From: Sandaracinobacteroides sayramensis
GTDB taxonomy: Bacteria; Pseudomonadota; Alphaproteobacteria; Sphingomonadales; Sphingomonadaceae
Length of the DNA stretch: 63,503 bases
Assembly (NCBI RefSeq): GCF_022014495.1
Contig: NZ_JAKLSQ010000004.1
Span: 1-63,503, forward strand
Reading direction: 5' to 3'
Under the pieces are notes generated by a model. It saw only the letters and a program-made list of their open reading frames with translations, made no database searches and was not told where the DNA came from. Below are positions 1 to 63,503 of the stretch, piece by piece (the first letter of the stretch is position 1; the number at the start of each line of letters is the position of its first letter). The position numbers were made by a program, and so were the translations under genes.

Positions 1-45
1 GTGCAGGGGCGTCACGCCCCTGCTGGGTCCAGGGCGAAGCCCTGG
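1..45. repeat. Two-hairpin intergenic repeat, copy A
   Basis: Two adjacent perfect hairpins. The first has arms GCAGGGGCG and CGCCCCTGC around a TCA loop (3-23). The second has arms CCAGGGC and GCCCTGG around a GAA loop (29-45). The same arrangement, with different but still complementary arm bases, recurs twice near 25,757-25,943. It lies just past the stop of the minus-strand TPR gene and could act as its transcription end, but no T-run is visible. It touches the window edge, so it may be longer. Confidence 0.6.
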
Positions 46-76
46 CCGCCGGAGGCAAGCCACCAGACGCAAAAGC

Positions 77-829
77 CTAATCCGGGTTCGCCGCCAGCGC
101 CTGTTTTGCCAGAGTGGCGGCTTGCGTGCCTTCGGCCTTTGCGGCCTGCTGCCAATGAGCGCGGGCGGCGGCCGTGTCGCCGGAGGTGCCGGCTATGTTG
201 CCTTGCTCGAAGAGGATGTCCGCGTCCGTCGGGGCCAGTTCGGCGGCGCGGGCTATGTCGGCCTGCGCGCGGGGCAGGTCTTGTGCTCGGCGGGCGAGGG
301 CGGCGGAGAGGAGCCAGGCGGTCGCGTCCTTGCCGTTCCGCTTCAGCGCCTGGTCGAGGTCGGCCCGGGCGGATTTCAGGTCGGCGAGTTCGGTGTGGGC
401 GCGGGCGCGGTCGACGAGAAGCTCGGCGCTGCGCTGCGGCGCGAATTCGCCGGCGGCGATCAGGCCGGAGCCGAAGTGCGAAACGGCGCCCTTCGCGTCC
501 CCGGCCAGAAGCGCGGCGTTGCCGGCCTGCCCCCAGAAATCGGCCGCCATCGGGCTTTTCTGCGCCTCGGCCGCCTCAGCCGCCTTCACCAGCGTCTGCG
601 CGGCGGCGGCGTTGTTGCCCTGGCGGAGCTGAGCCAGCGCGAGGCAGTGGCGGGCCGGCAGGCCGCCGCCCAGCGCCTGCCATTCGGTGGCGAACTCCTC
701 CACCTTCTTTGCGTCCGCCTCGATGGCGCGGATGCAGCCGTCGTAGCGCTTCGGGTCGAGCGAGGGGTCGTAGGTCTCCTGCGCCAGCGCGGGGGCGGCG
801 GCGAGCAGGAGGATCAGAGCGAGGCGCAT
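77..829 (-). CDS. Secreted tetratricopeptide-repeat protein
   Basis: The product is 250 residues. It opens with a clear signal peptide (MRLALILLLAAAPALAQ), so it should be periplasmic. The rest is helical and alanine-rich, with TPR-like pairs in roughly residues 75-245 (a run ending in LAPTDADILFEQGNI is typical). Start 829 was chosen because the signal peptide begins there and the ATG shares one base with the TGA of the upstream hydrolase, which suggests translational coupling. TPR domains mediate protein contacts; the partner is unknown. No enzyme motif is visible. Confidence 0.85.
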   Translation of the reverse strand: MRLALILLLAAAPALAQETYDPSLDPKRYDGCIRAIEADAKKVEEFATEWQALGGGLPARHCLALAQLRQGNNAAAAQTLVKAAEAAEAQKSPMAADFWGQAGNAALLAGDAKGAVSHFGSGLIAAGEFAPQRSAELLVDRARAHTELADLKSARADLDQALKRNGKDATAWLLSAALARRAQDLPRAQADIARAAELAPTDADILFEQGNIAGTSGDTAAARAHWQQAAKAEGTQAATLAKQALAANPD

Positions 830-1566
830 CAGGCGAGGCTTTCGAGCGTCCGTTCGAGAAGCGCGAGGTCGGACGGGGAGGAGAGGCGGTGGTCGCCCCC
901 TTTCACCAAAGTCAGCTGAACGTCGGTTGAGCGAAGCTGCGCCATCAGTTGCTGCGAGACGGCCCATGGCACGTCCGGGTCGGCCTCGCCGTGCAGCAGG
1001 CGGACGGGCATGTCGAGCGGGATCGGCTGCTGCAGGAGCGTGGCGGTCTGCGCGTCTTCGATCAACGCGCGGCTGTAGCGGTAGGGGCTGTCGGCATAGG
1101 CCGAGGGGCGGGTGGTGAAGCCCTGGTGCGCGAGCCGCTCCACGTCCTCGGCGCTGAGCGAAAGGCCCCAGCGGGTGAAGTCGGGCGCGGCGGCGATTCC
1201 GACTAGGGCCTGGATTCGCGCCGGGTCGGCGAGCGCCAGATGCAGCATGATCCAGCCGCCCATGGAGGAGCCGATGGGGATCAGCCTGCCGGGCGCCAGC
1301 GCGTCGGCGATGGCTTTCGCGTCGGCGGCCCAGCGGCGGATGCAGCCATCGTCGAACTGTCCCTCGGAGCGGCCGCAGCCGGAATAGTCGAGGAGCAGGC
1401 ACTGGCGGCCGGTTTTCGCCGCCCAGCCGAGGAGGTGCTCCGCCTTGGTGCCGGACATGTCCGACATATAGCCGGGCAGGAACAGGAGCGTCGGGCCGGC
1501 GCCGGGCTGGAGGCGGGCGGCGAGGCGGACTCCGTCGCCCCGGTCGATCATCTGGATTTCGGCCAT
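829..1566 (-). CDS. Alpha/beta hydrolase, ABHD10-like
   Basis: The 245-residue protein has an alpha/beta-hydrolase fold. Visible features are the oxyanion-region motif FLPGYMSDMSGTKA, the DYSGCGRSEG loop, the nucleophile elbow GSSMGG (serine near residue 98), a likely acid in HGEADPDVP and the catalytic histidine in GGDHRLS. The overall pattern closely follows mitochondrial ABHD10, an acyl-protein thioesterase / acyl-glucuronide esterase, so a thioesterase or esterase activity on small or protein-bound acyl groups is inferred. No signal peptide is present, so it is cytoplasmic. It is divergent from recQ and followed with a one-base overlap by the TPR gene. Confidence 0.88.
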   Translation of the reverse strand: MAEIQMIDRGDGVRLAARLQPGAGPTLLFLPGYMSDMSGTKAEHLLGWAAKTGRQCLLLDYSGCGRSEGQFDDGCIRRWAADAKAIADALAPGRLIPIGSSMGGWIMLHLALADPARIQALVGIAAAPDFTRWGLSLSAEDVERLAHQGFTTRPSAYADSPYRYSRALIEDAQTATLLQQPIPLDMPVRLLHGEADPDVPWAVSQQLMAQLRSTDVQLTLVKGGDHRLSSPSDLALLERTLESLA

Positions 1567-1620
1567 ACCCTGCCTTTAGGCGGCTTGAACCCGAGGCGAA
1601 AGCCGGCGAACAACGCGGCC

Positions 1621-3408
1621 ATGATTCGCGACCCCCTCGATACGCTCCGCCATGTATTCGGCTTCGAGGGGTTTCGCGGCGTGCAGGCTCAGGTCGTCGA
1701 CGATGTGATGGCCGGGCGCGACGTGGCGCTGGTGATGCCGACGGGGGCGGGCAAGTCGCTCTGCTACCAGATACCGGCGATCTGCCGGCCGGGGTGCGGC
1801 ATCGTCGTCTCGCCGCTGATCGCGCTGATGGCGGACCAGGTGCGGGCGCTGGAAGTGGCGGGCGTGCGGGCGGCGGCGCTGAACAGCCAGTCGGGCGATG
1901 CGATGGAGACGATGCGGGCCTTCCGCGCCGGCGAGCTGGACCTGCTGTATGTCGCGCCCGAGCGGGCGGCGATGGAGGGGTTCCGCAATCTGGTGACGCA
2001 GGCGCCGGTCAGCCTCGTCGCCATCGACGAGGCGCATTGCGTCAGCCAGTGGGGGCATGATTTCCGCCCCGACTATCGCCGGCTGAAGGCGCTGGCCGAC
2101 CTGCTGCCGGGCGTGCCCCGGCTGGCGCTGACCGCGACCGCCGACGCCATGACCCGCGCCGACATCTGCGAGCAATTGGGGATTTCCGCCGAGCGGCTGC
2201 TGGTGGCGGGCTTCGACCGGCCGAACATCCAGTATCGCGCCGAGGCGAAAAGGCGGCCCGCCGAGCAGTTGGTGCAGTTCGTGCGGGCGCAGGGGGCGGC
2301 GGCCGGGGTGGTCTACTGCCAGACGCGCAAGGGGGCCGAGCAGGCGGCGGAGAGTCTGGCGGCGCACGGGTTGCCGGCGCGGGTCTATCACGCCGGGCTT
2401 TCGGCGGACGAGCGGGCGGCTTCCCAGCGCTGGTTCCAGCGGGCCGAGCATGGAGTGATGTGCGCGACCGTCGCCTTCGGCATGGGGATCGACAAGCCGG
2501 ACATCCGCTTCGTGGCGCATATGGGGCTGCCGAAGTCGATCGAGGCCTATTATCAGGAAACCGGCCGCGCCGGGCGCGACGGGGCGCCGGCAACCGCCAT
2601 GCTGTTCTGGGGGCCGCAGGATGTGACTCTGGCCCGCCAGCGGATCGAGGATGGCGAGGCGGACGACGCGCGCAAGGCGCATGAGCTGGCGATGCTGCGC
2701 AAGCTGGCGCAATGGGCGGAGACGCTGGGCTGCCGGCGGGTGCCGCTGCTGAAGCATTTCGGCGAGCCGGATCCGAAGCCCTGCGGCAATTGCGACAATT
2801 GCCTGGAAGCGCCGGAAACGCTGGACGTGACGGAAGCGGCGCGCAAGCTGCTCTCCGCCGTCTATCGCACCGGGCAGATGTTCGGGCTGAAGCATGTGGC
2901 GAATGTGCTGCGCGGCGAGGCCGACGAGAAGGTGGAGCGGTTCGGCCACGACCGGCTGCCGCTGTTCGGGATCGGCTCCGACCTGACGGAGGCGCAGTGG
3001 CTGCGGCTGGGGCGGGTTCTGGAAGCGGCAGGCGCGCTGGAGCGGGAGGCGGAGCATGGCGGCCTGCGGCTGGCCGGGCCGGCGCGGGAGATGCTGAAGG
3101 GCGAGGTTCCGGTCGCCGTGCGCAAGGACGACTGGGCGCCCGAGCGCCGCCGGCGGCGGACCGAGCGGGTGGTGGCGGAGATGGGCGAAGCCGACGCCGG
3201 CCTGTTCGAGGCGCTGCGCGCCTGGCGGCGGGCGAAGGCCGAGGAGATGGACGTGCCGGCCTTCGTGGTGCTGCACGACAGCGCGCTGAAGGCGATCGCC
3301 TCGGTTCGCCCCTCCAGCCGGACGATGCTGGCCGGCGTTCCCGGAATCGGCGACGCCAAGCTGAGCCGCTTCGGCGACGAACTGCTGGCCGTGGTGGCGG
3401 CGGGCTGA
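1621..3408 (+). CDS. recQ: ATP-dependent DNA helicase RecQ
   Basis: This 595-residue protein is a 3'-5' DNA helicase acting in recombination and stalled-fork repair. Visible elements in order: Walker A PTGAGKS (about residue 40), DEAH box in IDEAHCVSQWGHDFRPDY (about 135), helicase motifs IV-VI including ETGRAGRDG, the RecQ zinc-binding cysteines in the region ending CGNCDNC (about 380-395), a winged-helix region, and a C-terminal HRDC domain (about 515-595). ATG 1621 starts directly at the conserved helicase N-terminus, although the frame is open further upstream across the divergent hydrolase. Length is normal for the family. Confidence 0.97.
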   Translation: MIRDPLDTLRHVFGFEGFRGVQAQVVDDVMAGRDVALVMPTGAGKSLCYQIPAICRPGCGIVVSPLIALMADQVRALEVAGVRAAALNSQSGDAMETMRAFRAGELDLLYVAPERAAMEGFRNLVTQAPVSLVAIDEAHCVSQWGHDFRPDYRRLKALADLLPGVPRLALTATADAMTRADICEQLGISAERLLVAGFDRPNIQYRAEAKRRPAEQLVQFVRAQGAAAGVVYCQTRKGAEQAAESLAAHGLPARVYHAGLSADERAASQRWFQRAEHGVMCATVAFGMGIDKPDIRFVAHMGLPKSIEAYYQETGRAGRDGAPATAMLFWGPQDVTLARQRIEDGEADDARKAHELAMLRKLAQWAETLGCRRVPLLKHFGEPDPKPCGNCDNCLEAPETLDVTEAARKLLSAVYRTGQMFGLKHVANVLRGEADEKVERFGHDRLPLFGIGSDLTEAQWLRLGRVLEAAGALEREAEHGGLRLAGPAREMLKGEVPVAVRKDDWAPERRRRRTERVVAEMGEADAGLFEALRAWRRAKAEEMDVPAFVVLHDSALKAIASVRPSSRTMLAGVPGIGDAKLSRFGDELLAVVAAG

Positions 3409-3468
3409 AAAATGTGAAGCTCCTGTTCAGCTTGGCGGGTGCAAGCTGGAGGCGAAAGGAGAAAAGCG

Positions 3469-3765
3469 ATGCGCATGTTTCTGGTTGCCCTGACCGGGGC
3501 GGTGATGGCCGTGGCGCCGACAGCGCCCCTCGTCGCCAAATCCAAGAACAAGACCCAATGGGTTTACGACGGCCGTGCCTATGAGAGCTATGAAGCCTGC
3601 AAGCGCGCCAAGGACAAGAGCCGCGACCGGGCGGCGATCGTCGGCGCGGCGAGTGCGGGCACGGTGGCGGCGATCGCCGGCGGGAACCTGGGCGAAACGG
3701 CGCTGGTGGCCGGCGCCGGGGCGCTGACCGGGGCCGTGATCGGGAAGAACGCCAAGAAGTGCTGA
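3469..3765 (+). CDS. Small secreted glycine-zipper-like protein
   Basis: The 98-residue product starts with a signal peptide (MRMFLVALTGAVMAVAP...), followed by a polar segment (SKNKTQWVYDGRAYESYEAC) and a Gly/Ala-rich C-terminal half resembling a glycine zipper that could insert in or lie on a membrane. A strong AAGGAG ribosome-binding site ends eight bases before ATG 3469, which decides the start. It is followed by a terminator at 3806-3841. The function is unknown; an envelope-associated role is inferred from the export signal and zipper. Confidence 0.8.
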   Translation: MRMFLVALTGAVMAVAPTAPLVAKSKNKTQWVYDGRAYESYEACKRAKDKSRDRAAIVGAASAGTVAAIAGGNLGETALVAGAGALTGAVIGKNAKKC

Positions 3766-3805
3766 TGGTTGGGGCATGCTGCTTTGAGGTTTGCGTTTGC
3801 GGCAC

Positions 3806-3841
3806 GCCCCTACCCCTCCCCTAAAGGGTCGGGGCTTTTTT
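3806..3841 (+). terminator. Rho-independent terminator
   Basis: GCCCC (3806-3810) pairs with GGGGC (3831-3835), with CCC/GGG pairing inside, and is followed directly by six T's. It sits 40 bases after the stop of the small secreted protein gene, on its strand. Confidence 0.7.
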
Positions 3842-4076
3842 GGTGATTATGCAGTTTGCAAACCAACGGCAATTGTGCGGTCGCCGACCTGACAACGGAC
3901 ATTTCCAACAGCCGTCACCCCGGGCTTGACCCGGGGTCCCGCTGTCTTCCTCAAGTGCTGCGCTGGCGGAAAAGCTGGACCCCGGGTCAAGCCCGGGGTG
4001 ACGAGGGAGTGGCATAGCCACCGCTTCCCAGTCGAACCGCCGTTCGCTGCATGGGTTCGCAAACAGCACAATCACC
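3842..4076. repeat. Possible MITE-like element with imperfect terminal inverted repeats
   Basis: The 23-base ends 3842-3864 and 4054-4076 are inverted copies matching at 20 of 23 positions. They enclose the dispersed palindrome at 3913-4003. The stretch fills the 317-base gap between the small secreted protein gene and cobT and contains no gene. Whether the outer repeats belong to a mobile element or are chance symmetry cannot be decided from one copy. Confidence 0.4.
3913..4003. repeat. Dispersed palindromic repeat, copy 1 of 6
   Basis: The left arm begins CGTCACCCCGGGCTTGACCC and the right arm is its mirror, ending GGGGTGACG, around a variable centre of about 35 bases. Five further copies occur at 8724, 15521, 22689, 42763 and 63374. 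It lies between a plus-strand gene and the 3' end of cobT. Confidence 0.9.
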
Positions 4077-4082
4077 TTTTTT

Positions 4083-5927
4083 TCAGGGCTTGCTTTTGCC
4101 TTCGTCGAACAGGCCGGCCAGTTGGTCGACCATGGCTCCGCCCAGTTGCTCGGCGTCCATGATGGTGACGGCTCGGCGGTAGTAGCGGGTCACGTCGTGG
4201 CCGATGCCGATGGCGATCAGCTCCACCGGGCTCTTCTGCTCGATCCAGCCGATCACCTGCCGCAGGTGGCGTTCCAGATAATTGCCGCTATTGACGGAGA
4301 GCGTGCTGTCGTCGACCGGCGCGCCGTCCGAGATGACCATCAGGATTCGGCGATCCTCGGTGCGGGCGATCAGCCGGCTGTGCGCCCATAGCAGCGCCTC
4401 GCCGTCGATATTCTCCTTCAGCAGCCCCTCGCGCATCATCAGCCCGAGGTTGCGGCGCGCCCGGCGCCAGGGGGCGTCGGCCTGCTTGTAGACGATGTGG
4501 CGCAGGTCGTTCAGGCGGCCGGGCTTCGGCGGGCGGCCCTTCGCCAGCCATTTCTCGCGGCTTTGCCCGCCCTTCCAGGCGCGGGTGGTGAAGCCGAGGA
4601 TTTCGGTCTTCACGCCGCAACGCTCCAGCGTGCGGGCCATGATGTCGGCGGAAATGGCGGCGATGGAGATGGGGCGGCCGCGCATCGAGCCGGAATTGTC
4701 GATCAGCAGCGTCACCACCGTGTCGCGGAAGTCGGTGTCGCGCTCCACCTTGTAGCTGAGCGCATGCTCCGGCTGGACGATGACGCGGGTGAGGCGCGCC
4801 GGGTCGAGCAGGCCTTCCTCCTGGTCGAAATCCCAGCTTCGGTTCTGCTGCGCCATCAGCCGGCGCTGCAGGCGGTTGGCGAGCTTCGTCACCGCCCCTT
4901 GCAGGCTGATCAACTGCTGGTCGAGATAGCCGCGCAGCCGCGTCAGTTCCTCGGCGTCGCACAGTTCCTCGGCGGTGACGACCTCGTCATATTCCAGCGT
5001 GTAGGCGCGGTAGGCGAAATCCGGCGGCAGCTTCGCATCCGGCAGGTTCGGGCGCCAGGGCATCATCCCCTCGTCGCCCTCCTCGCCCGGCTCGGCGTCG
5101 GCGGACAGGTCGCTGTCCACCTCCACCTCGCTGCTTTCGCCCTCCTCGCCGTCGCCCTGCTGCTCTTCCGAGCGGCCCTCGACCGCCTGCTGGGCAGCTT
5201 GCGACTCGGCGGAATCCTCGCCCTCCTCGTCGCCCTGGCTTTCGTCTTCCTCTTCCTGCTGCTCGTCCGCCTGCTCTTCTTCCTCGGGTGCGTCGGGGTC
5301 GTCGGCGAGGCCGAGGTCGTGCAGCACGCGCTTGAAGGCCTCGGCGAAGCGGGCCTGATCGCCGGCGGTTTCGAGGAGATCGTCGAGATGGGCGCCGGCC
5401 GATTCCTCCAGCCGGCCGCGCACCATGTCGACGGCGTTGCGGGCGCTTTCGGGGATCGCCTCCCCCGTCAGCCTTTCGCGCACGACGAGGCCGATCGCGG
5501 TCGCCATCGGCACTTCGTCCGGCGTGTGGGCGCGGGCGATGGGGTCGGTCTTCATGCGGGTGTCGAGCATGCGGCGGAGATTCTGCGCCACGCCGGCCAT
5601 TTCGCGGCCGCCGATCGCCTCGATCCGGGCCTGCTCGGCGGCGTTCAGCATTTCGCGCGGCAGGCCGGGGGCCACTTCCACCCGCGCGTGGGCGCGCGGA
5701 TCGTGCAGGCGGGTGCGAAGGGCGAAGCTGTCGGCCCAGCCGCGCGCTTCCGCGGCCTGTTCCGGCGTCAGCTTGCGGGACGGCTGTGGAATCCGCGCCT
5801 GATCGCCATGGCAGGCCGGACGGTCGGCGGTGTAGCTCAGCTCGAACTCGGGCCGGCGGCCGAGCGCGCGCATTCCGGCGGCGAGCGCCTGGCGGAAGTC
5901 TTCCAGCGGGTTGGGTTCTTGCGGCAT
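4083..5927 (-). CDS. cobT: Cobaltochelatase-type subunit CobT
   Basis: The 614-residue protein is the VWA-domain partner of the AAA+ protein CobS. With CobN these two form the aerobic cobaltochelatase that inserts cobalt into hydrogenobyrinate diamide. Features: an N-terminal helical region, a very acidic linker rich in E, D, Q and S (about residues 210-285), and a C-terminal VWA domain with the MIDAS motif DNSGSMRG near residue 408, followed by [14 protein letters not shown]. cobS lies about 7 kb away on the other strand (13,097). No cobN or other cobalamin genes are in the window, so a cobalamin role here is inferred from family only. Confidence 0.93.
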
Positions 5928-5998
5928 CGCCGCCGGTCTAGCCCAAGCCGGCGGCGGCTTGAACCCTGCGAAATGCGGTTTGGCCGATCAGCGGCAGG

Positions 5999-6208
5999 TC
6001 ACCGGGCAGGCACATGCCCCAGAAGCCATGCCCCGGCGAGCGCCACCACGGCCAGCAGCAGGCCGATCGCCAGCACATAGCGCATGGCGCCAAGCTCTAT
6101 GCCGCCGCGCACGCGCACCGACTGCGGGTCGTTGTCGGTGTGGCCGACGCCTTCCTCTTCCGTGCCGGGCTTCGGCGCCAGCGGGTGGACATTGCGTGGG
6201 TCTGTCAT
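5999..6208 (-). CDS. Small single-span membrane protein
   Basis: The predicted 69-residue product has a polar N-terminal half and one hydrophobic segment near the C-terminus (YVLAIGLLLAVVALAGAWLL) followed by a short tail. It lies 71 bases upstream of cobT on the same strand and diverges from the penicillin acylase gene. No strong ribosome-binding site is seen, so the start is tentative. The function is unknown. Confidence 0.6.
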   Translation of the reverse strand: MTDPRNVHPLAPKPGTEEEGVGHTDNDPQSVRVRGGIELGAMRYVLAIGLLLAVVALAGAWLLGHVPAR

Positions 6209-6292
6209 GCTGGCAAAAACCGCAGTCGAGCCGGATTGTTCCCCAGCCGCCGCCGCGCTAGCCATGGCTTGCGGAAAAAGGGGGAGGTTCGG

Positions 6293-8740
6293 ATGGCGAA
6301 GCGGTCGTTCGTGGGGCGCGTCTTCTTCTGGCTGATGTGGCTGCTGGGCATCCTGCTGCTGGCGGCGCTGCTGCTGGCGGGCTGGTTCTGGTGGCGGATG
6401 GAAGGCTCCGTGCCGAAACTGGAGGGCGAGGTGGCCATGCCCGGCCTTTCCGCGCCGGTTTCGGTGGAGCGCGATTCGCTGGGAACGGCGACGGTGACGG
6501 GCGAGACGCGGGCGGATGTGGCGCGGGCGCTCGGCTATCTGCACGCGCAGGACCGCTACTTCCGCATGGACATGCAGCGGCGGATGGCCGCCGGCGAACT
6601 GGCGGCGCTGGCCGGAGAGCCGATGGCCGACATCGACCGGCGGATCCGCCCGCACCGATTCCGCGCCCGGGCACGGGCGGCCGTCGACTCCATGCCGCCG
6701 GGCGAGCGCGCCTTGCTGGACGCCTATGTGGCGGGGGTGAACCAGGGGCTTTCCGAGCTTCGCGCCCAGCCGTTCGAATATCTGCTGCTGCGTGGCGAAG
6801 CCGCGCCCTGGCGGCCGGAAGACACGATGCTGTCGGTGATGGCCATGTATCTGAACCTGCAGCCGGCCACGCCGCAGCGGGAGCTGGACCGGGCGCGGGC
6901 GGCGAAGGCGCTGGGGGCGGAAATGTCCGCCTTCCTCTATCCGGTGACGACAGAGCTGGACGCGCCGCTGGACGGGTCCAGCTTGCCCGAGCCGCCGATA
7001 CCCTCGGGAATTGCGCCCATGCGCGTGGCGCCCGTTCCGGACGCGCCGGGTGTGCCCGTTCCGGATGACGTGCGCATCGCCGAGGCGGTCGGCTCCAACA
7101 ACTGGGCGGTGGGCGGGGCGCTGACGGCGAGCGGCGCGGCGCTGGTCGCCAACGACATGCATCTGGGGCTGGACGTGCCCTCCATCTGGTATCGGGCGCG
7201 GCTGGTGGTGAAGCCGGCCGCCGGCAGCGCCGAAGCGCCGATGGACGCGACCGGGGTGACGCTCCCCGGCACGCCCTTCCTGGTCGCCGGCTCCAACGGC
7301 CGGATCGCCTGGGGCTTCACCAACAGCTATATCGACACCTCGGACGCGGTGGTGGTGGAGTGGGTGGACGCCAAGGCCGGCAGCTATCGCACGCCGGCCG
7401 GGGTGGCGACGGTGAAGCGGGTGGACGAACGGCTGTGCGTCAAGTCCGACTGCGAGACTTTCCCGGTGCGCGAGACCGTCTGGGGGCCGATCGTCGCCAG
7501 GGATGCCTTCGGCCGCGACATCGCCATGCGCTGGACCGCGCATGAGCCGGACGCGATCCGGCTGGCCGCCGCGCTGGAGCTGGAGCGGGCGCAAAGCGTG
7601 GCGCAAGGGCTGGAGATCGCCCATCGCTCGGGCATTCCGCAGCAGAATTTCACCGTGGGCGATACCGCCGGGAACATCGCCTGGACGATCATCGGCCGGG
7701 TGCCGAGGCGGGTGGGCTTCGACGGGCAGGAGGCGGTGAGCTTCGCCGACGGCAGCCGGCGCTGGGACGGCTATCTGACTCCGGCCGAGACTCCGACCGT
7801 GCTGAACCCGGCGGACGGGCGGATATGGACCGCCAATTCCCGCGTGGTGGGCGGCGAGGGATTCCGCAAGCTGGGGGATGGCGGCTATGATGCGGCGGCG
7901 CGCGCCGGGCGCATCCAGGAGCTGCTGCTGGCGCGGCAGCGCTTCGCGCCGGCGGATTTCCTGGCGATCCAGCTGGACGACACGGCGACCCGCAACCGCT
8001 TCTGGCAGCAGCTGATGCTGGCCGAACTGCAAAAGCGCGACGATCCGCGGCTGAAGGCGATGCTGGCGCCGGTGACGAACTGGGGCGAGCGGGCGCTACC
8101 CGCTTCGGTCGGCTACCGGCTGGTGGACCGCTTCCGCAAGGAGGTGGTGGACGGGCTTTACGAAGGCTGGGTCGGCGCGCCGGAGAAGAATATGATGCGG
8201 CGCAACTATGTCGCCTCGCAGGCGGAGGGGCCGGCGCGGCGGCTGATGCGCGAGCGGCCGGCGGCGCTGCTGCCCAAAGGCTTCGGAAGCTGGGACGCCT
8301 ATCTCGACCATGTGCTGCAGGCGGTGGCGGAGGATGTGGATCTGCAAGCGGGCGGCGATGTGGGGCGCTACAGCTGGGGCGGAGTGGCGAAGGCCGGGAT
8401 TTCGCATCCGCTGGCCCGCGCCATCGCGCCGCTCGCCTGGGTGACGAACCCGAAGGAGGTGGCGGTGCCCGGCGACCGGCCGACGGTGCGGGCCTCCGCG
8501 CCGGGATTCGGCGCTTCGGAGCGTTTCGCGGTTTCGCCGGGGCGGGAAGCCGAAGGCCTGTTCCACATGCCCGGCGGGCAGGCGGGGAGCCCGCGCACGC
8601 CCTATTATCTGGCCGGGCATGAGGTTTGGGTGCAAGGGCAGCCGACGCCCTTCCTGCCGGGCGCGGCGAAGTGGCGGCTGGAGATGCGGCCGGCGGGTCA
8701 GGCCGGGGAATCCCGTTACCCCTCGTCACCCCGGGCTTGA
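6293..8740 (+). CDS. Penicillin acylase family protein, membrane-anchored
   Basis: The 815-residue precursor belongs to the N-terminal-nucleophile hydrolases that cleave amides such as acyl-homoserine lactones or beta-lactam side chains. A hydrophobic anchor spans about residues 7-32. The autocatalytic site is in VGSNNWAVGG, where Ser268 would become the N-terminus of the beta chain; NDMHLGL and PGTPFLVAGSNGRIAWGFTN are also typical. The true substrate cannot be told. The last codons (SSPRA, stop) and the stop itself lie inside a dispersed palindrome starting at 8724, so the C-terminus has probably been altered by that repeat. Start 6293 follows a GGGGGAGG site. Confidence 0.92.
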   Translation: MAKRSFVGRVFFWLMWLLGILLLAALLLAGWFWWRMEGSVPKLEGEVAMPGLSAPVSVERDSLGTATVTGETRADVARALGYLHAQDRYFRMDMQRRMAAGELAALAGEPMADIDRRIRPHRFRARARAAVDSMPPGERALLDAYVAGVNQGLSELRAQPFEYLLLRGEAAPWRPEDTMLSVMAMYLNLQPATPQRELDRARAAKALGAEMSAFLYPVTTELDAPLDGSSLPEPPIPSGIAPMRVAPVPDAPGVPVPDDVRIAEAVGSNNWAVGGALTASGAALVANDMHLGLDVPSIWYRARLVVKPAAGSAEAPMDATGVTLPGTPFLVAGSNGRIAWGFTNSYIDTSDAVVVEWVDAKAGSYRTPAGVATVKRVDERLCVKSDCETFPVRETVWGPIVARDAFGRDIAMRWTAHEPDAIRLAAALELERAQSVAQGLEIAHRSGIPQQNFTVGDTAGNIAWTIIGRVPRRVGFDGQEAVSFADGSRRWDGYLTPAETPTVLNPADGRIWTANSRVVGGEGFRKLGDGGYDAAARAGRIQELLLARQRFAPADFLAIQLDDTATRNRFWQQLMLAELQKRDDPRLKAMLAPVTNWGERALPASVGYRLVDRFRKEVVDGLYEGWVGAPEKNMMRRNYVASQAEGPARRLMRERPAALLPKGFGSWDAYLDHVLQAVAEDVDLQAGGDVGRYSWGGVAKAGISHPLARAIAPLAWVTNPKEVAVPGDRPTVRASAPGFGASERFAVSPGREAEGLFHMPGGQAGSPRTPYYLAGHEVWVQGQPTPFLPGAAKWRLEMRPAGQAGESRYPSSPRA

Positions 8741-8806
8741 CCCGGGGTCCCGCTTCTTGCCCTCGCCGGACGGAAAGCTGGACCCCGGGTCAAGCCCGGG
8801 GTGACG
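8724..8806. repeat. Dispersed palindromic repeat, copy 2 of 6
   Basis: The same mirrored arms as copy 1 enclose a shorter centre. The left arm overlaps the end of the penicillin acylase gene and supplies its stop codon (TGA 8738-8740). Confidence 0.9.
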
Positions 8807-8846
8807 AAAATATATTGCATTACATCTGACCCAGGCCGGCGGCGCG

Positions 8847-9116
8847 TCAGGACTCCGGCGTGCTGGCCTTGATGGCGAGGGCGTGGACGCGCTCTTCCAG
8901 CAGGTCGGCGAGCGCGCGGTTGACGGCGCGCTGGCATTCCACCCGGCTCAGGCCGGCGAAGCGCGCCGAGACGATCTCCACGGTGAAATGGCTTTCGCCG
9001 CGCGGGTCGTGGCCGGCGTGGCCGGCGTGTTTCCGGCTGTCGTCGGTGACTTCCAGATGCGTGGGCTGGAAATTCTCGCGCAGGCGGCGTTCGATTTCCA
9101 TCTTCACTTCACCCAT
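8847..9116 (-). CDS. bolA: BolA family protein
   Basis: The 89-residue protein has the BolA fold sequence pattern: an N-terminal helix (MEIERRLRENF), the LEVTDDSRKHAGHAGH loop that can ligate an Fe-S cluster with glutaredoxin, and FVEIVSA-like strands leading to RAVNRALADLL. BolA proteins act with monothiol glutaredoxins in iron regulation and Fe-S trafficking. A GGGAGG site precedes ATG 9116. The gene diverges from the J-domain gene; bolA next to a J-domain gene and cobST is a recurring alphaproteobacterial arrangement. Confidence 0.93.
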   Translation of the reverse strand: MGEVKMEIERRLRENFQPTHLEVTDDSRKHAGHAGHDPRGESHFTVEIVSARFAGLSRVECQRAVNRALADLLEERVHALAIKASTPES

Positions 9117-9178
9117 GAAAGCCTCCCGTTTTGCGAGCCTCGCCCCTATATGCCCGCTTTTGGCTGGAAGGAATGGGC

Positions 9179-9754
9179 ATGAAGACGAAGGGAGGCGCTT
9201 TTCCGGGGAACCACGGCTGCGCGCATCCCGATTGCCCGGAGCCCGGCGACTATCGCGCGCCCGTGCGGCGGCCGGGCAGCGCCTTCGCCGCCCCCTCCGG
9301 CCCGCCCGAATGGCAATTTTTCTGCCTGGAGCATGTGCGCGCCTTCAACGCCGGCTGGAATTATTTCGACGGCATGAGCGAGGACGCCATCTGGAAGGCG
9401 CAGTCGCCCTACCCGACCTGGGACCGGGAAACCCGCGCCTTCGCCCACAACGCCATGGCCGGCGAGGAGCGGATCGACGACATGCTGGGCGTGCTGCGGT
9501 GGAAGACGGCCTCCGAAGCCGCGCGCGACAGCCATTTGTCGCGCGAGGACCGGCAGGCGCTTTCGAAGCTGGGCCTGCCCGACACGGCGACGCTGGCCGA
9601 GGTGAAGGCGAAATACCGCCAACTGGCGCGGCGCTACCACCCGGATGCGAACGAGGGCAGCCGCGAACATGAGGCCCGCTTCCATGCGCTGAACGAGGCC
9701 TATGCGCATCTGGAGGCGAGCGCGAGTTTCGCGCGCGGCGCGGCTCAGCGGTAG
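9179..9754 (+). CDS. DnaJ-like J-domain protein
   Basis: The 191-residue protein has a C-terminal J domain (about residues 125-185) with the HPD motif in RYHPDANEG, which stimulates the ATPase of a DnaK-type chaperone. The N-terminal part carries cysteines (CAHPDCPEPGDY and FCLEH) that could bind a metal. It lacks the Gly/Phe region and zinc repeats of full DnaJ. ATG 9179 is preferred because an AAGGA site lies six bases upstream; ATG 9173 is an in-frame alternative. Its end overlaps the convergent lldD-like gene by 10 bases. Confidence 0.9.
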   Translation: MKTKGGAFPGNHGCAHPDCPEPGDYRAPVRRPGSAFAAPSGPPEWQFFCLEHVRAFNAGWNYFDGMSEDAIWKAQSPYPTWDRETRAFAHNAMAGEERIDDMLGVLRWKTASEAARDSHLSREDRQALSKLGLPDTATLAEVKAKYRQLARRYHPDANEGSREHEARFHALNEAYAHLEASASFARGAAQR

Positions 9755-10896
9755 CGCAGGCGGCTTCGGTCCAGCTGGTCGATGCGGGTCACGCCCATCA
9801 GCTTCATGTCGCGCTCGATCTCGGCCTTCAGATGCGCGAGGATGCTGCGCACCCCTTCTTCCCCGGCGGCGCCCAGCGCGTAGAGATAGAGGCGTCCGCC
9901 GGAACAGGCCCGGGCGCCCGCCGCCAGCGCCTTCAGCACATGCGTGCCGCGGCGGATGCCGCCGTCGCAGATGATCTCGATTTCGTCGCCCACGGCGTCC
10001 GCCAGTTCGGCGATCTGGTCGAAGGGGGCGCGGCTGCCGTCCAATTGGCGGCCGCCGTGGTTGGAGACCATGATGGCGGTGGCGCCGATGCCGATGGCGC
10101 GGCGCGCGTCCTCCACGCTCATCACCCCCTTCAGGCAGAAGGGCTTGTCGCCCCAGCTCTTGCGGATCGATTCGGCCCGCTTCCAGTCCAGCGTCTGGTC
10201 CAGCATCTGCGTGAAATAATCGGCGACCGACATCGACTTGCGTGAGCCTTCGGAGAGATGCGCTTCGAGGTTGGGCAGGCTGAAGCGCTCGCGGAAGAGA
10301 TAGTTCAGCGCCCAGCCGGGCTTCGTCGCATATTCCCAGACGCTGGCCGGCGTGAAGCGGGGCGGGCTGGTGAAGCCGGTTCGAAGGCAGCGCTCGCGGT
10401 TGCCGCCGACGATGGTGTCTACCGTCAGCGTCAGGCAGTCGAAGCCGGAATTGCGGGCGCGCTCGACGAGGCTCTGGTTCAGCCCCTCGTCCTTGTGGAC
10501 ATAGAGTTGCAGCATCTTCGGGCCTTCGACCGTGCGGCCGATGTCCTCCAGCGCCACGGTGGAAAGCGAGGAGACTCCGAAATAGGTGCCGAAGGCGGAC
10601 GCGGCGCGGCCGACGGCGCGCTCGCCCTGCCAGTGGAACAGCCGTTGCAGCGCCGTGGGGCTGAGAAACAGCGGCATGGCGAGCTTGCGCCCCAGCACGG
10701 TGACCGACATGTCCACCTCGGCGACTCCGGCCAGCACATTGGGGACGAGGTCCACATCGTCGAAGGCGGTGGTGTTGCGCGCCCTGGTGATCTCGTCGTC
10801 GGCGGCGCCGTCGATATAGTGGAACACGGGCCCTGGAAGCCGCCGGCGGGCGAGCTCGCGGAAATGGCCGACATTGTGGCAATCGGAAAGGCGCAT
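9745..10896 (-). CDS. lldD: FMN-dependent alpha-hydroxyacid dehydrogenase (L-lactate type)
   Basis: The 383-residue protein matches the FMN-dependent alpha-hydroxyacid oxidase/dehydrogenase family. The active-site motif SNHGGRQLDG (catalytic histidine about residue 278), the FMN phosphate-binding stretch ICDGGIRRGTHVLKALAAGA and the YVHKD segment are all visible. L-lactate is the most common substrate, giving pyruvate with electrons passed to quinone, but glycolate or mandelate cannot be excluded. No lactate permease or regulator is adjacent. Confidence 0.9.
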   Translation of the reverse strand: MRLSDCHNVGHFRELARRRLPGPVFHYIDGAADDEITRARNTTAFDDVDLVPNVLAGVAEVDMSVTVLGRKLAMPLFLSPTALQRLFHWQGERAVGRAASAFGTYFGVSSLSTVALEDIGRTVEGPKMLQLYVHKDEGLNQSLVERARNSGFDCLTLTVDTIVGGNRERCLRTGFTSPPRFTPASVWEYATKPGWALNYLFRERFSLPNLEAHLSEGSRKSMSVADYFTQMLDQTLDWKRAESIRKSWGDKPFCLKGVMSVEDARRAIGIGATAIMVSNHGGRQLDGSRAPFDQIAELADAVGDEIEIICDGGIRRGTHVLKALAAGARACSGGRLYLYALGAAGEEGVRSILAHLKAEIERDMKLMGVTRIDQLDRSRLRYR

Positions 10897-10997
10897 GGCC
10901 GGGGTTTAGAACGGCGAACGCCACCGCGAAAGCTGGCGCTTGGCGGGGGGTGCGGGAACGGCTAGCATCGCGCCCGTTCAGATGGGGGGAATGTCTG

Positions 10998-12998
10998 GTG
11001 TTGCGTTCGATTGCCGTTGCCTTTCTGCTGGCCGGGCCAGCCATCGCCCAGACGACGATCCAGCAGGATTTCGACGCCGGGCAGGCGGCGCTGGACGCGA
11101 AAGACATCGCCGGTGCACGGCAGAAGTTCGAAGCGCTGCTGAAGCGCATGCCCGAAGGAAGCCGGAGCCGCTCCATGGGGGTGGTGAAATCGCGGCTGGG
11201 CGTGGCGCTGGTGCGCGACGGCGAGCAGGAGGCCGCCATTCCGCTGCTGACGGACGCCATCGCCATTTTCGACAAGGGCACGCCCGAAGATCTGAGCGAA
11301 CGGGCGGATGCGCTGTACGCCCGGGCGCAGGCGCATGAGGAGCTCGGGCAGTTCGTGGAGGCCGCCGACGATTTTCGCGCCGTCCGCGCGCTTTGGAAGC
11401 CCGAAGCGGGAAGCGCATCCGACATCGCGCTGAAATCCGCTTTGGCGCGGGTGTCGATCTGGACCGACCCGGCCGAATCGCGGCGGTTGCTGGATGAGCT
11501 GATCGCCATGCCGCCGGAAACCTGGGGCAAAAACAAGATCACCCTCGCCCTGCTGCACGACCTGCGCGGAAGGGTGGAGCTGAACGACGGCAAGCCGGAG
11601 GAAGCGTTGGAACATTTCCGCAAGGCCATGCGGCTGGCGGGCGGCGGGCAGACGACCCGGATCGACCTCAACGACGTGCGCGTCCGCGCCGATGCGGCGA
11701 TTGCGGCTTATGTGCTGGGCAATTCCGTCGCGCACCAGCAATATGTCGCCTATTCCGGCGGCGGCAGTCTGGTGACGGTCGGGCTTGCCAGCGCGCGGTC
11801 GCTGGACCTGCCGCGTTGCGGCGCGGAAACCGGGCTGGCGCCGGACGATGTGGCGGTGGTGGAATTCGGCATTCATCCCGATGGACGGGTGCGCTCTGCC
11901 CAGCCGATCTATGTGAAGCGCGCCGACGGCAGGCGGCCGGATGGGCGCGGCGGCCCGGAGACGCTGTTCGTGCAGGCGGCGCGCAACTGGTTCTGGAACC
12001 CGAAGGATCTGGAGAAGGTGGACAGCTTCTGGCGGCAGGCGTTGCGGGTGGAAGTGCGCTGCTCCAACGCGCGGCCGGAAAATGATCTGGTTTGGGACAG
12101 CATCATGGAGGGCTTTCACACGGGGATTGCCGGCCTTGGCCTGCCCCCCCTGCCCCCGCCCCCGGACGATCAGGACGCTGCTGTCGCGGTTCATAAGGCG
12201 GAACTGGAAAGGCGCATCGCCCAAAATGGCGCGACGAGCCTGGAGACCTTGCCGCCCTTGACCGCGCTGGCGACGAACGGAAAGGCGTCTGTGGAAGATC
12301 GCGCCAAATGGTTCGAACAGGCGGCAGAAGTTCTGGAAGCGTCCGGCCGCGACCCGCAACTGGCCGCCATATCGCGCTTCCGGGCCATCAGTCTCGGCGA
12401 ATATGGCAGCAAGTCCAGCCGTGCGGCGCTGGGCCGGCTGGTGGCGGCGGAGGAAGCGGCCCGCCCGAACGCCCGGACCACGCAATTCCTGCGCCTGGAA
12501 CAGGCCGGGCTTCTGCACGAGGCCCGGCAGCCGCAGGCCGCCGAAACGCTGCTGCGGGCGATCGTCGCCACGCCGCAGGAGGCGCTTGGCCGCGTCGACC
12601 CCATCCGGACCACGGCGCTGCTTCGGCTTTCCAACATCGCCGCCGCCCGCAAGGACCTTGAGACGGCCGCTGCCGCACTCGCCGCCACCGGCCTCAGCCC
12701 CGAGCAATGCGCGCTGGTGGACGTGCGGCCGAGGCGGGAGAATTCGCAGGTGAGTTCCGGCATCTTTCCGCCGGAAGCCCATCGCTGGGGCTCGGGCGGG
12801 ATGACGCGGGTGGAATATGACATCGGCACGGACGGCAAGCCGCGCAACGCCCGCACGGTGATGGCCGCCCCGCCCTTCGTATTCGGAAAGGCGACGGAGA
12901 AAGGGGCGATGCAGCTTCGCTATGAGCCGGTGTTCCGGCCGGGCAACACCCAGGGCTGCGTGGGCGAGAGCCAGAATTTCCGCTTCTCCGCGCGATAG
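10998..12998 (+). CDS. Secreted TPR protein with two TonB-like domains
   Basis: The 666-residue product starts with a signal peptide ending GPAIAQ. Residues about 25-260 are TPR-like helices. Two segments resemble the TonB C-terminal (energy transducer) domain: about 281-355 ([20 protein letters not shown]) and about 590-664 ([15 protein letters not shown]). A helical region with further repeats joins them. GTG 10998 is chosen because a GGGGGGA site sits about eight bases before it and the signal peptide follows. Such proteins are common in sphingomonads, but their role is not known. It has no transmembrane anchor of TonB type. Confidence 0.85.
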
Positions 12999-13096
12999 GC
13001 GCGCCTTCCACGCGCCCTCCCGCAAGCGTGAGGGCGATGGCATGCGGTTGCGCTTGCCCTCTTGCGGATTCGGCGTTCGGGGGGCAACAGCCTCCC

Positions 13097-14098
13097 ATGA
13101 CCAGCCTGAACCTCGCCGCCGACACCGAACGCCATGCGCCGACGCTGATGGACGCGCCCGACACCTTCGTGGACGCCCGCGAGGTCTTCGGCGTGGACAT
13201 CGACATGCAGGTGCCCGCCTTTTCCAAAGCCGACGAGCGGGTGCCCGACCTGGACCCCACCTACGTCTTCGACCCGGATACGACGCTGGCGATCCTCGCG
13301 GGCTTCGCCTTCAACCGGCGGGTGATGATCCAGGGCTATCACGGCACCGGCAAATCCACCCACATCGAGCAGGTGGCGGCGCGGCTCAACTGGCCGTGCA
13401 TCCGCATCAACCTCGACAGCCATATCAGCCGCATCGACCTCGTCGGCAAGGACGCGATCGTGCTGCGCGACGGCAAGCAGGTGACGGAATTCCGCGAGGG
13501 CATCCTGCCCTGGGCGCTGCAGACCCCGACGGCACTGGTGTTCGACGAATATGACGCCGGCCGGCCGGACGTGATGTTCGTGATCCAGCGCATCCTGGAG
13601 GTGGAGGGGAAGCTGACCCTGCTCGACCAGAACCGGGTGATCCGCCCCAGCCCCTGGTTCCGCCTGTTCGCCACCGCCAACACCGTGGGGCTTGGCGACA
13701 CCTCCGGGCTTTACCATGGCACCCAGCAGATCAACCAGGGTCAGATGGACCGCTGGTCGATCGTGACGACGCTGAACTATCTGCCGGCCGAGACGGAGAC
13801 GAGCATCGTCGCCGCCAAATCCCCCCACACCGACCCCAAGGTGGTGGCGAACATGGTGAAGGTGGCGGACATGACGCGGCAGGGCTTCATCGCCGGCGAC
13901 ATCTCCACGGTGATGAGCCCGCGCACCGTCATCACCTGGGCGCAGAACGCCGATATCTTCCGCAACATCGGCTTCGCCTTCCGCGTGAGCTTCCTGAACC
14001 GCTGCGACGAGGCGGAGCGGGGAATCGTGGCGGAATATTACCAGCGGGTGTTCGGCGAGGAGTTGCCGGAGAGCGTGGTCAGCCGCGCCCACGGATGA
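13097..14098 (+). CDS. cobS: Cobaltochelatase-type AAA+ subunit CobS
   Basis: The 333-residue MoxR-like AAA+ ATPase has Walker [10 protein letters not shown] near residue 80 and Walker B in [13 protein letters not shown], followed by the sensor-like [10 protein letters not shown]. It is the ring-forming partner of CobT (found at 4083-5927 on the minus strand). The start gives the family N-terminus. The last codons lie in a 33-base direct duplication that runs past the stop (14,078-14,143). As with cobT, no cobN is present in the window. Confidence 0.94.
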
Positions 14099-14143
14099 CC
14101 CGAAAGGACAGTCAGCCGCGCCCGCGGATGACCTGAAAGAGCT
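14078..14143 (+). repeat. 33-base tandem duplication spanning the cobS stop
   Basis: Unit 1 (14078-14110) begins GTCAGCCGCGCCCACGGATG and unit 2 (14111-14143) begins GTCAGCCGCGCCCGCGGATG. Unit 1 encodes the last residues and stop of CobS; unit 2 lies in the untranslated gap before rarA. The period is a multiple of three. Confidence 0.7.
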
Positions 14144-14200
14144 TCCGCCGGGCGCGGAAGTGGCTTTTCGCCAACGCCCGCCGCGCCCATATAGGTGGCG

Positions 14201-15505
14201 ATGGCCGATCTGTTCGCATCCGCGCCGGCAGGCGATGACAATGGGCGGGCGCCTCTGCCCGAGCGGCTGCGGCCGGCGTCCCTCGACGAGGTGGTGGGGC
14301 AGCGGCACCTGCTGGGGCCGGACGGCGCGCTCCGGCGGATGGTGGGCGCAGGAAGGCTGCCGAACCTGATCCTGTGGGGGCCGCCGGGCACCGGCAAGAC
14401 CACCATCGCCCGGCTGCTGGCGGAAAGCGCCGGCTATCGCTTCGTCGGCGTTTCGGCGGTGATGACCTCCACCGCCGACCTGAAGGCGATCTTCGCCGCC
14501 GCCCGCGTCGCTTCGCAGCGGACCCTGCTGTTCGTGGACGAGATCCATCGCTTCAACCGCAGCCAGCAGGACGGATTCCTGGGGCCGATGGAGGACGGCA
14601 CCGTGACGCTGGTGGGCGCCACCACCGAGAATCCCAGTTTCGAGCTGAACGCCGCCATCCTGTCGCGGGCGCAGGTGCTGGTGCTGGAACGGCTGGACGA
14701 GGCGGCGCTGTCCGCCCTGCTGGAGCGGGCGGAGGCGGCGGAAGGGCGGACGCTGCCGCTGACGGACGAGGCGCGCGCGGCGCTGGTGGCGGGCGCCGAC
14801 GGCGACGGGCGGTTCCTGCTGGGGCAGGCGGAGACGCTGTTCTCGCTGGAAGGCGGGCAGCTTCTGGACAGCCGGGCGATGGCCGCCGTGCTGCAGCGGC
14901 GCGTGCCCGTCTACGACAAGGATCGGGACGGGCATTACGACCTGATCTCGGCGCTGCACAAGTCGGTGCGCGGCTCCGACCCGGATGCGGCGCTTTACTG
15001 GCTGGCGCGGATGCTGGTGGCCGGCGAGCAGCCGCTCTACCTGCTGCGCCGGCTGGTCAGGATGGCGAGCGAGGATATCGGCCTCGCCGATCCGCAGGCG
15101 CTGGCGGTGGCGCTGGCGGCGAAGGACGCCTATGACTTCCTGGGCTCCCCCGAGGGGGAACTGGCGATCGCCGAGGCCTGCCTCTATCTGGCGACCGCGC
15201 CCAAATCCAACGCCGCCTATGTGGCGCAGAAGGCCGCCTTCAAGGCGGCGCGGGAAAGCGGCAGCCTGCCGCCGCCCCGAACGATCGTCAACGCGCCGAC
15301 GAAGCTGATGCAGGAACTGGGGCATGGCGCCGGCTACGCCTACGACCATGATGCGCCGGACGCCTTTTCGGGGCAGGATTACTGGCCGGAAAAGCTGGGG
15401 CGGCAGAGCTTCTACCACCCGACCGACCGGGGCCGGGAAAAGCTGATCGCCGAGCGGATGGCTTATTGGGAGAATCTGCGCTCAGCCCGCCGTGGCCAGG
15501 TTTAG
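14201..15505 (+). CDS. rarA: Replication-associated recombination protein RarA (MgsA family)
   Basis: The 434-residue AAA+ ATPase acts at stalled replication forks. It shows Walker [11 protein letters not shown], Walker [17 protein letters not shown], sensor 1 [12 protein letters not shown], and the C-terminal tetramerisation region containing [17 protein letters not shown] 14201 gives the usual family start; GTG 14195 is an in-frame alternative. Length is normal. Confidence 0.95.
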
Positions 15506-15520
15506 AAATCATACTCCCTT

Positions 15521-15602
15521 CGTCACCCCGGGCTTGACCCGGGGTCCAGCTTTACGACCAGCGGAGCAGAAAGCGGGATCCCGGGTCAAGCCCGGGATGA
15601 CG
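15521..15602. repeat. Dispersed palindromic repeat, copy 3 of 6
   Basis: The left arm is identical to the other copies. The right arm carries two base changes (GGATCC and GGGATG instead of GGACCC and GGGGTG). It lies between the convergent rarA and 26-residue peptide genes. The immediate flanks also show weak inverted similarity to one another. Confidence 0.88.
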
Positions 15603-15634
15603 AAACACATCAATTACTTGTATGAGTCCTCAAC

Positions 15635-15715
15635 CTAGATGACGTTGAACAGCAGCAGCCCGATCACGACGATTCCGGGGACGCCCAGCAGCCAGAGAAT
15701 CAGGCCTTTTCCCAT
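15635..15715 (-). CDS. 26-residue hydrophobic membrane peptide
   Basis: The predicted product is almost entirely one transmembrane segment (MGKGLILWLLGVPGIVVIGL and six more residues). A GGAGA ribosome-binding site lies at a good distance before ATG 15715, the N-terminus is positively charged and the frame is closed by TAG at once after the hydrophobic run. It is divergent from the YjbR-family gene. I recognise no family. It could be a small inner-membrane regulator; the call rests on start signals and composition only. Confidence 0.5.
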   Translation of the reverse strand: MGKGLILWLLGVPGIVVIGLLLFNVI

Positions 15716-15790
15716 TTCATGTCTCCATCCTGTGCAATGGATGGAAAACGGCGCAGGCGGCGGGAAGTTCCGTGGCAAGGAGAGCGGAAG

Positions 15791-16114
15791 ATGGACTGGG
15801 ACGATGTCGCGAAGGCCGGGCTGGAACTGCGCGGCGCGGAAGCCTCCACCGCTTATGGCCGCCCTGCCCTGAAGGTGCGCGGCAAGGTGATCGCCTGCCA
15901 CGGCAAGGCCGACGACCATTTCGTGCTGATGCTGGACCTGGAGCGGGTGGCGTTGCTGATGGAGATGGAGCCGGACATCTTCTTCCAGACGCCGCATTAT
16001 GTCGGCTGGCCGTGCGTTCTGCTGCGCTATGATCGCCTTGCCAGGCACGATCTCGCGCCGCTGCTGCGGGAGGCCTGGGCGCGGCGGGCGGCGAAGGCCT
16101 GGCTGGCGGACTGA
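15791..16114 (+). CDS. MmcQ/YjbR family protein
   Basis: The 107-residue protein follows the YjbR (CyaY-like fold) pattern. It has ALKVRGKVIACHGKADDHFV, a short acidic helix with LMEMEPDIFFQTPHYVGWP, and a C-terminal helix ending in a DLAPLLREAW-type stretch. YjbR proteins are small and often called DNA-binding, but their biochemical role is poorly defined. A strong AAGGAGAG site precedes ATG 15791. The tail-sheath-like gene begins 12 bases downstream, so the two are probably co-transcribed. Confidence 0.88.
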   Translation: MDWDDVAKAGLELRGAEASTAYGRPALKVRGKVIACHGKADDHFVLMLDLERVALLMEMEPDIFFQTPHYVGWPCVLLRYDRLARHDLAPLLREAWARRAAKAWLAD

Positions 16115-16126
16115 GGGAGGCGGCGG

Positions 16127-17158
16127 ATGCCGGAAGTTGCGATCGAGGAGATGTCGCCCGGGCCGCGGCCGGTCGAGATGCTGGAGATGAACCGGCTGGC
16201 GGTGATCGGGCGATTCGCGCGCGAGCGGCCCGCGCGGCTCCGCCGGGTCGAGGACATTGCGGCGGCCGGCCTGCCCGAGGGGCGGGTGGCGGCCGGGCTG
16301 CGCGCCTTTTTCGAGCTGGGTGGGCGGGAGGCCGTCTATCTGCCCTCCCTCACGCTGGCGCCGGTGGAATTGCCCGAGGGCATGGGGCTGGTGGCGGCGC
16401 CGGAGGCGGATGGGGACTGGACGCTGCTGGCGCCTCTGGCCGAGGCCGCGCGCGCGGCCGGCGCCATGCTGCTGCTGGATGCCCCCTGGGCGGCGACCTC
16501 CGGGGCGAAGCTGCAGGCCTGGCGGCAGGCGGGCGGCGCCGACTGGAAGGATGCCGCAGCCTTCGCCCCCTGGATGCTGGCCGCCGATGGCGGCGCCGTG
16601 CCGCCTTCGATGGTGGCGGCCGGGGTGGTCGCCCGGATGGAGCGGCGGCTGGGGGTGTGGAAGGCGCCATCCGGCGTGCAGGCGACGGCCGACCCTTACC
16701 GGCCAGCGGTGGAGCTGGACGAACGGGCGCAATCCCTCACCAGCCCGCTGGGCGTAAACCTGTTTCGCAGCTTTCCCGGACGGGGGCATCTGCTGTGGGG
16801 CGGGCGCACCCTCTCCAGCGATGTGGAGTGGCGCTATCTGAACGTGCGGCGGACGGTGCGGATGGTCGAACGTTCGTTGACGCAGGCGCTGCGCTGGGCG
16901 GCGTTCGAGGCGGACGGCGAGTTGCTGTGCGCAAGCGCCCGGATGCAGGCCGACGCTTTCCTGCACCAGCTGTTCCGGCAGGGCGCTTTTCAGGGGCAGA
17001 CGCCGCAACAGGCCTATTTCCTGCGCTGCGAGCGGACGAGCGTGGCGGAGGACGATCGCGTGTCCGGGCGGCTGATACTGGAAATGGGGCTGGCGCTGAC
17101 GAGACCGGGGGAGTTTCTGTTCTGGCGGCTGACACTGCCCGCCGCCGCTTTGGATTGA
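16127..17158 (+). CDS. Orphan contractile tail-sheath-like protein
   Basis: The 343-residue protein resembles phage / contractile-injection sheath proteins along its length. The N-terminus MPEVAIEEMSPGPRPVEM mirrors the sheath handshake arm (pattern PGVYVEEVPSGxRPI). The middle has VPPSMVAAGVVARMERRLGV before WKAPSG, as sheaths have near their conserved core. The C-terminal domain (about 205-338) carries GVNLFRSFPGRGHLLWGGRT, the WRYLNVRRTVRMVERSL stretch and a final strand with RPGEFLFWRL. It is shorter than usual sheaths, apparently lacking the outer inserted domains. No tube, baseplate, spike or AAA+ remodelling gene is nearby; it sits between the yjbR-family and DUF429-like genes with gaps of 12 and 11 bases. 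The role is unknown. Confidence 0.8.
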   Translation: MPEVAIEEMSPGPRPVEMLEMNRLAVIGRFARERPARLRRVEDIAAAGLPEGRVAAGLRAFFELGGREAVYLPSLTLAPVELPEGMGLVAAPEADGDWTLLAPLAEAARAAGAMLLLDAPWAATSGAKLQAWRQAGGADWKDAAAFAPWMLAADGGAVPPSMVAAGVVARMERRLGVWKAPSGVQATADPYRPAVELDERAQSLTSPLGVNLFRSFPGRGHLLWGGRTLSSDVEWRYLNVRRTVRMVERSLTQALRWAAFEADGELLCASARMQADAFLHQLFRQGAFQGQTPQQAYFLRCERTSVAEDDRVSGRLILEMGLALTRPGEFLFWRLTLPAAALD

Positions 17159-17169
17159 TTCCCGCTTTC

Positions 17170-18021
17170 ATGGACTCCGGCGCGCCTTCGTTCGACCGTT
17201 TCGTGGCGGTCGACTGGTCCGGGGCGAAGGGCGTTCGGCACAAGGGCATTGCAGTCGCGCTGGCCGAAGCCGGCGACGGGGCGCCGGCGATCGTGCCGCC
17301 GCCCTCGCCCGGCGGCTGGGCGCGCGGCGAGGTCGCGGACTGGCTGGAAGCGCTGCCGGGGCGCGTGCTGGCCGGGTTCGACTTCTCCTTCGCGCCGCCG
17401 TTCGTGGAGCGCGGCGCCTATCTGCCCGGCCTTGAAACCGCCGGCGACGCGCCGGGCTTCTGGGGGCATGTGGAAAGGCATTCGGACGACCCGGACTATG
17501 GCGCGGCCGGCTTCATGCGGGGCGCGGCGCGGCCGCATTTCTGGATGGGGGCGGCCGACGGGCCGAAAGCCGGCTTCCTGCATTTCCGCCAGTGCGAGCA
17601 GCGCTTCAACGCCGGCGGCGGCGGCAAGGCCTCGACCGTGTTCGACTGCGTGGGGGCGGCGCAGGTGGCCAAGGCGAGCTTCGCCGGCATGCGGCTGCTC
17701 CACCGGCTGCGGCGAAGCCATGCCATCTGGCCGTTCGAGGCGCCGGGCCCGCGCACCGTGGTGGAGATCTACACGCGCGCGATGCTGCGCCATGCCGGCG
17801 GGCGGGGGCTGAAGCTGAGGGAGGTGGAGGGGCTGAACGCGGCGCTGGCGGCGCTGGGAAGCGCAGGCGTTCCGGCGCGCGCCTACAGCGACCATGAGAC
17901 CGACGTTCTGGTGTCGGCTGCCGCGCTTCGGGCGCTTTCGCCCGACCGGCGCTGGTGGCGGCCCGAAGGCATGAGCCGGGCGATCGCCCGCACCGAAGGA
18001 TGGACGTTTGGCATTGGCTGA
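17170..18021 (+). CDS. DUF429-like protein of unknown function
   Basis: The 283-residue protein begins with FDRFVAVDWSGAKG and contains VLAGFDFSFAPPF, an arrangement of acidic residues on strands that suggests an RNase H-like fold. Later it has TVVEIYTRAMLRH and YSDHETDVLVSAAALRAL, where further acidic residues could complete a metal site. I cannot assign a substrate. It follows the sheath-like gene by 11 bases and precedes crcB by 23 bases. Confidence 0.7.
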   Translation: MDSGAPSFDRFVAVDWSGAKGVRHKGIAVALAEAGDGAPAIVPPPSPGGWARGEVADWLEALPGRVLAGFDFSFAPPFVERGAYLPGLETAGDAPGFWGHVERHSDDPDYGAAGFMRGAARPHFWMGAADGPKAGFLHFRQCEQRFNAGGGGKASTVFDCVGAAQVAKASFAGMRLLHRLRRSHAIWPFEAPGPRTVVEIYTRAMLRHAGGRGLKLREVEGLNAALAALGSAGVPARAYSDHETDVLVSAAALRALSPDRRWWRPEGMSRAIARTEGWTFGIG

Positions 18022-18044
18022 CGGCCGGGCTATGTGGGCGCGTG

Positions 18045-18401
18045 ATGAACTTTCTTCTGGTCGGGCTGGGCGGCGCCCTGGGTTCCATGGCGCGCTATGG
18101 CTTTTACCGGCTGTTGCCGCCGCCCCTTGGCACTATGGGCGTGAACATATCGGGTGGTTTGCTGATGGGGGTGATGGTCGGCTGGCTGATGGCGCGCGGG
18201 CTGCAGGCCGATGGCAGCCGGCTGTTCATCGGCATGGGCGTGCTGGGCGGCTTCACCACCTTTTCCGCCTTCTCGCTGGACGTGGTGCAGATGATCGAGC
18301 GCGGCGCCTGGGGGCAGGCGGCGGGCTATGCGCTGGGCTCGACGGTGCTGAGCGTCGCCGCGCTGTTCCTGGGGCTGGCTTTCGGGCGGTGGGCGGCATG
18401 A
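18045..18401 (+). CDS. crcB: Fluoride exporter CrcB/Fluc
   Basis: The 118-residue, four-span inner-membrane protein forms a dual-topology dimeric fluoride channel. Visible motifs are GGALGSMARYGF at the N-terminus, GTMGVNISGG around the central asparagine, and GVLGGFTTFSAFS, the sodium-site / Phe-box region. The stop overlaps the next start by four bases (ATGA). No fluoride riboswitch is recognisable upstream, where the DUF429-like gene ends. Confidence 0.95.
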   Translation: MNFLLVGLGGALGSMARYGFYRLLPPPLGTMGVNISGGLLMGVMVGWLMARGLQADGSRLFIGMGVLGGFTTFSAFSLDVVQMIERGAWGQAAGYALGSTVLSVAALFLGLAFGRWAA

Positions 18402-19474
18402 GCGAGCGAGAACATGTGATCGCGGCGGACGACGACGGCATCCGTGTCGACCGCTGGTTCAAGCGCCATATGGCGGACGTGAGCTTCAACCAGGTGAGCC
18501 GCTGGGCGCGCACCGGGCAGTTGCGGCTGGACGGCGCCCGCGTCGGGCCGGGGGACCGGCTGGCGGAAGGCCAGGTGTTGCGCGTGCCGCCGGTGGAGCC
18601 GGTCGCCGTGCTGGCGGCGAAGCCGGTGAAGGCCCGGCGCGAGCTTTCGCCCGAGGAGATCGAGTTCGCGCAGAGCCTGGTGATCCACAGGTCGCAGCAC
18701 GCGCTGGTGCTGAACAAGCCGCCCGGGCTGGCGACGCAGGGCGGCAGCAAGACCTTCGAGCATGTGGACGGGCTGCTGGACGCGCTGCAATTCGATGCCG
18801 AGAGCCGGCCGAAGCTGGTGCACCGGCTGGACAAGGACACCTCGGGCGTGCTGCTGCTGGCGCGCACCAGCCGCGCCGCCGCCTTCTTCGGCAAATGCTT
18901 CGCCACGCGGGATACGAAGAAGCTCTATTGGGCGATCACCGCCGGCGGCCCGAGGCTCGACGATGCGCTGATCGACCTGCCCATCGGCAAGCAGCCGGGG
19001 AGCGGCGGCGAGAAGATGCATGTGGACGAGGCGAATGGCCAGTCGGCGAAATCCCGTTTCCGGGTGATCGACCGCGCCGGCGACCGCGCCGCCTTCGTGG
19101 AGATGCAGCCGCTGACCGGGCGCACGCACCAGTTGCGCGTGCACGCCGCCGCCACCGGCACGCCGATCGTCGGCGACGGCAAATATGGCGGCAAGGAGAG
19201 TTTCCTGACCGGCGGCGTCTCGCGCAAGATGCACCTGCACGCGCGGCGGCTGGTGATCGCCCTGCCCGATGGCGGCAAGCTGGACGTGAAGGCCGATCTG
19301 CCGACGCATTTCGCCGAGACGCTGGCGGCGCTGGGCTTCAGCGAGGCCGATGGCGACCTGCCGCCGCCGGAACCGCTGAAGGCGCCGCCGAAGAAGAGCC
19401 GCCGATTGTCGACGGCCACCAGCGGCAACCGCCGGGGGGAACGGCGCAGCCGGAGCGGAAGCAAGCCCAAATGA
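18398..19474 (+). CDS. rluC: RluA-family 23S rRNA pseudouridine synthase (RluC-type)
   Basis: The 358-residue protein has an N-terminal S4 RNA-binding domain (about residues 12-75, with RVDRWFKRHMADVSFNQV) and a catalytic domain with HRLDKDTSGVLLLART (catalytic Asp near residue 145). RLTGRTHQLRVHAA-type motif L is also clear as PLTGRTHQLRVHAAATG. RluC modifies helices of 23S rRNA; the exact target uridines are inferred from the family. The C-terminus is a basic, Ser/Arg-rich tail. It overlaps crcB before it and the HAD gene after it by four bases each. Confidence 0.92.
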   Translation: MSEREHVIAADDDGIRVDRWFKRHMADVSFNQVSRWARTGQLRLDGARVGPGDRLAEGQVLRVPPVEPVAVLAAKPVKARRELSPEEIEFAQSLVIHRSQHALVLNKPPGLATQGGSKTFEHVDGLLDALQFDAESRPKLVHRLDKDTSGVLLLARTSRAAAFFGKCFATRDTKKLYWAITAGGPRLDDALIDLPIGKQPGSGGEKMHVDEANGQSAKSRFRVIDRAGDRAAFVEMQPLTGRTHQLRVHAAATGTPIVGDGKYGGKESFLTGGVSRKMHLHARRLVIALPDGGKLDVKADLPTHFAETLAALGFSEADGDLPPPEPLKAPPKKSRRLSTATSGNRRGERRSRSGSKPK

Positions 19475-20124
19475 AGCTGGCGGTGTTCGATTGCGACGGG
19501 ACGCTGGTGGACAGCCAGGCGAATATCCTGCGGGCGATGGATGTGAGCTTCGCGGCGCTCGGCCTTTCCGCGCCCGACCCGCACGCCGTGCGGCGGGTGG
19601 TGGGGCTGAGCCTGGTGGAGGCGATGCAGGCACTGCTGCCGGAAGCGGAAGCCGGCCTGCACGCGCGGCTGGCGGACGACTACAAGACCGTCTTCCAGCG
19701 CCTGCGCGCCGACCGGCGGCTGGACCCGGAGCCGTTGTTCGACGGCATCGCCGGACTGCTGGCGGAACTGGAGGCCGCCGGCTGGCTGCTGGCGGTGGCC
19801 ACCGGCAAGAGCGACCGGGGGCTGAAGCTCTGCCTGGAGCATCATGGGATCGAGCGGCACTTCGTCAGCCTGCAGACGGCCGACCGGCACCCTTCCAAGC
19901 CCAACCCTTCCATGCTGCGGAAATGCCTGGAGGATGCCGGGGTGGAGGCGGAGGCCGCCTGCATCGTCGGCGACACGGTGTTCGACGTGAGCATGGGCGT
20001 GGCGGCCGGCGTGCGGGCGATCGGCGTGGACTGGGGCTATCATGACGGCGCCGAGCTTCTGGAGGCCGGCGCCGTAGGCGTCGCCGCCGACGCCGCGCAT
20101 CTGCGGGCGCTGATCCATGGCTGA
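19471..20124 (+). CDS. HAD-family hydrolase (phosphoglycolate-phosphatase-like)
   Basis: The 217-residue protein has the HAD motifs in order: DCDGTLVDS (motif I), AVATGKS (II), a lysine in HPSKPNPSM (III) and IVGDTVFDVSMG (IV), with an alpha-helical cap of the subfamily IA type. It most resembles phosphoglycolate phosphatase / pyrophosphatase-type enzymes; the natural substrate is uncertain. Start and stop overlap the neighbours in this tight operon. Confidence 0.92.
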   Translation: MKLAVFDCDGTLVDSQANILRAMDVSFAALGLSAPDPHAVRRVVGLSLVEAMQALLPEAEAGLHARLADDYKTVFQRLRADRRLDPEPLFDGIAGLLAELEAAGWLLAVATGKSDRGLKLCLEHHGIERHFVSLQTADRHPSKPNPSMLRKCLEDAGVEAEAACIVGDTVFDVSMGVAAGVRAIGVDWGYHDGAELLEAGAVGVAADAAHLRALIHG

Positions 20125-20326
20125 GCGCGATCCCGCCGAACGGCAGCTCTGGGCGCACACGCTGGTGCGGCTGGGGGGACTGGGCGTCGCCACCACCGGC
20201 CTTTGGCTGGCGGCCGGCTCGGCCGGGCATGTCCTGGCGCTGGGCGGCGGGCTGCTGCTGGTGGCGAAGGGGGCGGGGATCGCCTTCCTGGGGCCAAAGG
20301 CGCTGAACCGCTGGTGGCGGCGGTGA
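20117..20326 (+). CDS. Small membrane protein between HAD and ATP12 genes
   Basis: The 69-residue product has two short hydrophobic segments (VRLGGLGVATTGLWLAAGSA and VLALGGGLLLVAKGAGIAFL) and a basic tail (NRWWRR). It begins eight bases before the end of the HAD gene and its TGA overlaps the GTG start of the ATP12 gene, so it is probably translated by coupling. I know no family for it. Placement directly ahead of an F1 assembly factor makes an ATP-synthase link possible but unproven. Confidence 0.7.
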   Translation: MAERDPAERQLWAHTLVRLGGLGVATTGLWLAAGSAGHVLALGGGLLLVAKGAGIAFLGPKALNRWWRR

Positions 20327-21015
20327 AGCGTTTCTGGGCGGTGGCGCAAGCGCGGGAAGGCGCGGACGGCTGGGAAGTGGCGCTGGACGGCCGGCCCCTG
20401 CGCACGCCGGAACGGGCGCTGCTGCTGTTGCCGACAGGGGCGCTGGCCGAGGCGATCGCCGAAGAGTGGCGGGCGGTCGAAGGGGAGGTCCGGCCGAACG
20501 CCCTGCCGCTGACCGGGCTTGGCAATGCGGCGGTCGATCTGGTGGCCGGCGACCGCGCCGGATTCGCCGCCGGCCTTGCGCGCTATGCCGCTTCCGATCT
20601 CACCTGTTACCGCGCGGACAATCCCGCCGGGCTGGTGGCGCGGCAGGCGGCCGTGTGGGAGCCGGTGCTGAAGGGGGTGGAGGCCCGCCACGGGCTGCTG
20701 TTCCAGCGGACGGCGGGGGTGATGCATGTGCCGCAGCCCGAGGAAACGCTGACGGCTATCGAACGGCTGTTCGCCGAGCGGTCGCCCTTTGAACTGGCGG
20801 CGCTGCAGCCGATCGTCAGCCTGAGCGGCTCGGCGGTGCTGGCGCTGGCGCATCTGGATGGAGCGCTGACCTCGGAAGAGGCTTTCGCCGCCGGGGCGCT
20901 GGACGAGGATTGGCAGGCCGAGCAGTGGGGCGAGGATGGCGAAGCGGCGGCCGTGCGCGCCCGGCGTTGTTCAGAATTTGCATCGGCGGCTAGATTTCTG
21001 GCGCTTTCGCGATAA
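20323..21015 (+). CDS. ATP12 family F1-ATPase assembly chaperone
   Basis: The 230-residue protein matches ATP12, the alphaproteobacterial and mitochondrial chaperone that holds the F1 alpha subunit before assembly. Visible are WEVALDGRPLRTPERALLLL, the IAEEWRAVEGE region, LTCYRADNPAGL followed by RQAAVWEPVL, and LSLSGSAVLALA-like helices near the C-terminus. The GTG start at 20323 overlaps the preceding stop. It ends the crcB-to-ATP12 operon. Downstream (21,037-21,050) is a short hairpin with a TTCG tetraloop. Confidence 0.92.
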   Translation: MKRFWAVAQAREGADGWEVALDGRPLRTPERALLLLPTGALAEAIAEEWRAVEGEVRPNALPLTGLGNAAVDLVAGDRAGFAAGLARYAASDLTCYRADNPAGLVARQAAVWEPVLKGVEARHGLLFQRTAGVMHVPQPEETLTAIERLFAERSPFELAALQPIVSLSGSAVLALAHLDGALTSEEAFAAGALDEDWQAEQWGEDGEAAAVRARRCSEFASAARFLALSR

Positions 21016-21096
21016 AGCGGCCGGAAGTCGTGACAGGGGCGTTCGCGCCCGCTAGTCGCTTTGCGCGACGGATTCGGTTTTTTTGAGGGATAGCGC

Positions 21097-22629
21097 ATGG
21101 TGAAGGTTCTGGAGGAACTGGAAAAGCGGCGGGCGGCCGCCCGGCTCGGCGGCGGGCAGGCGCGGATCGACGCGCAGCACAAGAAAGGCCGGCTGACCGC
21201 GCGCGAGCGGCTGGACATCCTGCTGGACGAAGGCTCCTTCGAGGAACTCGACATGTTCGTCGAGCATAACTGCGTCGAGTTCGGCATGGCCGAGACGAAG
21301 ATCCCCGGCGACGGCGTGGTGACGGGATCGGGCACCATCAACGGCCGGCTGGTGTTCGTGTTCAGCCAGGACTTCACCGTCTTCGGCGGCTCGCTTTCGG
21401 AGCGCCACGCGCAGAAGATCTGCAAGGTGATGGACATGGCGATGAAGGTGGGCGCGCCCGTCATCGGCCTCAATGATTCGGGCGGCGCCCGCATCCAGGA
21501 AGGCGTGGCCAGCCTCGCCGGCTATGCCGAGGTGTTCCAGCGCAACGTGCTGGCGTCGGGCGTGGTGCCGCAGCTTTCGCTGATCATGGGGCCTTGCGCC
21601 GGCGGCGCCGTCTATTCCCCGGCGATGACCGACTTCATCTTCATGGTGAAGGATTCGAGCTATATGTTCGTGACCGGCCCGGACGTGGTGAAGACGGTGA
21701 CGAACGAAGTGGTGACGCAGGAGGAACTGGGCGGCGCCATCACCCACAGCACGAAGTCGGGCGTGGCCGACCTCGCCATGGAAGACGATGTGGACGCGCT
21801 GCTGCGCGCCCGCGACTTCTTCGATTTCCTGCCGCTCAACAACCGCGCCGGCGCGCCGCACCGCGAAAGCGCCGACCCGCACGACCGGATGGTGCCCTCG
21901 CTCGACACGCTGGTGCCGGCGAGCGCGACCAAGCCCTACGACATGCACGAGCTGATCCGCAAAGTGGCGGACGACGGCGAATTCTTCGAAGTGCAGCCGG
22001 GCCACGCCGGCAACATCCTGATCGGCTTCGCCCGCATCGAGGGGCATACGGTGGGGATCGTCGCCAACCAGCCGATGGTGCTGGCCGGGTGCCTGGACAT
22101 CAACGCCTCGAAGAAGGCCGGGCGCTTCGTGCGCTTCTGCGACGCCTTCTCCATTCCGATCATCACCTTCGTCGACGTGCCGGGCTTCCTGCCGGGCGTG
22201 GCGCAGGAGCATAACGGCATCATCAAGCATGGCGCCAAGCTGCTGTTCGCCTATGCCGAGGCCACCGTGCCGAAGATCACCGTCATCACCCGCAAGGCCT
22301 ATGGCGGCGCCTATGACGTGATGGCGTCGAAGCATCTGCGCGGCGACCTGAACTACGCCTGGCCCACCGCCGAGATCGCGGTGATGGGCGCCAAGGGGGC
22401 GGTGGAGATCATCTTCCGCAAGGACATCGGCGACCCGGACAAGATCGCCGAGCGGACGAAGGAATATGAAACCCGCTTCGCCAACCCGTTCGTCGCCGCC
22501 TCCATGGGCTTCATCGACGAGGTGATCATGCCGCACGCCACCCGCAAGCGGATCGCCGTGGGGCTCAGGAAGCTGCGCACCAAGAGCCTCGAGAACCCGT
22601 GGAAGAAGCACGACAATATCCCGCTCTGA
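21097..22629 (+). CDS. pccB: Propionyl-CoA carboxylase beta chain (carboxyltransferase)
   Basis: The 510-residue protein is the biotin-dependent carboxyltransferase subunit that moves CO2 from carboxybiotin to propionyl-CoA, giving methylmalonyl-CoA. It shows [36 protein letters not shown], and [20 protein letters not shown], the two oxyanion-hole regions of the crotonase-like halves. Length is typical for PccB. A GAGGGA site precedes the start. The alpha (biotin carboxylase) subunit gene is not in this window. Confidence 0.95.
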
Positions 22630-22688
22630 AATGGGTTGACCTGTAGGGGGTTTGGCCCCTCCTGGATGGCTTCGAGATTCCGGAACTC

Positions 22689-22779
22689 CGCCACCCCGGG
22701 TTTGACCCGGGGTCCGGCTTTTTCTCCCCGGCACCGTGGGAGTGGAAAAGCTGGACCCCGGGTCAAGCCCGGGGTGACG
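22689..22779. repeat. Dispersed palindromic repeat, copy 4 of 6
   Basis: The arms match the other copies, with small changes in the left arm (CGCCACC and GGGTTTGACC). It lies in the 338-base gap after pccB, which otherwise holds the terminator at 22,832 and probably the promoter of the next operon. Confidence 0.9.
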
Positions 22780-22831
22780 ACAGCTTGGGTTCACCCCCCC
22801 CCTGTTGCCGCCATGCCGGATTTCGCAGCGC

Positions 22832-22854
22832 GCCCTTCCCGGGAGGGGCTTTTT
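22832..22854 (+). terminator. Rho-independent terminator after pccB
   Basis: GCCCTTCCC pairs with GGGAGGGGC (one G-U pair) and is followed by five T's. It lies on the pccB strand downstream of the palindrome. Confidence 0.65.
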
Positions 22855-22967
22855 GTTGAATGTGGGTGAATCGGGGGCGCGTTCACGAAAAAGCAAGGAT
22901 TGGGGCAGGTTTCGGGCGCGATGCTGCCCCTTTCCGGTCGCAATCGGCCCCTAGCTCGGAGCATGAG

Positions 22968-23951
22968 ATGCTGTCCGAGTCCCGCATGGAAGGCCTGAAG
23001 GCCGCGCGCGCCCGTCTGGAAGGCGCCGTTTCGCTGCCGCCGGTGGCGCGCCGCGCGCTGTCGCTGGGGCTGTCGGCGATCATCCTCGTCTATCTCGCAA
23101 GCGCGGTGGCGGACATCGGCTGGGGCGAAGTGCTGGCCGTGCTGCCTTCGAACCCGCTTTTCTACCTGCTGGTGGCCATGTCCTATATGGCGACGCCGAT
23201 CACCGAATATGTCATCTTCCGCCGCTGGTGGCCGCTGACGCCGCGCGCCCTTGCCATCTTCTCGAAGAAGCGGGTGCTGAACGAGGCGGTCTTCGGCTAT
23301 TCCGGCGACGCCTATCTGTTCATGTGGGCGAAGAAGAATCTGGGCGCGCGCGAGGTCGGCGCCGGGCCGCTGGCCGCCGTGAAGGATGTGGCGATCACTT
23401 CGGCGCTGGCGGGCAATGTGGCGACGCTGCTGATGCTGGGCCTCGCCTTGGCGCTGGGCGGCGGGCCGGCGGTGGAGCAGGCCTTCTCCGGCGCGGCGAT
23501 GCGCCCCGTGGGGCTGGGCTTCGCCTTCGTGATTTCGATCAGCATGGGCATATTGCTGTTCAGCCGCAAGGTGATGAGCCTCTCCGCGCGGGAGAATGCG
23601 CTTCTGTTCCTGCTGCACTGCGGCCGGCTGATCGCCGGCTCGGCGCTGCTGCTGCTGGCCTGGATCATCGCCTTGCCGAGCGTCGATGTCGGCACCTGGA
23701 TCGTGCTGGGGGCGCTAAGGATGGTGGTGACCCGCCTGCCCTTCGTGCCCAACAAGGAGCTTCTGTTCGCGGCGATTAGCGTCAGCCTGACGGGCAGCGC
23801 CGCGCCGGAAGTGGCGGCGCTGATGGCGGCCGCCGGCGCGCTGCACCTTGTGAGCCATGTGATTTCCTACGCGGGGGCGTCCTTTGTCGAAAGCCGTGGC
23901 GAGACCATCGCCGCGGACCGACTGCCAACCCCCGTTGCCGGGAGTATCTGA
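22968..23951 (+). CDS. Polytopic inner-membrane protein of unknown function
   Basis: The 327-residue protein has about seven hydrophobic segments, including ALSLGLSAIILVYLASAVA, FYLLVAMSYMATPITEYVIF, and TSALAGNVATLLMLGLALAL. The layout is loosely like the flippase half of lysylphosphatidylglycerol synthases, but no diagnostic motif is seen. A CGGAG site precedes ATG 22968. The DUF2141 gene begins one base after its stop and a GT4 glycosyltransferase follows, so a role in making or moving a glycolipid or envelope glycan is inferred from context. Confidence 0.8.
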   Translation: MLSESRMEGLKAARARLEGAVSLPPVARRALSLGLSAIILVYLASAVADIGWGEVLAVLPSNPLFYLLVAMSYMATPITEYVIFRRWWPLTPRALAIFSKKRVLNEAVFGYSGDAYLFMWAKKNLGAREVGAGPLAAVKDVAITSALAGNVATLLMLGLALALGGGPAVEQAFSGAAMRPVGLGFAFVISISMGILLFSRKVMSLSARENALLFLLHCGRLIAGSALLLLAWIIALPSVDVGTWIVLGALRMVVTRLPFVPNKELLFAAISVSLTGSAAPEVAALMAAAGALHLVSHVISYAGASFVESRGETIAADRLPTPVAGSI

Positions 23952-23952
23952 A

Positions 23953-24501
23953 ATGTCGCGTCTGCTTCTTCTTTCCGCCGCCCTCCTGCTCGCCGCTCCG
24001 GCTTCCGCCGGGCAGATACTGGGCCCCGACGCCGATGCCTGCCGGCCGGGTTCCGGCCGCGACGCCGTGCTGCTGACGGTGGATGGCTTCAAGAACCGCG
24101 AAGGCACGCTGCGCGTGGAGCTGTGGCCGGGCAATGAGGGCGACTTCATGCGCAACCACCACGAGCTGCTGGCCGAAGGCAAGGCCTATCAGCGGGTGAC
24201 GGTGCCGGTGCCACAAAGCGGCGCCGCGACGATCTGCGTGCCGCTGCCGGGGCCCGGCACCTATGCGATGGGCGCCTTCCATTCGCCCTCCGGCGTGCGC
24301 AAGTTCAACTACAAGCAGGACGGCGCCACCTTCACCCGCAATCCCAAGGTGGGCATCTTCAACACCAGACCCAAGGCCGCGGACGTCTCCATGCAATTCA
24401 ACGCCGGCCTCAACACATCCGAAGTCACGCTCAACTATCTGAGGGGACTTGGCTTCGGCCCGATCCCCCGGAAAGAACTTCAGCCAGGTGAAAGGCGTTA
24501 G
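23953..24501 (+). CDS. DUF2141 domain secreted protein
   Basis: The 182-residue product has a signal peptide (MSRLLLLSAALLLAAPASAG) and a beta-rich DUF2141 region with NREGTLRVELWPG and GTYAMGAFH. The DUF2141 domain is widespread in Proteobacteria and Bacteroidetes but has no settled function. It is the middle gene of a compact set with a membrane protein and a glycosyltransferase. Confidence 0.88.
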   Translation: MSRLLLLSAALLLAAPASAGQILGPDADACRPGSGRDAVLLTVDGFKNREGTLRVELWPGNEGDFMRNHHELLAEGKAYQRVTVPVPQSGAATICVPLPGPGTYAMGAFHSPSGVRKFNYKQDGATFTRNPKVGIFNTRPKAADVSMQFNAGLNTSEVTLNYLRGLGFGPIPRKELQPGERR

Positions 24502-24508
24502 GGGCAAT

Positions 24509-25735
24509 ATGCATATCGTCGACGTCGCGGAATTCTATGCCCCGCTGGGCGGGGGGGTGAAGACCTACATCGATGCCAAGCTGAACTTCGCGCACCAGAA
24601 TGGCGCGAAGGTGACGGTCATCGCCCCCGGCCCGGAAGACAGGGTCGAGCCGCGCGACGGCGGGCAGGTGATCTATGTGAAGGCGCCGGTGATCCCGGTC
24701 GACAAGCGCTACCATGTGTTCTGGAAGGCCGCCCCCGTCCAGCAATTGCTGGACGAGCTGAAGCCCGATGTGGTGGAAGCCTCCTCCCCCTTCCGCGGCG
24801 CCTGGATCGTGGCCAACTGGCAGGGCCGCGCCGCCAACCGCGCCCATCGCGCCCTCTTCATGCACGCCGATCCGGTCGCCGCCCACTTCCAGGTCTGGAC
24901 GCAGGGCTTCCTGAAGGCCGAAACCGTCGACAGGGCCGCCTCCTGGTACTGGCGCTATCTCGCCCGCACCGCCGGCCGCTTCCAGAGCGTCGTCGTCGGC
25001 AGCCGCTGGTTCGGCCAGCGCATCCGCAAGCAGGCCGACATCCGGTCCGACCTGATCCCGCTGGGCGTGGACAAGGAATTGTTCCACCCTTGCAAGCGCG
25101 ACATGGAACTGCGCCGGCAGATGCTGGCCGAATTCGGCCTGCCGCCCTCCGCCCGGCTGCTGGTCGGAGTCGGCCGCCATCACCATGAAAAGCAGTGGCC
25201 GGTGGTGTTCGAGGCCGTCGGCGCCCTGCGCGACGAGGGCGTGGCCATGGTGCAGATCGGCAACGGCTTCGCCAACGAGCGCGTGCACAAGGCCGCCGCC
25301 GCCGCCGGCAATGTGAAGCTGCTGGGCCATGTCGGCGAGCGGGAGAAGCTTGCCCGAATCCTCGCCTCCGCCGACGCGATGATCCACGGCAGCCGCGCCG
25401 AGACCTTCGGCCTCGTCGCCAGCGAGGGCCTCGCCACCGGCCTGCCGCTCATCCTCCCCTCCGAAGGCGGATGCACCGACGCCGCCGACCCGGCCTGGTC
25501 CGAACTCTACGAGCCCGGCAACCCCGCCGCCGCCACTGACGCCATCCACCGGCTGCTCACCCGCAACCCGGACCAGCTGAGAGTCAACGCCATCGGCGCC
25601 CGCCGCTCCCACATCTCCACGCCGGCGCAGCATTTCGAACGGCTGTTCAGCCTCTACCGCAACAGCCACCCGCCGGTGCTGTCGCCCATGCCAACCCCCG
25701 TCAACGAACCCACCGCGCTCCCGGCGGCGGCGTAG
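24509..25735 (+). CDS. GT4-family glycosyltransferase
   Basis: The 408-residue protein has the GT-B fold pattern. The N-terminal loop AEFYAPLGGGVKTYID binds acceptor / donor phosphate. The C-terminal half has RLLVGVGRHHHEKQWPVVFE and the E-x7-E motif in AETFGLVASEGLATG. It transfers a sugar from a nucleotide donor; donor and acceptor are unknown. ATG 24509 follows a GGGG site and starts at the conserved first strand (MHIVDVAEFY). It ends against the large inverted structure at 25,757-25,943. Confidence 0.9.
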   Translation: MHIVDVAEFYAPLGGGVKTYIDAKLNFAHQNGAKVTVIAPGPEDRVEPRDGGQVIYVKAPVIPVDKRYHVFWKAAPVQQLLDELKPDVVEASSPFRGAWIVANWQGRAANRAHRALFMHADPVAAHFQVWTQGFLKAETVDRAASWYWRYLARTAGRFQSVVVGSRWFGQRIRKQADIRSDLIPLGVDKELFHPCKRDMELRRQMLAEFGLPPSARLLVGVGRHHHEKQWPVVFEAVGALRDEGVAMVQIGNGFANERVHKAAAAAGNVKLLGHVGEREKLARILASADAMIHGSRAETFGLVASEGLATGLPLILPSEGGCTDAADPAWSELYEPGNPAAATDAIHRLLTRNPDQLRVNAIGARRSHISTPAQHFERLFSLYRNSHPPVLSPMPTPVNEPTALPAAA

Positions 25736-25756
25736 GCGCGCGTTCGGAGATTGAAC

Positions 25757-25943
25757 GCAGGGGCTCTGCCCCTGCACCCCGCAAGGGGCGTGACGCCCCT
25801 TGACCCCCTTTAAGTTTGCAGAAGAGCCCCCCGGGACTGACGGCTGTGCACGCACGCCGGTTCTCGGGGGGCTCTTCTGCAAACTTATGGAGGTGCAGGA
25901 GGGTCACCCTCCTGCTGGGGGTCCAGGGGGCAAAGCCCCCTGG
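25757..25943. repeat. Mirror-image pair of two-hairpin repeats around a 22-base inverted repeat
   Basis: The left copy has hairpins at 25757-25775 (loop TCT) and 25783-25801 (loop TGA). The centre is a perfect 22-base inverted repeat (25812-25833 with 25865-25886) around a 31-base loop. The right copy has hairpins at 25895-25915 (loop TCA) and 25923-25943 (loop AAA). It fills the 230-base gap between two convergent genes and could end transcription from both sides. The hairpin order matches copy A at 1-45. Confidence 0.85.
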
Positions 25944-25965
25944 CGTTCCACTTCCGAGCGCGCCC

Positions 25966-27435
25966 CTACTCGGCCGCCTGGGCGAGCGGGGTGGCGGGTT
26001 GCAGGGGGTGGAATTTGAGGGTTCCGTCCTGCAGCGGTTCGTTGCGGATGGAGAGGCGGTCTTTCAGATAGTCCTGCGTGTCGCGCCACGGGTCCGTGCT
26101 GGACTGACGCGGCAGGGTGTCGAGGGCGCGCTGGACATAGCCCGAGTTGAGGAGGAGGGATTCGTCCTCCACCTCCATGTTACGTTCGGGGACGGCGATC
26201 TGCTGGCCGGGCTTGTCCATCTCGTTCAGCAGCCGGCAAGCGTATTCGCAGGTGAGGTCGGCGCGCAGCGTCCAGGAGGCGTTGAAATAGCCAAAGACGT
26301 AGACGAGGTTGGGCACCCCTTCCAGCATCATGCCGCGATAGACGTAGCGCTCGTTCGGGTTGACGGGGACGCCGTCGACCGAGACCGTGGCGCCGCCCAG
26401 CACCTGCAGCCTGAGGCCGGTCGCCTTCACGATGATGTCAGCGTCGATCCGCTGGCCGGATTTGAGGGCGATGCCCTTCTCGTCCAGATGGTCGATATGG
26501 TCGGTGACGATGGAGGCGGTTCCGGCCTTCACGGCGTTGAAGAAATCGCTGTCGGGCACGAGGCAGAGGCGCTGGTCCCAGACATTGTAGCTGGGCTGGA
26601 AGTGGGCGTTGACCACATCTTCGGGCAGCTCCTTCAGCAGCATGTCGGTCATGCGCTTGTTGACCTGCTGCGGATGCGTGCGGGAGCGTTTGAACAGATA
26701 GTTCTGCATCAGCACGTTGCGCCAGCGGACGAGGTTGTAGGCGGCCATCGGCGGCAGGATCCTGCGCAGGAAGTTCGCCAGCTTGTCCTCCGCCGGGCGG
26801 GAGACCATCCAGGTTGGCGAGCGCTGCAGCATGGTCACATGCGCGGCGTCGCGGGCGACCACCGGCACGATGGTGACGGCGGTGGCGCCGGAGCCGATCA
26901 CCACCACCCGCTTGTTGCGGTAATCGACATCCTGCCGCCAGTGCTGGGCGTGGAAGATGGGGCCATCGAACGCGGCCTCGCCTTCTAGCGGCGGATTGTG
27001 CGGGTTGTCGTAGCTGTAATAGCCGGCGGCGACGAGCAGCATGCGGCACTGGAAGCTTTTCGGCCCGTCGGGCGTGTCGGCGAGAACCGTCCAGAGGCCG
27101 GTGCCGCTGTCGAAATCCGCCTTCGTCACCTTGTGGCGGAAGCGGATATGCTGGTCGATTCCGGCGTCATGGGCGGTTTCGCGCACATATTTCAGGATGG
27201 AGGGGCCGTCGGCGATGGCCTTCTGCTCCGTCCAGGGGCGGAAATTATAGCCCAGCGTGAACATATCGGAATCCGAGCGGATTCCGGGGTAGCGGAACAG
27301 ATCCCATGTGCCGCCGATCGCGTCGCGCGCTTCCAGGATGGTGAAGCTCTTGCCGGCGCATTTGTCCTTCAGGTGCCAGGCGGCGCCGATGCCGCTGAGC
27401 CCCGCGCCGACGATGACCACGTCGAAGCTTTGCAT
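25966..27435 (-). CDS. Flavin monooxygenase, Baeyer-Villiger type
   Basis: The 489-residue protein has an N-terminal FAD-binding GAGLSGIGAAWHL motif (about residues 10-22), the Baeyer-Villiger fingerprint FxGxxxHxxxW as FDGPIFHAQHW (about residue 160), and the NADPH-binding VVVIGSGATAVTIVP. Such enzymes insert oxygen next to a ketone carbonyl, forming esters or lactones, using FAD and NADPH. The substrate is unknown. Start 27435 was chosen over an upstream in-frame ATG because a GGAAGGA site lies just before it and the FAD motif follows. It is divergent from the S41 peptidase gene. Confidence 0.92.
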   Translation of the reverse strand: MQSFDVVIVGAGLSGIGAAWHLKDKCAGKSFTILEARDAIGGTWDLFRYPGIRSDSDMFTLGYNFRPWTEQKAIADGPSILKYVRETAHDAGIDQHIRFRHKVTKADFDSGTGLWTVLADTPDGPKSFQCRMLLVAAGYYSYDNPHNPPLEGEAAFDGPIFHAQHWRQDVDYRNKRVVVIGSGATAVTIVPVVARDAAHVTMLQRSPTWMVSRPAEDKLANFLRRILPPMAAYNLVRWRNVLMQNYLFKRSRTHPQQVNKRMTDMLLKELPEDVVNAHFQPSYNVWDQRLCLVPDSDFFNAVKAGTASIVTDHIDHLDEKGIALKSGQRIDADIIVKATGLRLQVLGGATVSVDGVPVNPNERYVYRGMMLEGVPNLVYVFGYFNASWTLRADLTCEYACRLLNEMDKPGQQIAVPERNMEVEDESLLLNSGYVQRALDTLPRQSSTDPWRDTQDYLKDRLSIRNEPLQDGTLKFHPLQPATPLAQAAE

Positions 27436-27487
27436 TTCTTGTCCTTCCCTTCTCCTCGGGCCCTTCTCCTCAGGGGTGAAAGTGACA

Positions 27488-27506
27488 TGCGGAGTGGCAC
27501 TCCGCA
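27488..27506. promoter_or_regulatory. Candidate operator: 19-base palindrome
   Basis: Arms TGCGGAGTG and CACTCCGCA are perfectly complementary around a single base. It sits in the 152-base gap between the divergent monooxygenase and S41 peptidase genes, where a regulator could act on either. No regulator gene is adjacent. Confidence 0.4.
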
Positions 27507-27587
27507 AGACTCACGCTTGGCTCAGGTTTTTTTCCGTGGCAGCATGTGTCGGGAGAGGAAGGCGGGGAGGCCTTCCGGGGAGAGACG

Positions 27588-28895
27588 ATGCGAGGAGTTG
27601 CCGTTCGGCTGCTGCTGGCAGCCTTGATGACAGGCGTTGGAAGCGCGCCGGCGACCGCCGCCGAGGCGGTGCAGGTGACGGCCAGCGCTCCGCCGCGCCA
27701 GGCGGTGCGGCGGATCGCCGCGCTGATCCGGGCCGATTTCTACGACGCGGCGCGGGCCGCCCGGATCGCCGACGATCTGGAAAGGGCGGCCGGCGCCGGC
27801 GCCTTCGACCGGCTGCGCGATCCGCGCGATCTCGCCATGGCGCTGACCCGCCGGCTGGAGCCGGAGGACCGGCATTTTCAGGTGACCTGGGCGCCGAGGC
27901 CTTCGCGGGCCGAAGGCGTGCAGGCCGGCGAGAGCGCGGAGGAGAGCCGCGGCAACCATGGCTTCGTCGAGGCGCGGGTGTTGCCCGGCGGTGTCGGTTA
28001 CCTGAAGATCGACCAGTTCGCGCATTTCGGCGGGCCGGGAAGCCCGCAGCAGGCGGCGGCCGACGCGGCGCTGGGCTTCGTGGCGCAGCAGCCGAGCCTG
28101 ATCATCGACCTGCGCGACAATGGCGGCGGCTCTCCGAACATGGTGGGTTATCTGGTGCAGCAGTTCGTGGCGGAGCCGAAGAAGGTGGCCAACATCTTCC
28201 GCTCCCGCCGGGGGCCGGACTGGATGGAGATTTCGCCGGTGGCGATGGCGCATGCGCCGCGCCTGGACGTGCCGCTTTACATCCTGGTGAGCGGGCGCAC
28301 CGGTTCCTCGGCGGAAGCGCTGGCCTACACCCTGCAGACCGCGGGCCGGGCGGTGGTGGTGGGGGAGCGCACGGGCGGCGCCGCCAATCCGGGCAGCGTG
28401 CAGCGCACCGCCGACGGCTTCGAGATCTTCATCAGCTTCGGAACGCCGGTGAACCCCTTCACCGCGGGCAATTGGGAAAAGCAGGGCGTGACGCCCGACA
28501 TCGCCGTGGAGCAGGCGGACGCCCTGCGGGTGGCGCATATGCGGGCGCTGGAGGCGGAAGGCGCAGCGCTTCCCGCGACCCCGGCCCGGGTGTTGCAGAC
28601 GCTGAAGGCGGCAGCGGCTTCGCCCCCGATGCCCGAAGGAGTTGCCGGGCGCTATGGCGAAATCGCCATAGCCGAGCGCGACGGCGCCTTGCACCTGCAG
28701 CTCGGCCGCCGGCCGGAGCGCACATTGGTGCCGCTGGGGGCCGACCAGTTCGCGCTGGCGGAAGAGCCGGGCGCGCGCTACCGGCTGGAGCGCGACGACA
28801 AGGGGCAGGTGGCGGCGATCGTGCGGATACTGAACGGTGGCGGAAGCGAGATGCGGTTCCGCAAGGCCGCGCCGGCAAGCGCCTCGTTGCGCTGA
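27588..28895 (+). CDS. Secreted S41-family peptidase
   Basis: The 435-residue product has a signal peptide ending PATAAEA and the interphotoreceptor-retinoid-binding-protein / tail-specific-protease fold. It shows VGYLKIDQFAHFG, IIDLRDNGGGSPNMVGYL and the nucleophile segment SGRTGSSAEALAYTLQ (serine near residue 238), then VVVGERTGGAANPGS. It lacks a PDZ domain. The C-terminal 100 residues form an extra domain with EGVAGRYGEIAIAERDGALH, a beta-rich tail also seen on other S41 and serine-hydrolase proteins. It is a likely periplasmic hydrolase; the target is unknown. Confidence 0.9.
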   Translation: MRGVAVRLLLAALMTGVGSAPATAAEAVQVTASAPPRQAVRRIAALIRADFYDAARAARIADDLERAAGAGAFDRLRDPRDLAMALTRRLEPEDRHFQVTWAPRPSRAEGVQAGESAEESRGNHGFVEARVLPGGVGYLKIDQFAHFGGPGSPQQAAADAALGFVAQQPSLIIDLRDNGGGSPNMVGYLVQQFVAEPKKVANIFRSRRGPDWMEISPVAMAHAPRLDVPLYILVSGRTGSSAEALAYTLQTAGRAVVVGERTGGAANPGSVQRTADGFEIFISFGTPVNPFTAGNWEKQGVTPDIAVEQADALRVAHMRALEAEGAALPATPARVLQTLKAAAASPPMPEGVAGRYGEIAIAERDGALHLQLGRRPERTLVPLGADQFALAEEPGARYRLERDDKGQVAAIVRILNGGGSEMRFRKAAPASASLR

Positions 28896-28897
28896 CG

Positions 28898-29209
28898 ATG
28901 GCGCCATTGCCGCCGTTCGAGGCGGAACTGTGGGCCTGGAGCGGCCCGGCGACCTGGGTTTTCCTGACGCTTCCGGCCGAACTGGCCGATGACGTGCGGC
29001 TGGCCGGCTTTCTGGCCCCGCGCGGCTGGGGTTCGGTGCGGGTGGAGGCGGAGATCGGCGGGATCGTCTGGCGGACTTCGGTCTTTCCCGACGGCAAGTC
29101 CGGTTCCTATCTGCTGCCGGTGAAGGCCGACGTGCGCCGCAAGGCCGGAGTGGCGGTGGGCGAGCGGGTGCGGGTGACGCTGCGGCTGGTGGATCAGGCG
29201 ATGATCTGA
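28898..29209 (+). CDS. DUF1905 domain protein
   Basis: The 103-residue protein fits DUF1905: FEAELWAWSGPATWVFLTLP, then GWGSVRVEAEIGGIVWRTSV and SYLLPVKADVRRKAGVAVGE. DUF1905 proteins are small beta-barrel-like cytoplasmic proteins of unknown function, often paired with an OmdA-type domain, which is absent here. It starts two bases after the peptidase stop. Confidence 0.88.
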   Translation: MAPLPPFEAELWAWSGPATWVFLTLPAELADDVRLAGFLAPRGWGSVRVEAEIGGIVWRTSVFPDGKSGSYLLPVKADVRRKAGVAVGERVRVTLRLVDQAMI

Positions 29210-29218
29210 GGCCGGCTC

Positions 29219-30034
29219 TCAGAAGCCGGCGCGCAGGAAGATCGACGGGCCGGAGAATTGATAATCCACCTCACCGTGCCAATTGGATTTGCGCACCCGC
29301 AAATCGTAATCGACGAAGCGATAGGAGACACCAAGGTCCAGATTGCGGTGCACCCGGTAGGAGGCCGAGGCCTCGGCGTTGATCAGCCGGCCGGAGTAAT
29401 CGGCGATCGTCAGCGACAGCCAGTCGACCCGGCCGAAGAGGGTGAAGTTGCGGCCCGGCTCCCACTGGCCGATGGCGCCGATCGTCGGCAGCGGCGCGAA
29501 GATCTGCCGCCGCTCGCGGCGAAGCGAGGATTCCAGCTCTCCTATCGCGCCCTGCCCTTCCACGAACAGGTCGAAATCGGTGCCGTGCAGCCCCACGCCC
29601 AGTCCCAGTTCCAGCCGTTCGCGCTGGAACAGCAGATTGTTGATGGTGAAGCGGTAGATGTTGCTGTCGAAGCCGCTCGCCACGCGGGCGTTCACCGGAT
29701 AGGTGGTTTCGCCGATGCTGATCTCGCGGTCGAGCCGTTTCTCGATACTCCGGCGCAGGCCATAATATTGGCCTTGCAGAACCCAGTCGTCGTTGATGCG
29801 CCAGCCGATTTCGACGGCCGGCAAGGTCCGGTTCTTGGCCATGCCCAGATGCCGCTCGAAGTCGATCTCCGTGCCGAGGGAGCCGGACGGCGTGCCGATC
29901 CGGGCATGGCTGCCGATGCCGGCGAAATAGGCCTCCAGCTTCAGCGAGACGGTATCGTCGAATCGCTGGGCCATGGACGGCTGGGCTATGAGCGCCATGA
30001 AGGCGACGAGGGGGATATGCTGTGGATGCCGCAT
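29219..30034 (-). CDS. Outer-membrane beta-barrel-like protein
   Basis: The 271-residue product has a signal peptide ending PSMAQ and alternating hydrophobic/polar strands throughout, such as VEIGWRINDDWVLQGQYYG and LELGLGVGLHGTDFDLFVEG. It ends in phenylalanine (IFLRAGF), as outer-membrane barrels usually do. A GGAGGT site precedes ATG 30034. The function is unknown; a small porin or adhesin-like barrel are both possible. Confidence 0.8.
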   Translation of the reverse strand: MRHPQHIPLVAFMALIAQPSMAQRFDDTVSLKLEAYFAGIGSHARIGTPSGSLGTEIDFERHLGMAKNRTLPAVEIGWRINDDWVLQGQYYGLRRSIEKRLDREISIGETTYPVNARVASGFDSNIYRFTINNLLFQRERLELGLGVGLHGTDFDLFVEGQGAIGELESSLRRERRQIFAPLPTIGAIGQWEPGRNFTLFGRVDWLSLTIADYSGRLINAEASASYRVHRNLDLGVSYRFVDYDLRVRKSNWHGEVDYQFSGPSIFLRAGF

Positions 30035-30093
30035 CTGGCCGTTGACCTCCGTCCGGCAGACTAGCCGCCGGAGCGCGGCATAGGCAATGCCGT

Positions 30094-30696
30094 TCAGGCG
30101 AAGTTGAAGCTGATGCTCAGACGCTCGCCCTTGCCATGGCCGGCGACGACTTCGTGGCGCAGCCAGCTTTCCCAAAGGAAGATATGCCCGGCCTGCGGCT
30201 GCATCAGCACGAAGGGCCGGGCTTCTTCCGGAGCCTCGGGCAGGCGCGTGGGGGCGGCCATCATCAGCGGCAGGCGCGGGTCTTCGAGGCGCAGCGGCGC
30301 GCCGCCTTCGGGCACCTCCAGATAAAGCGTGCCGGAAATGACGCTGTGCGGGTGGATATGCCCGCTGTGCCCGCCGCCGGGCTTCAGGATGTTGACCCAG
30401 ATGCTGTCCAGCCGGGGCTTGCCGCCGCCGAGGTCCATATGGGCGGCGGCGGCGAATTGCGCGGCGTGCCTCACCAGCTTGCGCGCGAGCGCCGCGAACG
30501 ACGGGTCGCGCCGGGGGAGGTCGTCCAGCGAGGCGTAGCTGGTGTAGCCGGGGTAGCGGTTCTCCCGGCACCAGCGGCGGCCGGCCGAATCGTCCTTCGA
30601 CAGGATGCGGCAACTGTGCGCCAGTTCGGCGAGCAGCGCAGGATCGGCCAGTTCGGAACTGTAGAAGGGCGTGGCGAAGAGGTGGCGGACTGGCAT
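30094..30696 (-). CDS. 2OG-Fe(II) oxygenase of the TIGR02466 type
   Basis: The 200-residue protein fits the TIGR02466 putative 2-oxoglutarate/iron dioxygenases. It shows FATPFYSSEL at the N-terminus, SIWVNILKPGGGHSGHIHPH with the first metal ligands, SGTLYLEVPEGGAPLRLEDP, and HIFLWESWLRHEV near the distal histidine, ending in RLSISFNF. The substrate is unknown. It is transcribed away from tRNA-Asn, on the same strand and 126 bases downstream of it. Confidence 0.9.
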   Translation of the reverse strand: MPVRHLFATPFYSSELADPALLAELAHSCRILSKDDSAGRRWCRENRYPGYTSYASLDDLPRRDPSFAALARKLVRHAAQFAAAAHMDLGGGKPRLDSIWVNILKPGGGHSGHIHPHSVISGTLYLEVPEGGAPLRLEDPRLPLMMAAPTRLPEAPEEARPFVLMQPQAGHIFLWESWLRHEVVAGHGKGERLSISFNFA

Positions 30697-30822
30697 TGGG
30701 CGTTCGTCCGCTTTCGGCTTTGGCGCGCTTCGGCTTCAGCCCGCTCACGGCTTCGGTCGGCGTCGCCCTTTAGCTTTCGGTGGCGCCCGCCGGCGGGGCA
30801 AGCCCGCCGGCCAGGACAGCGC

Positions 30823-30897
30823 TGGCTCCCCGGGTAGGATTCGAACCTACGACCGTCCGATTAACAGTCGGATGCTCTACCGCTGAGCTACCGAGGA
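30823..30897 (-). tRNA. tRNA-Asn (GUU)
   Basis: Read on the minus strand, the acceptor stem TCCTCGG pairs with CCGGGGA. The D-arm TAGCTCAGCGGTAGAGCA, the anticodon loop CTGTTAA (anticodon GTT at 30863-30865), the T-arm GGTTCGAATCC, discriminator G and an encoded CCA end are all present. A likely promoter lies just upstream (30915-30943). A perfect 9-base hairpin (30789-30811) follows the 3' end but has no T-run. Confidence 0.97.
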
Positions 30898-30914
30898 ATA
30901 GCAGCGAGTGCGGG

Positions 30915-30943
30915 CCTATAGTGCGGTCCCGCCGGGGATGCAA
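30915..30943 (-). promoter_or_regulatory. Predicted sigma-70-type promoter of tRNA-Asn
   Basis: On the minus strand, TTGCAT (30943-30938) and TATAGG (30920-30915) are separated by 17 bases, about 17 bases upstream of the tRNA 5' end. Spacing and sequence fit a -35/-10 pair. Confidence 0.6.
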
Positions 30944-30963
30944 GCGCCTACACTTCTTTGGCT

Positions 30964-32154
30964 TCAGCTCGCCTCCGCCGGGCGATGCCGGGCCTTGTCG
31001 GCGAGGCGCGCGGCCCAGCGTTTTCCGGGCTCCTCGATGAAATGGTAGCTGAGCGTGGCGGCGATCAGCACCATCGCCAGCAGCAGGACCGTCATCAGAT
31101 CGCCCTGCCAGAAGGAGGCGCCGGCCACCATCCGCTCGCTCCCGGCTTCCGCGAAGGTCGCCGGCCCCTTCAGCGCGATGCCCAGGGCCCGCTCGCCAAG
31201 CGTCAGCAGATTTTCGAATCGCGCGATGATCAGCGCCTGCACCATATAGATTCCATAGGAGATCTTGCCCGCGAACAGCAGCGGCGCGGCGAGGAGCAGG
31301 CGGGAGACCCAGCCCCTCTCCACCGCGACGGCGGCGACGCAGGCCGCGAACAGCAGCGGCGAAAGGAAGGACCAGCCGCTATGCGCCAGTTCGCTCACCA
31401 TCCAGATGACCGCGAGCAGCAGGATGGTTTCGATCCCGTGCCAGACGAGATTGGAGAAACGGCGGAGCTGCGGCTCCAGAAAAGACCAGCCGGTCGCCAC
31501 CAGCGCCCCCGCGCTGAAGCCCAGAAGGCAGCGCCAGAAGCCATAATCATAGACGGCATACATGGAAGGCAGATTGGCCACCATCACCGCAAGGCCGATG
31601 GCCGCCATCGCCGAAAGCGCCAGCGGCAGCCGCCGCCCGGCCAGCACCGCCGCGGCCGCGAAGGCGAGATAAGTCCACCATTCGGCGGCGATGCTCCAAC
31701 TGGGCGTGTTCCACTTCAGATTGTCGGCGAGGCCGAAACAGTTGAGCAGGAACAGGGTGAGGCCGAAGTCTCCAATGGACTTTCCCTCTCCGAAGGCGGG
31801 GCCGGACCTGAGGCCGGGCATTGCAAGCGTGAGAAGCTCGAAGGCCAGGAACAACAGCAGCATCACCAGATGCAATGGATAGATCCGGCCGAAGCGGCGA
31901 ATGGCAAACGCCTTGAATTCCCCGGGTTTCCCCTGCCCCAGACGCCGGGCATAGGCAAGGCAGATGACGAAGCCCGAGAGGACGAAGAAGAAATCCACGA
32001 ACATCCAGGCGTTGCGGACGATAGCGAAGCCGGCCAGATGGCTGTTCACCTTGAAGTGATAGAGGCACACCAGAATGGCGGCGATGCCGCGCAGGCTGTC
32101 GAGCGCGCGGTAATGCCCATCCGATTGACCGGCGGAATTGGATGCGAAGATCAT
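30964..32154 (-). CDS. Acyltransferase family 3 membrane protein
   Basis: The 396-residue, about ten-span inner-membrane protein matches the acyltransferase-3 family (OafA/NodX-like), which O-acylates sugars of surface polysaccharides or other substrates. It shows ALDSLRGIAAILVCLYHF with the active-site histidine, FFFVLSGFVICLAYARRL, FAIRRFGRIYPLHLVMLLL and the late SYGIYMVQALII. It stands alone upstream of tRNA-Asn and divergent from korA; the target is not indicated. Confidence 0.93.
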   Translation of the reverse strand: MIFASNSAGQSDGHYRALDSLRGIAAILVCLYHFKVNSHLAGFAIVRNAWMFVDFFFVLSGFVICLAYARRLGQGKPGEFKAFAIRRFGRIYPLHLVMLLLFLAFELLTLAMPGLRSGPAFGEGKSIGDFGLTLFLLNCFGLADNLKWNTPSWSIAAEWWTYLAFAAAAVLAGRRLPLALSAMAAIGLAVMVANLPSMYAVYDYGFWRCLLGFSAGALVATGWSFLEPQLRRFSNLVWHGIETILLLAVIWMVSELAHSGWSFLSPLLFAACVAAVAVERGWVSRLLLAAPLLFAGKISYGIYMVQALIIARFENLLTLGERALGIALKGPATFAEAGSERMVAGASFWQGDLMTVLLLAMVLIAATLSYHFIEEPGKRWAARLADKARHRPAEAS

Positions 32155-32374
32155 GCCCCTGACCCCGGCTCCGTATTAACTGCGCAGGGCGTATCGCCTG
32201 CAGTTGAAGCGGCTAACGACTTCGCTGCAAGGCAGCAACCCCTTCCCGCACGAACCGGGGCACAGCCCGGTTATGACGACTGGTAGAAAAAGCCGCTTGG
32301 GTTCGCGCCATCATCGGGCGTAAAGAATAGGATAAAGATAAAAGAGCGATATTGGACGGGAGTAGCGAGCAGAT

Positions 32375-34279
32375 ATGGCCACCGCCGCCAAGGTGCCGGA
32401 CGAGCCCCACGGCCCATCTTCAGGGGGGACATCGCACGAGGTCGTGCATCGGGATTCCGTGGTCGTCCGTTTCGCCGGGGATTCCGGCGACGGCATGCAG
32501 CTGACGGGGGGGCAGTTCACCCTTTCCACCGCGCTCGCCGGGAACGACCTTGCCACCTTCCCCGACTTCCCGGCCGAAATTCGCGCGCCGCAGGGCACAT
32601 TGTTCGGGGTTTCCGCCTTCCAGATCAACTTCGGCTCCACCCGGATCGAAACCGCCGGCGACCAGCCCGACGTGCTGATCGCCATGAATCCGGCGGCGCT
32701 GAAGACCAACCTGCCAGCGCTGAGGCAGGGCGGCCTCATCATCGCCGACACCGGCGAGTTCAGCGAGCGCAACCTGAAGAAGGCGCGCTACGAGGCCAAC
32801 CCGCTGGAGGACGGCAGCCTTTCCGCCTGGCAATTGCTGGCCTTCGACATTTCGAAGCAGACGCTGGAGAGCGTGAAGCCCTTCGGGCTGGGCAACAAGG
32901 ATGCGCTGCGCTGCAAGAATATGTGGACGCTGGGGCTGGCGCTCTGGATGTTCGGCCGGCCGCGCGGGCCGATCGTCGAGTGGCTGTCGGCCAAGTTCGC
33001 GAAGAGCGAGGTGCTGCGCGACGCCAATATCGCGGCCTTGAACGCCGGCCACGCCTTTGGCGAGACGGCCGAGCTGGCCGGGCCGCTGAAGCAGTTCAGC
33101 CTGGCCGCAGCCGAAGTCGAGCCGGGGCTTTACCGCACCATTTCCGGCGCCGACGCGATCGCGCTGGGGCTGGTGGCGGGCGCCAAGCTTTCCGGCCTGC
33201 CGATGTTCTTCGGCGGCTATCCGATCACGCCGGCGTCCGCCATCCTGCACGCGCTCGCCCGCCTGCGCGAGTTCGACGTGACCACCTTCCAGGCCGAGGA
33301 CGAGATCGCCGCCATCGGCGCCGCCATCGGCGCCGCCTGGGCGGGGAGCCTGGCCGTCACCTCCTCCTCCGGCCCCGGAATCGCCCTGAAGGGCGAGGCG
33401 ATGGGGTTGGCGGTGATGACCGAGCTGCCGCTGGTGATCGTCAATTCCCAGCGCGGCGGGCCTTCGACCGGCCTGCCGACGAAGACGGAGCAATCCGATC
33501 TCTATCAGGCCGTCTATGGCCGCAACGGCGACGCGCCGATGCCGGTGATCGCCGCCCGCAGCCCGGCCGACTGTTTCGAGGTGGCGATCGAGGCCTGCCG
33601 CCTGGCGCTGAAATATATGAGCCCGGTGATGCTGCTGACGGACGGCTATATCGCCAACGCCGCCGAGCCCTGGCGGGTGCCGGACGACGGCAGCTTCACG
33701 CCCTTCCCGGCGAAATTTCGCGAGGATGTGCCGGAAGACGGCCGCTTCAACCCCTTCACCCGCGACCCGGAGACTTTGGGGCGCCAGTGGGTGAAGCCGG
33801 GAACGCCGGGGCTGATGCACAGGATCGGCGGCATCGAGAAGGGCTTCGCCAGCGGCAACATCGATTATTCGCCGGAAAACCACCAGAAGATGACCGACAC
33901 GCGCAAGGCCAAGATCGACGGCATCGCCCGCGATATTCCGGCGCAGGCAGTGGAAGTTGGGAACGACCATGGGCCGCTGGTGGTGGTCGGCTGGGGCTCC
34001 ACCTATGGGCCGATCCGGCAGGCGGTGGAGCTGGCGCGCTCCAAGGGGCATGATGTGGCGCATGTGCACATCCGCCACATCTGGCCGCTGCCGGCCAATC
34101 TGGGCGAACTGCTGAAGCGCTATCAGCGGGTGCTGGTGCCGGAAATGAACACCGGCCAGTTGAAGACGCTGCTGCGCGACCAGTATCTGGTGGACGCGCA
34201 ACCGCTGAACAAGGTGTCTGGCCAGCCCTTCCGCATCGCGGAGATCGAGGCGGCCATCGAGGGGATGTTGGCGCAATGA
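32375..34279 (+). CDS. korA: 2-oxoacid:ferredoxin oxidoreductase alpha subunit (fused gamma-alpha)
   Basis: The 634-residue protein joins an N-terminal gamma domain (about 28-200, VVVRFAGDSGDGMQLTGGQ) to an alpha (pyrimidine-binding) domain (about 225-630, with FFGGYPITPASAILHALA and SQRGGPSTGLPTKTEQSDL). With the beta subunit it oxidises a 2-oxoacid, most likely 2-oxoglutarate, to its acyl-CoA and reduces ferredoxin. The two-subunit form without a ferredoxin-like delta chain is typical of aerobic bacteria and halophilic archaea. The stop overlaps the next start by four bases. Confidence 0.94.
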   Translation: MATAAKVPDEPHGPSSGGTSHEVVHRDSVVVRFAGDSGDGMQLTGGQFTLSTALAGNDLATFPDFPAEIRAPQGTLFGVSAFQINFGSTRIETAGDQPDVLIAMNPAALKTNLPALRQGGLIIADTGEFSERNLKKARYEANPLEDGSLSAWQLLAFDISKQTLESVKPFGLGNKDALRCKNMWTLGLALWMFGRPRGPIVEWLSAKFAKSEVLRDANIAALNAGHAFGETAELAGPLKQFSLAAAEVEPGLYRTISGADAIALGLVAGAKLSGLPMFFGGYPITPASAILHALARLREFDVTTFQAEDEIAAIGAAIGAAWAGSLAVTSSSGPGIALKGEAMGLAVMTELPLVIVNSQRGGPSTGLPTKTEQSDLYQAVYGRNGDAPMPVIAARSPADCFEVAIEACRLALKYMSPVMLLTDGYIANAAEPWRVPDDGSFTPFPAKFREDVPEDGRFNPFTRDPETLGRQWVKPGTPGLMHRIGGIEKGFASGNIDYSPENHQKMTDTRKAKIDGIARDIPAQAVEVGNDHGPLVVVGWGSTYGPIRQAVELARSKGHDVAHVHIRHIWPLPANLGELLKRYQRVLVPEMNTGQLKTLLRDQYLVDAQPLNKVSGQPFRIAEIEAAIEGMLAQ

Positions 34280-35307
34280 ACGAGATCAGCAAGGTGATCC
34301 CCGCGACGAAGCCCGACGACTGGGCGACCGACCAGGAAGTGCGCTGGTGCCCGGGCTGCGGCGACTACGCCATATTGAAGGCGGTGCAGCGCGCCCTGCC
34401 GGAACTGGGCGTGGAGCCGCACAACACGGTGTTCATTTCCGGGATCGGCTGCTCCAGCCGTTTTCCCTATTATATGGAAACCTACGGCTTCCACACGATC
34501 CACGGCCGGGCGCCGACCATCGCCACCGGGGTGAAGCTGGCCAATCCGAAGCTGGACGTGTGGCTGGTGACCGGCGACGGCGACGGGCTTTCCATCGGCG
34601 GCAACCATATGCTGCACCTCGTGCGGCGCAACATCGACTGCCAGGTGCTGCTGTTCAACAACGAGATCTACGGCCTGACCAAGGGGCAATATTCGCCCAC
34701 GTCGCGGCCGGGCACCCGTTCCCCCACCTCGCCCACGGGCTCGCTGGAGCAGCCGGTGAAGCCCTGCGCCTTCGCGATCGGCGCCGGCGGACGCTTCGTT
34801 GCCCGCACCATCGACACGGCGCAGAAGCATATGCCGGAAATCCTGAAGCGGGCGCACGCCCACAAGGGCACCAGCTTCATCGAGATCTACCAGAATTGCG
34901 TGGTGTATAACGACGGCGTTTTCGACGCCTTCACGGAAAAGAAATCCGCGCCGCAGACGCAGATCCTGCTGGAGCATGGCAAGCCCATGCTGTTCGCCAA
35001 CGGCACCAGGGGGCTGAAGCTGAACCGGGAAACGCTGCGACTGGAAGTGGTGGACGTGGTGGAAGGCGACGCCAGCCAGTTGATCGTGCACGACGAAACC
35101 AACAAGGCCGTCGCCAATATGCTGATTGACATGCCGTTCGGCGAGTTTCCGGTGGCGCTCGGCGTGATCTATTGCGATCCGGCCTCCAGCTTCGATGAAG
35201 CGATGCAGGCGCAGGAACAGCAGTTGACGGCCGGCAAGTCCGCCGATTTCGCGGCGCTGCTCCGCCGGGGCCAGAGTTGGGAAGTGAAAGCCGAGGCCGG
35301 CCGATAA
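34276..35307 (+). CDS. korB: 2-oxoacid:ferredoxin oxidoreductase beta subunit
   Basis: The 343-residue subunit binds thiamine diphosphate and a [4Fe-4S] cluster. It has RWCPGCGDYAILKAV with the first cluster cysteines, ISGIGCSSRFPYYM, and the ThDP/Mg motif VTGDGDGLSIGGNH continued by LLFNNEIYGLTKGQYSPTS. Substrate 2-oxoglutarate is the usual assignment, but pyruvate or another 2-oxoacid cannot be ruled out. A GC-rich hairpin (35,319-35,345) follows. Confidence 0.94.
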   Translation: MNEISKVIPATKPDDWATDQEVRWCPGCGDYAILKAVQRALPELGVEPHNTVFISGIGCSSRFPYYMETYGFHTIHGRAPTIATGVKLANPKLDVWLVTGDGDGLSIGGNHMLHLVRRNIDCQVLLFNNEIYGLTKGQYSPTSRPGTRSPTSPTGSLEQPVKPCAFAIGAGGRFVARTIDTAQKHMPEILKRAHAHKGTSFIEIYQNCVVYNDGVFDAFTEKKSAPQTQILLEHGKPMLFANGTRGLKLNRETLRLEVVDVVEGDASQLIVHDETNKAVANMLIDMPFGEFPVALGVIYCDPASSFDEAMQAQEQQLTAGKSADFAALLRRGQSWEVKAEAGR

Positions 35308-35318
35308 CGGCGCCCCTG

Positions 35319-35345
35319 CCCCTGCCCGCAAATCGCGGGCGGGGG
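35319..35345. other. Stable GC-rich hairpin after korB
   Basis: Eleven bases (CCCCTGCCCGC) pair with GCGGGCGGGGG, with one G-U pair and a five-base loop. There is no T-run on the plus strand, so it is either an atypical terminator of korAB or a 5' structure ahead of the sigma-factor gene. Confidence 0.45.
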
Positions 35346-35386
35346 AAAAGCCGGGTTTGCCGCGTATGACTTCGCATGGAGATTCC

Positions 35387-35971
35387 ATGCACGCGTTGAC
35401 ACCCGCGAACGACCTTAGGGCCAGTGAGCCCGAGGCGCTGCTGATCCGCCGTGCGGCGGACGGCGATGCCCGCGCCTTTTCCGATCTGGCGCGCATGCTG
35501 GTGCGGCCGGCGCTGGCGCAGGCCGTGCGCATATTGGGCGACCGGGCGCTCGCCGAGGACGCCGTTCAGGACGCCTTCGCCCGGCTGTGGCGCGAGGCCG
35601 GGCGCTTCGATCCGGAGCGCGGCAGCTTCGCTGCCTGGTGGCGGCGCCTGCTGGTGAATTGCGCGCTGGACGGGCGGCGACGCCTGCGCCCCGTCGCGCC
35701 GATCGAGGAAGCGGCGGACATCGCCGACGCCGGGCCGACCCCGGCCGGGGCCGCCGAAAGCGCCGATCTTGCCGCGCGGGTGCAGGCCGCCGCCGCCGCC
35801 TTGCCTGAGCGGCAGCGGGCGGCGCTGGCGCTGTTCCATGGCGAAGGGCTTTCGATGGCGGAAATCGCCGAGACACTGGAGACGAGCGAGAAGGCGGTGG
35901 AGGGGCTGCTGCTGCGCGCCCGGGCGACGCTGAAGACGCGTCTCGACGGGCTGAAGGGTGAACTGCAATGA
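35387..35971 (+). CDS. ECF-type RNA polymerase sigma factor
   Basis: The 194-residue protein has sigma-70 region 2 (about 20-95, including AEDAVQDAFARLWREAGRFD) and region 4 (about 135-190, LPERQRAALALFHGEGLSMA then a helix-turn-helix with TSEKAVEGLLLRAR). It would redirect RNA polymerase to a small regulon. ATG 35387 has a GGAG site six bases upstream; ATG 35366 and TTG 35357 are in-frame alternatives. The stop overlaps the anti-sigma gene by four bases. Confidence 0.93.
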   Translation: MHALTPANDLRASEPEALLIRRAADGDARAFSDLARMLVRPALAQAVRILGDRALAEDAVQDAFARLWREAGRFDPERGSFAAWWRRLLVNCALDGRRRLRPVAPIEEAADIADAGPTPAGAAESADLAARVQAAAAALPERQRAALALFHGEGLSMAEIAETLETSEKAVEGLLLRARATLKTRLDGLKGELQ

Positions 35972-36336
35972 CGAACGATCGCAAGCTGGATGAAGCGCTT
36001 GCCGCCTGGGCGAAGACCGACCCGCTGACGCGGGCGGGGGATGAGGCGGCGGTGCTGCGTATTCTTCAACATGCCGAGACAATCGCCACGACCGGGCCTT
36101 CCGCCGACCGTCCCCGCCGCTCCTGGTGGTGGGTCGGTGGCGCTGCCGCCGTGGCGGCGTCGGCTGCGGTCGCCCTGCTTCTGGCGCCCGGTTCGCTCTG
36201 GACCGGCACCCAAGGCACGGCGCCCGGAGCCGACGTGGGGGGCGGTTCGGTGATGCTCGCAGAAGCGGATGTCGGTGAAAGCGCCGCCTTCGCCCTGCTC
36301 TATACCCCGACAAGCGAAGAGGAATATCAGCTGTGA
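35968..36336 (+). CDS. Probable anti-sigma factor (single-span membrane protein)
   Basis: The 122-residue product has a cytoplasmic N-terminal helix region (about 1-48), one transmembrane segment (WWWVGGAAAVAASAAVALLL, about 53-72) and a short periplasmic tail. Overlap with the sigma gene upstream and the Spy-like gene downstream, plus its topology, point to an anti-sigma factor. It has no recognisable zinc (HxxxCxxC) motif. Confidence 0.75.
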   Translation: MTNDRKLDEALAAWAKTDPLTRAGDEAAVLRILQHAETIATTGPSADRPRRSWWWVGGAAAVAASAAVALLLAPGSLWTGTQGTAPGADVGGGSVMLAEADVGESAAFALLYTPTSEEEYQL

Positions 36337-36845
36337 AGACCCTGATGATCGCAACCGCCGCCCTGCTGGCGGCCCCGGCGCTGGCGCAGACCGCCGCGCC
36401 GCAACCCGCGCCGGCGGAGGCGCCCCGGCATGGCGGACTGGCGCGCGGGCCGATGTTCGCCAATATCTCGCCCGAAGGCCGCAAGATCCTGCGCGACGCC
36501 ATGGTGCATTCGCAGGAAGACCGCACCAGCGTGCGGGCGGCGCGGGATCGCATCAATGCGCTGGTCGGCGCGGAGAAGCTGGATGTGGCGGCCCTGAAGC
36601 GGGCGATGGACGCCGAGCGGCAACTGGTGGATGGCCAGCATGCGAAGCGCCAGGCTTCCATGCTGGCGGCCATCCAGAAGCTGTCGGCCGAGGATCGCAA
36701 GGCTTTCGCGGCCGACGCCCGCAAGGCCCGCGCGGATGTGGAAGCGCGGACGGCGGAATGGCGCAAGCGCTCGGAAAAGCACCGCCGGGCCCCGGGGGCG
36801 GTGCCGCCCCCTCCCCCGCCGCCGGCTTCGCCGGGCGGAATTTGA
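36333..36845 (+). CDS. Periplasmic Spy/CpxP-like protein
   Basis: The 170-residue product has a signal peptide (MKTLMIATAALLAAPALAQ). The mature part is almost all helix and charged (SPEGRKILRDAMVHSQEDRT to RADVEARTAEWRKRSEKHRR), ending in a proline-rich tail. This is the pattern of periplasmic heavy-metal-resistance / Spy-like proteins that sense or chaperone. It ends the sigma / anti-sigma operon and is probably the periplasmic input or output of that system. Confidence 0.78.
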   Translation: MKTLMIATAALLAAPALAQTAAPQPAPAEAPRHGGLARGPMFANISPEGRKILRDAMVHSQEDRTSVRAARDRINALVGAEKLDVAALKRAMDAERQLVDGQHAKRQASMLAAIQKLSAEDRKAFAADARKARADVEARTAEWRKRSEKHRRAPGAVPPPPPPPASPGGI

Positions 36846-36893
36846 CGCAGCCCAAAGCCAGGCCAGAGGCCTGGAGACCATGAGCAAAGAGAA

Positions 36894-36927
36894 GGGGCCT
36901 CCGGCTTGCGCCGGAGGCCCCTTTCTT
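36894..36927. terminator. Bidirectional terminator
   Basis: A perfect 12-base stem (GGGGCCTCCGGC with GCCGGAGGCCCC) and a TTGC loop. TTTCTT follows on the plus strand and the run TTCTCTTT on the minus strand. It lies between the convergent Spy-like and receptor genes. Confidence 0.88.
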
Positions 36928-36949
36928 CCGACCGCTGTCGCGGAAAGCG

Positions 36950-39184
36950 TCAGAACTTGAAGCCGCCTGTCACCGAGAAGGTGCGCGGCGGGCCATAGTA
37001 GCCGATCACCGAATCGCCATAGAGCGCGCCGGGGAAATAATAGCCGCCGACGCGATACCGCTCGTCGAACAGGTTGCGGCCATGCACGCCGATTGTGAAG
37101 CGGTCGTCGTCCGAAGTCCAGTTCACCGAGGCGTCCGCCAGCACATAGCCCTTCTGGTCCAGCGGCGAGACATATTCGAACATGTGGATGCTCGACCGCA
37201 GGGTGACGGCGGGCGTGATCGACAGGCGGCCGCCGGCGAGATCGGTCGACCAGGTGACCGAGCTGTTGATGGTGAACTCCGGCGTGTTCTGGAAGAAGCG
37301 CTGGTCCGACACGTCGACCGGCTCGGTGCCGCCGGCGATGTAGGTGTAGAACTCCTTATACTTGGCATTCACATAGCCGACGCTGGCCTGCAGTTGCAGG
37401 TTCCGGTGCGGCAGCGCGCGCAGTTCGGCTTCGATCCCCCAGATGTCGGCCCGGCCGGCATTGTCCACGAAGGAGGCGATCACGCCCGGAGTCGTGCTCG
37501 GCGCCTGGATGGTGACCTGCTGGTCCTTGTACTTCGAGAAGAAGCCGGCAAGGTTCAGGAACATGGTGCGGTCGAGGAAGGCGCCCTTCATCCCGACTTC
37601 GAAGCTGTCCATGGTCTCGGGGTCGTAGCCATCTACCGTGGTGGGGGTTGCCACCACATCGCCGCGCATGTCGAAACCGCCCGACTTGAAGCCACGGCTC
37701 CAGCTTGCGTAGAGATTGACATCGTCCGTCGGCTGATAGCTGAGCGAGATGCGCGGCGTCAGCTTCTCGAAGGTCCGGTCGTTGGTGTAATCCGAACGGG
37801 TGGCAAGGAATATGGCGTTGGCGTTGCCGAACTCCGGCGAACGCAGGCCCAGATACTGCTCGCGCAGCACGGTGCCTTCCTTGTCGTCCTTGGTCCAGCG
37901 CAGGCCGGCGGAAACCTTGAACTGGTCGGTGACGTCGAAGGAGAAGTCGCCGAAGAAGGCGATCGACTTCGTCTTCACGTTTCCGCCCGTGTAGATGGTG
38001 AAACCGCCGGGGGCGGCCCCTGCGACCACGGTGTCGAAGGCACCCGAGGCGCGGCCTTCCAGATAGAAGGCGCCGAACACACCCTGCCAGCGCTCCTGCT
38101 CGACGAGGAGTTGCAGTTCCTGCGTGAACTGCCAGTCCTTGTAGAAGGCCGGAATGTCGAGCACCGGTCCGGGGGTGTTGTCGAAATCGATCAGCGTGTC
38201 GGAGCGGCCGTCGCGATAGGCGGTGATCGACTTCAGGGTGAAGCCGTCGCCGATGCCCACTTCGCCCGTCAGGCTGAGGCCCTGGGTGACGACCTTGTTG
38301 TCGTCGCCGATGCCGGCGCGGGTGTCATAGACGCTTTCGGTGGGCGCGAAGTCGGGCAGGCCGGCGAAACCGTTCAGGCGGGTGCCGTGGCGGGGGTTGG
38401 AGCGGTCTTCCGTGCGGTCGGCGGCGGCGCGGATGAAGATGTCGCCATTGTCGAATTCGGCCGAGACGCGGCCGGCCAGCACATCCTTGTCGTAATGCTG
38501 GGCGCCGGTATGCAGGTTCTTGCCGTAGCCGTCGCGCTGCGACCAGAGGACGCCGGCGCCCACCGCGAAGTTGGAGCCGAGCGGCACCACCACCGTGCCC
38601 GACAGGTCGATCTGGTTGTAGCTGCCGTAACTCGCCTTCACCCGGCCGCCGAATTCATTGCCGAGGCGCTTCGTCACATATTTGATCGCGCCGCCGATGG
38701 TGTTGCGGCCATAGAGTGTGCCTTGCGGGCCGCGCAGCACTTCGATCCGCTCCACGTCGAAGATGTCGAGCACGGCGCCTTGCGGGCGGGCCACATAGAC
38801 ATCGTCCACATAGAGGCCGACGCCGGGTTCGAAGCCCCAGAGCGGATCCTGCTGGCCAACGCCGCGGATGAAGGCGATGAGGGTGGAGTTGGAGCCGCGC
38901 GCGACCGCCGTCGTCATGTTCGGCGCCTGCTGCTGCAGCGCGGTGATGTCGGGCGCGCCCTGCGCTTCCAGCGTCGCGCCGGAAACCGCCGTCACCGAAA
39001 TCGGCACCTCCAGCAGGCTTTCGTTGCGGCGGCGGGCCGAGACGATGATGTCGCCGTCGATGCCATCGGCTGCTTCGGCAGTGCTTTCCACAGCAGGCGC
39101 CTGCTGCGCCATGGCCGGGGCGGCCAGCGAGGCGGCAAGCGCAAAAAGGGATATGGTGCGCGAAAGCGCGTAAACAGCTGTCAT
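36950..39184 (-). CDS. TonB-dependent outer-membrane receptor
   Basis: The 744-residue protein imports a scarce ligand across the outer membrane using TonB energy. It has a signal peptide ending PAMAQ, a plug domain (about 40-160) with EVPISVTAVSGATLEAQGA and IEVLRGPQGTLYGRNTIGGA, and a 22-strand barrel with RGFKSGGFDMRG, ending GGFKF. A GGGAG site precedes ATG 39184. The ligand is unknown: the plug is of the general CirA/FepA-like type common in sphingomonads for siderophores, vitamins or aromatic/plant compounds. It diverges from a TetR regulator. Confidence 0.95.
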   Translation of the reverse strand: MTAVYALSRTISLFALAASLAAPAMAQQAPAVESTAEAADGIDGDIIVSARRRNESLLEVPISVTAVSGATLEAQGAPDITALQQQAPNMTTAVARGSNSTLIAFIRGVGQQDPLWGFEPGVGLYVDDVYVARPQGAVLDIFDVERIEVLRGPQGTLYGRNTIGGAIKYVTKRLGNEFGGRVKASYGSYNQIDLSGTVVVPLGSNFAVGAGVLWSQRDGYGKNLHTGAQHYDKDVLAGRVSAEFDNGDIFIRAAADRTEDRSNPRHGTRLNGFAGLPDFAPTESVYDTRAGIGDDNKVVTQGLSLTGEVGIGDGFTLKSITAYRDGRSDTLIDFDNTPGPVLDIPAFYKDWQFTQELQLLVEQERWQGVFGAFYLEGRASGAFDTVVAGAAPGGFTIYTGGNVKTKSIAFFGDFSFDVTDQFKVSAGLRWTKDDKEGTVLREQYLGLRSPEFGNANAIFLATRSDYTNDRTFEKLTPRISLSYQPTDDVNLYASWSRGFKSGGFDMRGDVVATPTTVDGYDPETMDSFEVGMKGAFLDRTMFLNLAGFFSKYKDQQVTIQAPSTTPGVIASFVDNAGRADIWGIEAELRALPHRNLQLQASVGYVNAKYKEFYTYIAGGTEPVDVSDQRFFQNTPEFTINSSVTWSTDLAGGRLSITPAVTLRSSIHMFEYVSPLDQKGYVLADASVNWTSDDDRFTIGVHGRNLFDERYRVGGYYFPGALYGDSVIGYYGPPRTFSVTGGFKF

Positions 39185-39282
39185 CTGGCTCTCCCAAGGC
39201 CGAGCGCCCCTCTGGCGCCCTTGTTGATTCCGCCGGCCCATTGCAGGCTTGCGGTTCATTAGCTGCATGGCTTACTGAAACA

Positions 39283-39296
39283 TGAATCAAGATTCA
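39283..39296. promoter_or_regulatory. Candidate TetR operator
   Basis: TGAATC and GATTCA form a perfect inverted repeat around AA, in the gap between the divergent receptor and TetR genes. Position and size suit a TetR dimer site controlling the receptor and possibly itself. Confidence 0.5.
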
Positions 39297-39338
39297 ACTT
39301 GAAAGCTGGCTCGGGTTTCGGGGTTGGGGAGATTGGGT

Positions 39339-39977
39339 TTGAGCGATGCAACAAAGCAACAGTCTGTGGCGCCGGCGGAAATGGGCGACCAGGATCGCAC
39401 GCCCCGCACCGAGCGGGGGCGGCGCACGCTGCGCGCCCTGCTGGACGCCGCGGCGCAGGAATTCGGCGCCAAGGGCTTCCACGCCACCGGGATCACCGAC
39501 ATAACCCGCCGGGCCGGCGTGGCGCTGGGCAGCTTCTACACCTATTTCACCAGCAAGGAGGAGATCTTCCGGGCGCTGGTGACCGACCTGTCGGCGCAGG
39601 TGAAAGCGCATGTCACGCCGCATGTGCTGGCGGCGCCCGACGCGCTGGCCAAGGAGCAGGCGGCGCTCGACCATTATCTGGATTTCGTGAGCGAGCAGCA
39701 ACTGATCTACCGCATCATCGACGAAGCCGAATTCGTCGCCCCCGACGCCTATCAGGACCATTATCGCTCCACCGTGGCGCGGATCGCCGCGCGGCTCCAG
39801 GCCGGCGCGGCGGCCGGCGAGCTCAGGGAAGGCGTGGGGGAAGTGGAGGCCTGGGCGATCGCCGGGATGAACGTGTTCCTGGGGCTGCGCTACGGCGTCT
39901 GGGGAAACGACCGCGAGTTGCGCGACGTGCTGGAGCGCGCCCACCAGCTGGTGGCGGACGGGCTGAGGAAGCGCTGA
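39339..39977 (+). CDS. TetR/AcrR family regulator
   Basis: The 212-residue protein has an N-terminal helix-turn-helix with LLDAAAQEFGAKGFHATGIT followed by DITRRAGVALGSFYTYFTSK, and a helical ligand-binding domain. It probably represses the divergent receptor gene in the absence of a ligand. TTG 39339 is favoured because GGGGAG lies about seven bases upstream; ATG 39381 has a weaker site and would shorten the protein by 14 residues without touching the DNA-binding domain. Confidence 0.9.
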   Translation: MSDATKQQSVAPAEMGDQDRTPRTERGRRTLRALLDAAAQEFGAKGFHATGITDITRRAGVALGSFYTYFTSKEEIFRALVTDLSAQVKAHVTPHVLAAPDALAKEQAALDHYLDFVSEQQLIYRIIDEAEFVAPDAYQDHYRSTVARIAARLQAGAAAGELREGVGEVEAWAIAGMNVFLGLRYGVWGNDRELRDVLERAHQLVADGLRKR

Positions 39978-39992
39978 AGCCGGTTACGCCGC

Positions 39993-40376
39993 TCAGGCGG
40001 GGAGGAAGCGGGCCGCCAGTTCGCGGGCGATTCGCGCCGGGCGCCGCGTGGCGGTGTCGAGGCAGCACCAGCTGGACTGCACTTCCGCCAGGATCGTGTC
40101 GCCGCGCTGGATCAGCGTGGTGAAGAAGGCGCGGCTGCCCTGCACCCCCGTCGCGATCACTTCGGCCAGAATATCGTCCTCCAGGAAAGCCGGCGCGCGG
40201 TAGGTGATTTCATGCTTCAGCGCGACCCAGAGGTGCTGCGCCACCGCTTCCGCCGGCGCGACCTTTTGCCAGTAGCTGATCACGGCATCCTGCACCCAGC
40301 GGAGGTAGACCGCGTTGTTCACATGCCCCATGAAGTCGATGTCTTCGGGGGCGATCAGGATGTCGTGCTGGTACAT
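39993..40376 (-). CDS. Acyl-CoA thioesterase, hotdog fold
   Basis: The 127-residue protein has the 4-hydroxybenzoyl-CoA thioesterase-like motif PEDIDFMGHVNNAVYLRWVQ with the catalytic Asp, and the later RAPAFLEDDILAEV strand. It probably hydrolyses a small acyl-CoA; the substrate is not defined. It is convergent with tetR and lies 83 bases downstream of the aminotransferase on the same strand. Confidence 0.88.
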   Translation of the reverse strand: MYQHDILIAPEDIDFMGHVNNAVYLRWVQDAVISYWQKVAPAEAVAQHLWVALKHEITYRAPAFLEDDILAEVIATGVQGSRAFFTTLIQRGDTILAEVQSSWCCLDTATRRPARIARELAARFLPA

Positions 40377-40459
40377 GGCCCTTTCCGGTTAAACGCTGTT
40401 GGCGGCAATCTTGTGGCAGGATCGTAATATGGCCCTATTGCTGCGGCGCACAAGCGGTT

Positions 40460-41326
40460 TCACGCGCGCCAGCCGGTTTGTCGCGCCACTTCCGTCCAGA
40501 TGGTCCGCCCCAGCCTGCCGCAGACTGGCCCCGGCGCGCCATTGCCGACCGGCGCCCCGTCCAGAGAGACGATGGGCAGCAGGGGCGCGGTGGTGGAGGT
40601 AAGGAAAAGCTCCGGCGCGGCGCGCGCCTCTTCCAGCGAGAAGGGGCGTTCCACCACTTCCAGCCCGGATTCGCGCGCAAGGGCCAGCGCCGTGTCGCGG
40701 GCGATGCCCGGCAGGATTCGCGCGGAAAGCGGATGCGTGACGATGCGCGCCCCGGCATCCACCATATGGATGTTGGTGGAGCCCCCCTCGGTCACCTGCC
40801 CGTCCTTCACGAAAACCGCTTCGAAGGCATTGGCGCGGCGCGCCTCCTGCTTCGCCAGCACGGCGGGCAGCAGGCCGGTGGTCTTCAGGTCGCACCGCTC
40901 CCACCGCTGATCCGGAAGGCTGATGGCCGCCACGCCCTTTTCCAGTTGCGGCAGGCGCTGGCGGAAATCGAAGCGGCGGACCGTCATCGCCAGCGTCGGC
41001 GGCGTATGGGGCGGAAAGCCGTGGTCCCGCCGGGCCGCGCCGCGACTGATCTGGATGTAGAGCAGACCATCGGCGAAGCGGCTTTGCCGCACCAGCCGCC
41101 GGGCGATGGCCGCGAGCGCGGCATCTGTCGGCAGGTCTTCGATGAACAGGGCCGCCAGCCCGCGCCGCAGGCGCCAGAGATGCTTGCCCCAATCGAGGAA
41201 GCGCCCATTCAGGAAAGCCACCACCTCATAAAGGCTGTCGGCGAACTGGAACCCCCGGTCCTCGACCGAGATTCCGGCTTCGTGGATGGGGCCGTAACGG
41301 CCGTTCACATAGGCGAGAGCGGGCAT
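40460..41326 (-). CDS. dat: Class IV aminotransferase, D-amino-acid type
   Basis: The 288-residue PLP enzyme shows YVNGRYGPIHEAGISVEDRG, the FADSLYEVV segment, the PLP lysine in RCDLKTTGLLPAVLAKQEA (about residue 148), the glutamate in VTEGGSTNIHMVD, and STTAPLLPIVSLDG. This matches D-alanine aminotransferase best, which makes D-glutamate from D-alanine and 2-oxoglutarate; branched-chain or aminodeoxychorismate activity is less likely. Confidence 0.88.
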   Translation of the reverse strand: MPALAYVNGRYGPIHEAGISVEDRGFQFADSLYEVVAFLNGRFLDWGKHLWRLRRGLAALFIEDLPTDAALAAIARRLVRQSRFADGLLYIQISRGAARRDHGFPPHTPPTLAMTVRRFDFRQRLPQLEKGVAAISLPDQRWERCDLKTTGLLPAVLAKQEARRANAFEAVFVKDGQVTEGGSTNIHMVDAGARIVTHPLSARILPGIARDTALALARESGLEVVERPFSLEEARAAPELFLTSTTAPLLPIVSLDGAPVGNGAPGPVCGRLGRTIWTEVARQTGWRA

Positions 41327-41384
41327 GCGTCGCGCTTACGCTTGCCGGTTGCGCCGCGCAATCTTCCGCTCCAGGGATGGCGGC

Positions 41385-42731
41385 ATGGCTGCCCCCCAGA
41401 TCATATGGTTCCGACAGGATTTCCGGCTGCGCGACCATGCGGCCGTGCTGGCCGCCGCCGCCGCAGGGCCGGTGCTGCCGCTGTTCGTGCTGGACGACAG
41501 CCGCATCGTCCGCGCGCCCGGCGGCGCTTCGCGCTGGTGGCTGCACCACAGCCTTCAGGCGCTGGACCGAAGCCTGTCGCGACTGGGCGGACGGCTGCTT
41601 CTGCTGCGGGGGTCGAGCGCCGAGCTGTTGCCCAGGCTGGTGGCGGAAACCGGCGCCGGCGCCGTGCACGCCTTGCGCCAGACCGAGCCCTGGTGGCCGC
41701 GCATCGAGCCGCAGGTGCCTGGCCTTGTTCTGCATGAGGGGACGACACTGGTTCCCCCGGGCCTGTTGCGCACGCGAAGCGGCGGGCGGTTTCGCCTGTT
41801 CACCCCCTTCTGGCGAACGCTGTTGGAATGGGGCGATCCGCCGCCGCGCCCCGCCCCGGAGCGGCTGGAGTTCGCGCCTGCCCCCGCCGGCGAGCGGCTG
41901 GAGGACTGGGGCCTGCTGCCGCGCGCGCCGGACTGGTCGACGGGTTTTGCCGACTGGCAGCCGGGAGAGGAAGGCGCCCGGGCGAGGCTGGCGGATATGC
42001 TGCCCAAGCTTCACGCCTATGCGCAGCGGCGGGACTATCCGGCGGAAACGGCCACCTCGCGGCTGTCGCCGCATCTCCATTTCGGCGAAATCTCGCCAGC
42101 CGAGCTGTGGCATGCGGCCGGCGATCGGGCGATCGCCTGGCGGCGGCAACTGGCCTGGCGGGATTTCGCGCATGAAATGCTCGACCAGTATCCGAAATCC
42201 GCCAGCCGGCCGCACCGGCCGGAATTCGAGCATATCCCCTGGACGGATGTCACGACGGCGGAAGGCAAGGCTTTGCTGACCGCCTGGCAAAAGGGGCTGA
42301 CCGGCTATCCGCTGGTGGACGCCGGACTGCGCGAGTTGTGGCATAGCGGCTGGATGCACAACCGCGTGCGCATGGTGGCGGCCAGCTTCCTGACCAAGCA
42401 TCTGATGATCGACTGGCGCGAAGGCGAGCGCTGGTTCTGGGACACGCTGCTGGACGCCGATCTGGCGAACAACGCCATGGGCTGGCAGTGGGTGATGGGA
42501 TCGGGCGTGGATTCCGCCCCCTATTACCGCATCTTCGCGCCCGTCGCGCAGTCCGGGAAGTTCGACGCCGCCGCTTATGTGCGGCGCTGGGTGCCGGAAC
42601 TGGCGGCCCTCAACGATCAGGCGATCCATGGGCCGTTCGAACGCGGCTGGAACTTCTATCCCCCGCCCGTGGTGGAGCATCGTTTCGCCCGGGCACGGGC
42701 GCTGGCCGCCTGGCAGGCGCTTCCGCGCTGA
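41385..42731 (+). CDS. phrB: Deoxyribodipyrimidine photolyase (class I)
   Basis: The 448-residue flavoprotein uses light to reverse UV cyclobutane dimers. It shows the N-terminal antenna domain start IIWFRQDFRLRDHAAVLAAA, the FAD domain with SRLSPHLHFGEISP, GYPLVDAGLRELWHSGWMHN with RVRMVAASFLTKHL, and NAMGWQWVMGSGVDSAPYYR followed by RIFAP. ATG 41385 is chosen because the family starts at this strand. Confidence 0.95.
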   Translation: MAAPQIIWFRQDFRLRDHAAVLAAAAAGPVLPLFVLDDSRIVRAPGGASRWWLHHSLQALDRSLSRLGGRLLLLRGSSAELLPRLVAETGAGAVHALRQTEPWWPRIEPQVPGLVLHEGTTLVPPGLLRTRSGGRFRLFTPFWRTLLEWGDPPPRPAPERLEFAPAPAGERLEDWGLLPRAPDWSTGFADWQPGEEGARARLADMLPKLHAYAQRRDYPAETATSRLSPHLHFGEISPAELWHAAGDRAIAWRRQLAWRDFAHEMLDQYPKSASRPHRPEFEHIPWTDVTTAEGKALLTAWQKGLTGYPLVDAGLRELWHSGWMHNRVRMVAASFLTKHLMIDWREGERWFWDTLLDADLANNAMGWQWVMGSGVDSAPYYRIFAPVAQSGKFDAAAYVRRWVPELAALNDQAIHGPFERGWNFYPPPVVEHRFARARALAAWQALPR

Positions 42732-42762
42732 TTCTGCCTGGGTTGGGAGCCTCTACTTTTCC

Positions 42763-42853
42763 CGTCACCCCGGGCTTGACCCGGGGTCCAGCTTTCTTCT
42801 TCGGGCGCGCCGGCAGTAGAAAAGCTGGACCCCGGGTCAAGCCCGGGGTGACG
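42763..42853. repeat. Dispersed palindromic repeat, copy 5 of 6
   Basis: Full mirrored arms as in copy 1. It lies between the convergent photolyase and glycosylphosphotransferase genes and may help end transcription from both. Confidence 0.92.
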
Positions 42854-42894
42854 AAGGGTGTTGGGGGTGTCGAAGGGGAACAGCGGTTCCCGGC

Positions 42895-44364
42895 CTAGAA
42901 GGCGTTCTTCGGAAAGATCACCGCGAAGACGGTGCGGAACAGGATGTAGATGTCGAACGAAACCGACCAGTTCTCGATATAATAAAGGTCGTGCTCGAGG
43001 CGCTTCACCAGCTTCTCCTCGGTGTCCGTTTCGCCGCGCCAGCCGCAGACCTGCGCCCAGCCGGTGATGCCCGGCTTCACCTTGTGCCGGGCGGCATAGG
43101 TCTGCACCACTTCATGGAACAGCCGGCCGTTGGCGCGGGTGGAGGGCGCGTGCGGGCGCGGCCCGACCAGCGACATGTCCCCCTTCAGCACGTTGAAGAG
43201 CTGCGGCAGCTCGTCCATCGAAGTGGCGCGGATGATGCGGCCGACGCGGGTCACGCGCTTGTCGCCCCTTGTCGCCTGCTTCACCCCGTCCGTCTGGCAG
43301 AGGTCGTGCGTCATCGACCGGAACTTCAGCACGTCGAAGCGCTGATTGTTGAAGCCTTCGCGCGGCTGGCGGAAGAAGATGGGGCCGGGGCTGTCCAGCT
43401 TCACGGCAAGCGCCGTCAGCAGCATCACCGGCCAGATGAACAGCATGATGAGGCTGGTGAGGAGCAGATCCTCCGCCCGCTTCACGATCGCGTCGGTGCC
43501 GGAAATCGGCCGCTCGAACAGGGTGATGACCGGCATGTCCCCCAGCAGCACCAGCGGGCGGTGCGCGAAGGCGAAATTGGCGAGGTCCGGGGCGAGGCGG
43601 ATGCGGACCGGAGTCAGCACCAGCTTCTGCACCACCTGCCGGATTCGCTCCTCGGCGGACCAGGGGAGCGCCACGATCACCTGGTCGATGAGGCCGTCGC
43701 GAATCATCGCCACCAGATCGTCCGAAGTTCCGAACACGGGGAGATCGTCGACGATTACCGGCACGCGCCCGTCCCGCCGGTCGTCGAAGAAGCCGACGAG
43801 GCTGATGGTCAGCTTGGAATTGCCGCGCACATATTGCGCCAGCTTCTGCCCCTGCGCCGAGGCGCCGTAGATCGCCACCCGGCTGTTGAAGACGCCCTGC
43901 CCCTTCAGGCGGCGAATCCACATCGTCATGGCGGCGCGCGTGCCGGCCAGCATCACCGCCGAGGTAATGAACCAGGTGGTGGCCCAGCCGCGCGAATAAT
44001 CCTCCGACACCTTCATCAGGAAGCCGATGGTGACGAGGAACAGCGCCGTCACCACCCAGCTGCCCATCACCCGCTGCCAGGCCTTGCGGACGGAGAAATG
44101 GCAGTCGACATCGTAGGCGCCCATGATTTCCGCGACCAGCGCGAAGATCAGCGCGCCTAGCAGCATCGACTGGCCATAGACCCGGATGGAGGATTCTTCG
44201 ATCCTGTGCGCCCAGAAATAGAGGGCGACGATCCCCGCGAGGATGACGGTGAGGAATTCCACCGCGCGCACGGCGAACACGACGAGATCGATCGGCACGG
44301 AAGTGCGGCTGGGGGCCGGAGACGGGGACTGGGCCACCGGGTTTCGGCTGTTCATGTCGTTCAT
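42895..44364 (-). CDS. Undecaprenyl-phosphate glycosylphosphotransferase (EPS priming enzyme)
   Basis: The 489-residue membrane enzyme starts EPS synthesis by moving a sugar-1-phosphate, usually glucose, onto undecaprenyl phosphate. It has about four N-terminal spans, a nucleotide-fold middle domain (GVFNSRVAIYGASAQGQKLA), a further span, and the catalytic PglC-like domain with PIFFRQPREGFNNQRFDVLK, RATSMDELPQLFNVLKGDMS and VKPGITGWAQVCGWRGET. It resembles WcaJ/GumD and the SpsB/GelB enzymes of sphingan loci. It lies at the left end of the EPS region. Confidence 0.93.
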   Translation of the reverse strand: MNDMNSRNPVAQSPSPAPSRTSVPIDLVVFAVRAVEFLTVILAGIVALYFWAHRIEESSIRVYGQSMLLGALIFALVAEIMGAYDVDCHFSVRKAWQRVMGSWVVTALFLVTIGFLMKVSEDYSRGWATTWFITSAVMLAGTRAAMTMWIRRLKGQGVFNSRVAIYGASAQGQKLAQYVRGNSKLTISLVGFFDDRRDGRVPVIVDDLPVFGTSDDLVAMIRDGLIDQVIVALPWSAEERIRQVVQKLVLTPVRIRLAPDLANFAFAHRPLVLLGDMPVITLFERPISGTDAIVKRAEDLLLTSLIMLFIWPVMLLTALAVKLDSPGPIFFRQPREGFNNQRFDVLKFRSMTHDLCQTDGVKQATRGDKRVTRVGRIIRATSMDELPQLFNVLKGDMSLVGPRPHAPSTRANGRLFHEVVQTYAARHKVKPGITGWAQVCGWRGETDTEEKLVKRLEHDLYYIENWSVSFDIYILFRTVFAVIFPKNAF

Positions 44365-44504
44365 CCCGCCCGAAGCTCCATGCCGATCGGGGCCGGCTTG
44401 CCGGCCGGCGCTGCAACTAGCGGTTGCAGGCGGCGCGCGGCAAGGCTAGCTCCGTGCAGGAGGCCGCGTTGGTAGCGCCCGCCTCGTTGTCGGGAGGGAT
44501 GCGT

Positions 44505-44768
44505 ATGGAGACTGTGTACGACTGGGTCACCGTGGCGATCTTTGCAGGATTGATCGTGCTGTTCCTGCAGCGCTCGGTCGGCCCTGAACGCGACCAGATG
44601 TGGCCTTATTTCGCCGCGTCGGTTGCCTGCGCGGTCATCAACCAGGTGGGCAATCATGCCATCGATACCGGCGAGACGCTGTGGCATGTGATTTCCATTG
44701 CCGGGATCGCCGCGATCCTCGCCTTCATCCATTATTTCCTGAAGCCGTTCGGCAAGATCGGCGACTGA
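44505..44768 (+). CDS. Exosortase-system accessory membrane protein (XrtV type)
   Basis: The 87-residue protein has three short hydrophobic segments (YDWVTVAIFAGLIVLFLQRS, YFAASVACAVINQVG and VISIAGIAAILAFIHYFL). I recognise the METVYDWVTVAIFAG start as that of a small protein family that accompanies exosortase V in sphingomonads, which the adjacent epsI and exosortase genes support. ATG 44505 is chosen because GGGAGG lies at good spacing; ATG 44499 is too close to it. It is divergent from the priming enzyme and convergent with epsI. Confidence 0.72.
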   Translation: METVYDWVTVAIFAGLIVLFLQRSVGPERDQMWPYFAASVACAVINQVGNHAIDTGETLWHVISIAGIAAILAFIHYFLKPFGKIGD

Positions 44769-44815
44769 CGCGCGCACCTCGGAAGGCAGGGCGTCTCGCA
44801 TATATATCCGCCCCG

Positions 44816-45526
44816 TCATCCGCGTTGCTCCAGAATGGCGGCCGCAACCGGCCGGCCGACCAGCGCCGGAAGCCCGAGCGGGTCGGTCGCGTCCAGCATG
44901 GCCTTGGCGAAGCGCTGCAGCGTGGCGAAGCTTTCGGGCGTCGGCTCCGGAACGACCGTCGACAGGCGAATCAGCGCGCCATCCGCCAGATAGCCCCGCA
45001 TCTCCGTGCGGAGCTTCAGCAGCCGCTGCTCGTTGCCGCTCGCGGGCAGGTAATCGCCGATTCGGGTCCAGTAGAGGATCGGCTCGATCCGGTCGTTGCT
45101 GGTGGCCACCAGTTCGCGGGCCGGCAGCGTGTCGGGCGGCGGCGCCACCGGCAGGACCACCTTGCGGGATTCGCTGATCTCGAAGCCGACCGCCGTGTAG
45201 CAGACCTCGGGCCGGTGCAGCTGCAACTGGTCGGACTGGGTGTCGCCATAGGCGATCACCATCATCACCGGCAGGTCGGTTTCGGAAAGATAGAGGCGGC
45301 TGACCGTCTGGCTGTAGAGCTGCGCGGCGAGGCTGCCTTCCTGCGCCTCGGGCAGGATCACGGCGTTGGAGGGCGTGACATGCCAGCCGGCGAATTCCAG
45401 CGGAACCAGCTTCTCCAGCTCCTTGCCGTTCAGCAGGTTGAGGCGGTTGCGCGGCGTCAGCGCCAGCGCGCCGCCGGCGGCCGCCAGAAGCGGCAGGCCT
45501 AGCAGCAGTTCACGCCGTCCGAGCAT
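44816..45526 (-). CDS. epsI: EpsI domain protein associated with exosortase
   Basis: The 236-residue product has an N-terminal signal-like span with twin arginine (MLGRRELLLGLPLLAAAGGA) and the EpsI/DUF3485 domain, including PVMMVIAYGDTQSDQLQLHR followed by PEVCYTAVGFEI with its conserved cysteine. EpsI proteins occur fused or next to exosortases in EPS/sorting systems; the molecular role is not settled. The start overlaps the end of the exosortase gene by 17 bases. Confidence 0.88.
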   Translation of the reverse strand: MLGRRELLLGLPLLAAAGGALALTPRNRLNLLNGKELEKLVPLEFAGWHVTPSNAVILPEAQEGSLAAQLYSQTVSRLYLSETDLPVMMVIAYGDTQSDQLQLHRPEVCYTAVGFEISESRKVVLPVAPPPDTLPARELVATSNDRIEPILYWTRIGDYLPASGNEQRLLKLRTEMRGYLADGALIRLSTVVPEPTPESFATLQRFAKAMLDATDPLGLPALVGRPVAAAILEQRG

Positions 45527-46413
45527 GATGGTCCTCCGGCTGGTTGCGGGTGAGGCGGCGACGGATCGGCGACAATATCTGGTCCAAAAGGAAGAAGAGC
45601 AGCAGCGCCGACACGAAGGTCACGATCCCGGCAAAGTCGTGCAGATAGCCCTGCGCCACTTCATTGCCGAAATAATAGGTCAGCAGCACCAGGATGATCA
45701 CCCGGATCACATTGGCGGCGATGGCGATCGGCAGCAGGAACGCCAGCAGCAGCAGCGAATAGCGCCAGGACGCATTGTGCATGAGATAGATATAGAAGAG
45801 GCCGACCGCCGTCAGGCTGATGATGGAATTGAGGCCGGCGCAGGCGTCCTCCACCAGCAACTGATATTGGGCGATATAGAGGGTGACGCCCACCTGGGCG
45901 ATCGGATAGCCGAACGCCGCCAGCAGCCAGGTGACGATGTCCGACACCAGTATCTTCAGCGGCTGGGTGAAGCTGTCTATCACCCAGCCCGGAAGCGGGA
46001 TCAGGAAACCCAGATAAAAGATGGGGAACCACAGCTTCATCAGCACCTTGTGGCCGACGAACGCATAGGCGATGCCCAGCAGCGCGAAGAGCAGCGCCGC
46101 CACCTCGATCATCAGGAAATTATAGGCCCGCCCGAAGGTGTTAGAGGGCGGAGCCGACCAGCACCACGGGAAGCGCGATCCCCAGGTGCCCGGGCCGCGC
46201 TTCGGCGACGATCGAATCCCAGTTGCGCCACACGAGCCAGACCGCCGTCGCCAGCACCAGCGGGCCATGGACGCCGGATTCCTGCGTCCAGCTCTGGGTC
46301 GCCGTGGCGTAGAGCGTGGGCAGGATGGTGACGATGAGGGCCAGCGTCAGCAGCGGGTGCTGCCGGGCGTGGTCCAGCACGCCTGTCCGGGCGGGGATGG
46401 TCGCTGCCGTCAT
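45510..46413 (-). pseudogene. xrtV: Exosortase (XrtV-like), broken by a one-base frameshift
   Basis: Exosortases are multi-span membrane transpeptidases that process C-terminal sorting signals, and sit in EPS loci. The first 90 codons (from 46413) run MTAATIPARTG ... VVLVGSAL and stop at TAA 46143-46141. The rest continues in another frame with TFGRAYNFLMIEVAAL. Removing one base of the TT at 46141-46142 would join them as VGSAL-Y-TFGRAYN, giving a normal 300-residue protein. The catalytic residues are in the downstream part: Cys in VEDACAGLNS, Arg in NVIRVIIL and His in YLHDFAG. It may be a true mutation, a phase variant or a sequencing error. Confidence 0.85.
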
Positions 46414-46445
46414 TCAACCAGGCTCCTTTGGCTTAACGGCCAGCT

Positions 46446-47318
46446 TCAGTCATATTCGTTCAGGACGGCCCCGATCGGCGTGGCGCGCGACGCCGTGAGC
46501 TGCCCCGCCAGAACCTGCACATCCTTGACGAAGGCGTGGTTGCGCCGCGCCACGATCAGCGCATAGCCGAGGGCGCCGGCCACCGTCAGCGCGTCGGCAT
46601 TCTCGTTCGTGGCGGGGGTGTCGAAGATCGCCACATCATATTGCCTGAGGAGGATGTCGACACCGGTCCGGAAACGGGCGCCCGACAGAAGCTCCTGCGG
46701 GCGGGCCACCGGCGGGCCGGCGGGAACGACCGACAGGTTGGGCAGCACGTTGGGATAGGCCACGCGCTCCGGCCGGTTCACTTCCAGCGAGAGATAGGTG
46801 GAAAGGCCGGGGCCGTTCGGGTCGATCCCGAAGATGCCGTCGATCCGGGGGTTGCGCAGATTGGCGTCCACCAGCAGCGTCTTGATCCCCACCTGCGACA
46901 GCGCCGCCGCAAGATTGGCGGCGATATAGCTGGCGCCGGCGCCATCGGTGGCGCCGACCACCGCGAAGGCGCGGCGCCCGGCGCCCACATGCTGGGCGAT
47001 GATCTGGGTGCGCAGCAGCCGCATGGCTTCCGCGCGCGGGCTCGCCGGGTCGGAGAGGACGGCGATTTCGTCGGAGACGGTGGTGGACGGCGCCAGCTGC
47101 ATGGCGAGGCTGCCCTGCACCGCCTGCCGGGCGAGCGCGACATCCTCCTCGCTCGCCAGCGCCAGCGCCATCGCCGCCTGGTCGAAGCCGAGGCCGGTCT
47201 TCGCCTGATGCTCGCTGACGACACGCGCCTGCTCGTCGGTCAGCGCCCCCGTCTGCAGGAGCGAATCCGACGCGCCCTGGTCGTAGCCGCTGCCGACGAT
47301 GATTTGGGTATCTGTCAT
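46446..47318 (-). CDS. CpsD/CapB-like EPS regulator with degenerate ATP site
   Basis: The 290-residue protein resembles the cytoplasmic bacterial tyrosine kinase part of Wzc systems. It has an N-terminal GspE-like stretch with DEQARVVSEHQAKTGLGFDQ and a P-loop-like domain with LLVDANLRNPRIDGIFGI (Walker A') and VAIFDTPATNENADAL. The Walker A site reads GATDGAGASYIAANLA, so the normal lysine is alanine, and no C-terminal tyrosine cluster is seen. It is probably not an active kinase. By position it corresponds to SpsE/GelE of sphingan loci. The Wzc-like gene ends three bases upstream. Confidence 0.85.
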   Translation of the reverse strand: MTDTQIIVGSGYDQGASDSLLQTGALTDEQARVVSEHQAKTGLGFDQAAMALALASEEDVALARQAVQGSLAMQLAPSTTVSDEIAVLSDPASPRAEAMRLLRTQIIAQHVGAGRRAFAVVGATDGAGASYIAANLAAALSQVGIKTLLVDANLRNPRIDGIFGIDPNGPGLSTYLSLEVNRPERVAYPNVLPNLSVVPAGPPVARPQELLSGARFRTGVDILLRQYDVAIFDTPATNENADALTVAGALGYALIVARRNHAFVKDVQVLAGQLTASRATPIGAVLNEYD

Positions 47319-47321
47319 GGA

Positions 47322-48722
47322 TCAGATCGCCTGCGGTTCGCCTTCGCCACCCGAACGGTCGCGACGGCCAAGAAGTTTGTGGAGGCGGCTGCGCAGCGGC
47401 GAGGGCTTGGAGGAGCCCACGGTCACCAGCACCGGAACTCCGGCGGCATAGGCAAGGTCTTCGTAGCCGCGGACGCGGCGGGCGATGAACTCGGCGATGA
47501 TGGCGGCAAGCGTGCCCAGCGCCAGGCCGAAGAAGGCGGCCAGGCCGACGATCAGGTTCACCTTCGGATAGGAAGGCGTCCGCGAAGCCACCGGATCGCC
47601 CAGCATGACGAGGCCCGCTTCCGACACGTCCGCCTGCAGCAGCAGCTCGTCCGTGCGCGCCGAAGCCCGCTCATATTGCTGGCGCTTCAGTTCCACTTCG
47701 CGGTTGAGGCGGATGAACTCGTCCAGCACCGGCTTGCGCTGGAGCACCACCTTTTCCTGCTGCGCCACCTGCGTTTCCAATTGCGCGACCGAGCGGTTGG
47801 CGGCGCCGGCAAGCGCCGACACCCCCTGCTGCGACTTGGAGCGGGCCTGTGCCAGCTGGTTCGCCACCGTGTTGCGGCGGGCCTGCAGCGCCTTGTAGCT
47901 GGGGTGTTGAGCCCCCAGCCGGGCGCCGGCGAGAGCCAGCTCGTCCTCGATCGTCGCCAGCTGCACCTGAAGCTGGTCGGCCACGGGGTCGTTCGCCAGC
48001 CGGCCGGCGACCGCGGCGTCGGTGCTGCTCTGCATGCCCCGCGCCTGCTGCAGCGACGCCTGCAAGGCTGCGAGCTTCGCCGATTCGCTGTCCATCCCGT
48101 TCACGACCACGATCTCGTTCTGGCCCATGAACGCGGCGAGTTCCCTTTCCGAAGCGGCGAGCGCCTCGCGCGCCTTTTCCGCCTGCTCCCGATACCATTC
48201 GCCCGAGCGGCCGGCCGCGTCGGTCCGGAAGCGCAGCGACTGGTCGATATAGGCTTCGCGCAGCAGCCCGACGACCTGCTTCGCCCGCTCCGGGTCGGAG
48301 GATTGATAGCTGATCTGCAAAATGCTGGAACCGGAGACGACACCCGCGTCGGTGTTGTTGATGATCTGCTGTCCAAGCCAGGCGCGGATGCCGCCGTCGG
48401 CCTCCGTCCGGCCGGTCGCCTCATAGGCCGCGATCGAGCCGGGCGCGCTGGCGAGGCCCAGCCTGTCGACCACCTGGCCGGCGACGCGCATGTCCTTGAT
48501 GAGCTCGACCTGGGTGCGGACATAGCCGCGATCCCGGCCGCTGACGACTTCGCCGGTGACCGGATCCGGGCGGCCGATCTCCAGCAGGACGCGCGCGGTC
48601 GCCGGATAGCGCTTGGGCAGCAGCATGGCGATCGTCGAGGCGACGAGGGTGCAGGCGAGCGCCGTGCCGAGGATCATCTTCCACCGGGCCAGCAGGATTC
48701 GCAGGAACTGGATCAGGCTCAT
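47322..48722 (-). CDS. Wzc/Wzz-like chain-length and export protein
   Basis: The 466-residue inner-membrane protein has two spans (near residues 17-35 and 395-415) around a long periplasmic part that is coiled-coil-rich (about 170-360, with AEKAREALAASERELAAFMG and RQQYERASARTDELLLQADV). The proline-rich motif SRTPSYPKVNLIVGL precedes the second span, as in polysaccharide co-polymerases. It lacks the fused kinase domain, which is the separate gene just downstream. It would set chain length and contact the OPX protein. Confidence 0.92.
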   Translation of the reverse strand: MSLIQFLRILLARWKMILGTALACTLVASTIAMLLPKRYPATARVLLEIGRPDPVTGEVVSGRDRGYVRTQVELIKDMRVAGQVVDRLGLASAPGSIAAYEATGRTEADGGIRAWLGQQIINNTDAGVVSGSSILQISYQSSDPERAKQVVGLLREAYIDQSLRFRTDAAGRSGEWYREQAEKAREALAASERELAAFMGQNEIVVVNGMDSESAKLAALQASLQQARGMQSSTDAAVAGRLANDPVADQLQVQLATIEDELALAGARLGAQHPSYKALQARRNTVANQLAQARSKSQQGVSALAGAANRSVAQLETQVAQQEKVVLQRKPVLDEFIRLNREVELKRQQYERASARTDELLLQADVSEAGLVMLGDPVASRTPSYPKVNLIVGLAAFFGLALGTLAAIIAEFIARRVRGYEDLAYAAGVPVLVTVGSSKPSPLRSRLHKLLGRRDRSGGEGEPQAI

Positions 48723-48734
48723 GCCGTCTACTCC

Positions 48735-49616
48735 TCAGAAGAGACGCTCGCGGATGTGGATCACATCCCCGGCTTCCAGCTTGGTCTGCTGGTCGGCGTC
48801 GGTTTCCTTGGCGCCGCCGCGCTTCAGCCCGACACGGCCCGACGAGCCGGTCGGCCCGACGCCGCCGGCCTGGGCGATCACATCGGCGACCGTCATGCCC
48901 GGCTTCAGCGGATAGCCGCCCGGCCGCGCCACGGCGCCCGTCAGATAGACCAGCTCCGCATCGGCCACGAACAGCGTGTCGCCGGGGTCGAGGGCGATAT
49001 CGGCCGTGTTGCCCCGCGCCAGCTCCTCGGTGTTGATTCGGACTTCCTTGCCGTCGGCCGCGCGGCGGATGGTGATGAATTGCGAGCCTGCGGGCTGCAC
49101 CCAGCCCGAGCGCAGCAGCACGTCCAGCAGCTTGTTCGACCGGTCGAGCGGCACGAGGCCCGGCACGCCGACCTTGCCGGCCACGCGGACATATTTGCTA
49201 TTATATTCCGTGACCTCGACGTTGACGATCGGGTCCTTCAGATAATTGCCGGCGACCAGGCGGCGGGTGATTTCGTCGGCCAGGGTGATCACCGTCTTGC
49301 CCTGCGCCTGCACCTTGCCGATCAGCGGCATGACGATGGAGCCGTCCGGCTTCACCCGTGTCTGCACGTTGAACTCGTTCTGCCCATAGACGACGACGGT
49401 GATATTGTCGTTCGGCCCGAGCACATAGCCTTGCACCTGCCCGGATTGGGCCAGAGCGGTCGTCGGCACCGCCAGCGGCAGCAGGAAAAGCGCGCCCGCG
49501 ATCGCCGCCGCGCGTGAGGCGCCCACGAATACCGCGCGTGAAGCGCCACCGGATTTCTTTCCGGCTTCGCTGTGGGCTATGTTCGCCATGGTTCCAACTC
49601 CATCTTCGGGGTGCAT
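48735..49616 (-). CDS. Outer-membrane polysaccharide export protein (OPX, Wza-like)
   Basis: The 293-residue protein has an N-terminal export signal ending TTALAQ and a Poly_export domain (about 65-150, GYVLGPNDNITVVVYGQNEF and PDGSIVMPLIGKVQAQGKT), followed by two SLBB-type beta-grasp repeats (KVGVPGLVPLDRSNKLLDVL and TGAVARPGGYPLKPGMTVAD). No lipobox cysteine is visible, unlike Wza. It forms the periplasmic/outer-membrane conduit for the polymer. Start 49616 follows an AAGGAG site; ATG 49589 is an alternative. Confidence 0.92.
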   Translation of the reverse strand: MHPEDGVGTMANIAHSEAGKKSGGASRAVFVGASRAAAIAGALFLLPLAVPTTALAQSGQVQGYVLGPNDNITVVVYGQNEFNVQTRVKPDGSIVMPLIGKVQAQGKTVITLADEITRRLVAGNYLKDPIVNVEVTEYNSKYVRVAGKVGVPGLVPLDRSNKLLDVLLRSGWVQPAGSQFITIRRAADGKEVRINTEELARGNTADIALDPGDTLFVADAELVYLTGAVARPGGYPLKPGMTVADVIAQAGGVGPTGSSGRVGLKRGGAKETDADQQTKLEAGDVIHIRERLF

Positions 49617-49628
49617 TGGGAACGCTCC

Positions 49629-51011
49629 TTAGAATGACGCGCGGGCGGTCAGGCCCACGGTGTTCGCCTTGTAGCTGCCAGTCCCGGGGTTGGACGAGCG
49701 ATTCGCATGGTTGAAGTCCAGCGAGAAGGCGACGATGCGGTTCAGGCGATAGTCGGCCCCCATGAAATAGCGTCGCATCTTCGCGGACCGAACATCCTGG
49801 GTTTCCGGCAATTGGTCGATCCCGCGATAGTCGGTGTCGGATGTGCCTATGCCGCCGGCGAAGCTCAACCGGTTGTTGGCCCGGTAGTTCACCGAGGTGT
49901 TGAAGAATTTTCCGATGGTGTAGTTGGACGACGCGCCGCTGGAGCCATTCACGCTGCGGCCGGTGCTGACCGAAACGCCGATCCGCGGCCCGCTGTAGTT
50001 CACGCCCAGGTTCCAGACCAGGCCGGAAAAATCGTCGGACATGGGGACATTGGAACTGACCCAGGATTTCCCGAGGCCGGCGTTGACGTTCAGCGAACTG
50101 CCGACACGATAATTGCCGAACAGGTTCACACCATAGATTTCGCTGCCGTTCACCCCGCCCGTCGCCAGCGGCTGGTTGGGAAAGTCCTGCTTGGTCCAGT
50201 TGCCCTGCAGGCCGATCTGGCCGCGATTGGCGACCGGATAGCCGATCCCGCCGCTGATCCCGTGCGACTTCACATCGGCGAAGCTGCGGTCGATCTCGCC
50301 CTCGGGGTCGTCGGTGTGGTTGGTGGTCTTCTTGCGGTTGTAGCTGAGGTTGGCGGAAAGGCCGGTTGCCGTGCGGCAATTGGCCGAGGCCAGAAAATCC
50401 ACCCGCTCCTGGGTGGAGGGGATCACTTCCTCGAACGTGCCGAACTGCGTGCCGCGCTTGATATAACCGCCCTGCAGGCGCCCGCCGCAGCGCGTGCCGA
50501 GCGACCAGGCCATGCCCCCGTTGACCCCGAACCTGTTGCGGTCGAGCAGGGTATTGCGGGCGTAGAAGTCCCGCCCGATGTTCGCGTTCAGGAACAGCTG
50601 CTGGCGGCCGAGCGGCCGGCCGGCGCTGACGCCCACGCTGGGGCGGAACGACCAGTCTCCCTTGGAGCGATAGCGATCGCTGAGCTGACTCCCATCGGAG
50701 AGCCGAGCCACATTGTCGTTATATTCGGTGGTCATCGCCGCAATCACATCGAGACCGATGCCGGCAAGGATGTCGAGACCGGAAAGCGCCGGCGCGTCAT
50801 CCCCATAGACGCGCAGCGGATCGGCGACCGTGCCCGTGGGGATGCCGCCGGGCGAAACAGCCGGCGGCACGATGGGCGCGGGGGGCGCCATGCCGGGCGG
50901 GACGATCTGCGCGGCCACGGGGGCCGCCGAGGCCAGAGCGGCCAGCAGCGCATATCGCGCGCCGGCCATCCGCCTGCGCGCTTGCAAGGACCCGACCCAG
51001 ACCTGCCTCAC
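49629..51011 (-). CDS. Outer-membrane beta-barrel protein of the EPS export block
   Basis: The protein of about 460 residues has a signal peptide ending AAPVAAQ, a proline-rich segment (PPGMAPPAPIVPPAVSPGGI), then a long series of beta strands such as GVNLFGNYRVGSSLNVNAGL and ends LTARASF, as barrels do. It resembles outer-membrane beta-barrel proteins of EPS loci (SpsF-like by position). The GTG at 51011 is preferred for its GGGGAAGG-type site; ATG 50969, directly at the signal peptide, lacks such a site and is the alternative. It heads the minus-strand export operon. Confidence 0.82.
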   Translation of the reverse strand: MRQVWVGSLQARRRMAGARYALLAALASAAPVAAQIVPPGMAPPAPIVPPAVSPGGIPTGTVADPLRVYGDDAPALSGLDILAGIGLDVIAAMTTEYNDNVARLSDGSQLSDRYRSKGDWSFRPSVGVSAGRPLGRQQLFLNANIGRDFYARNTLLDRNRFGVNGGMAWSLGTRCGGRLQGGYIKRGTQFGTFEEVIPSTQERVDFLASANCRTATGLSANLSYNRKKTTNHTDDPEGEIDRSFADVKSHGISGGIGYPVANRGQIGLQGNWTKQDFPNQPLATGGVNGSEIYGVNLFGNYRVGSSLNVNAGLGKSWVSSNVPMSDDFSGLVWNLGVNYSGPRIGVSVSTGRSVNGSSGASSNYTIGKFFNTSVNYRANNRLSFAGGIGTSDTDYRGIDQLPETQDVRSAKMRRYFMGADYRLNRIVAFSLDFNHANRSSNPGTGSYKANTVGLTARASF

Positions 51012-51596
51012 CAACTCGCCTTCCCCTCTCTTTCCCGACCCCGAAGGCCGGGCTTCGCAAAAAGCTGCAGGCCTCATCTGCCCCAAGCCCGCGACTGTTC
51101 CGCCCTTACGACCGCTCGTCACTACGACCCATATGCGATTTGCGTTAACTTTTTTTCGCCCGCAAGCCTTGCACGCCTTGCCATCTGCACACGACCGCGA
51201 GAATCCGAGCCTCTATACGGCCTTTTACGCGGCATTGCTCTAACTCCAAATCAGCCAAAAGACATGCCCCCAAAGGCGAAAGATTGTTACATTCGGTCGT
51301 TCTGGGCTATGGCGGGCAACAAGTTAATGGCATTTGCGAGCCATGCCGCGGCGAAAATCCCTGGCGGAAGCGGAAATCTCATCCGCGAGGGACGAGGTTG
51401 CGGTGGGCGCAAGGGTCGGAAACCTGCATGCCGAAACGGCTGGCGATCGCCGGACCGATGTTTGGACCCGGTGTTTCAGGACCCGGTGTTGTTGTGCGCC
51501 TTGGAGGATGGTTTTGACCGAGACGGCGAAGAACGGCCAGAGCACCGGCAGAGTTGAGGCCGCCTGGATTCCGCGAACGAAAGGGCAGGCCCGGCG
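51012..51596. other. Divergent intergenic region of the EPS locus
   Basis: About 585 bases separate the divergent export operon from the ATPase gene. It includes an AT-rich patch around 51,143-51,160 (TTAACTTTTTTT), unusual in this DNA, and is the natural place for promoters of both operons. A short frame starting TTG 51514 with a GGAGG site encodes 28 residues and ends in an ATGA overlap with the ATPase start; it may be a leader peptide. No other gene is supported. Confidence 0.5.
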
Positions 51597-52952
51597 ATGA
51601 TCTTCGGCAAGGACCGAGGCGGCAGGACCGCTGCCGGCACCCCTTCTGGCGACAGCCGCCTTCCATGGCGCCTGCCCGAGCGGGGCGGCTCGCAGGCGGC
51701 GCCGGCGGAGCGGGGCGCCACCCTGCCGCGCTTCGCGGTCGCGGCGACGGACGATCTGGGCGAAGCCGCGCAGGGGCTGGGCGACAATTCCCCCGCCCGC
51801 GCCCGGCTGGCGCTGGCGGACGCGCTTTCCGCCTCCCAGCCGGTCACCAGCCGCGAGCGCTTCGCCGGCCGGCACGACACGCTGGCCGCGCTGATCGCCG
51901 CGATCGAGCAGCAGCGCGCGCATGTGGTGCTGTATGGCGAGCGCGGGATCGGCAAGACCAGCCTCATCCATGTGTTCGCCGAAACCGCGCGCGAGGCGCG
52001 CTATCTGGTGCTCTACGGCAGTTGCGGGGTGGAGGCGCGCTTCGACGAGATGTTCCGCACCTTCGCCAGCGAGATTCCCCTGCTCTACCACAGCCAGATC
52101 TCGCCGACCGGCGACGAGACGGAGCATAACCGCAGCTTCGCCGACCTGCTGGGCGAAGGCCCGGTCGATCCGCGCGAACTGGCGGACCTGTTCCAGAGGA
52201 TCGTCGGAACCCGGGTCATCATCGTCCTCGACGAATATGACCGGGTGGCGGATCCGGCGTTCCGGCGCGACGTCGCCGAACTCATCAAGAATCTCTCGGA
52301 CCGCGCCGCCCGCGTGCAACTGGTGCTGACCGGCGTCGCTTCGAACCTCGACGAGCTGATCGGCTTCACGCCGTCCATCCGCCGCAACATTGTGGGGCTA
52401 GCGGTCGGCCCGATGGCCGAATCGGAACTGAGCGAAATCCTTTCCCGCGCCGAAGAAGCGACCGGGCTGACCTTCGCGGCGCCGGCGCGCGCCCTCATCC
52501 TGCGCATGGCGGGGGGCTCGCCCTATCTCGCGCGGCTTCTGGGGAATCGCGCCGCCGGGCGCGCGCTCGACGACCGCCGCACCAGCGTGACGGAGGCTGA
52601 CGTGATCGCCGGCACCGAGGCCGTTCTGGTGGAATGGAACGCCGGCCTTCCAAGGCGGGTGCAGGCGCAACTGCAGCGCCCGGAAGTGCGTTCGGCCTGG
52701 AATGTGCTGATCGCGGCCTCGCGCGCGTCGGGCACGCCCGATGGCTGGTTCGGGGTGCATGACGTCGGCCTGGAAGGCGATATCGCCGATCCCGCAAAGG
52801 TGGAGTCGGTGCTGAGCGGCCTCACGGGCGAGATCGACCTCTTCGACCGCGAGGAGGCGGGCGACGGGCGGGAAGCGCGCTTCCGCTTCCGGACCCAGGG
52901 CGTGGCGCAGCTGCTCGGCCTTTCGGCCGCGCTGGCCAGGGCCGGGCGCTAG
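51597..52952 (+). CDS. AAA-type ATPase of the EPS locus
   Basis: The 451-residue protein has Walker A LYGERGIGKTSLIHVFAE (about residue 115) and Walker B RVIIVLDEYDRVADP (about 210), followed by VQLVLTGVASNLDEL as sensor 1. It fits ORC1/ExeA-like STAND or AAA_16 ATPases; comparable ATPases accompany exosortase/EPS loci, where they may power export or control synthesis. The N-terminal 90 residues are polar and poorly conserved-looking. It is the first plus-strand gene of the EPS set, 27 bases before a glycosyltransferase. Confidence 0.85.
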   Translation: MIFGKDRGGRTAAGTPSGDSRLPWRLPERGGSQAAPAERGATLPRFAVAATDDLGEAAQGLGDNSPARARLALADALSASQPVTSRERFAGRHDTLAALIAAIEQQRAHVVLYGERGIGKTSLIHVFAETAREARYLVLYGSCGVEARFDEMFRTFASEIPLLYHSQISPTGDETEHNRSFADLLGEGPVDPRELADLFQRIVGTRVIIVLDEYDRVADPAFRRDVAELIKNLSDRAARVQLVLTGVASNLDELIGFTPSIRRNIVGLAVGPMAESELSEILSRAEEATGLTFAAPARALILRMAGGSPYLARLLGNRAAGRALDDRRTSVTEADVIAGTEAVLVEWNAGLPRRVQAQLQRPEVRSAWNVLIAASRASGTPDGWFGVHDVGLEGDIADPAKVESVLSGLTGEIDLFDREEAGDGREARFRFRTQGVAQLLGLSAALARAGR

Positions 52953-52979
52953 GCACAATCGGGCAGGGGCAGGGAAGCG

Positions 52980-53969
52980 ATGGGGCAGATGTTCAAGGGC
53001 AAGGCACCGACGGGCGATGCGAGCGCGCGCCGCCTGCGGGCGCATGGTGCGCAGGAGATGGGCGAACCCCGCGCCTCCGTCATCATTCCGCATCTCAACA
53101 CGCCCGAGCTGCTGGTGAAATGCCTGCAGGCGGTGGCGGCGCAGCGGCTGGACCATGGCTGGTTCGAGATCATCGTCGTCGACAATGGCTCGCGCGTGCC
53201 GCTGGACATCGTGGCGGCGGCCTGGCCGGGGGTGAAGTTCCTGATCGAGCGCGAGCCCGGCCCCGGCCCGGCGCGCAACCTCGGCGTGCGCAACGCCCGC
53301 GGGCGGGTGATGGCCTTCGTGGACGCCGACATCCGCGTCGACCGGGAATGGCTGCAGCGCGGCGTCTGGGCGGTTGAGAAGGATCCGTCGCGCCCCTATG
53401 GCGGCGATGTGCGCATCGATTTCAAGGACCCGCGCTATCCCACCGGCATCGAGGCGTTCGAAGCGGTCTTTTCCTTCCGCCAGAAGATGTACATCCGCCG
53501 CAAGGGATTCTCGGGCACGGGCAATCTGATGGTGGACCGCGAGCTCTGGCACCGCATCGGCCCGTTCGCCGGGATCGGCAAGGCCGAGGACCGGGACTGG
53601 GGGATGCGCGCGGCGGCGCTGGGGGCGCAGACGCGCTATGTGCCGCGGATGATCGTGTTCCACCCCGCGCGGATGAACATGGACGAGGTGTCCGGCCGCT
53701 GGGGGCGGATCATCGCACATGATTTCACAAAGCACATCTCGTCTGGAAAACCTATGCTGCTATGGAAGATGCGGGCATGGGCTGTGATGGCGTCGGCGCT
53801 TGTGCATTCGCCGCAGCTTCTGCTCTCGTCGCGCGTTCCGACCCTTGGGGCCAGGTTTCGCGGGCTTGGGGTTCTGTTTGAAACGAGACGGTATCGCTTT
53901 ATGAAGATGCGCTCGATCGCGCGCGAGGGGCATCTCGAAACGGCCATGCAGTGGAACCGAACCTCATGA
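52980..53969 (+). CDS. GT2-family glycosyltransferase
   Basis: The 329-residue protein has the GT-A fold: SVIIPHLNTPELLVKCLQAV, FEIIVVDNGSRVPLD, EPGPGPARNLGVRNARG, and the DxD-type metal site FVDADIRVDREWL (about residue 120). A C-terminal region with ARMNMDEVSGRWGRIIAHDF and hydrophobic stretches may touch the membrane. It adds one sugar to the growing lipid-linked repeat unit; donor unknown. The stop overlaps the next start by four bases. Confidence 0.92.
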   Translation: MGQMFKGKAPTGDASARRLRAHGAQEMGEPRASVIIPHLNTPELLVKCLQAVAAQRLDHGWFEIIVVDNGSRVPLDIVAAAWPGVKFLIEREPGPGPARNLGVRNARGRVMAFVDADIRVDREWLQRGVWAVEKDPSRPYGGDVRIDFKDPRYPTGIEAFEAVFSFRQKMYIRRKGFSGTGNLMVDRELWHRIGPFAGIGKAEDRDWGMRAAALGAQTRYVPRMIVFHPARMNMDEVSGRWGRIIAHDFTKHISSGKPMLLWKMRAWAVMASALVHSPQLLLSSRVPTLGARFRGLGVLFETRRYRFMKMRSIAREGHLETAMQWNRTS

Positions 53970-55147
53970 CGACTCCCGGGACCGAACAGAGGGAAGCAAG
54001 CGAGATGGCGACAGAGCCGACGCCCAATGCCGAAGCCCGCCAGCCGACAGGCGCGCCGGCAAGTGTCGCGGAAGCGCCCGCGCAGGGGCTGCCGGGCAGC
54101 AGCATCGAGCCGCATGCGCTGGTGGGGGAGAATCGCCCGCGGCTGGCGGTGATCGTCATCAACTGGAACCGCTGGGCCGACTCGCTCGAATGCCTGGAAT
54201 CGCTGATGCGGACGGACCAGCCGGTGCGCATCGTGCTGATCGACAACGCCTCCGCCGACGATTCGCTGGAGCGCATCCGGGCGTGGGCCTCGGGCGCGGA
54301 AAGCTGGGAATCGCCGGCGGGGCCGCTCGGCCGGCTGACCCGCCCGCCGCTTCGCAAGCCGATCCCGATTCGCGAGCTGACCGACGAGGAGGCGCTGACC
54401 GCACGCCCGGGGCAGGAACTGCTGACGATCATCCGCTCCAGCGAGAATCGCGGCTTCGCCGGCGGCAACAACCTCGCCATGCGCCATGCCCTCAATGACC
54501 CGGCGGTCGCCTATTGCTGGTGCCTCAACAACGACACCGTGGTGGAGCCGGATGCCCCGCGCGCCCTCCTCGCCCGCATGGACGCGACCCACAAGGTCGG
54601 CATGTGCGGCACGCAGGTGCGCTTCTACCACCGGCCGGGCACCTGGCAGCAGCTGAACGGCTCGCGCTTCAAGCTGATGACCGGCCAGAGCCACGGCATC
54701 GGCGCGAACGTGCCCGTCACCCGGCCCTTCGATCCGAAGAAGGTCGCGCTGGATACCGACTTCGTGCTGGGCGCCTCGCTCGCCGTCAGCCGCGCCTTCC
54801 TGGAGACGGTCGGCTTCATGGAGGAAAGCTATTTCCTCTATTTCGAGGAAATGGACTGGTCGGTCCGGAACCGGGGGCGATTCGCCATCGCCTTCGCCCA
54901 TGGCGCCATCGTTTACCACAAGGAGGGCGGGTCGATCGGCTCGTCCGGCAAGCGCGGGCAGCGGTCGGAAACGGCGGAATATTATCTGCTGCGCAGCCGG
55001 TTGAAATTCTATCGTCGCAATTTCCCGCTCTTGTGGCCGATGCAATATCCGCTGGGGATGTGGCAGATGACGAAGCGGCTGCTCCGGCGCCAGCCCGCCA
55101 AGGCCAAGGCGATGATGCGGGCGTTGCTGGGCATGTCGCGGGGCTGA
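53966..55147 (+). CDS. GT2-family glycosyltransferase, rhamnosyltransferase-like
   Basis: The 393-residue protein has a 60-residue polar N-terminal extension, then a GT-A domain with LAVIVINWNRWADSLECLES, IVLIDNASADDS, SSENRGFAGGNNLAMRHAL and WCLNNDTVVEP, followed by MEESYFLYFEEMDWSVRNRG. This order is typical of WcaA/RfbF-like enzymes, many of which transfer rhamnose, and the dTDP-rhamnose genes lie downstream. ATG 53966 overlaps the previous stop; ATG 54005 is a possible alternative. Confidence 0.9.
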   Translation: MTTPGTEQREASEMATEPTPNAEARQPTGAPASVAEAPAQGLPGSSIEPHALVGENRPRLAVIVINWNRWADSLECLESLMRTDQPVRIVLIDNASADDSLERIRAWASGAESWESPAGPLGRLTRPPLRKPIPIRELTDEEALTARPGQELLTIIRSSENRGFAGGNNLAMRHALNDPAVAYCWCLNNDTVVEPDAPRALLARMDATHKVGMCGTQVRFYHRPGTWQQLNGSRFKLMTGQSHGIGANVPVTRPFDPKKVALDTDFVLGASLAVSRAFLETVGFMEESYFLYFEEMDWSVRNRGRFAIAFAHGAIVYHKEGGSIGSSGKRGQRSETAEYYLLRSRLKFYRRNFPLLWPMQYPLGMWQMTKRLLRRQPAKAKAMMRALLGMSRG

Positions 55148-55249
55148 GACCCGGCCCGGATGACGGACGGAGACAGCGGAGACGATCAAGAAGAAGAAGA
55201 ACCAAGAAGAAGAAGACCAACCGAAACTCGAGCCAGGGACATCCAGGAC

Positions 55250-56311
55250 ATGATGAAGCAACCATTCGCATTTCTTCCCCCCGCCGCCCGCCCCATCCTG
55301 CTGCTGAGCGTCGCCGCGCTGGCGCTGGCCGGCTGCGAGAAGCTGGGAATCGGCGGCAAGGGCGACAGCAAGCCGACCGGCCCGGTCGTCGCCAAGCTGG
55401 ACGGCGAGGAGATCACCGCGCTGGAGGTGAACGCCGAGCTTCAGGGCACCAACATCCCGCCGACCATGACCCGGCGCGATGCGGAGAAGGTGGCGCTGAA
55501 CAACATCATCACCCGGCGCATGCTTTCCAAATCCTCGGCCGAGCGCGGGCTGGACAAAAAGCCCGAATTCTTCCTGCAGCAGCGGCGCATGGAAGAGCAG
55601 TTGAAGGTGCAGGCGCTGGCGCGCGACATCGCCTCCAAGGTGGTGGCGCCGACCCGCGACGAAGCCGACAAGTTCATGCAGGAGAACCCCTTCCTGTTCG
55701 CCGAGCGGAAATTCTTCATCCTGGACCAGATCCAGTTCCTGCGCCCCGACAATATCGCGCAGCTGGGCTTCGAGGACGCGAAGACGATGGCGGAAGTGGA
55801 AGCCATCCTGAACGCGAACAAGATCCCCTTCCGCCGGCAGCCGGCCTCGCTCGATTCGCTGGGCGCCAACCCCACTTTCGTGAAGGAAGTGACGAAGGTT
55901 CTGCAGACCAACCCGAACGAGCTGTTCATGTTCGCCAGCCGGCCGCAGGGCGCGCCCGCCCCGGTGGTGCTGGTGAACCAGGTGAAGGAATCGCGGCTGC
56001 AGCCCTTCACCGGCGACAAGGCGCGGGAATATGCCACCAACTATCTGCGCAACGAGCGGATCCAGAACGCGCTGAAGGCCGAAGTGGAAAAGCAGCAGAA
56101 GTCGCAGCAGGAGCGCGTGGTGTTCCAGCCCGGCTGGGAGCCGACGCCGCAGAAGCAGCCGGTGGACGCGAAGGCGGTGGCCGGCAAGGTTCCGCCCTCT
56201 TCCAACCCGGCGCCCACGCCGCTGGAGCTTCCCGCCAGCGGCAGCAGGGAGCTGGAAACCGATCATCTGGCGCCGCCGGTTGATGCGGCAGTGGACGCCC
56301 CGGCCGTCTGA
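55250..56311 (+). CDS. EpsD-like peptidyl-prolyl isomerase lipoprotein
   Basis: The 353-residue product is a lipoprotein with lipobox LAGC at Cys29. The mature part resembles the helical SurA/PpiD chaperone domain (GPVVAKLDGEEITALEVNAE, ALNNIITRRMLSKSSAERGL, FFLQQRRMEEQLKVQALARD) and lacks an obvious parvulin core. EpsD proteins of this kind occur in exosortase-linked EPS loci and may fold or place export components. The start is set by the signal peptide. A purine-rich GAAGAA tract lies just upstream (55,189-55,219). Confidence 0.85.
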   Translation: MMKQPFAFLPPAARPILLLSVAALALAGCEKLGIGGKGDSKPTGPVVAKLDGEEITALEVNAELQGTNIPPTMTRRDAEKVALNNIITRRMLSKSSAERGLDKKPEFFLQQRRMEEQLKVQALARDIASKVVAPTRDEADKFMQENPFLFAERKFFILDQIQFLRPDNIAQLGFEDAKTMAEVEAILNANKIPFRRQPASLDSLGANPTFVKEVTKVLQTNPNELFMFASRPQGAPAPVVLVNQVKESRLQPFTGDKAREYATNYLRNERIQNALKAEVEKQQKSQQERVVFQPGWEPTPQKQPVDAKAVAGKVPPSSNPAPTPLELPASGSRELETDHLAPPVDAAVDAPAV

Positions 56312-56421
56312 CAGGCAGGGCATGGGAACGGTGGCTGGCCGAAGCCCCGGCCGGCCGCCTGTTTCCGCGAACGATTAACCATTTCACGAAAATGTCTGCT
56401 TCAAGGAGATAACGGGCGGTC

Positions 56422-57579
56422 ATGACGCGGCGACTCTCCATCGGCCTGCTGTGGCATAGCGACAGCAGCGGCAACCTCGGCGTGGGCGCGCTGACCGTGG
56501 GCAATATGGCGCTGGTGAAGCGCGCCGCCGACCGCGCGGGCGTGGACGTGGAAATGCGCCTGTTCCGCCCCGGCGACAAGGCGCCGAGCTATGTGGCGGA
56601 CGGACTGGCCAGCCGGCACGACATCACCGGCAAGTTCATGGCTTCGCCGGGCGGCTATTGGGCGGCGCTGAAGCCGCTGGACCTGATGCTGGATATCGGC
56701 GCGGGCGACAGCTTCGCCGACATCTACCCGGACAAGCGCTTCGCCTATATGATGGCGACCAAGGAGCTTTGCCTGTGGCGCGGCATCCCGCTGGTGTTTT
56801 CGCCGCAGACGATCGGCCCCTTCAGCCGCCAGCCGCACACGAGGCTTGCCGGGCGGGTGATGGAAAAGGCCCGCGCCGTGTTCGCGCGCGACCCGATGAG
56901 CTTCGAGGCGATCGGCAAGCTGGCGCCGCGCGCGCATGCGAAACAGGCGATCGACGTGGCCTTCGCCCTGCCCTTCACGCCGGCGGCCAAGGGGCCGGGC
57001 GTGCGGGCGGGGGTGAATGTGTCGGGCCTGCTCTATTCCGGCGGCTATGGCGGGCAGAACGACTATGGCCTCACCATCGACTATCGGGCGCTGACGGAGC
57101 GGCTGATCGAAGGGCTTTTGCAGCGCGGAGCGCGGGTGGAGCTGATCTCGCATGTGACGACGCCGATGGCGCGCGACGACGATCTGCGCGCAGCCGAAGC
57201 CATTCACGCGAAATACCCTGAAACGCTGGTGGTGCCCGCCTTTGCGTCGCCGTCGGCTGCGAAATCCTATATTTCCGGGCTGGATTTCCTTGTGGCGGCG
57301 CGGATGCACGCCTCGATCGCCGCCTGGTCGTCCGGCGTGGCGGTGCTGCCGGTCAGCTACAGCCGCAAGTTCGAAGGGCTTTACAAGGCGCTGGACTATC
57401 CCTGGCTGATCCCCGCCAAGGGCTTTTCCACCGACGATGCGCTGGCGAAGGCGCTGGACGCCTTCGAACGGCGCGCGGAACTCCAGGCCGACATCGGCCG
57501 GGGGAAGAAGGCCGTGGAAGACGGCCTTGAAACCTATGTCAGTTATCTTGCGGGGCTGTTCGACGAGCTGGCGCGATGA
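56422..57579 (+). CDS. Polysaccharide pyruvyl transferase family protein
   Basis: The 385-residue protein shows the family pattern: HSDSSGNLGVGALTVGNMAL at the N-terminus, LDLMLDIGAGDSFADIYPDK, GIPLVFSPQTIGPFSR, and the late VAARMHASIAAWSSGVAVLP. Members add pyruvate ketals from phosphoenolpyruvate to sugars of EPS or cell-wall polymers (CsaB, GumL-like). It overlaps by four bases the F420-hydrogenase-beta-like gene, its frequent partner. Confidence 0.9.
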   Translation: MTRRLSIGLLWHSDSSGNLGVGALTVGNMALVKRAADRAGVDVEMRLFRPGDKAPSYVADGLASRHDITGKFMASPGGYWAALKPLDLMLDIGAGDSFADIYPDKRFAYMMATKELCLWRGIPLVFSPQTIGPFSRQPHTRLAGRVMEKARAVFARDPMSFEAIGKLAPRAHAKQAIDVAFALPFTPAAKGPGVRAGVNVSGLLYSGGYGGQNDYGLTIDYRALTERLIEGLLQRGARVELISHVTTPMARDDDLRAAEAIHAKYPETLVVPAFASPSAAKSYISGLDFLVAARMHASIAAWSSGVAVLPVSYSRKFEGLYKALDYPWLIPAKGFSTDDALAKALDAFERRAELQADIGRGKKAVEDGLETYVSYLAGLFDELAR

Positions 57580-58799
57580 CCGCCGCGCTTCCGCCGACCT
57601 TGCAGCGGGTGCTGAAGGGCAAGTCCTGCGCGGGCTGCGGCCTGTGCGCCGGGCTGGACCCGGCGATCGGCATGACGCGCGATGCGAAAGGCTGGAAGCG
57701 GCCCGTGGCGCTGGGCACCCCGGCGCCGGGAACCGATGCGCTGCTGGCCAAGGTCTGCCCCGGGGCCACCATTTCCCCCTGGACGCTGAGCGACGCGCCG
57801 GAAACCCACCCCTTCTGGGGCCCGCATGTGCGGGTGCTGACGGGCAATTCGACCGACGCGGAAATCCGCCACACCGCCTCCTCGGGCGGGGCGCTTTCGT
57901 CCCTTGCGTTGCATCTGCTGCGGACCGGCGCGGTGAACCGGGTGCTGCATGTGGGCATGAACCCCGAGAAGCCGCTGGAGACGCTGATCACCCGCTCGGC
58001 CGACCGGGACGACATATTGGCGACCGCCGGCTCCCGCTATGCGCCGGTGTCGCCGCTGGAAACGCTGCGGACCGAACTGGAAGCGCCGGGCAACATCCTC
58101 TTCATCGGCAAGCCCTGCGATGTGGGCGCGATGCGGCAGTTGATGCAGGCCGATCCGGCCGTCGCCGCGCGCATTCCCTATCTTCTGTCCTTCTTCTGCG
58201 CCGGCACGCCCAGCCAGGACGGCACCGACCGGATCGTGCGCAAGCTGGGCTTCGAGCCGGAGGAAGTGGCGCATTTCCGCTACCGCGGCGACGGCTGGCC
58301 GGGTTTCGCCACGGCGGAAACGGCGGACGGGCGGCGCGCGCGGATCAGCTATGCCGCGAGCTGGGGCGATATTCTTTCGAAGGAAGTGCAGTTCCGCTGC
58401 AAGATCTGCCCCGATGGCGTGGGCGGCGCAGCGGATGTGGCGGCGGCCGACGCCTGGTATGGCGGCGAGACCGGCTACCCCGAATTCGAGGAGGCGGACG
58501 GCCGCTCGCTGATCCTGACCCGCACGCGGAAGGGCGACGCGCTGGTGGCGGCGGCGGAAGCGGCCGGGGCGCTTTCGACCGAGCCGCTGGCTATCGGCGA
58601 GATCCGGCTGATGCAGCCCTCTCAGGCCAATCGCCGGCGGCTGCTGGCCTCGCGGTTGGCGGCGATGGCGGTGACGCTGATGCCGCGCCCGAATATGCAG
58701 GGCCTGCACCTTGGCGAGGCCCGCAGGCAGGCGCGGGCGCGGGAGGAAGCGAAATCCTTCGTCGGCACGGTGCGGCGGATCGTGACGGGCCGGATTTAA
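57576..58799 (+). CDS. Coenzyme F420 hydrogenase/dehydrogenase beta-subunit-like protein
   Basis: The 407-residue protein has an N-terminal ferredoxin-like cysteine set (SCAGCGLCAGL), a later cysteine in KVCPGA, and the FrhB-type core with HTASSGGALSSLALHLL, ILFIGKPCDVGAMRQLM and CKICPDGVGGAADV as a further Fe-S/FAD site. The family reduces or oxidises flavin-linked substrates; in EPS loci it often stands beside a pyruvyl transferase, as here, where its role is unknown. F420 itself is not expected in a sphingomonad. Confidence 0.9.
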   Translation: MTAALPPTLQRVLKGKSCAGCGLCAGLDPAIGMTRDAKGWKRPVALGTPAPGTDALLAKVCPGATISPWTLSDAPETHPFWGPHVRVLTGNSTDAEIRHTASSGGALSSLALHLLRTGAVNRVLHVGMNPEKPLETLITRSADRDDILATAGSRYAPVSPLETLRTELEAPGNILFIGKPCDVGAMRQLMQADPAVAARIPYLLSFFCAGTPSQDGTDRIVRKLGFEPEEVAHFRYRGDGWPGFATAETADGRRARISYAASWGDILSKEVQFRCKICPDGVGGAADVAAADAWYGGETGYPEFEEADGRSLILTRTRKGDALVAAAEAAGALSTEPLAIGEIRLMQPSQANRRRLLASRLAAMAVTLMPRPNMQGLHLGEARRQARAREEAKSFVGTVRRIVTGRI

Positions 58800-58837
58800 G
58801 CACGGATTCAGGAACAGGGCGGCTTTAGGAGCATGGA

Positions 58838-59719
58838 ATGACGAAGCGCAGAGGCATCATCCTGGCGGGCGGATCGGGAACGCGGCTTTACCCGCTGACC
58901 AGGCCCGTGTCGAAGCAGCTGATGCCGGTCTATGACAAGCCGATGATCTATTACCCGCTCTCCGTTCTGATGCTGGCGGGCATAAGGGAAATATTGATCA
59001 TCACCACCCCGGCCGACCAGGCCGCCTTCAAAGGGCTGCTGGAAGACGGCAGCCAGTGGGGGCTTTCCATCCAATATGCCGTGCAGCCCGAGCCCAAGGG
59101 GCTGGCGCAGGCCTATCAGATCGGCGCGAAATTCGTGGGCGACGACCCGTCCGCGCTGATCCTGGGGGACAATATCTATTACGGCCACGGCCTGCCGGAA
59201 CTGCTGGCGCGGGCGAATGCGCGCGAAAGCGGCGCCACCGTGTTCGGCTATTGGGTGAAGGACCCGCAGGCCTATGGCGTCGTCAGCTTCGACTCCGACG
59301 GCCGGGCCGAGACCATCGAGGAGAAGCCGGCGAATCCGAAGAGCAATTTCGCCGTGACCGGCCTCTATTTCTACGACGGCCGCGCCTGCGAATATGCCGA
59401 CCGCATCCAGCCTTCGCCGCGCGGCGAGCTGGAGATCACCGACATCAACCGCCTCTATCTGGAAGCCGGCGAGCTGAATGTGGAGCTGATGGGCCGGGGC
59501 TTCGCCTGGCTCGACACCGGCACCCATGGCAGCCTGCTGGACGCCGCGCTCTATGTGCGGATCATGGAGGAGCGGCAGGGCCTGAAGATCTGCTGCCCCG
59601 AGGAGATCGCCTGGCGGCAGGGCTTCATCGATGGCGAGGGGCTGAAGCGCGTGGCCGAGCCGCTCCGGAAATCCGGCTATGGCGAATATCTGCTGGCGCA
59701 GCTGGAGCGCGGGCAATGA
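58838..59719 (+). CDS. rfbA: Glucose-1-phosphate thymidylyltransferase
   Basis: The 293-residue enzyme makes dTDP-glucose from glucose-1-phosphate and dTTP, the first step to dTDP-L-rhamnose. It has [20 protein letters not shown], the [18 protein letters not shown] region, [29 protein letters not shown] and TGLYFYD. It overlaps rfbC by four bases, starting the four-gene rhamnose set in the order A-C-D-B. Confidence 0.97.
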
Positions 59720-60261
59720 AGGTGGAAGCGCTCGCCATTCCGGACGTGAAGCTGCTGACTCCGCGCGCCTTCGGCGACGATCGCGGCTTCTTCCTGGAAA
59801 GCTACAACGCCCGGGTGTTCGAGGAAGCCGGCCTGCCGACCGAGTGGCGGCAGGACAACCACAGCCGCTCGGTGCGCGGCGTGCTGCGCGGGCTGCATTA
59901 CCAGCTCGTCGAGCCGCAGGGGAAGCTGGTGCGGGTGACGCGCGGCGTCGTGTTCGACGTGGCGGTGGACATCCGCCGTTCCTCCCCCAGCTTCGGCAAA
60001 TGGGTGGGCGCGGAGCTTTCCGACAGCAACTACGCCATGCTCTATGTGCCGCCGGGCTTCGCCCATGGCTTCCTCGTGCTCTCGGACGTGGCGGACTTCT
60101 GCTACAAATGCACGACGCTCTGGCATCAGGCTTCCGACCGCTCGCTGCGTTTCGACGATCCGGCGATCGGCATCGACTGGCCTCTGGACGGCATCGCCCC
60201 GCAACTGGCCGCCAAGGATGCGGCGGCCCCCCTGCTGGCGGAAGCGGAGACATTCGCATGA
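59716..60261 (+). CDS. rfbC: dTDP-4-dehydrorhamnose 3,5-epimerase
   Basis: The 181-residue cupin-type epimerase shows [19 protein letters not shown], the catalytic-histidine stretch [30 protein letters not shown] and [15 protein letters not shown]. It inverts C3 and C5 of dTDP-4-keto-6-deoxyglucose. Four-base overlaps join it to rfbA and rfbD. Confidence 0.97.
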
Positions 60262-61121
60262 AAATCCTGATCGCGGGCGCCGCCGGGCAATTGGGCCGGG
60301 CCTTGCAGGCGACGGCCCCGGCCGGCGCGGAAATCGTCGCCCCGCCGGAAGCGGAGTTCGACATATTGAACCCCGCGCAGGTGGCCGCCGTGGTCTCCGC
60401 CGCCCGGCCCGACCTATTGGTGAACGCCGCCGCCTACACCGCCGTCGACAAGGCCGAGGGCGACTACGACACGGCGCTGGCGGTGAACGCCACCGCCGCC
60501 GCCGGGCTGGCGAAGGCGGCAGCCGACGCCGGCGCCCGCTTCGCCCATGTCTCGACCGACTTCGTGTTCGACGGGCTGAGCCCGACGCCCTATCCGCCCG
60601 ACGCCACGCCGGCGCCGATCGGTGCCTATGGCGAAACCAAGCTGAAGGGCGAGGAGCAGGTGCGCGCCGCCCACCCGGACGCGCTGATCGTGCGGACGGC
60701 CTGGGTCTATGCGGCCGAGGGCAATAATTTCGTCCGCACCATGCTGCGGCTGATGCGCGAGCGGCCGGAAATCCGCGTGGTGGCCGACCAGATCGGCAGC
60801 CCGACGCACGCCGCCTCGCTCGCCCGCGCCATCTGGGCGCTGGACGCGGCCGGGGCCAGCGGTCTCTACCACTGGACCGACGCCGGGGTGGCGAGCTGGT
60901 ACGATTTCGCCGTCGCCATTCGCGATGAGGCACTGGCAATCGGGCTGCTGAGCGCCCATGTGCCGGTTGTGCCGATCCGGACCAGCGACTATCCGACACC
61001 TGCGAAGCGCCCTCATATGAGCGTGCTCGACAAGACATCGAGCTGGGCCGTGACCGGGCCGGCGGCGCACTGGCGCGAGGAATTGCGCCTTGCGCTGAAG
61101 GAAATGAAGGAACTGACCTGA
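60258..61121 (+). CDS. rfbD: dTDP-4-dehydrorhamnose reductase
   Basis: The 287-residue short-chain reductase carries AGAAGQLGRALQ (nucleotide-binding), FAHVSTDFVFDG, and the catalytic YGETKLKGE. It gives dTDP-L-rhamnose from the 4-keto sugar with NAD(P)H. The last base of its TGA is the first base of the rfbB ATG. Confidence 0.96.
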   Translation: MKILIAGAAGQLGRALQATAPAGAEIVAPPEAEFDILNPAQVAAVVSAARPDLLVNAAAYTAVDKAEGDYDTALAVNATAAAGLAKAAADAGARFAHVSTDFVFDGLSPTPYPPDATPAPIGAYGETKLKGEEQVRAAHPDALIVRTAWVYAAEGNNFVRTMLRLMRERPEIRVVADQIGSPTHAASLARAIWALDAAGASGLYHWTDAGVASWYDFAVAIRDEALAIGLLSAHVPVVPIRTSDYPTPAKRPHMSVLDKTSSWAVTGPAAHWREELRLALKEMKELT

Positions 61122-62221
61122 TGGCATCGCTTCTGGTGACGGGGGGAGCCGGCTTCATCGGCTCCAATTTCGTGGCGCACTGGACCGCCACGCATCCGAA
61201 CGACCGGGTGACGGTGCTGGACCTTCTGACCTATGCCGGAAACCGCGCCAATCTGGACGGCCAGCCGGCCGAGCTGGTGGTGGGCGACATCCGCGACGAG
61301 GCGCTGGTGTCCGAGCTGATCGACAGCCGCCAAGTGGACACCATCGTCCATTTCGCCGCCGAAAGCCATGTCGACCGCTCGATCCTGGGGCCTGACGCCT
61401 TCATCGAAACCAATGTGCTGGGCACGCATGCGCTGCTGAAGGCCGCCCGCAAAGCCTGGGTGGATGGCGGCAAGCCGCACCGCTTCCACCATGTCTCGAC
61501 CGACGAGGTCTATGGCACGCTCGGCCCGAGCGACCCCGCCTTCCGCGAGGACACGCCCTATGCGCCGAACTCGCCCTATTCCGCCTCCAAGGCGGCGTCG
61601 GACCATCTGGTGCGGGCCTATCACCACACCTATGGCCTCACCACCACGACTTCCAACTGCTCGAACAATTACGGGCCGTTCCACTTCCCCGAGAAGCTGA
61701 TCCCGCTGTTCATCCTGAACACGCTGCACGGGCGCAGCCTGCCCATCTATGGCGACGGCATGCAGGTGCGCGACTGGCTGCATGTGGAAGACCATTGCCG
61801 GGGGATCGCCGCCGTCATCCAGCATGGCCGCCCGGGCGAGACCTACAATATCGGCGGCGGCGCCGAGCTTCCGAACATCCGCGTCATCGACACGCTCTGC
61901 GCCGAGGTGGACAAGCTGTTCGCCGCCGATTCTGCGCTTGCCGAACGCTTCCCCGACGCGCCGGCCGCCAGCGGCAAGCCCTCTTCCAGCCTGAAGACCT
62001 TCGTGACCGACCGCCCTGGCCATGACCGGCGCTATGCGATCGACTGCCACAAGGCGACGGCGGAACTCGGCTATGAACCGAAGCACAGCTTCGAGAGCGG
62101 GCTTGCCCAGACGCTGCGCTGGTATCTCGACCATGAAGACTGGTGGCGGGGAATCCTCGACGGCAGCTATCGGCAATGGGTCGAAACCAATTACGGAGGC
62201 CGCCAGACGGCCGCCGGATGA
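61121..62221 (+). CDS. rfbB: dTDP-glucose 4,6-dehydratase
   Basis: The 366-residue extended SDR has TGGAGFIGSNFVAHW, HFAAESHVDRSILGPDAFIE, STDEVYGTLG and the catalytic PYSASKAASDHL. It converts dTDP-glucose to dTDP-4-keto-6-deoxyglucose. It overlaps the following membrane-protein gene by four bases. Confidence 0.97.
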   Translation: MASLLVTGGAGFIGSNFVAHWTATHPNDRVTVLDLLTYAGNRANLDGQPAELVVGDIRDEALVSELIDSRQVDTIVHFAAESHVDRSILGPDAFIETNVLGTHALLKAARKAWVDGGKPHRFHHVSTDEVYGTLGPSDPAFREDTPYAPNSPYSASKAASDHLVRAYHHTYGLTTTTSNCSNNYGPFHFPEKLIPLFILNTLHGRSLPIYGDGMQVRDWLHVEDHCRGIAAVIQHGRPGETYNIGGGAELPNIRVIDTLCAEVDKLFAADSALAERFPDAPAASGKPSSSLKTFVTDRPGHDRRYAIDCHKATAELGYEPKHSFESGLAQTLRWYLDHEDWWRGILDGSYRQWVETNYGGRQTAAG

Positions 62222-63237
62222 AGCTCGACCCCCGCCTCTCCCGGCTGATCGGCTGGGTGCGGGTCCACCAGACCTGGCTTACCCTGGCCTTCATGGCCGT
62301 GGTGATCGGTGTCGCCGGTTTCGCGCTGTCGCAGATACTGAAGGAAGTGAAGGTGGACGATATCCGCGCCGCCTTCGGCCGGATCACGCCGCATCAGGTG
62401 CTGCTATCGATCGGGCTGACCGCCCTCTCCTTCGTGGTGCTGAGCTTCTACGATGTGCTGGGGCTGAAGGCGATCGGCAAGCCGCAGCCCTATTGGCGGG
62501 CGCTGCTGGGCAGCTTCACCGCCTATAACCTCAGCCACAATCTGGGATTCGCGCCGATCACCGGCGGCGCGGCGCGCTGGCGGGCCTATCGCGGCACCAA
62601 TCTCGACGCGGCGGACATCGCCCGGGTGGTGGTGATCGCCGGAGTCACCTTCTGGCTGGGCATCTTCCTGCTGCTTGGGATTTTCCTGGTCGCCTTTCCG
62701 GGCGCGCTTCGCGTGCACGACGCCACCATGTCGTTCGGGATGCAGGCGGGGATCGGCACCGCCATCCTCGTCGCCATCGCCGGCTATCTGATCGCCTGCG
62801 CCCGGCAGACGGGGCCGCTCAACATCCTCGGCTGGACGCTGCCGGTGCCCACCTTGAAGCAGGCGCTGATCCAGTTCGGGCTGGCCGCGACCGACATCGC
62901 CATCGCCAGCGCCGCGCTGCTGGCGCTGCTGCCGCCCGAGACCTGGCACCATTATCCGGATTTCCTCGTCGCCTATGTGGTGGCGGTGGTGGTGGCCTTG
63001 CTGACGCATGCGCCGGGCGGAATCGGCGTGTTCGAGGCGGTGATCCTGGTGACGCTGCCGGAGGTGGACAAGCCCTCGCTCGTCTCCGCCCTGATCCTCT
63101 ACCGGCTGATCTATTATTGGGCGCCGCTGCTGCTGGCGCTGATCTTCCTGGGGCTGAACGAGATGAGGATGCTGGGCAAGCCCCCTGTTCAGCCGCCAGA
63201 CAGGGACGAGCGGATAGCCAGCAGGGACACCCTCTGA
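62218..63237 (+). CDS. UPF0104 / lysylphosphatidylglycerol-synthase-like membrane protein
   Basis: The 339-residue protein has about eight transmembrane segments, with SLTAYNLSHNLGFAPITGG-type residues seen as FTAYNLSHNLGFAPITGGAA, RWRAYRGTNL, and THAPGGIGVFEAVILVTLPE near the C-terminus. These fit the flippase-like half of MprF / YbhN proteins (UPF0104). It may move a lipid-linked substrate across the inner membrane. It is the last gene of the rhamnose operon and is followed by a terminator. Confidence 0.9.
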   Translation: MKLDPRLSRLIGWVRVHQTWLTLAFMAVVIGVAGFALSQILKEVKVDDIRAAFGRITPHQVLLSIGLTALSFVVLSFYDVLGLKAIGKPQPYWRALLGSFTAYNLSHNLGFAPITGGAARWRAYRGTNLDAADIARVVVIAGVTFWLGIFLLLGIFLVAFPGALRVHDATMSFGMQAGIGTAILVAIAGYLIACARQTGPLNILGWTLPVPTLKQALIQFGLAATDIAIASAALLALLPPETWHHYPDFLVAYVVAVVVALLTHAPGGIGVFEAVILVTLPEVDKPSLVSALILYRLIYYWAPLLLALIFLGLNEMRMLGKPPVQPPDRDERIASRDTL

Positions 63238-63292
63238 CCCCTTGGCCGGGCACCCGCGCAGCCTTTGACGGCTGCGAAAGCTCCGGCCGCCA

Positions 63293-63324
63293 GGCGCAGG
63301 CTTTGCCTGCGCCTTTTTCTTTTG
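63293..63324 (+). terminator. Rho-independent terminator of the EPS/rhamnose operon
   Basis: GGCGCAGGC pairs perfectly with GCCTGCGCC around a TTT loop and is followed by TTTTTCTTTT. It lies 56 bases after the last gene. Confidence 0.9.
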
Positions 63325-63373
63325 ACACATGCAGACTTTGGCAAGGCGTCAGTCTGAACCGAAGCTAACACTT

Positions 63374-63463
63374 CGTCACCCCGGGCTTGACCCGGGGTCC
63401 AGCTTTCTCCCTCAGGCGTTTGGGCAGAGAAAAGATGGACCCCGGGTCAAGCCCGGGGTGACG
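63374..63463. repeat. Dispersed palindromic repeat, copy 6 of 6
   Basis: Mirrored arms as in copy 1, with a centre of about 36 bases. It lies in the final 266 bases after the EPS operon, where besides the terminator no gene is supported. Confidence 0.92.
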
Positions 63464-63503
63464 GGAAATTTGGGACGATGGCTGGCCGCAAATCCGAACC
63501 GGC

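Follow-up and report, generated by a model that had tools for sequence, protein, structure and literature searches.

A minimal eCIS-type sheath gene standing alone in Sandaracinobacteroides sayramensis

Contractile sheaths are known as components of machines in which a tube and a baseplate are also required; Afp4, a third sheath paralogue, forms the baseplate-side layer. Among the closest known systems to the gene described here are the main sheaths of extracellular injection systems (eCIS), Afp2 and Pvc2 (PDB 6rbn, 6j0b, 6j0c), and the Streptomyces CIS sheath (PDB 8bky, 8bl4, 9gts), which at 534–539 aa is much longer and belongs to a full machine. Sheath subunits assemble by exchanging N- and C-terminal arms with their neighbours and, as free monomers, keep both ends packed onto their own chain, according to one structural study (PMC6088184); another describes a handshake between subunits of an eCIS as conserved (PMC8894135). 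A third reports that a recombinant phage sheath forms tubes by itself, even when shortened by up to 25 N-terminal residues (PMC6357053). Phage polysheaths, for example gp053 of phage FV3, are also among the closest known systems, each being a sheath protein studied in the absence of other phage proteins; gp053 is a recombinant phage protein and the gene considered here a natural lone one. Minimal sheaths as short as 321 aa appear in a study of sheath evolution (PMC9230969), and a metagenome survey of contractile systems filtered out clusters without baseplate, tube or sheath-initiator genes (PMC12210884), so that solo sheaths would not appear in it. A literature search with most subscription papers and all preprints outside its reach turned up no publication about lone sheath genes.

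The gene lies in a stretch of 63,503 nucleotides (contig NZ_JAKLSQ010000004.1, positions 1 to 63,503), the whole of which is called the window here, and occupies positions 16127..17158 of the forward strand. It is an intact open reading frame of 343 aa with an ATG start, no internal stops and coding-like GC by codon position (0.76/0.54/0.87), and a Shine-Dalgarno-like AGGGAGG can be read on the same strand at 16114-16120, six bases 5' of the ATG, where it shares one base with the end of the yjbR stop codon. The product matches PHROG 17610 (tail sheath) with an E-value of 1.6e-46, solved sheaths with values as low as 1.7e-43, Afp2 with 1.6e-36 and Afp4 more weakly with 9.2e-21. Pfam Phage_sheath_1C is passed narrowly (27.0 bits against a cut-off of 26.9), the score for Phage_sheath_1 lies under its cut-off, and no NCBIfam sheath model matches at E≤0.1. 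Structure prediction confirmed the sheath fold with a complete core, at a pLDDT of 58 over residues 1-10. By fold and by sequence homology, then, this is a contractile sheath protein, and what the gene encodes, standing alone, is a minimal eCIS-type sheath whose fold is complete. A preliminary description made from the letters of the DNA had recognised a phage-type sheath with N-terminal arm, core and C-terminal domain, and had proposed the Phage_sheath_1C search and the structure prediction that have now borne out both homology and fold. Its nearest relatives by sequence, however, are injection-system and not phage sheaths (the best phage among the matches listed has 31% identity over 58%), its N-terminal arm is shortened, and a length of 343 residues, which had been thought small, is normal for a minimal sheath, Afp2 having 354.

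What sets the window sheath apart from Afp2 and Pvc2, besides a shortened N-terminal arm and a C-terminal arm in which Gln has become Leu, is its company. An eCIS main sheath is encoded with tube, gp25 and baseplate genes, and there are none of these in the row beside the window sheath. The absence of partners noted in the preliminary description extends, as the genome search suggested there revealed, to the entire genome (3.82 Mb, 99.96% complete), which has a single sheath match and none to PF04865 (Baseplate_J), PF06841 (gp19-like tube) or PF04965 (gp25), the three partner markers that made up the search. All three were detected in each of two control genomes chosen for their large eCIS loci, G081 and G286. 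Used by itself, PF04865 overlooks genuine eCIS, being negative in six genomes (G113, G117, G123, G182, G500 and G565) in which the sheath lies beside a tube and further eCIS-like genes, the latter recognised partly by eye, and the sheath query for its part missed the sheath of a Mu-type prophage in G065.

The upstream neighbour, at 15791..16114 (+), is a YjbR-family gene (Pfam, 35.6 bits) whose frame is open from 15719, 15791 being chosen as the probable start, and 12 nt separate its stop from the sheath ATG. After a further gap of 11 nt comes the ATG of a gene at 17170..18021 (+) that is conserved at 71–78% identity in three of five congeners. The short gaps, the intact frame and the operon-like layout of the preliminary description are therefore real, while its 'DUF429-like' label for the downstream gene found no match in Pfam at E≤1 or in NCBIfam at E≤0.1. 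In three congeners (G163, G101 and G250) the row reads cobS-rarA-X-DUF429-like-crcB-rluC, gene names that, YjbR and MgsA/RarA apart, are putative. In G163 the product of X is an NF038122 metalloprotease bearing a PEPxxWA-CTERM sorting signal (L058:10532-11683, minus strand), in G101 it is a PEP-CTERM protein and in G250, judged by eye, a possible lipoprotein; in G284 rarA directly adjoins crcB and the DUF429-like gene is also absent, and the G212 contig stops at rarA. Among the congeners yjbR was seen in G163 only and the sheath in none of the five (G284 being 81% complete), so the survey of yjbR-sheath-DUF429 order that had been proposed was negative, and the conservation found lies in relatives at other loci. 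As the sheath is absent from congeners and the content of X varies, the window sheath occupies a variable slot of a conserved row. A contractile prophage remnant was rejected as an identity for the locus on the strength of these conserved chromosomal flanks, the low phage match and a genome free of Baseplate_J and gp25 matches; a known anti-phage defence protein was likewise rejected, since neither the sheath nor either gene beside it matched a PADLOC model at E≤0.01.

Two other features of this region deserve mention. An inverted-repeat hairpin around CCCGGGTCAAGCCCGGG occurs in six copies in the window (3919-3997, 8730-8800, 15519-15604, 22695-22773, 42769-42847 and 63380-63457), CCCGGGTCAAGCCCGGG itself having 12 matches where 0.49 would be expected, and one hairpin copy lies between rarA and yjbR, adjoining the sheath locus. 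A short hydrophobic frame of about 26 codons at 15639-15720 (-), the end of a longer frame, lies 5' of yjbR and ends in GVPGIVVIGLLLFNVI.

A lone sheath gene is not unique to this genome, and similar ones recur in other bacteria. At family level 31 of 298 genomes gave a sheath match, at class level 33 of 385 and at phylum level 64 of 398; the three samples overlap, and the counts include the genome itself. We read 36 neighbourhoods, that of the window among them; most had been picked for a short sheath or a missing Baseplate_J, so that proportions among them are not rates. The sheath was alone in 16 (G000, G065, G140, G072, G335, G462, G558, G1024, G1025, G628, G526, G134, G701, G730, G1015 and G226), accompanied by a tube only in five (G120, G260, G490, G939 and G962), and beside at least one further eCIS-like gene in 15. 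The solo sheath of G526 lies 2 kb from a contig end and that of G226 is frameshifted. At the level of the genome, in a comparison that covered the solos other than G701, G730 and G1015, all three markers are absent from G000, G140, G335, G462 and G558; a tube lies elsewhere in G072, and gp25 together with a tube elsewhere in G134; gp25 is present in G628 and G526 and matched under cut-off, as the only marker, in G226; G065 carries a Mu-type prophage equipped with a sheath, a tube and Baseplate_J of its own; and G1024 and G1025 have a separate eCIS besides the solo sheath. Gp19-like tubes apart from the sheath locus (L055, G072:C1:602023-602448; L056, G286:C13:44747-45175; G134:C1:2237600-2238022; G120:C1:1218055-1218498), the neighbourhoods of which were read for G072 and G286, may be a solo-tube counterpart of the solo sheaths.

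How far the window sheath has departed from its relatives can be gauged from 61 alignment columns in which 85% or more of 33 sheaths from eCIS and viral contigs agree. It holds 42 of these, the fewest of ten solos scored, the nine others holding 50 to 58; the 33 reference sheaths hold 96% on average and 82% at minimum, and are the same sheaths that define the columns. Viewed in sequence, both arms are present and both are changed. The N-terminal arm (residues 1-16, 16127..16174, +) is shortened in alignments and lacks the PGVY/PGIY stretch of other sheaths; residues 260-268 (16904..16930, +) read FEADGELLC where the 33 reference sheaths mostly have FEPN....W; and the C-terminal arm, PGEFLFWRLTL (residues 327-337, 17105..17137, +), ends in Leu 337 instead of the Gln of eCIS main sheaths. 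That Gln, the last conserved column, lies in the C-terminal strand and is found in 16 of 16 eCIS main sheaths, labelled as such by neighbourhood or by Baseplate_J within ~12 kb. It is replaced by Leu, Ile or Trp in 12 of 15 intact solos, the exceptions being G134, G701 and G730, and is kept in four of five sheath-tube pairs. Afp4/Pvc4 resembles the window sheath in having a hydrophobic residue here, the overall match to Afp4 being weaker than that to Afp2. In 19 loci on viral contigs with three sheaths in tandem, many of them near-copies of each other, Gln occurs in 18 first, 18 second and two third copies, third copies having mostly Leu or Phe; one third copy that was tested is Afp4 (7e-233) and the first copy of the same locus is Afp2. 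Overall, 124 distinct viral-contig sheaths divide into 82 with Gln, 22 with another residue and 20 without the motif. When independent pairs are compared, being solo and lacking Gln coincide five times and never run the opposite way, two pairs being tied under the usual pairing; with a median p of 0.0625 the association is suggestive only.

In the N-terminal arm, at least seven solos keep the PGVY/PGIY motif, and the arm is absent in G628 and altered in most species of the genus g134. Four solo sheaths of g134 (L092, L094, L095, L235) share the N-terminus MALKQVVRWMRSMTR ahead of the sheath, which is basic and amphipathic and, with a hydrophobic moment of 0.86–0.87 in the three scored, ranks at the 99th percentile when set against 118 N-termini taken as background. 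It could possibly be a membrane anchor; the N-terminus of the window sheath has no such helix (hydrophobic moment 0.50).

In a tree of 46 sheaths, ten solos do not form one clade (AU p 1.2e-5), and in a tree of 56 rows the solo label requires seven changes; the tree rows are main sheaths. The window sheath falls within an all-solo clade of seven rows (97/94), or eight with G134 (97/95), a place that is unsure because its end branch, at 2.46, is the longest. In g134, a genus of this clade, five of seven species have the solo sheath, one of the two without it being 78% complete, and an SDR gene adjoins it in all five (by eye). Across ten pairs its dN/dS there runs from 0.16 to 0.58, and the three closest give 0.16 to 0.19, so the solo sheath of g134 is under purifying selection; genes flanking it in three species have values of 0.07-0.26, from which it follows that the solo sheath changes faster than its neighbours. 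A sheath-tube pair shared at one locus by two species of g398 (L218:9135-10666 and L219:9292-10838), with no baseplate genes in the 20 kb read, has values of 0.36 for the sheath and 0.32 for the tube against 0.14 and 0.04 for the flanks. The window sheath has no close relative, which precludes a direct selection test on this copy. Neutral drift was simulated in 1000 runs, with a related solo gene taken down to a retention of 69%: the frame stayed unbroken in 13.6% of runs with substitutions alone and in 0.2% when frameshifts were added at a rate assumed to be 2% of that of substitutions. The outcome favours recent or continuing selection on the window copy without settling it.

We tentatively prefer, at somewhat under an even chance, the reading that the window sheath has been domesticated, as a protein with the sheath fold, weakened arm exchange and no part in injection, its function being inferred. 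Domestication, already supposed in the preliminary description, is backed indirectly by the solo clade and by selection in one genus of it; for the window copy, which has no close relative and keeps the fewest conserved columns of the ten solos scored, it is a supposition. The main rival, decay, is unlikely: a lone sheath, whether the relic of an eCIS since lost or a gene taken up singly, that drifts without function would account for the poor retention of columns and of FEPN...W, the longest branch, the lack of a sheath in all five congeners and the broken gene of G226, and under substitutions alone an unbroken frame survived 13.6% of the neutral runs. Against decay stand the intact frame of the window copy, improbable once frameshifts are allowed in the simulation of the related gene, and relatives in the solo clade that are under selection. 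It is quite improbable that partners exist elsewhere in the genome and were missed by the profiles; the failure of PF04865 in six genomes, the displaced tubes of G072 and G134 and the phage-type tube families beyond the search make this conceivable, but a nearly complete genome is negative for three markers that both eCIS controls possess.

Other readings concern what an intact lone sheath might do. That the protein still builds long tubes inside the cell, serving as a filament for structure or storage, seems a slim prospect: the core fold is complete and the recombinant phage sheath makes tubes alone, but another system's free sheath protein is monomeric, and the changed arms argue mildly against an ordinary contractile polymer. 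The small sheath-derived assembly supposed in the preliminary description is conceivable. Slimmer than long tubes is the prospect of a poison, a protein that would cap the sheaths of invading contractile phages or injection systems, or be built into them, and so stop them from growing. An Afp4-like arm, fast evolution and repeated origin would suit such a role; identity to phage sheaths is low, however, PADLOC has no matches for six solo sheaths and two window neighbours, no defence genes were recognised beside the window sheath, and two g134 species hold a solo sheath together with a full eCIS, so that a solo sheath need not block a resident system.

On the domesticated reading, ordinary sheath subunits would polymerise through arm exchange, and in the window sheath the shortened N-terminal arm and the Afp4-type hydrophobic residue of the C-terminal arm would weaken that exchange, so that the C-terminal strand probably folds back on its own chain. 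From the published arm-exchange structures we infer that exchange is weakened in solos generally and that they are non-contractile, and the window sheath would thus be a monomer or small oligomer serving as scaffold or adaptor in place of a contractile tube. It is tempting to go further, if doubtfully, and to see in solo sheaths a class of cellular proteins in its own right that has arisen more than once: freed from tube and baseplate and with a C-terminal arm like that of Afp4, its members would bind other partners (perhaps membranes in g134, through the amphipathic N-terminus) or cap and poison foreign contractile sheaths. A lineage of lone sheaths maintained by selection would mean that the fold serves some purpose other than injection, and the passage from machine to sheath-tube pair to sheath alone would offer a natural series for asking which residues serve assembly, with the change from Gln to a hydrophobic residue in the C-terminal arm as a single-residue hypothesis.
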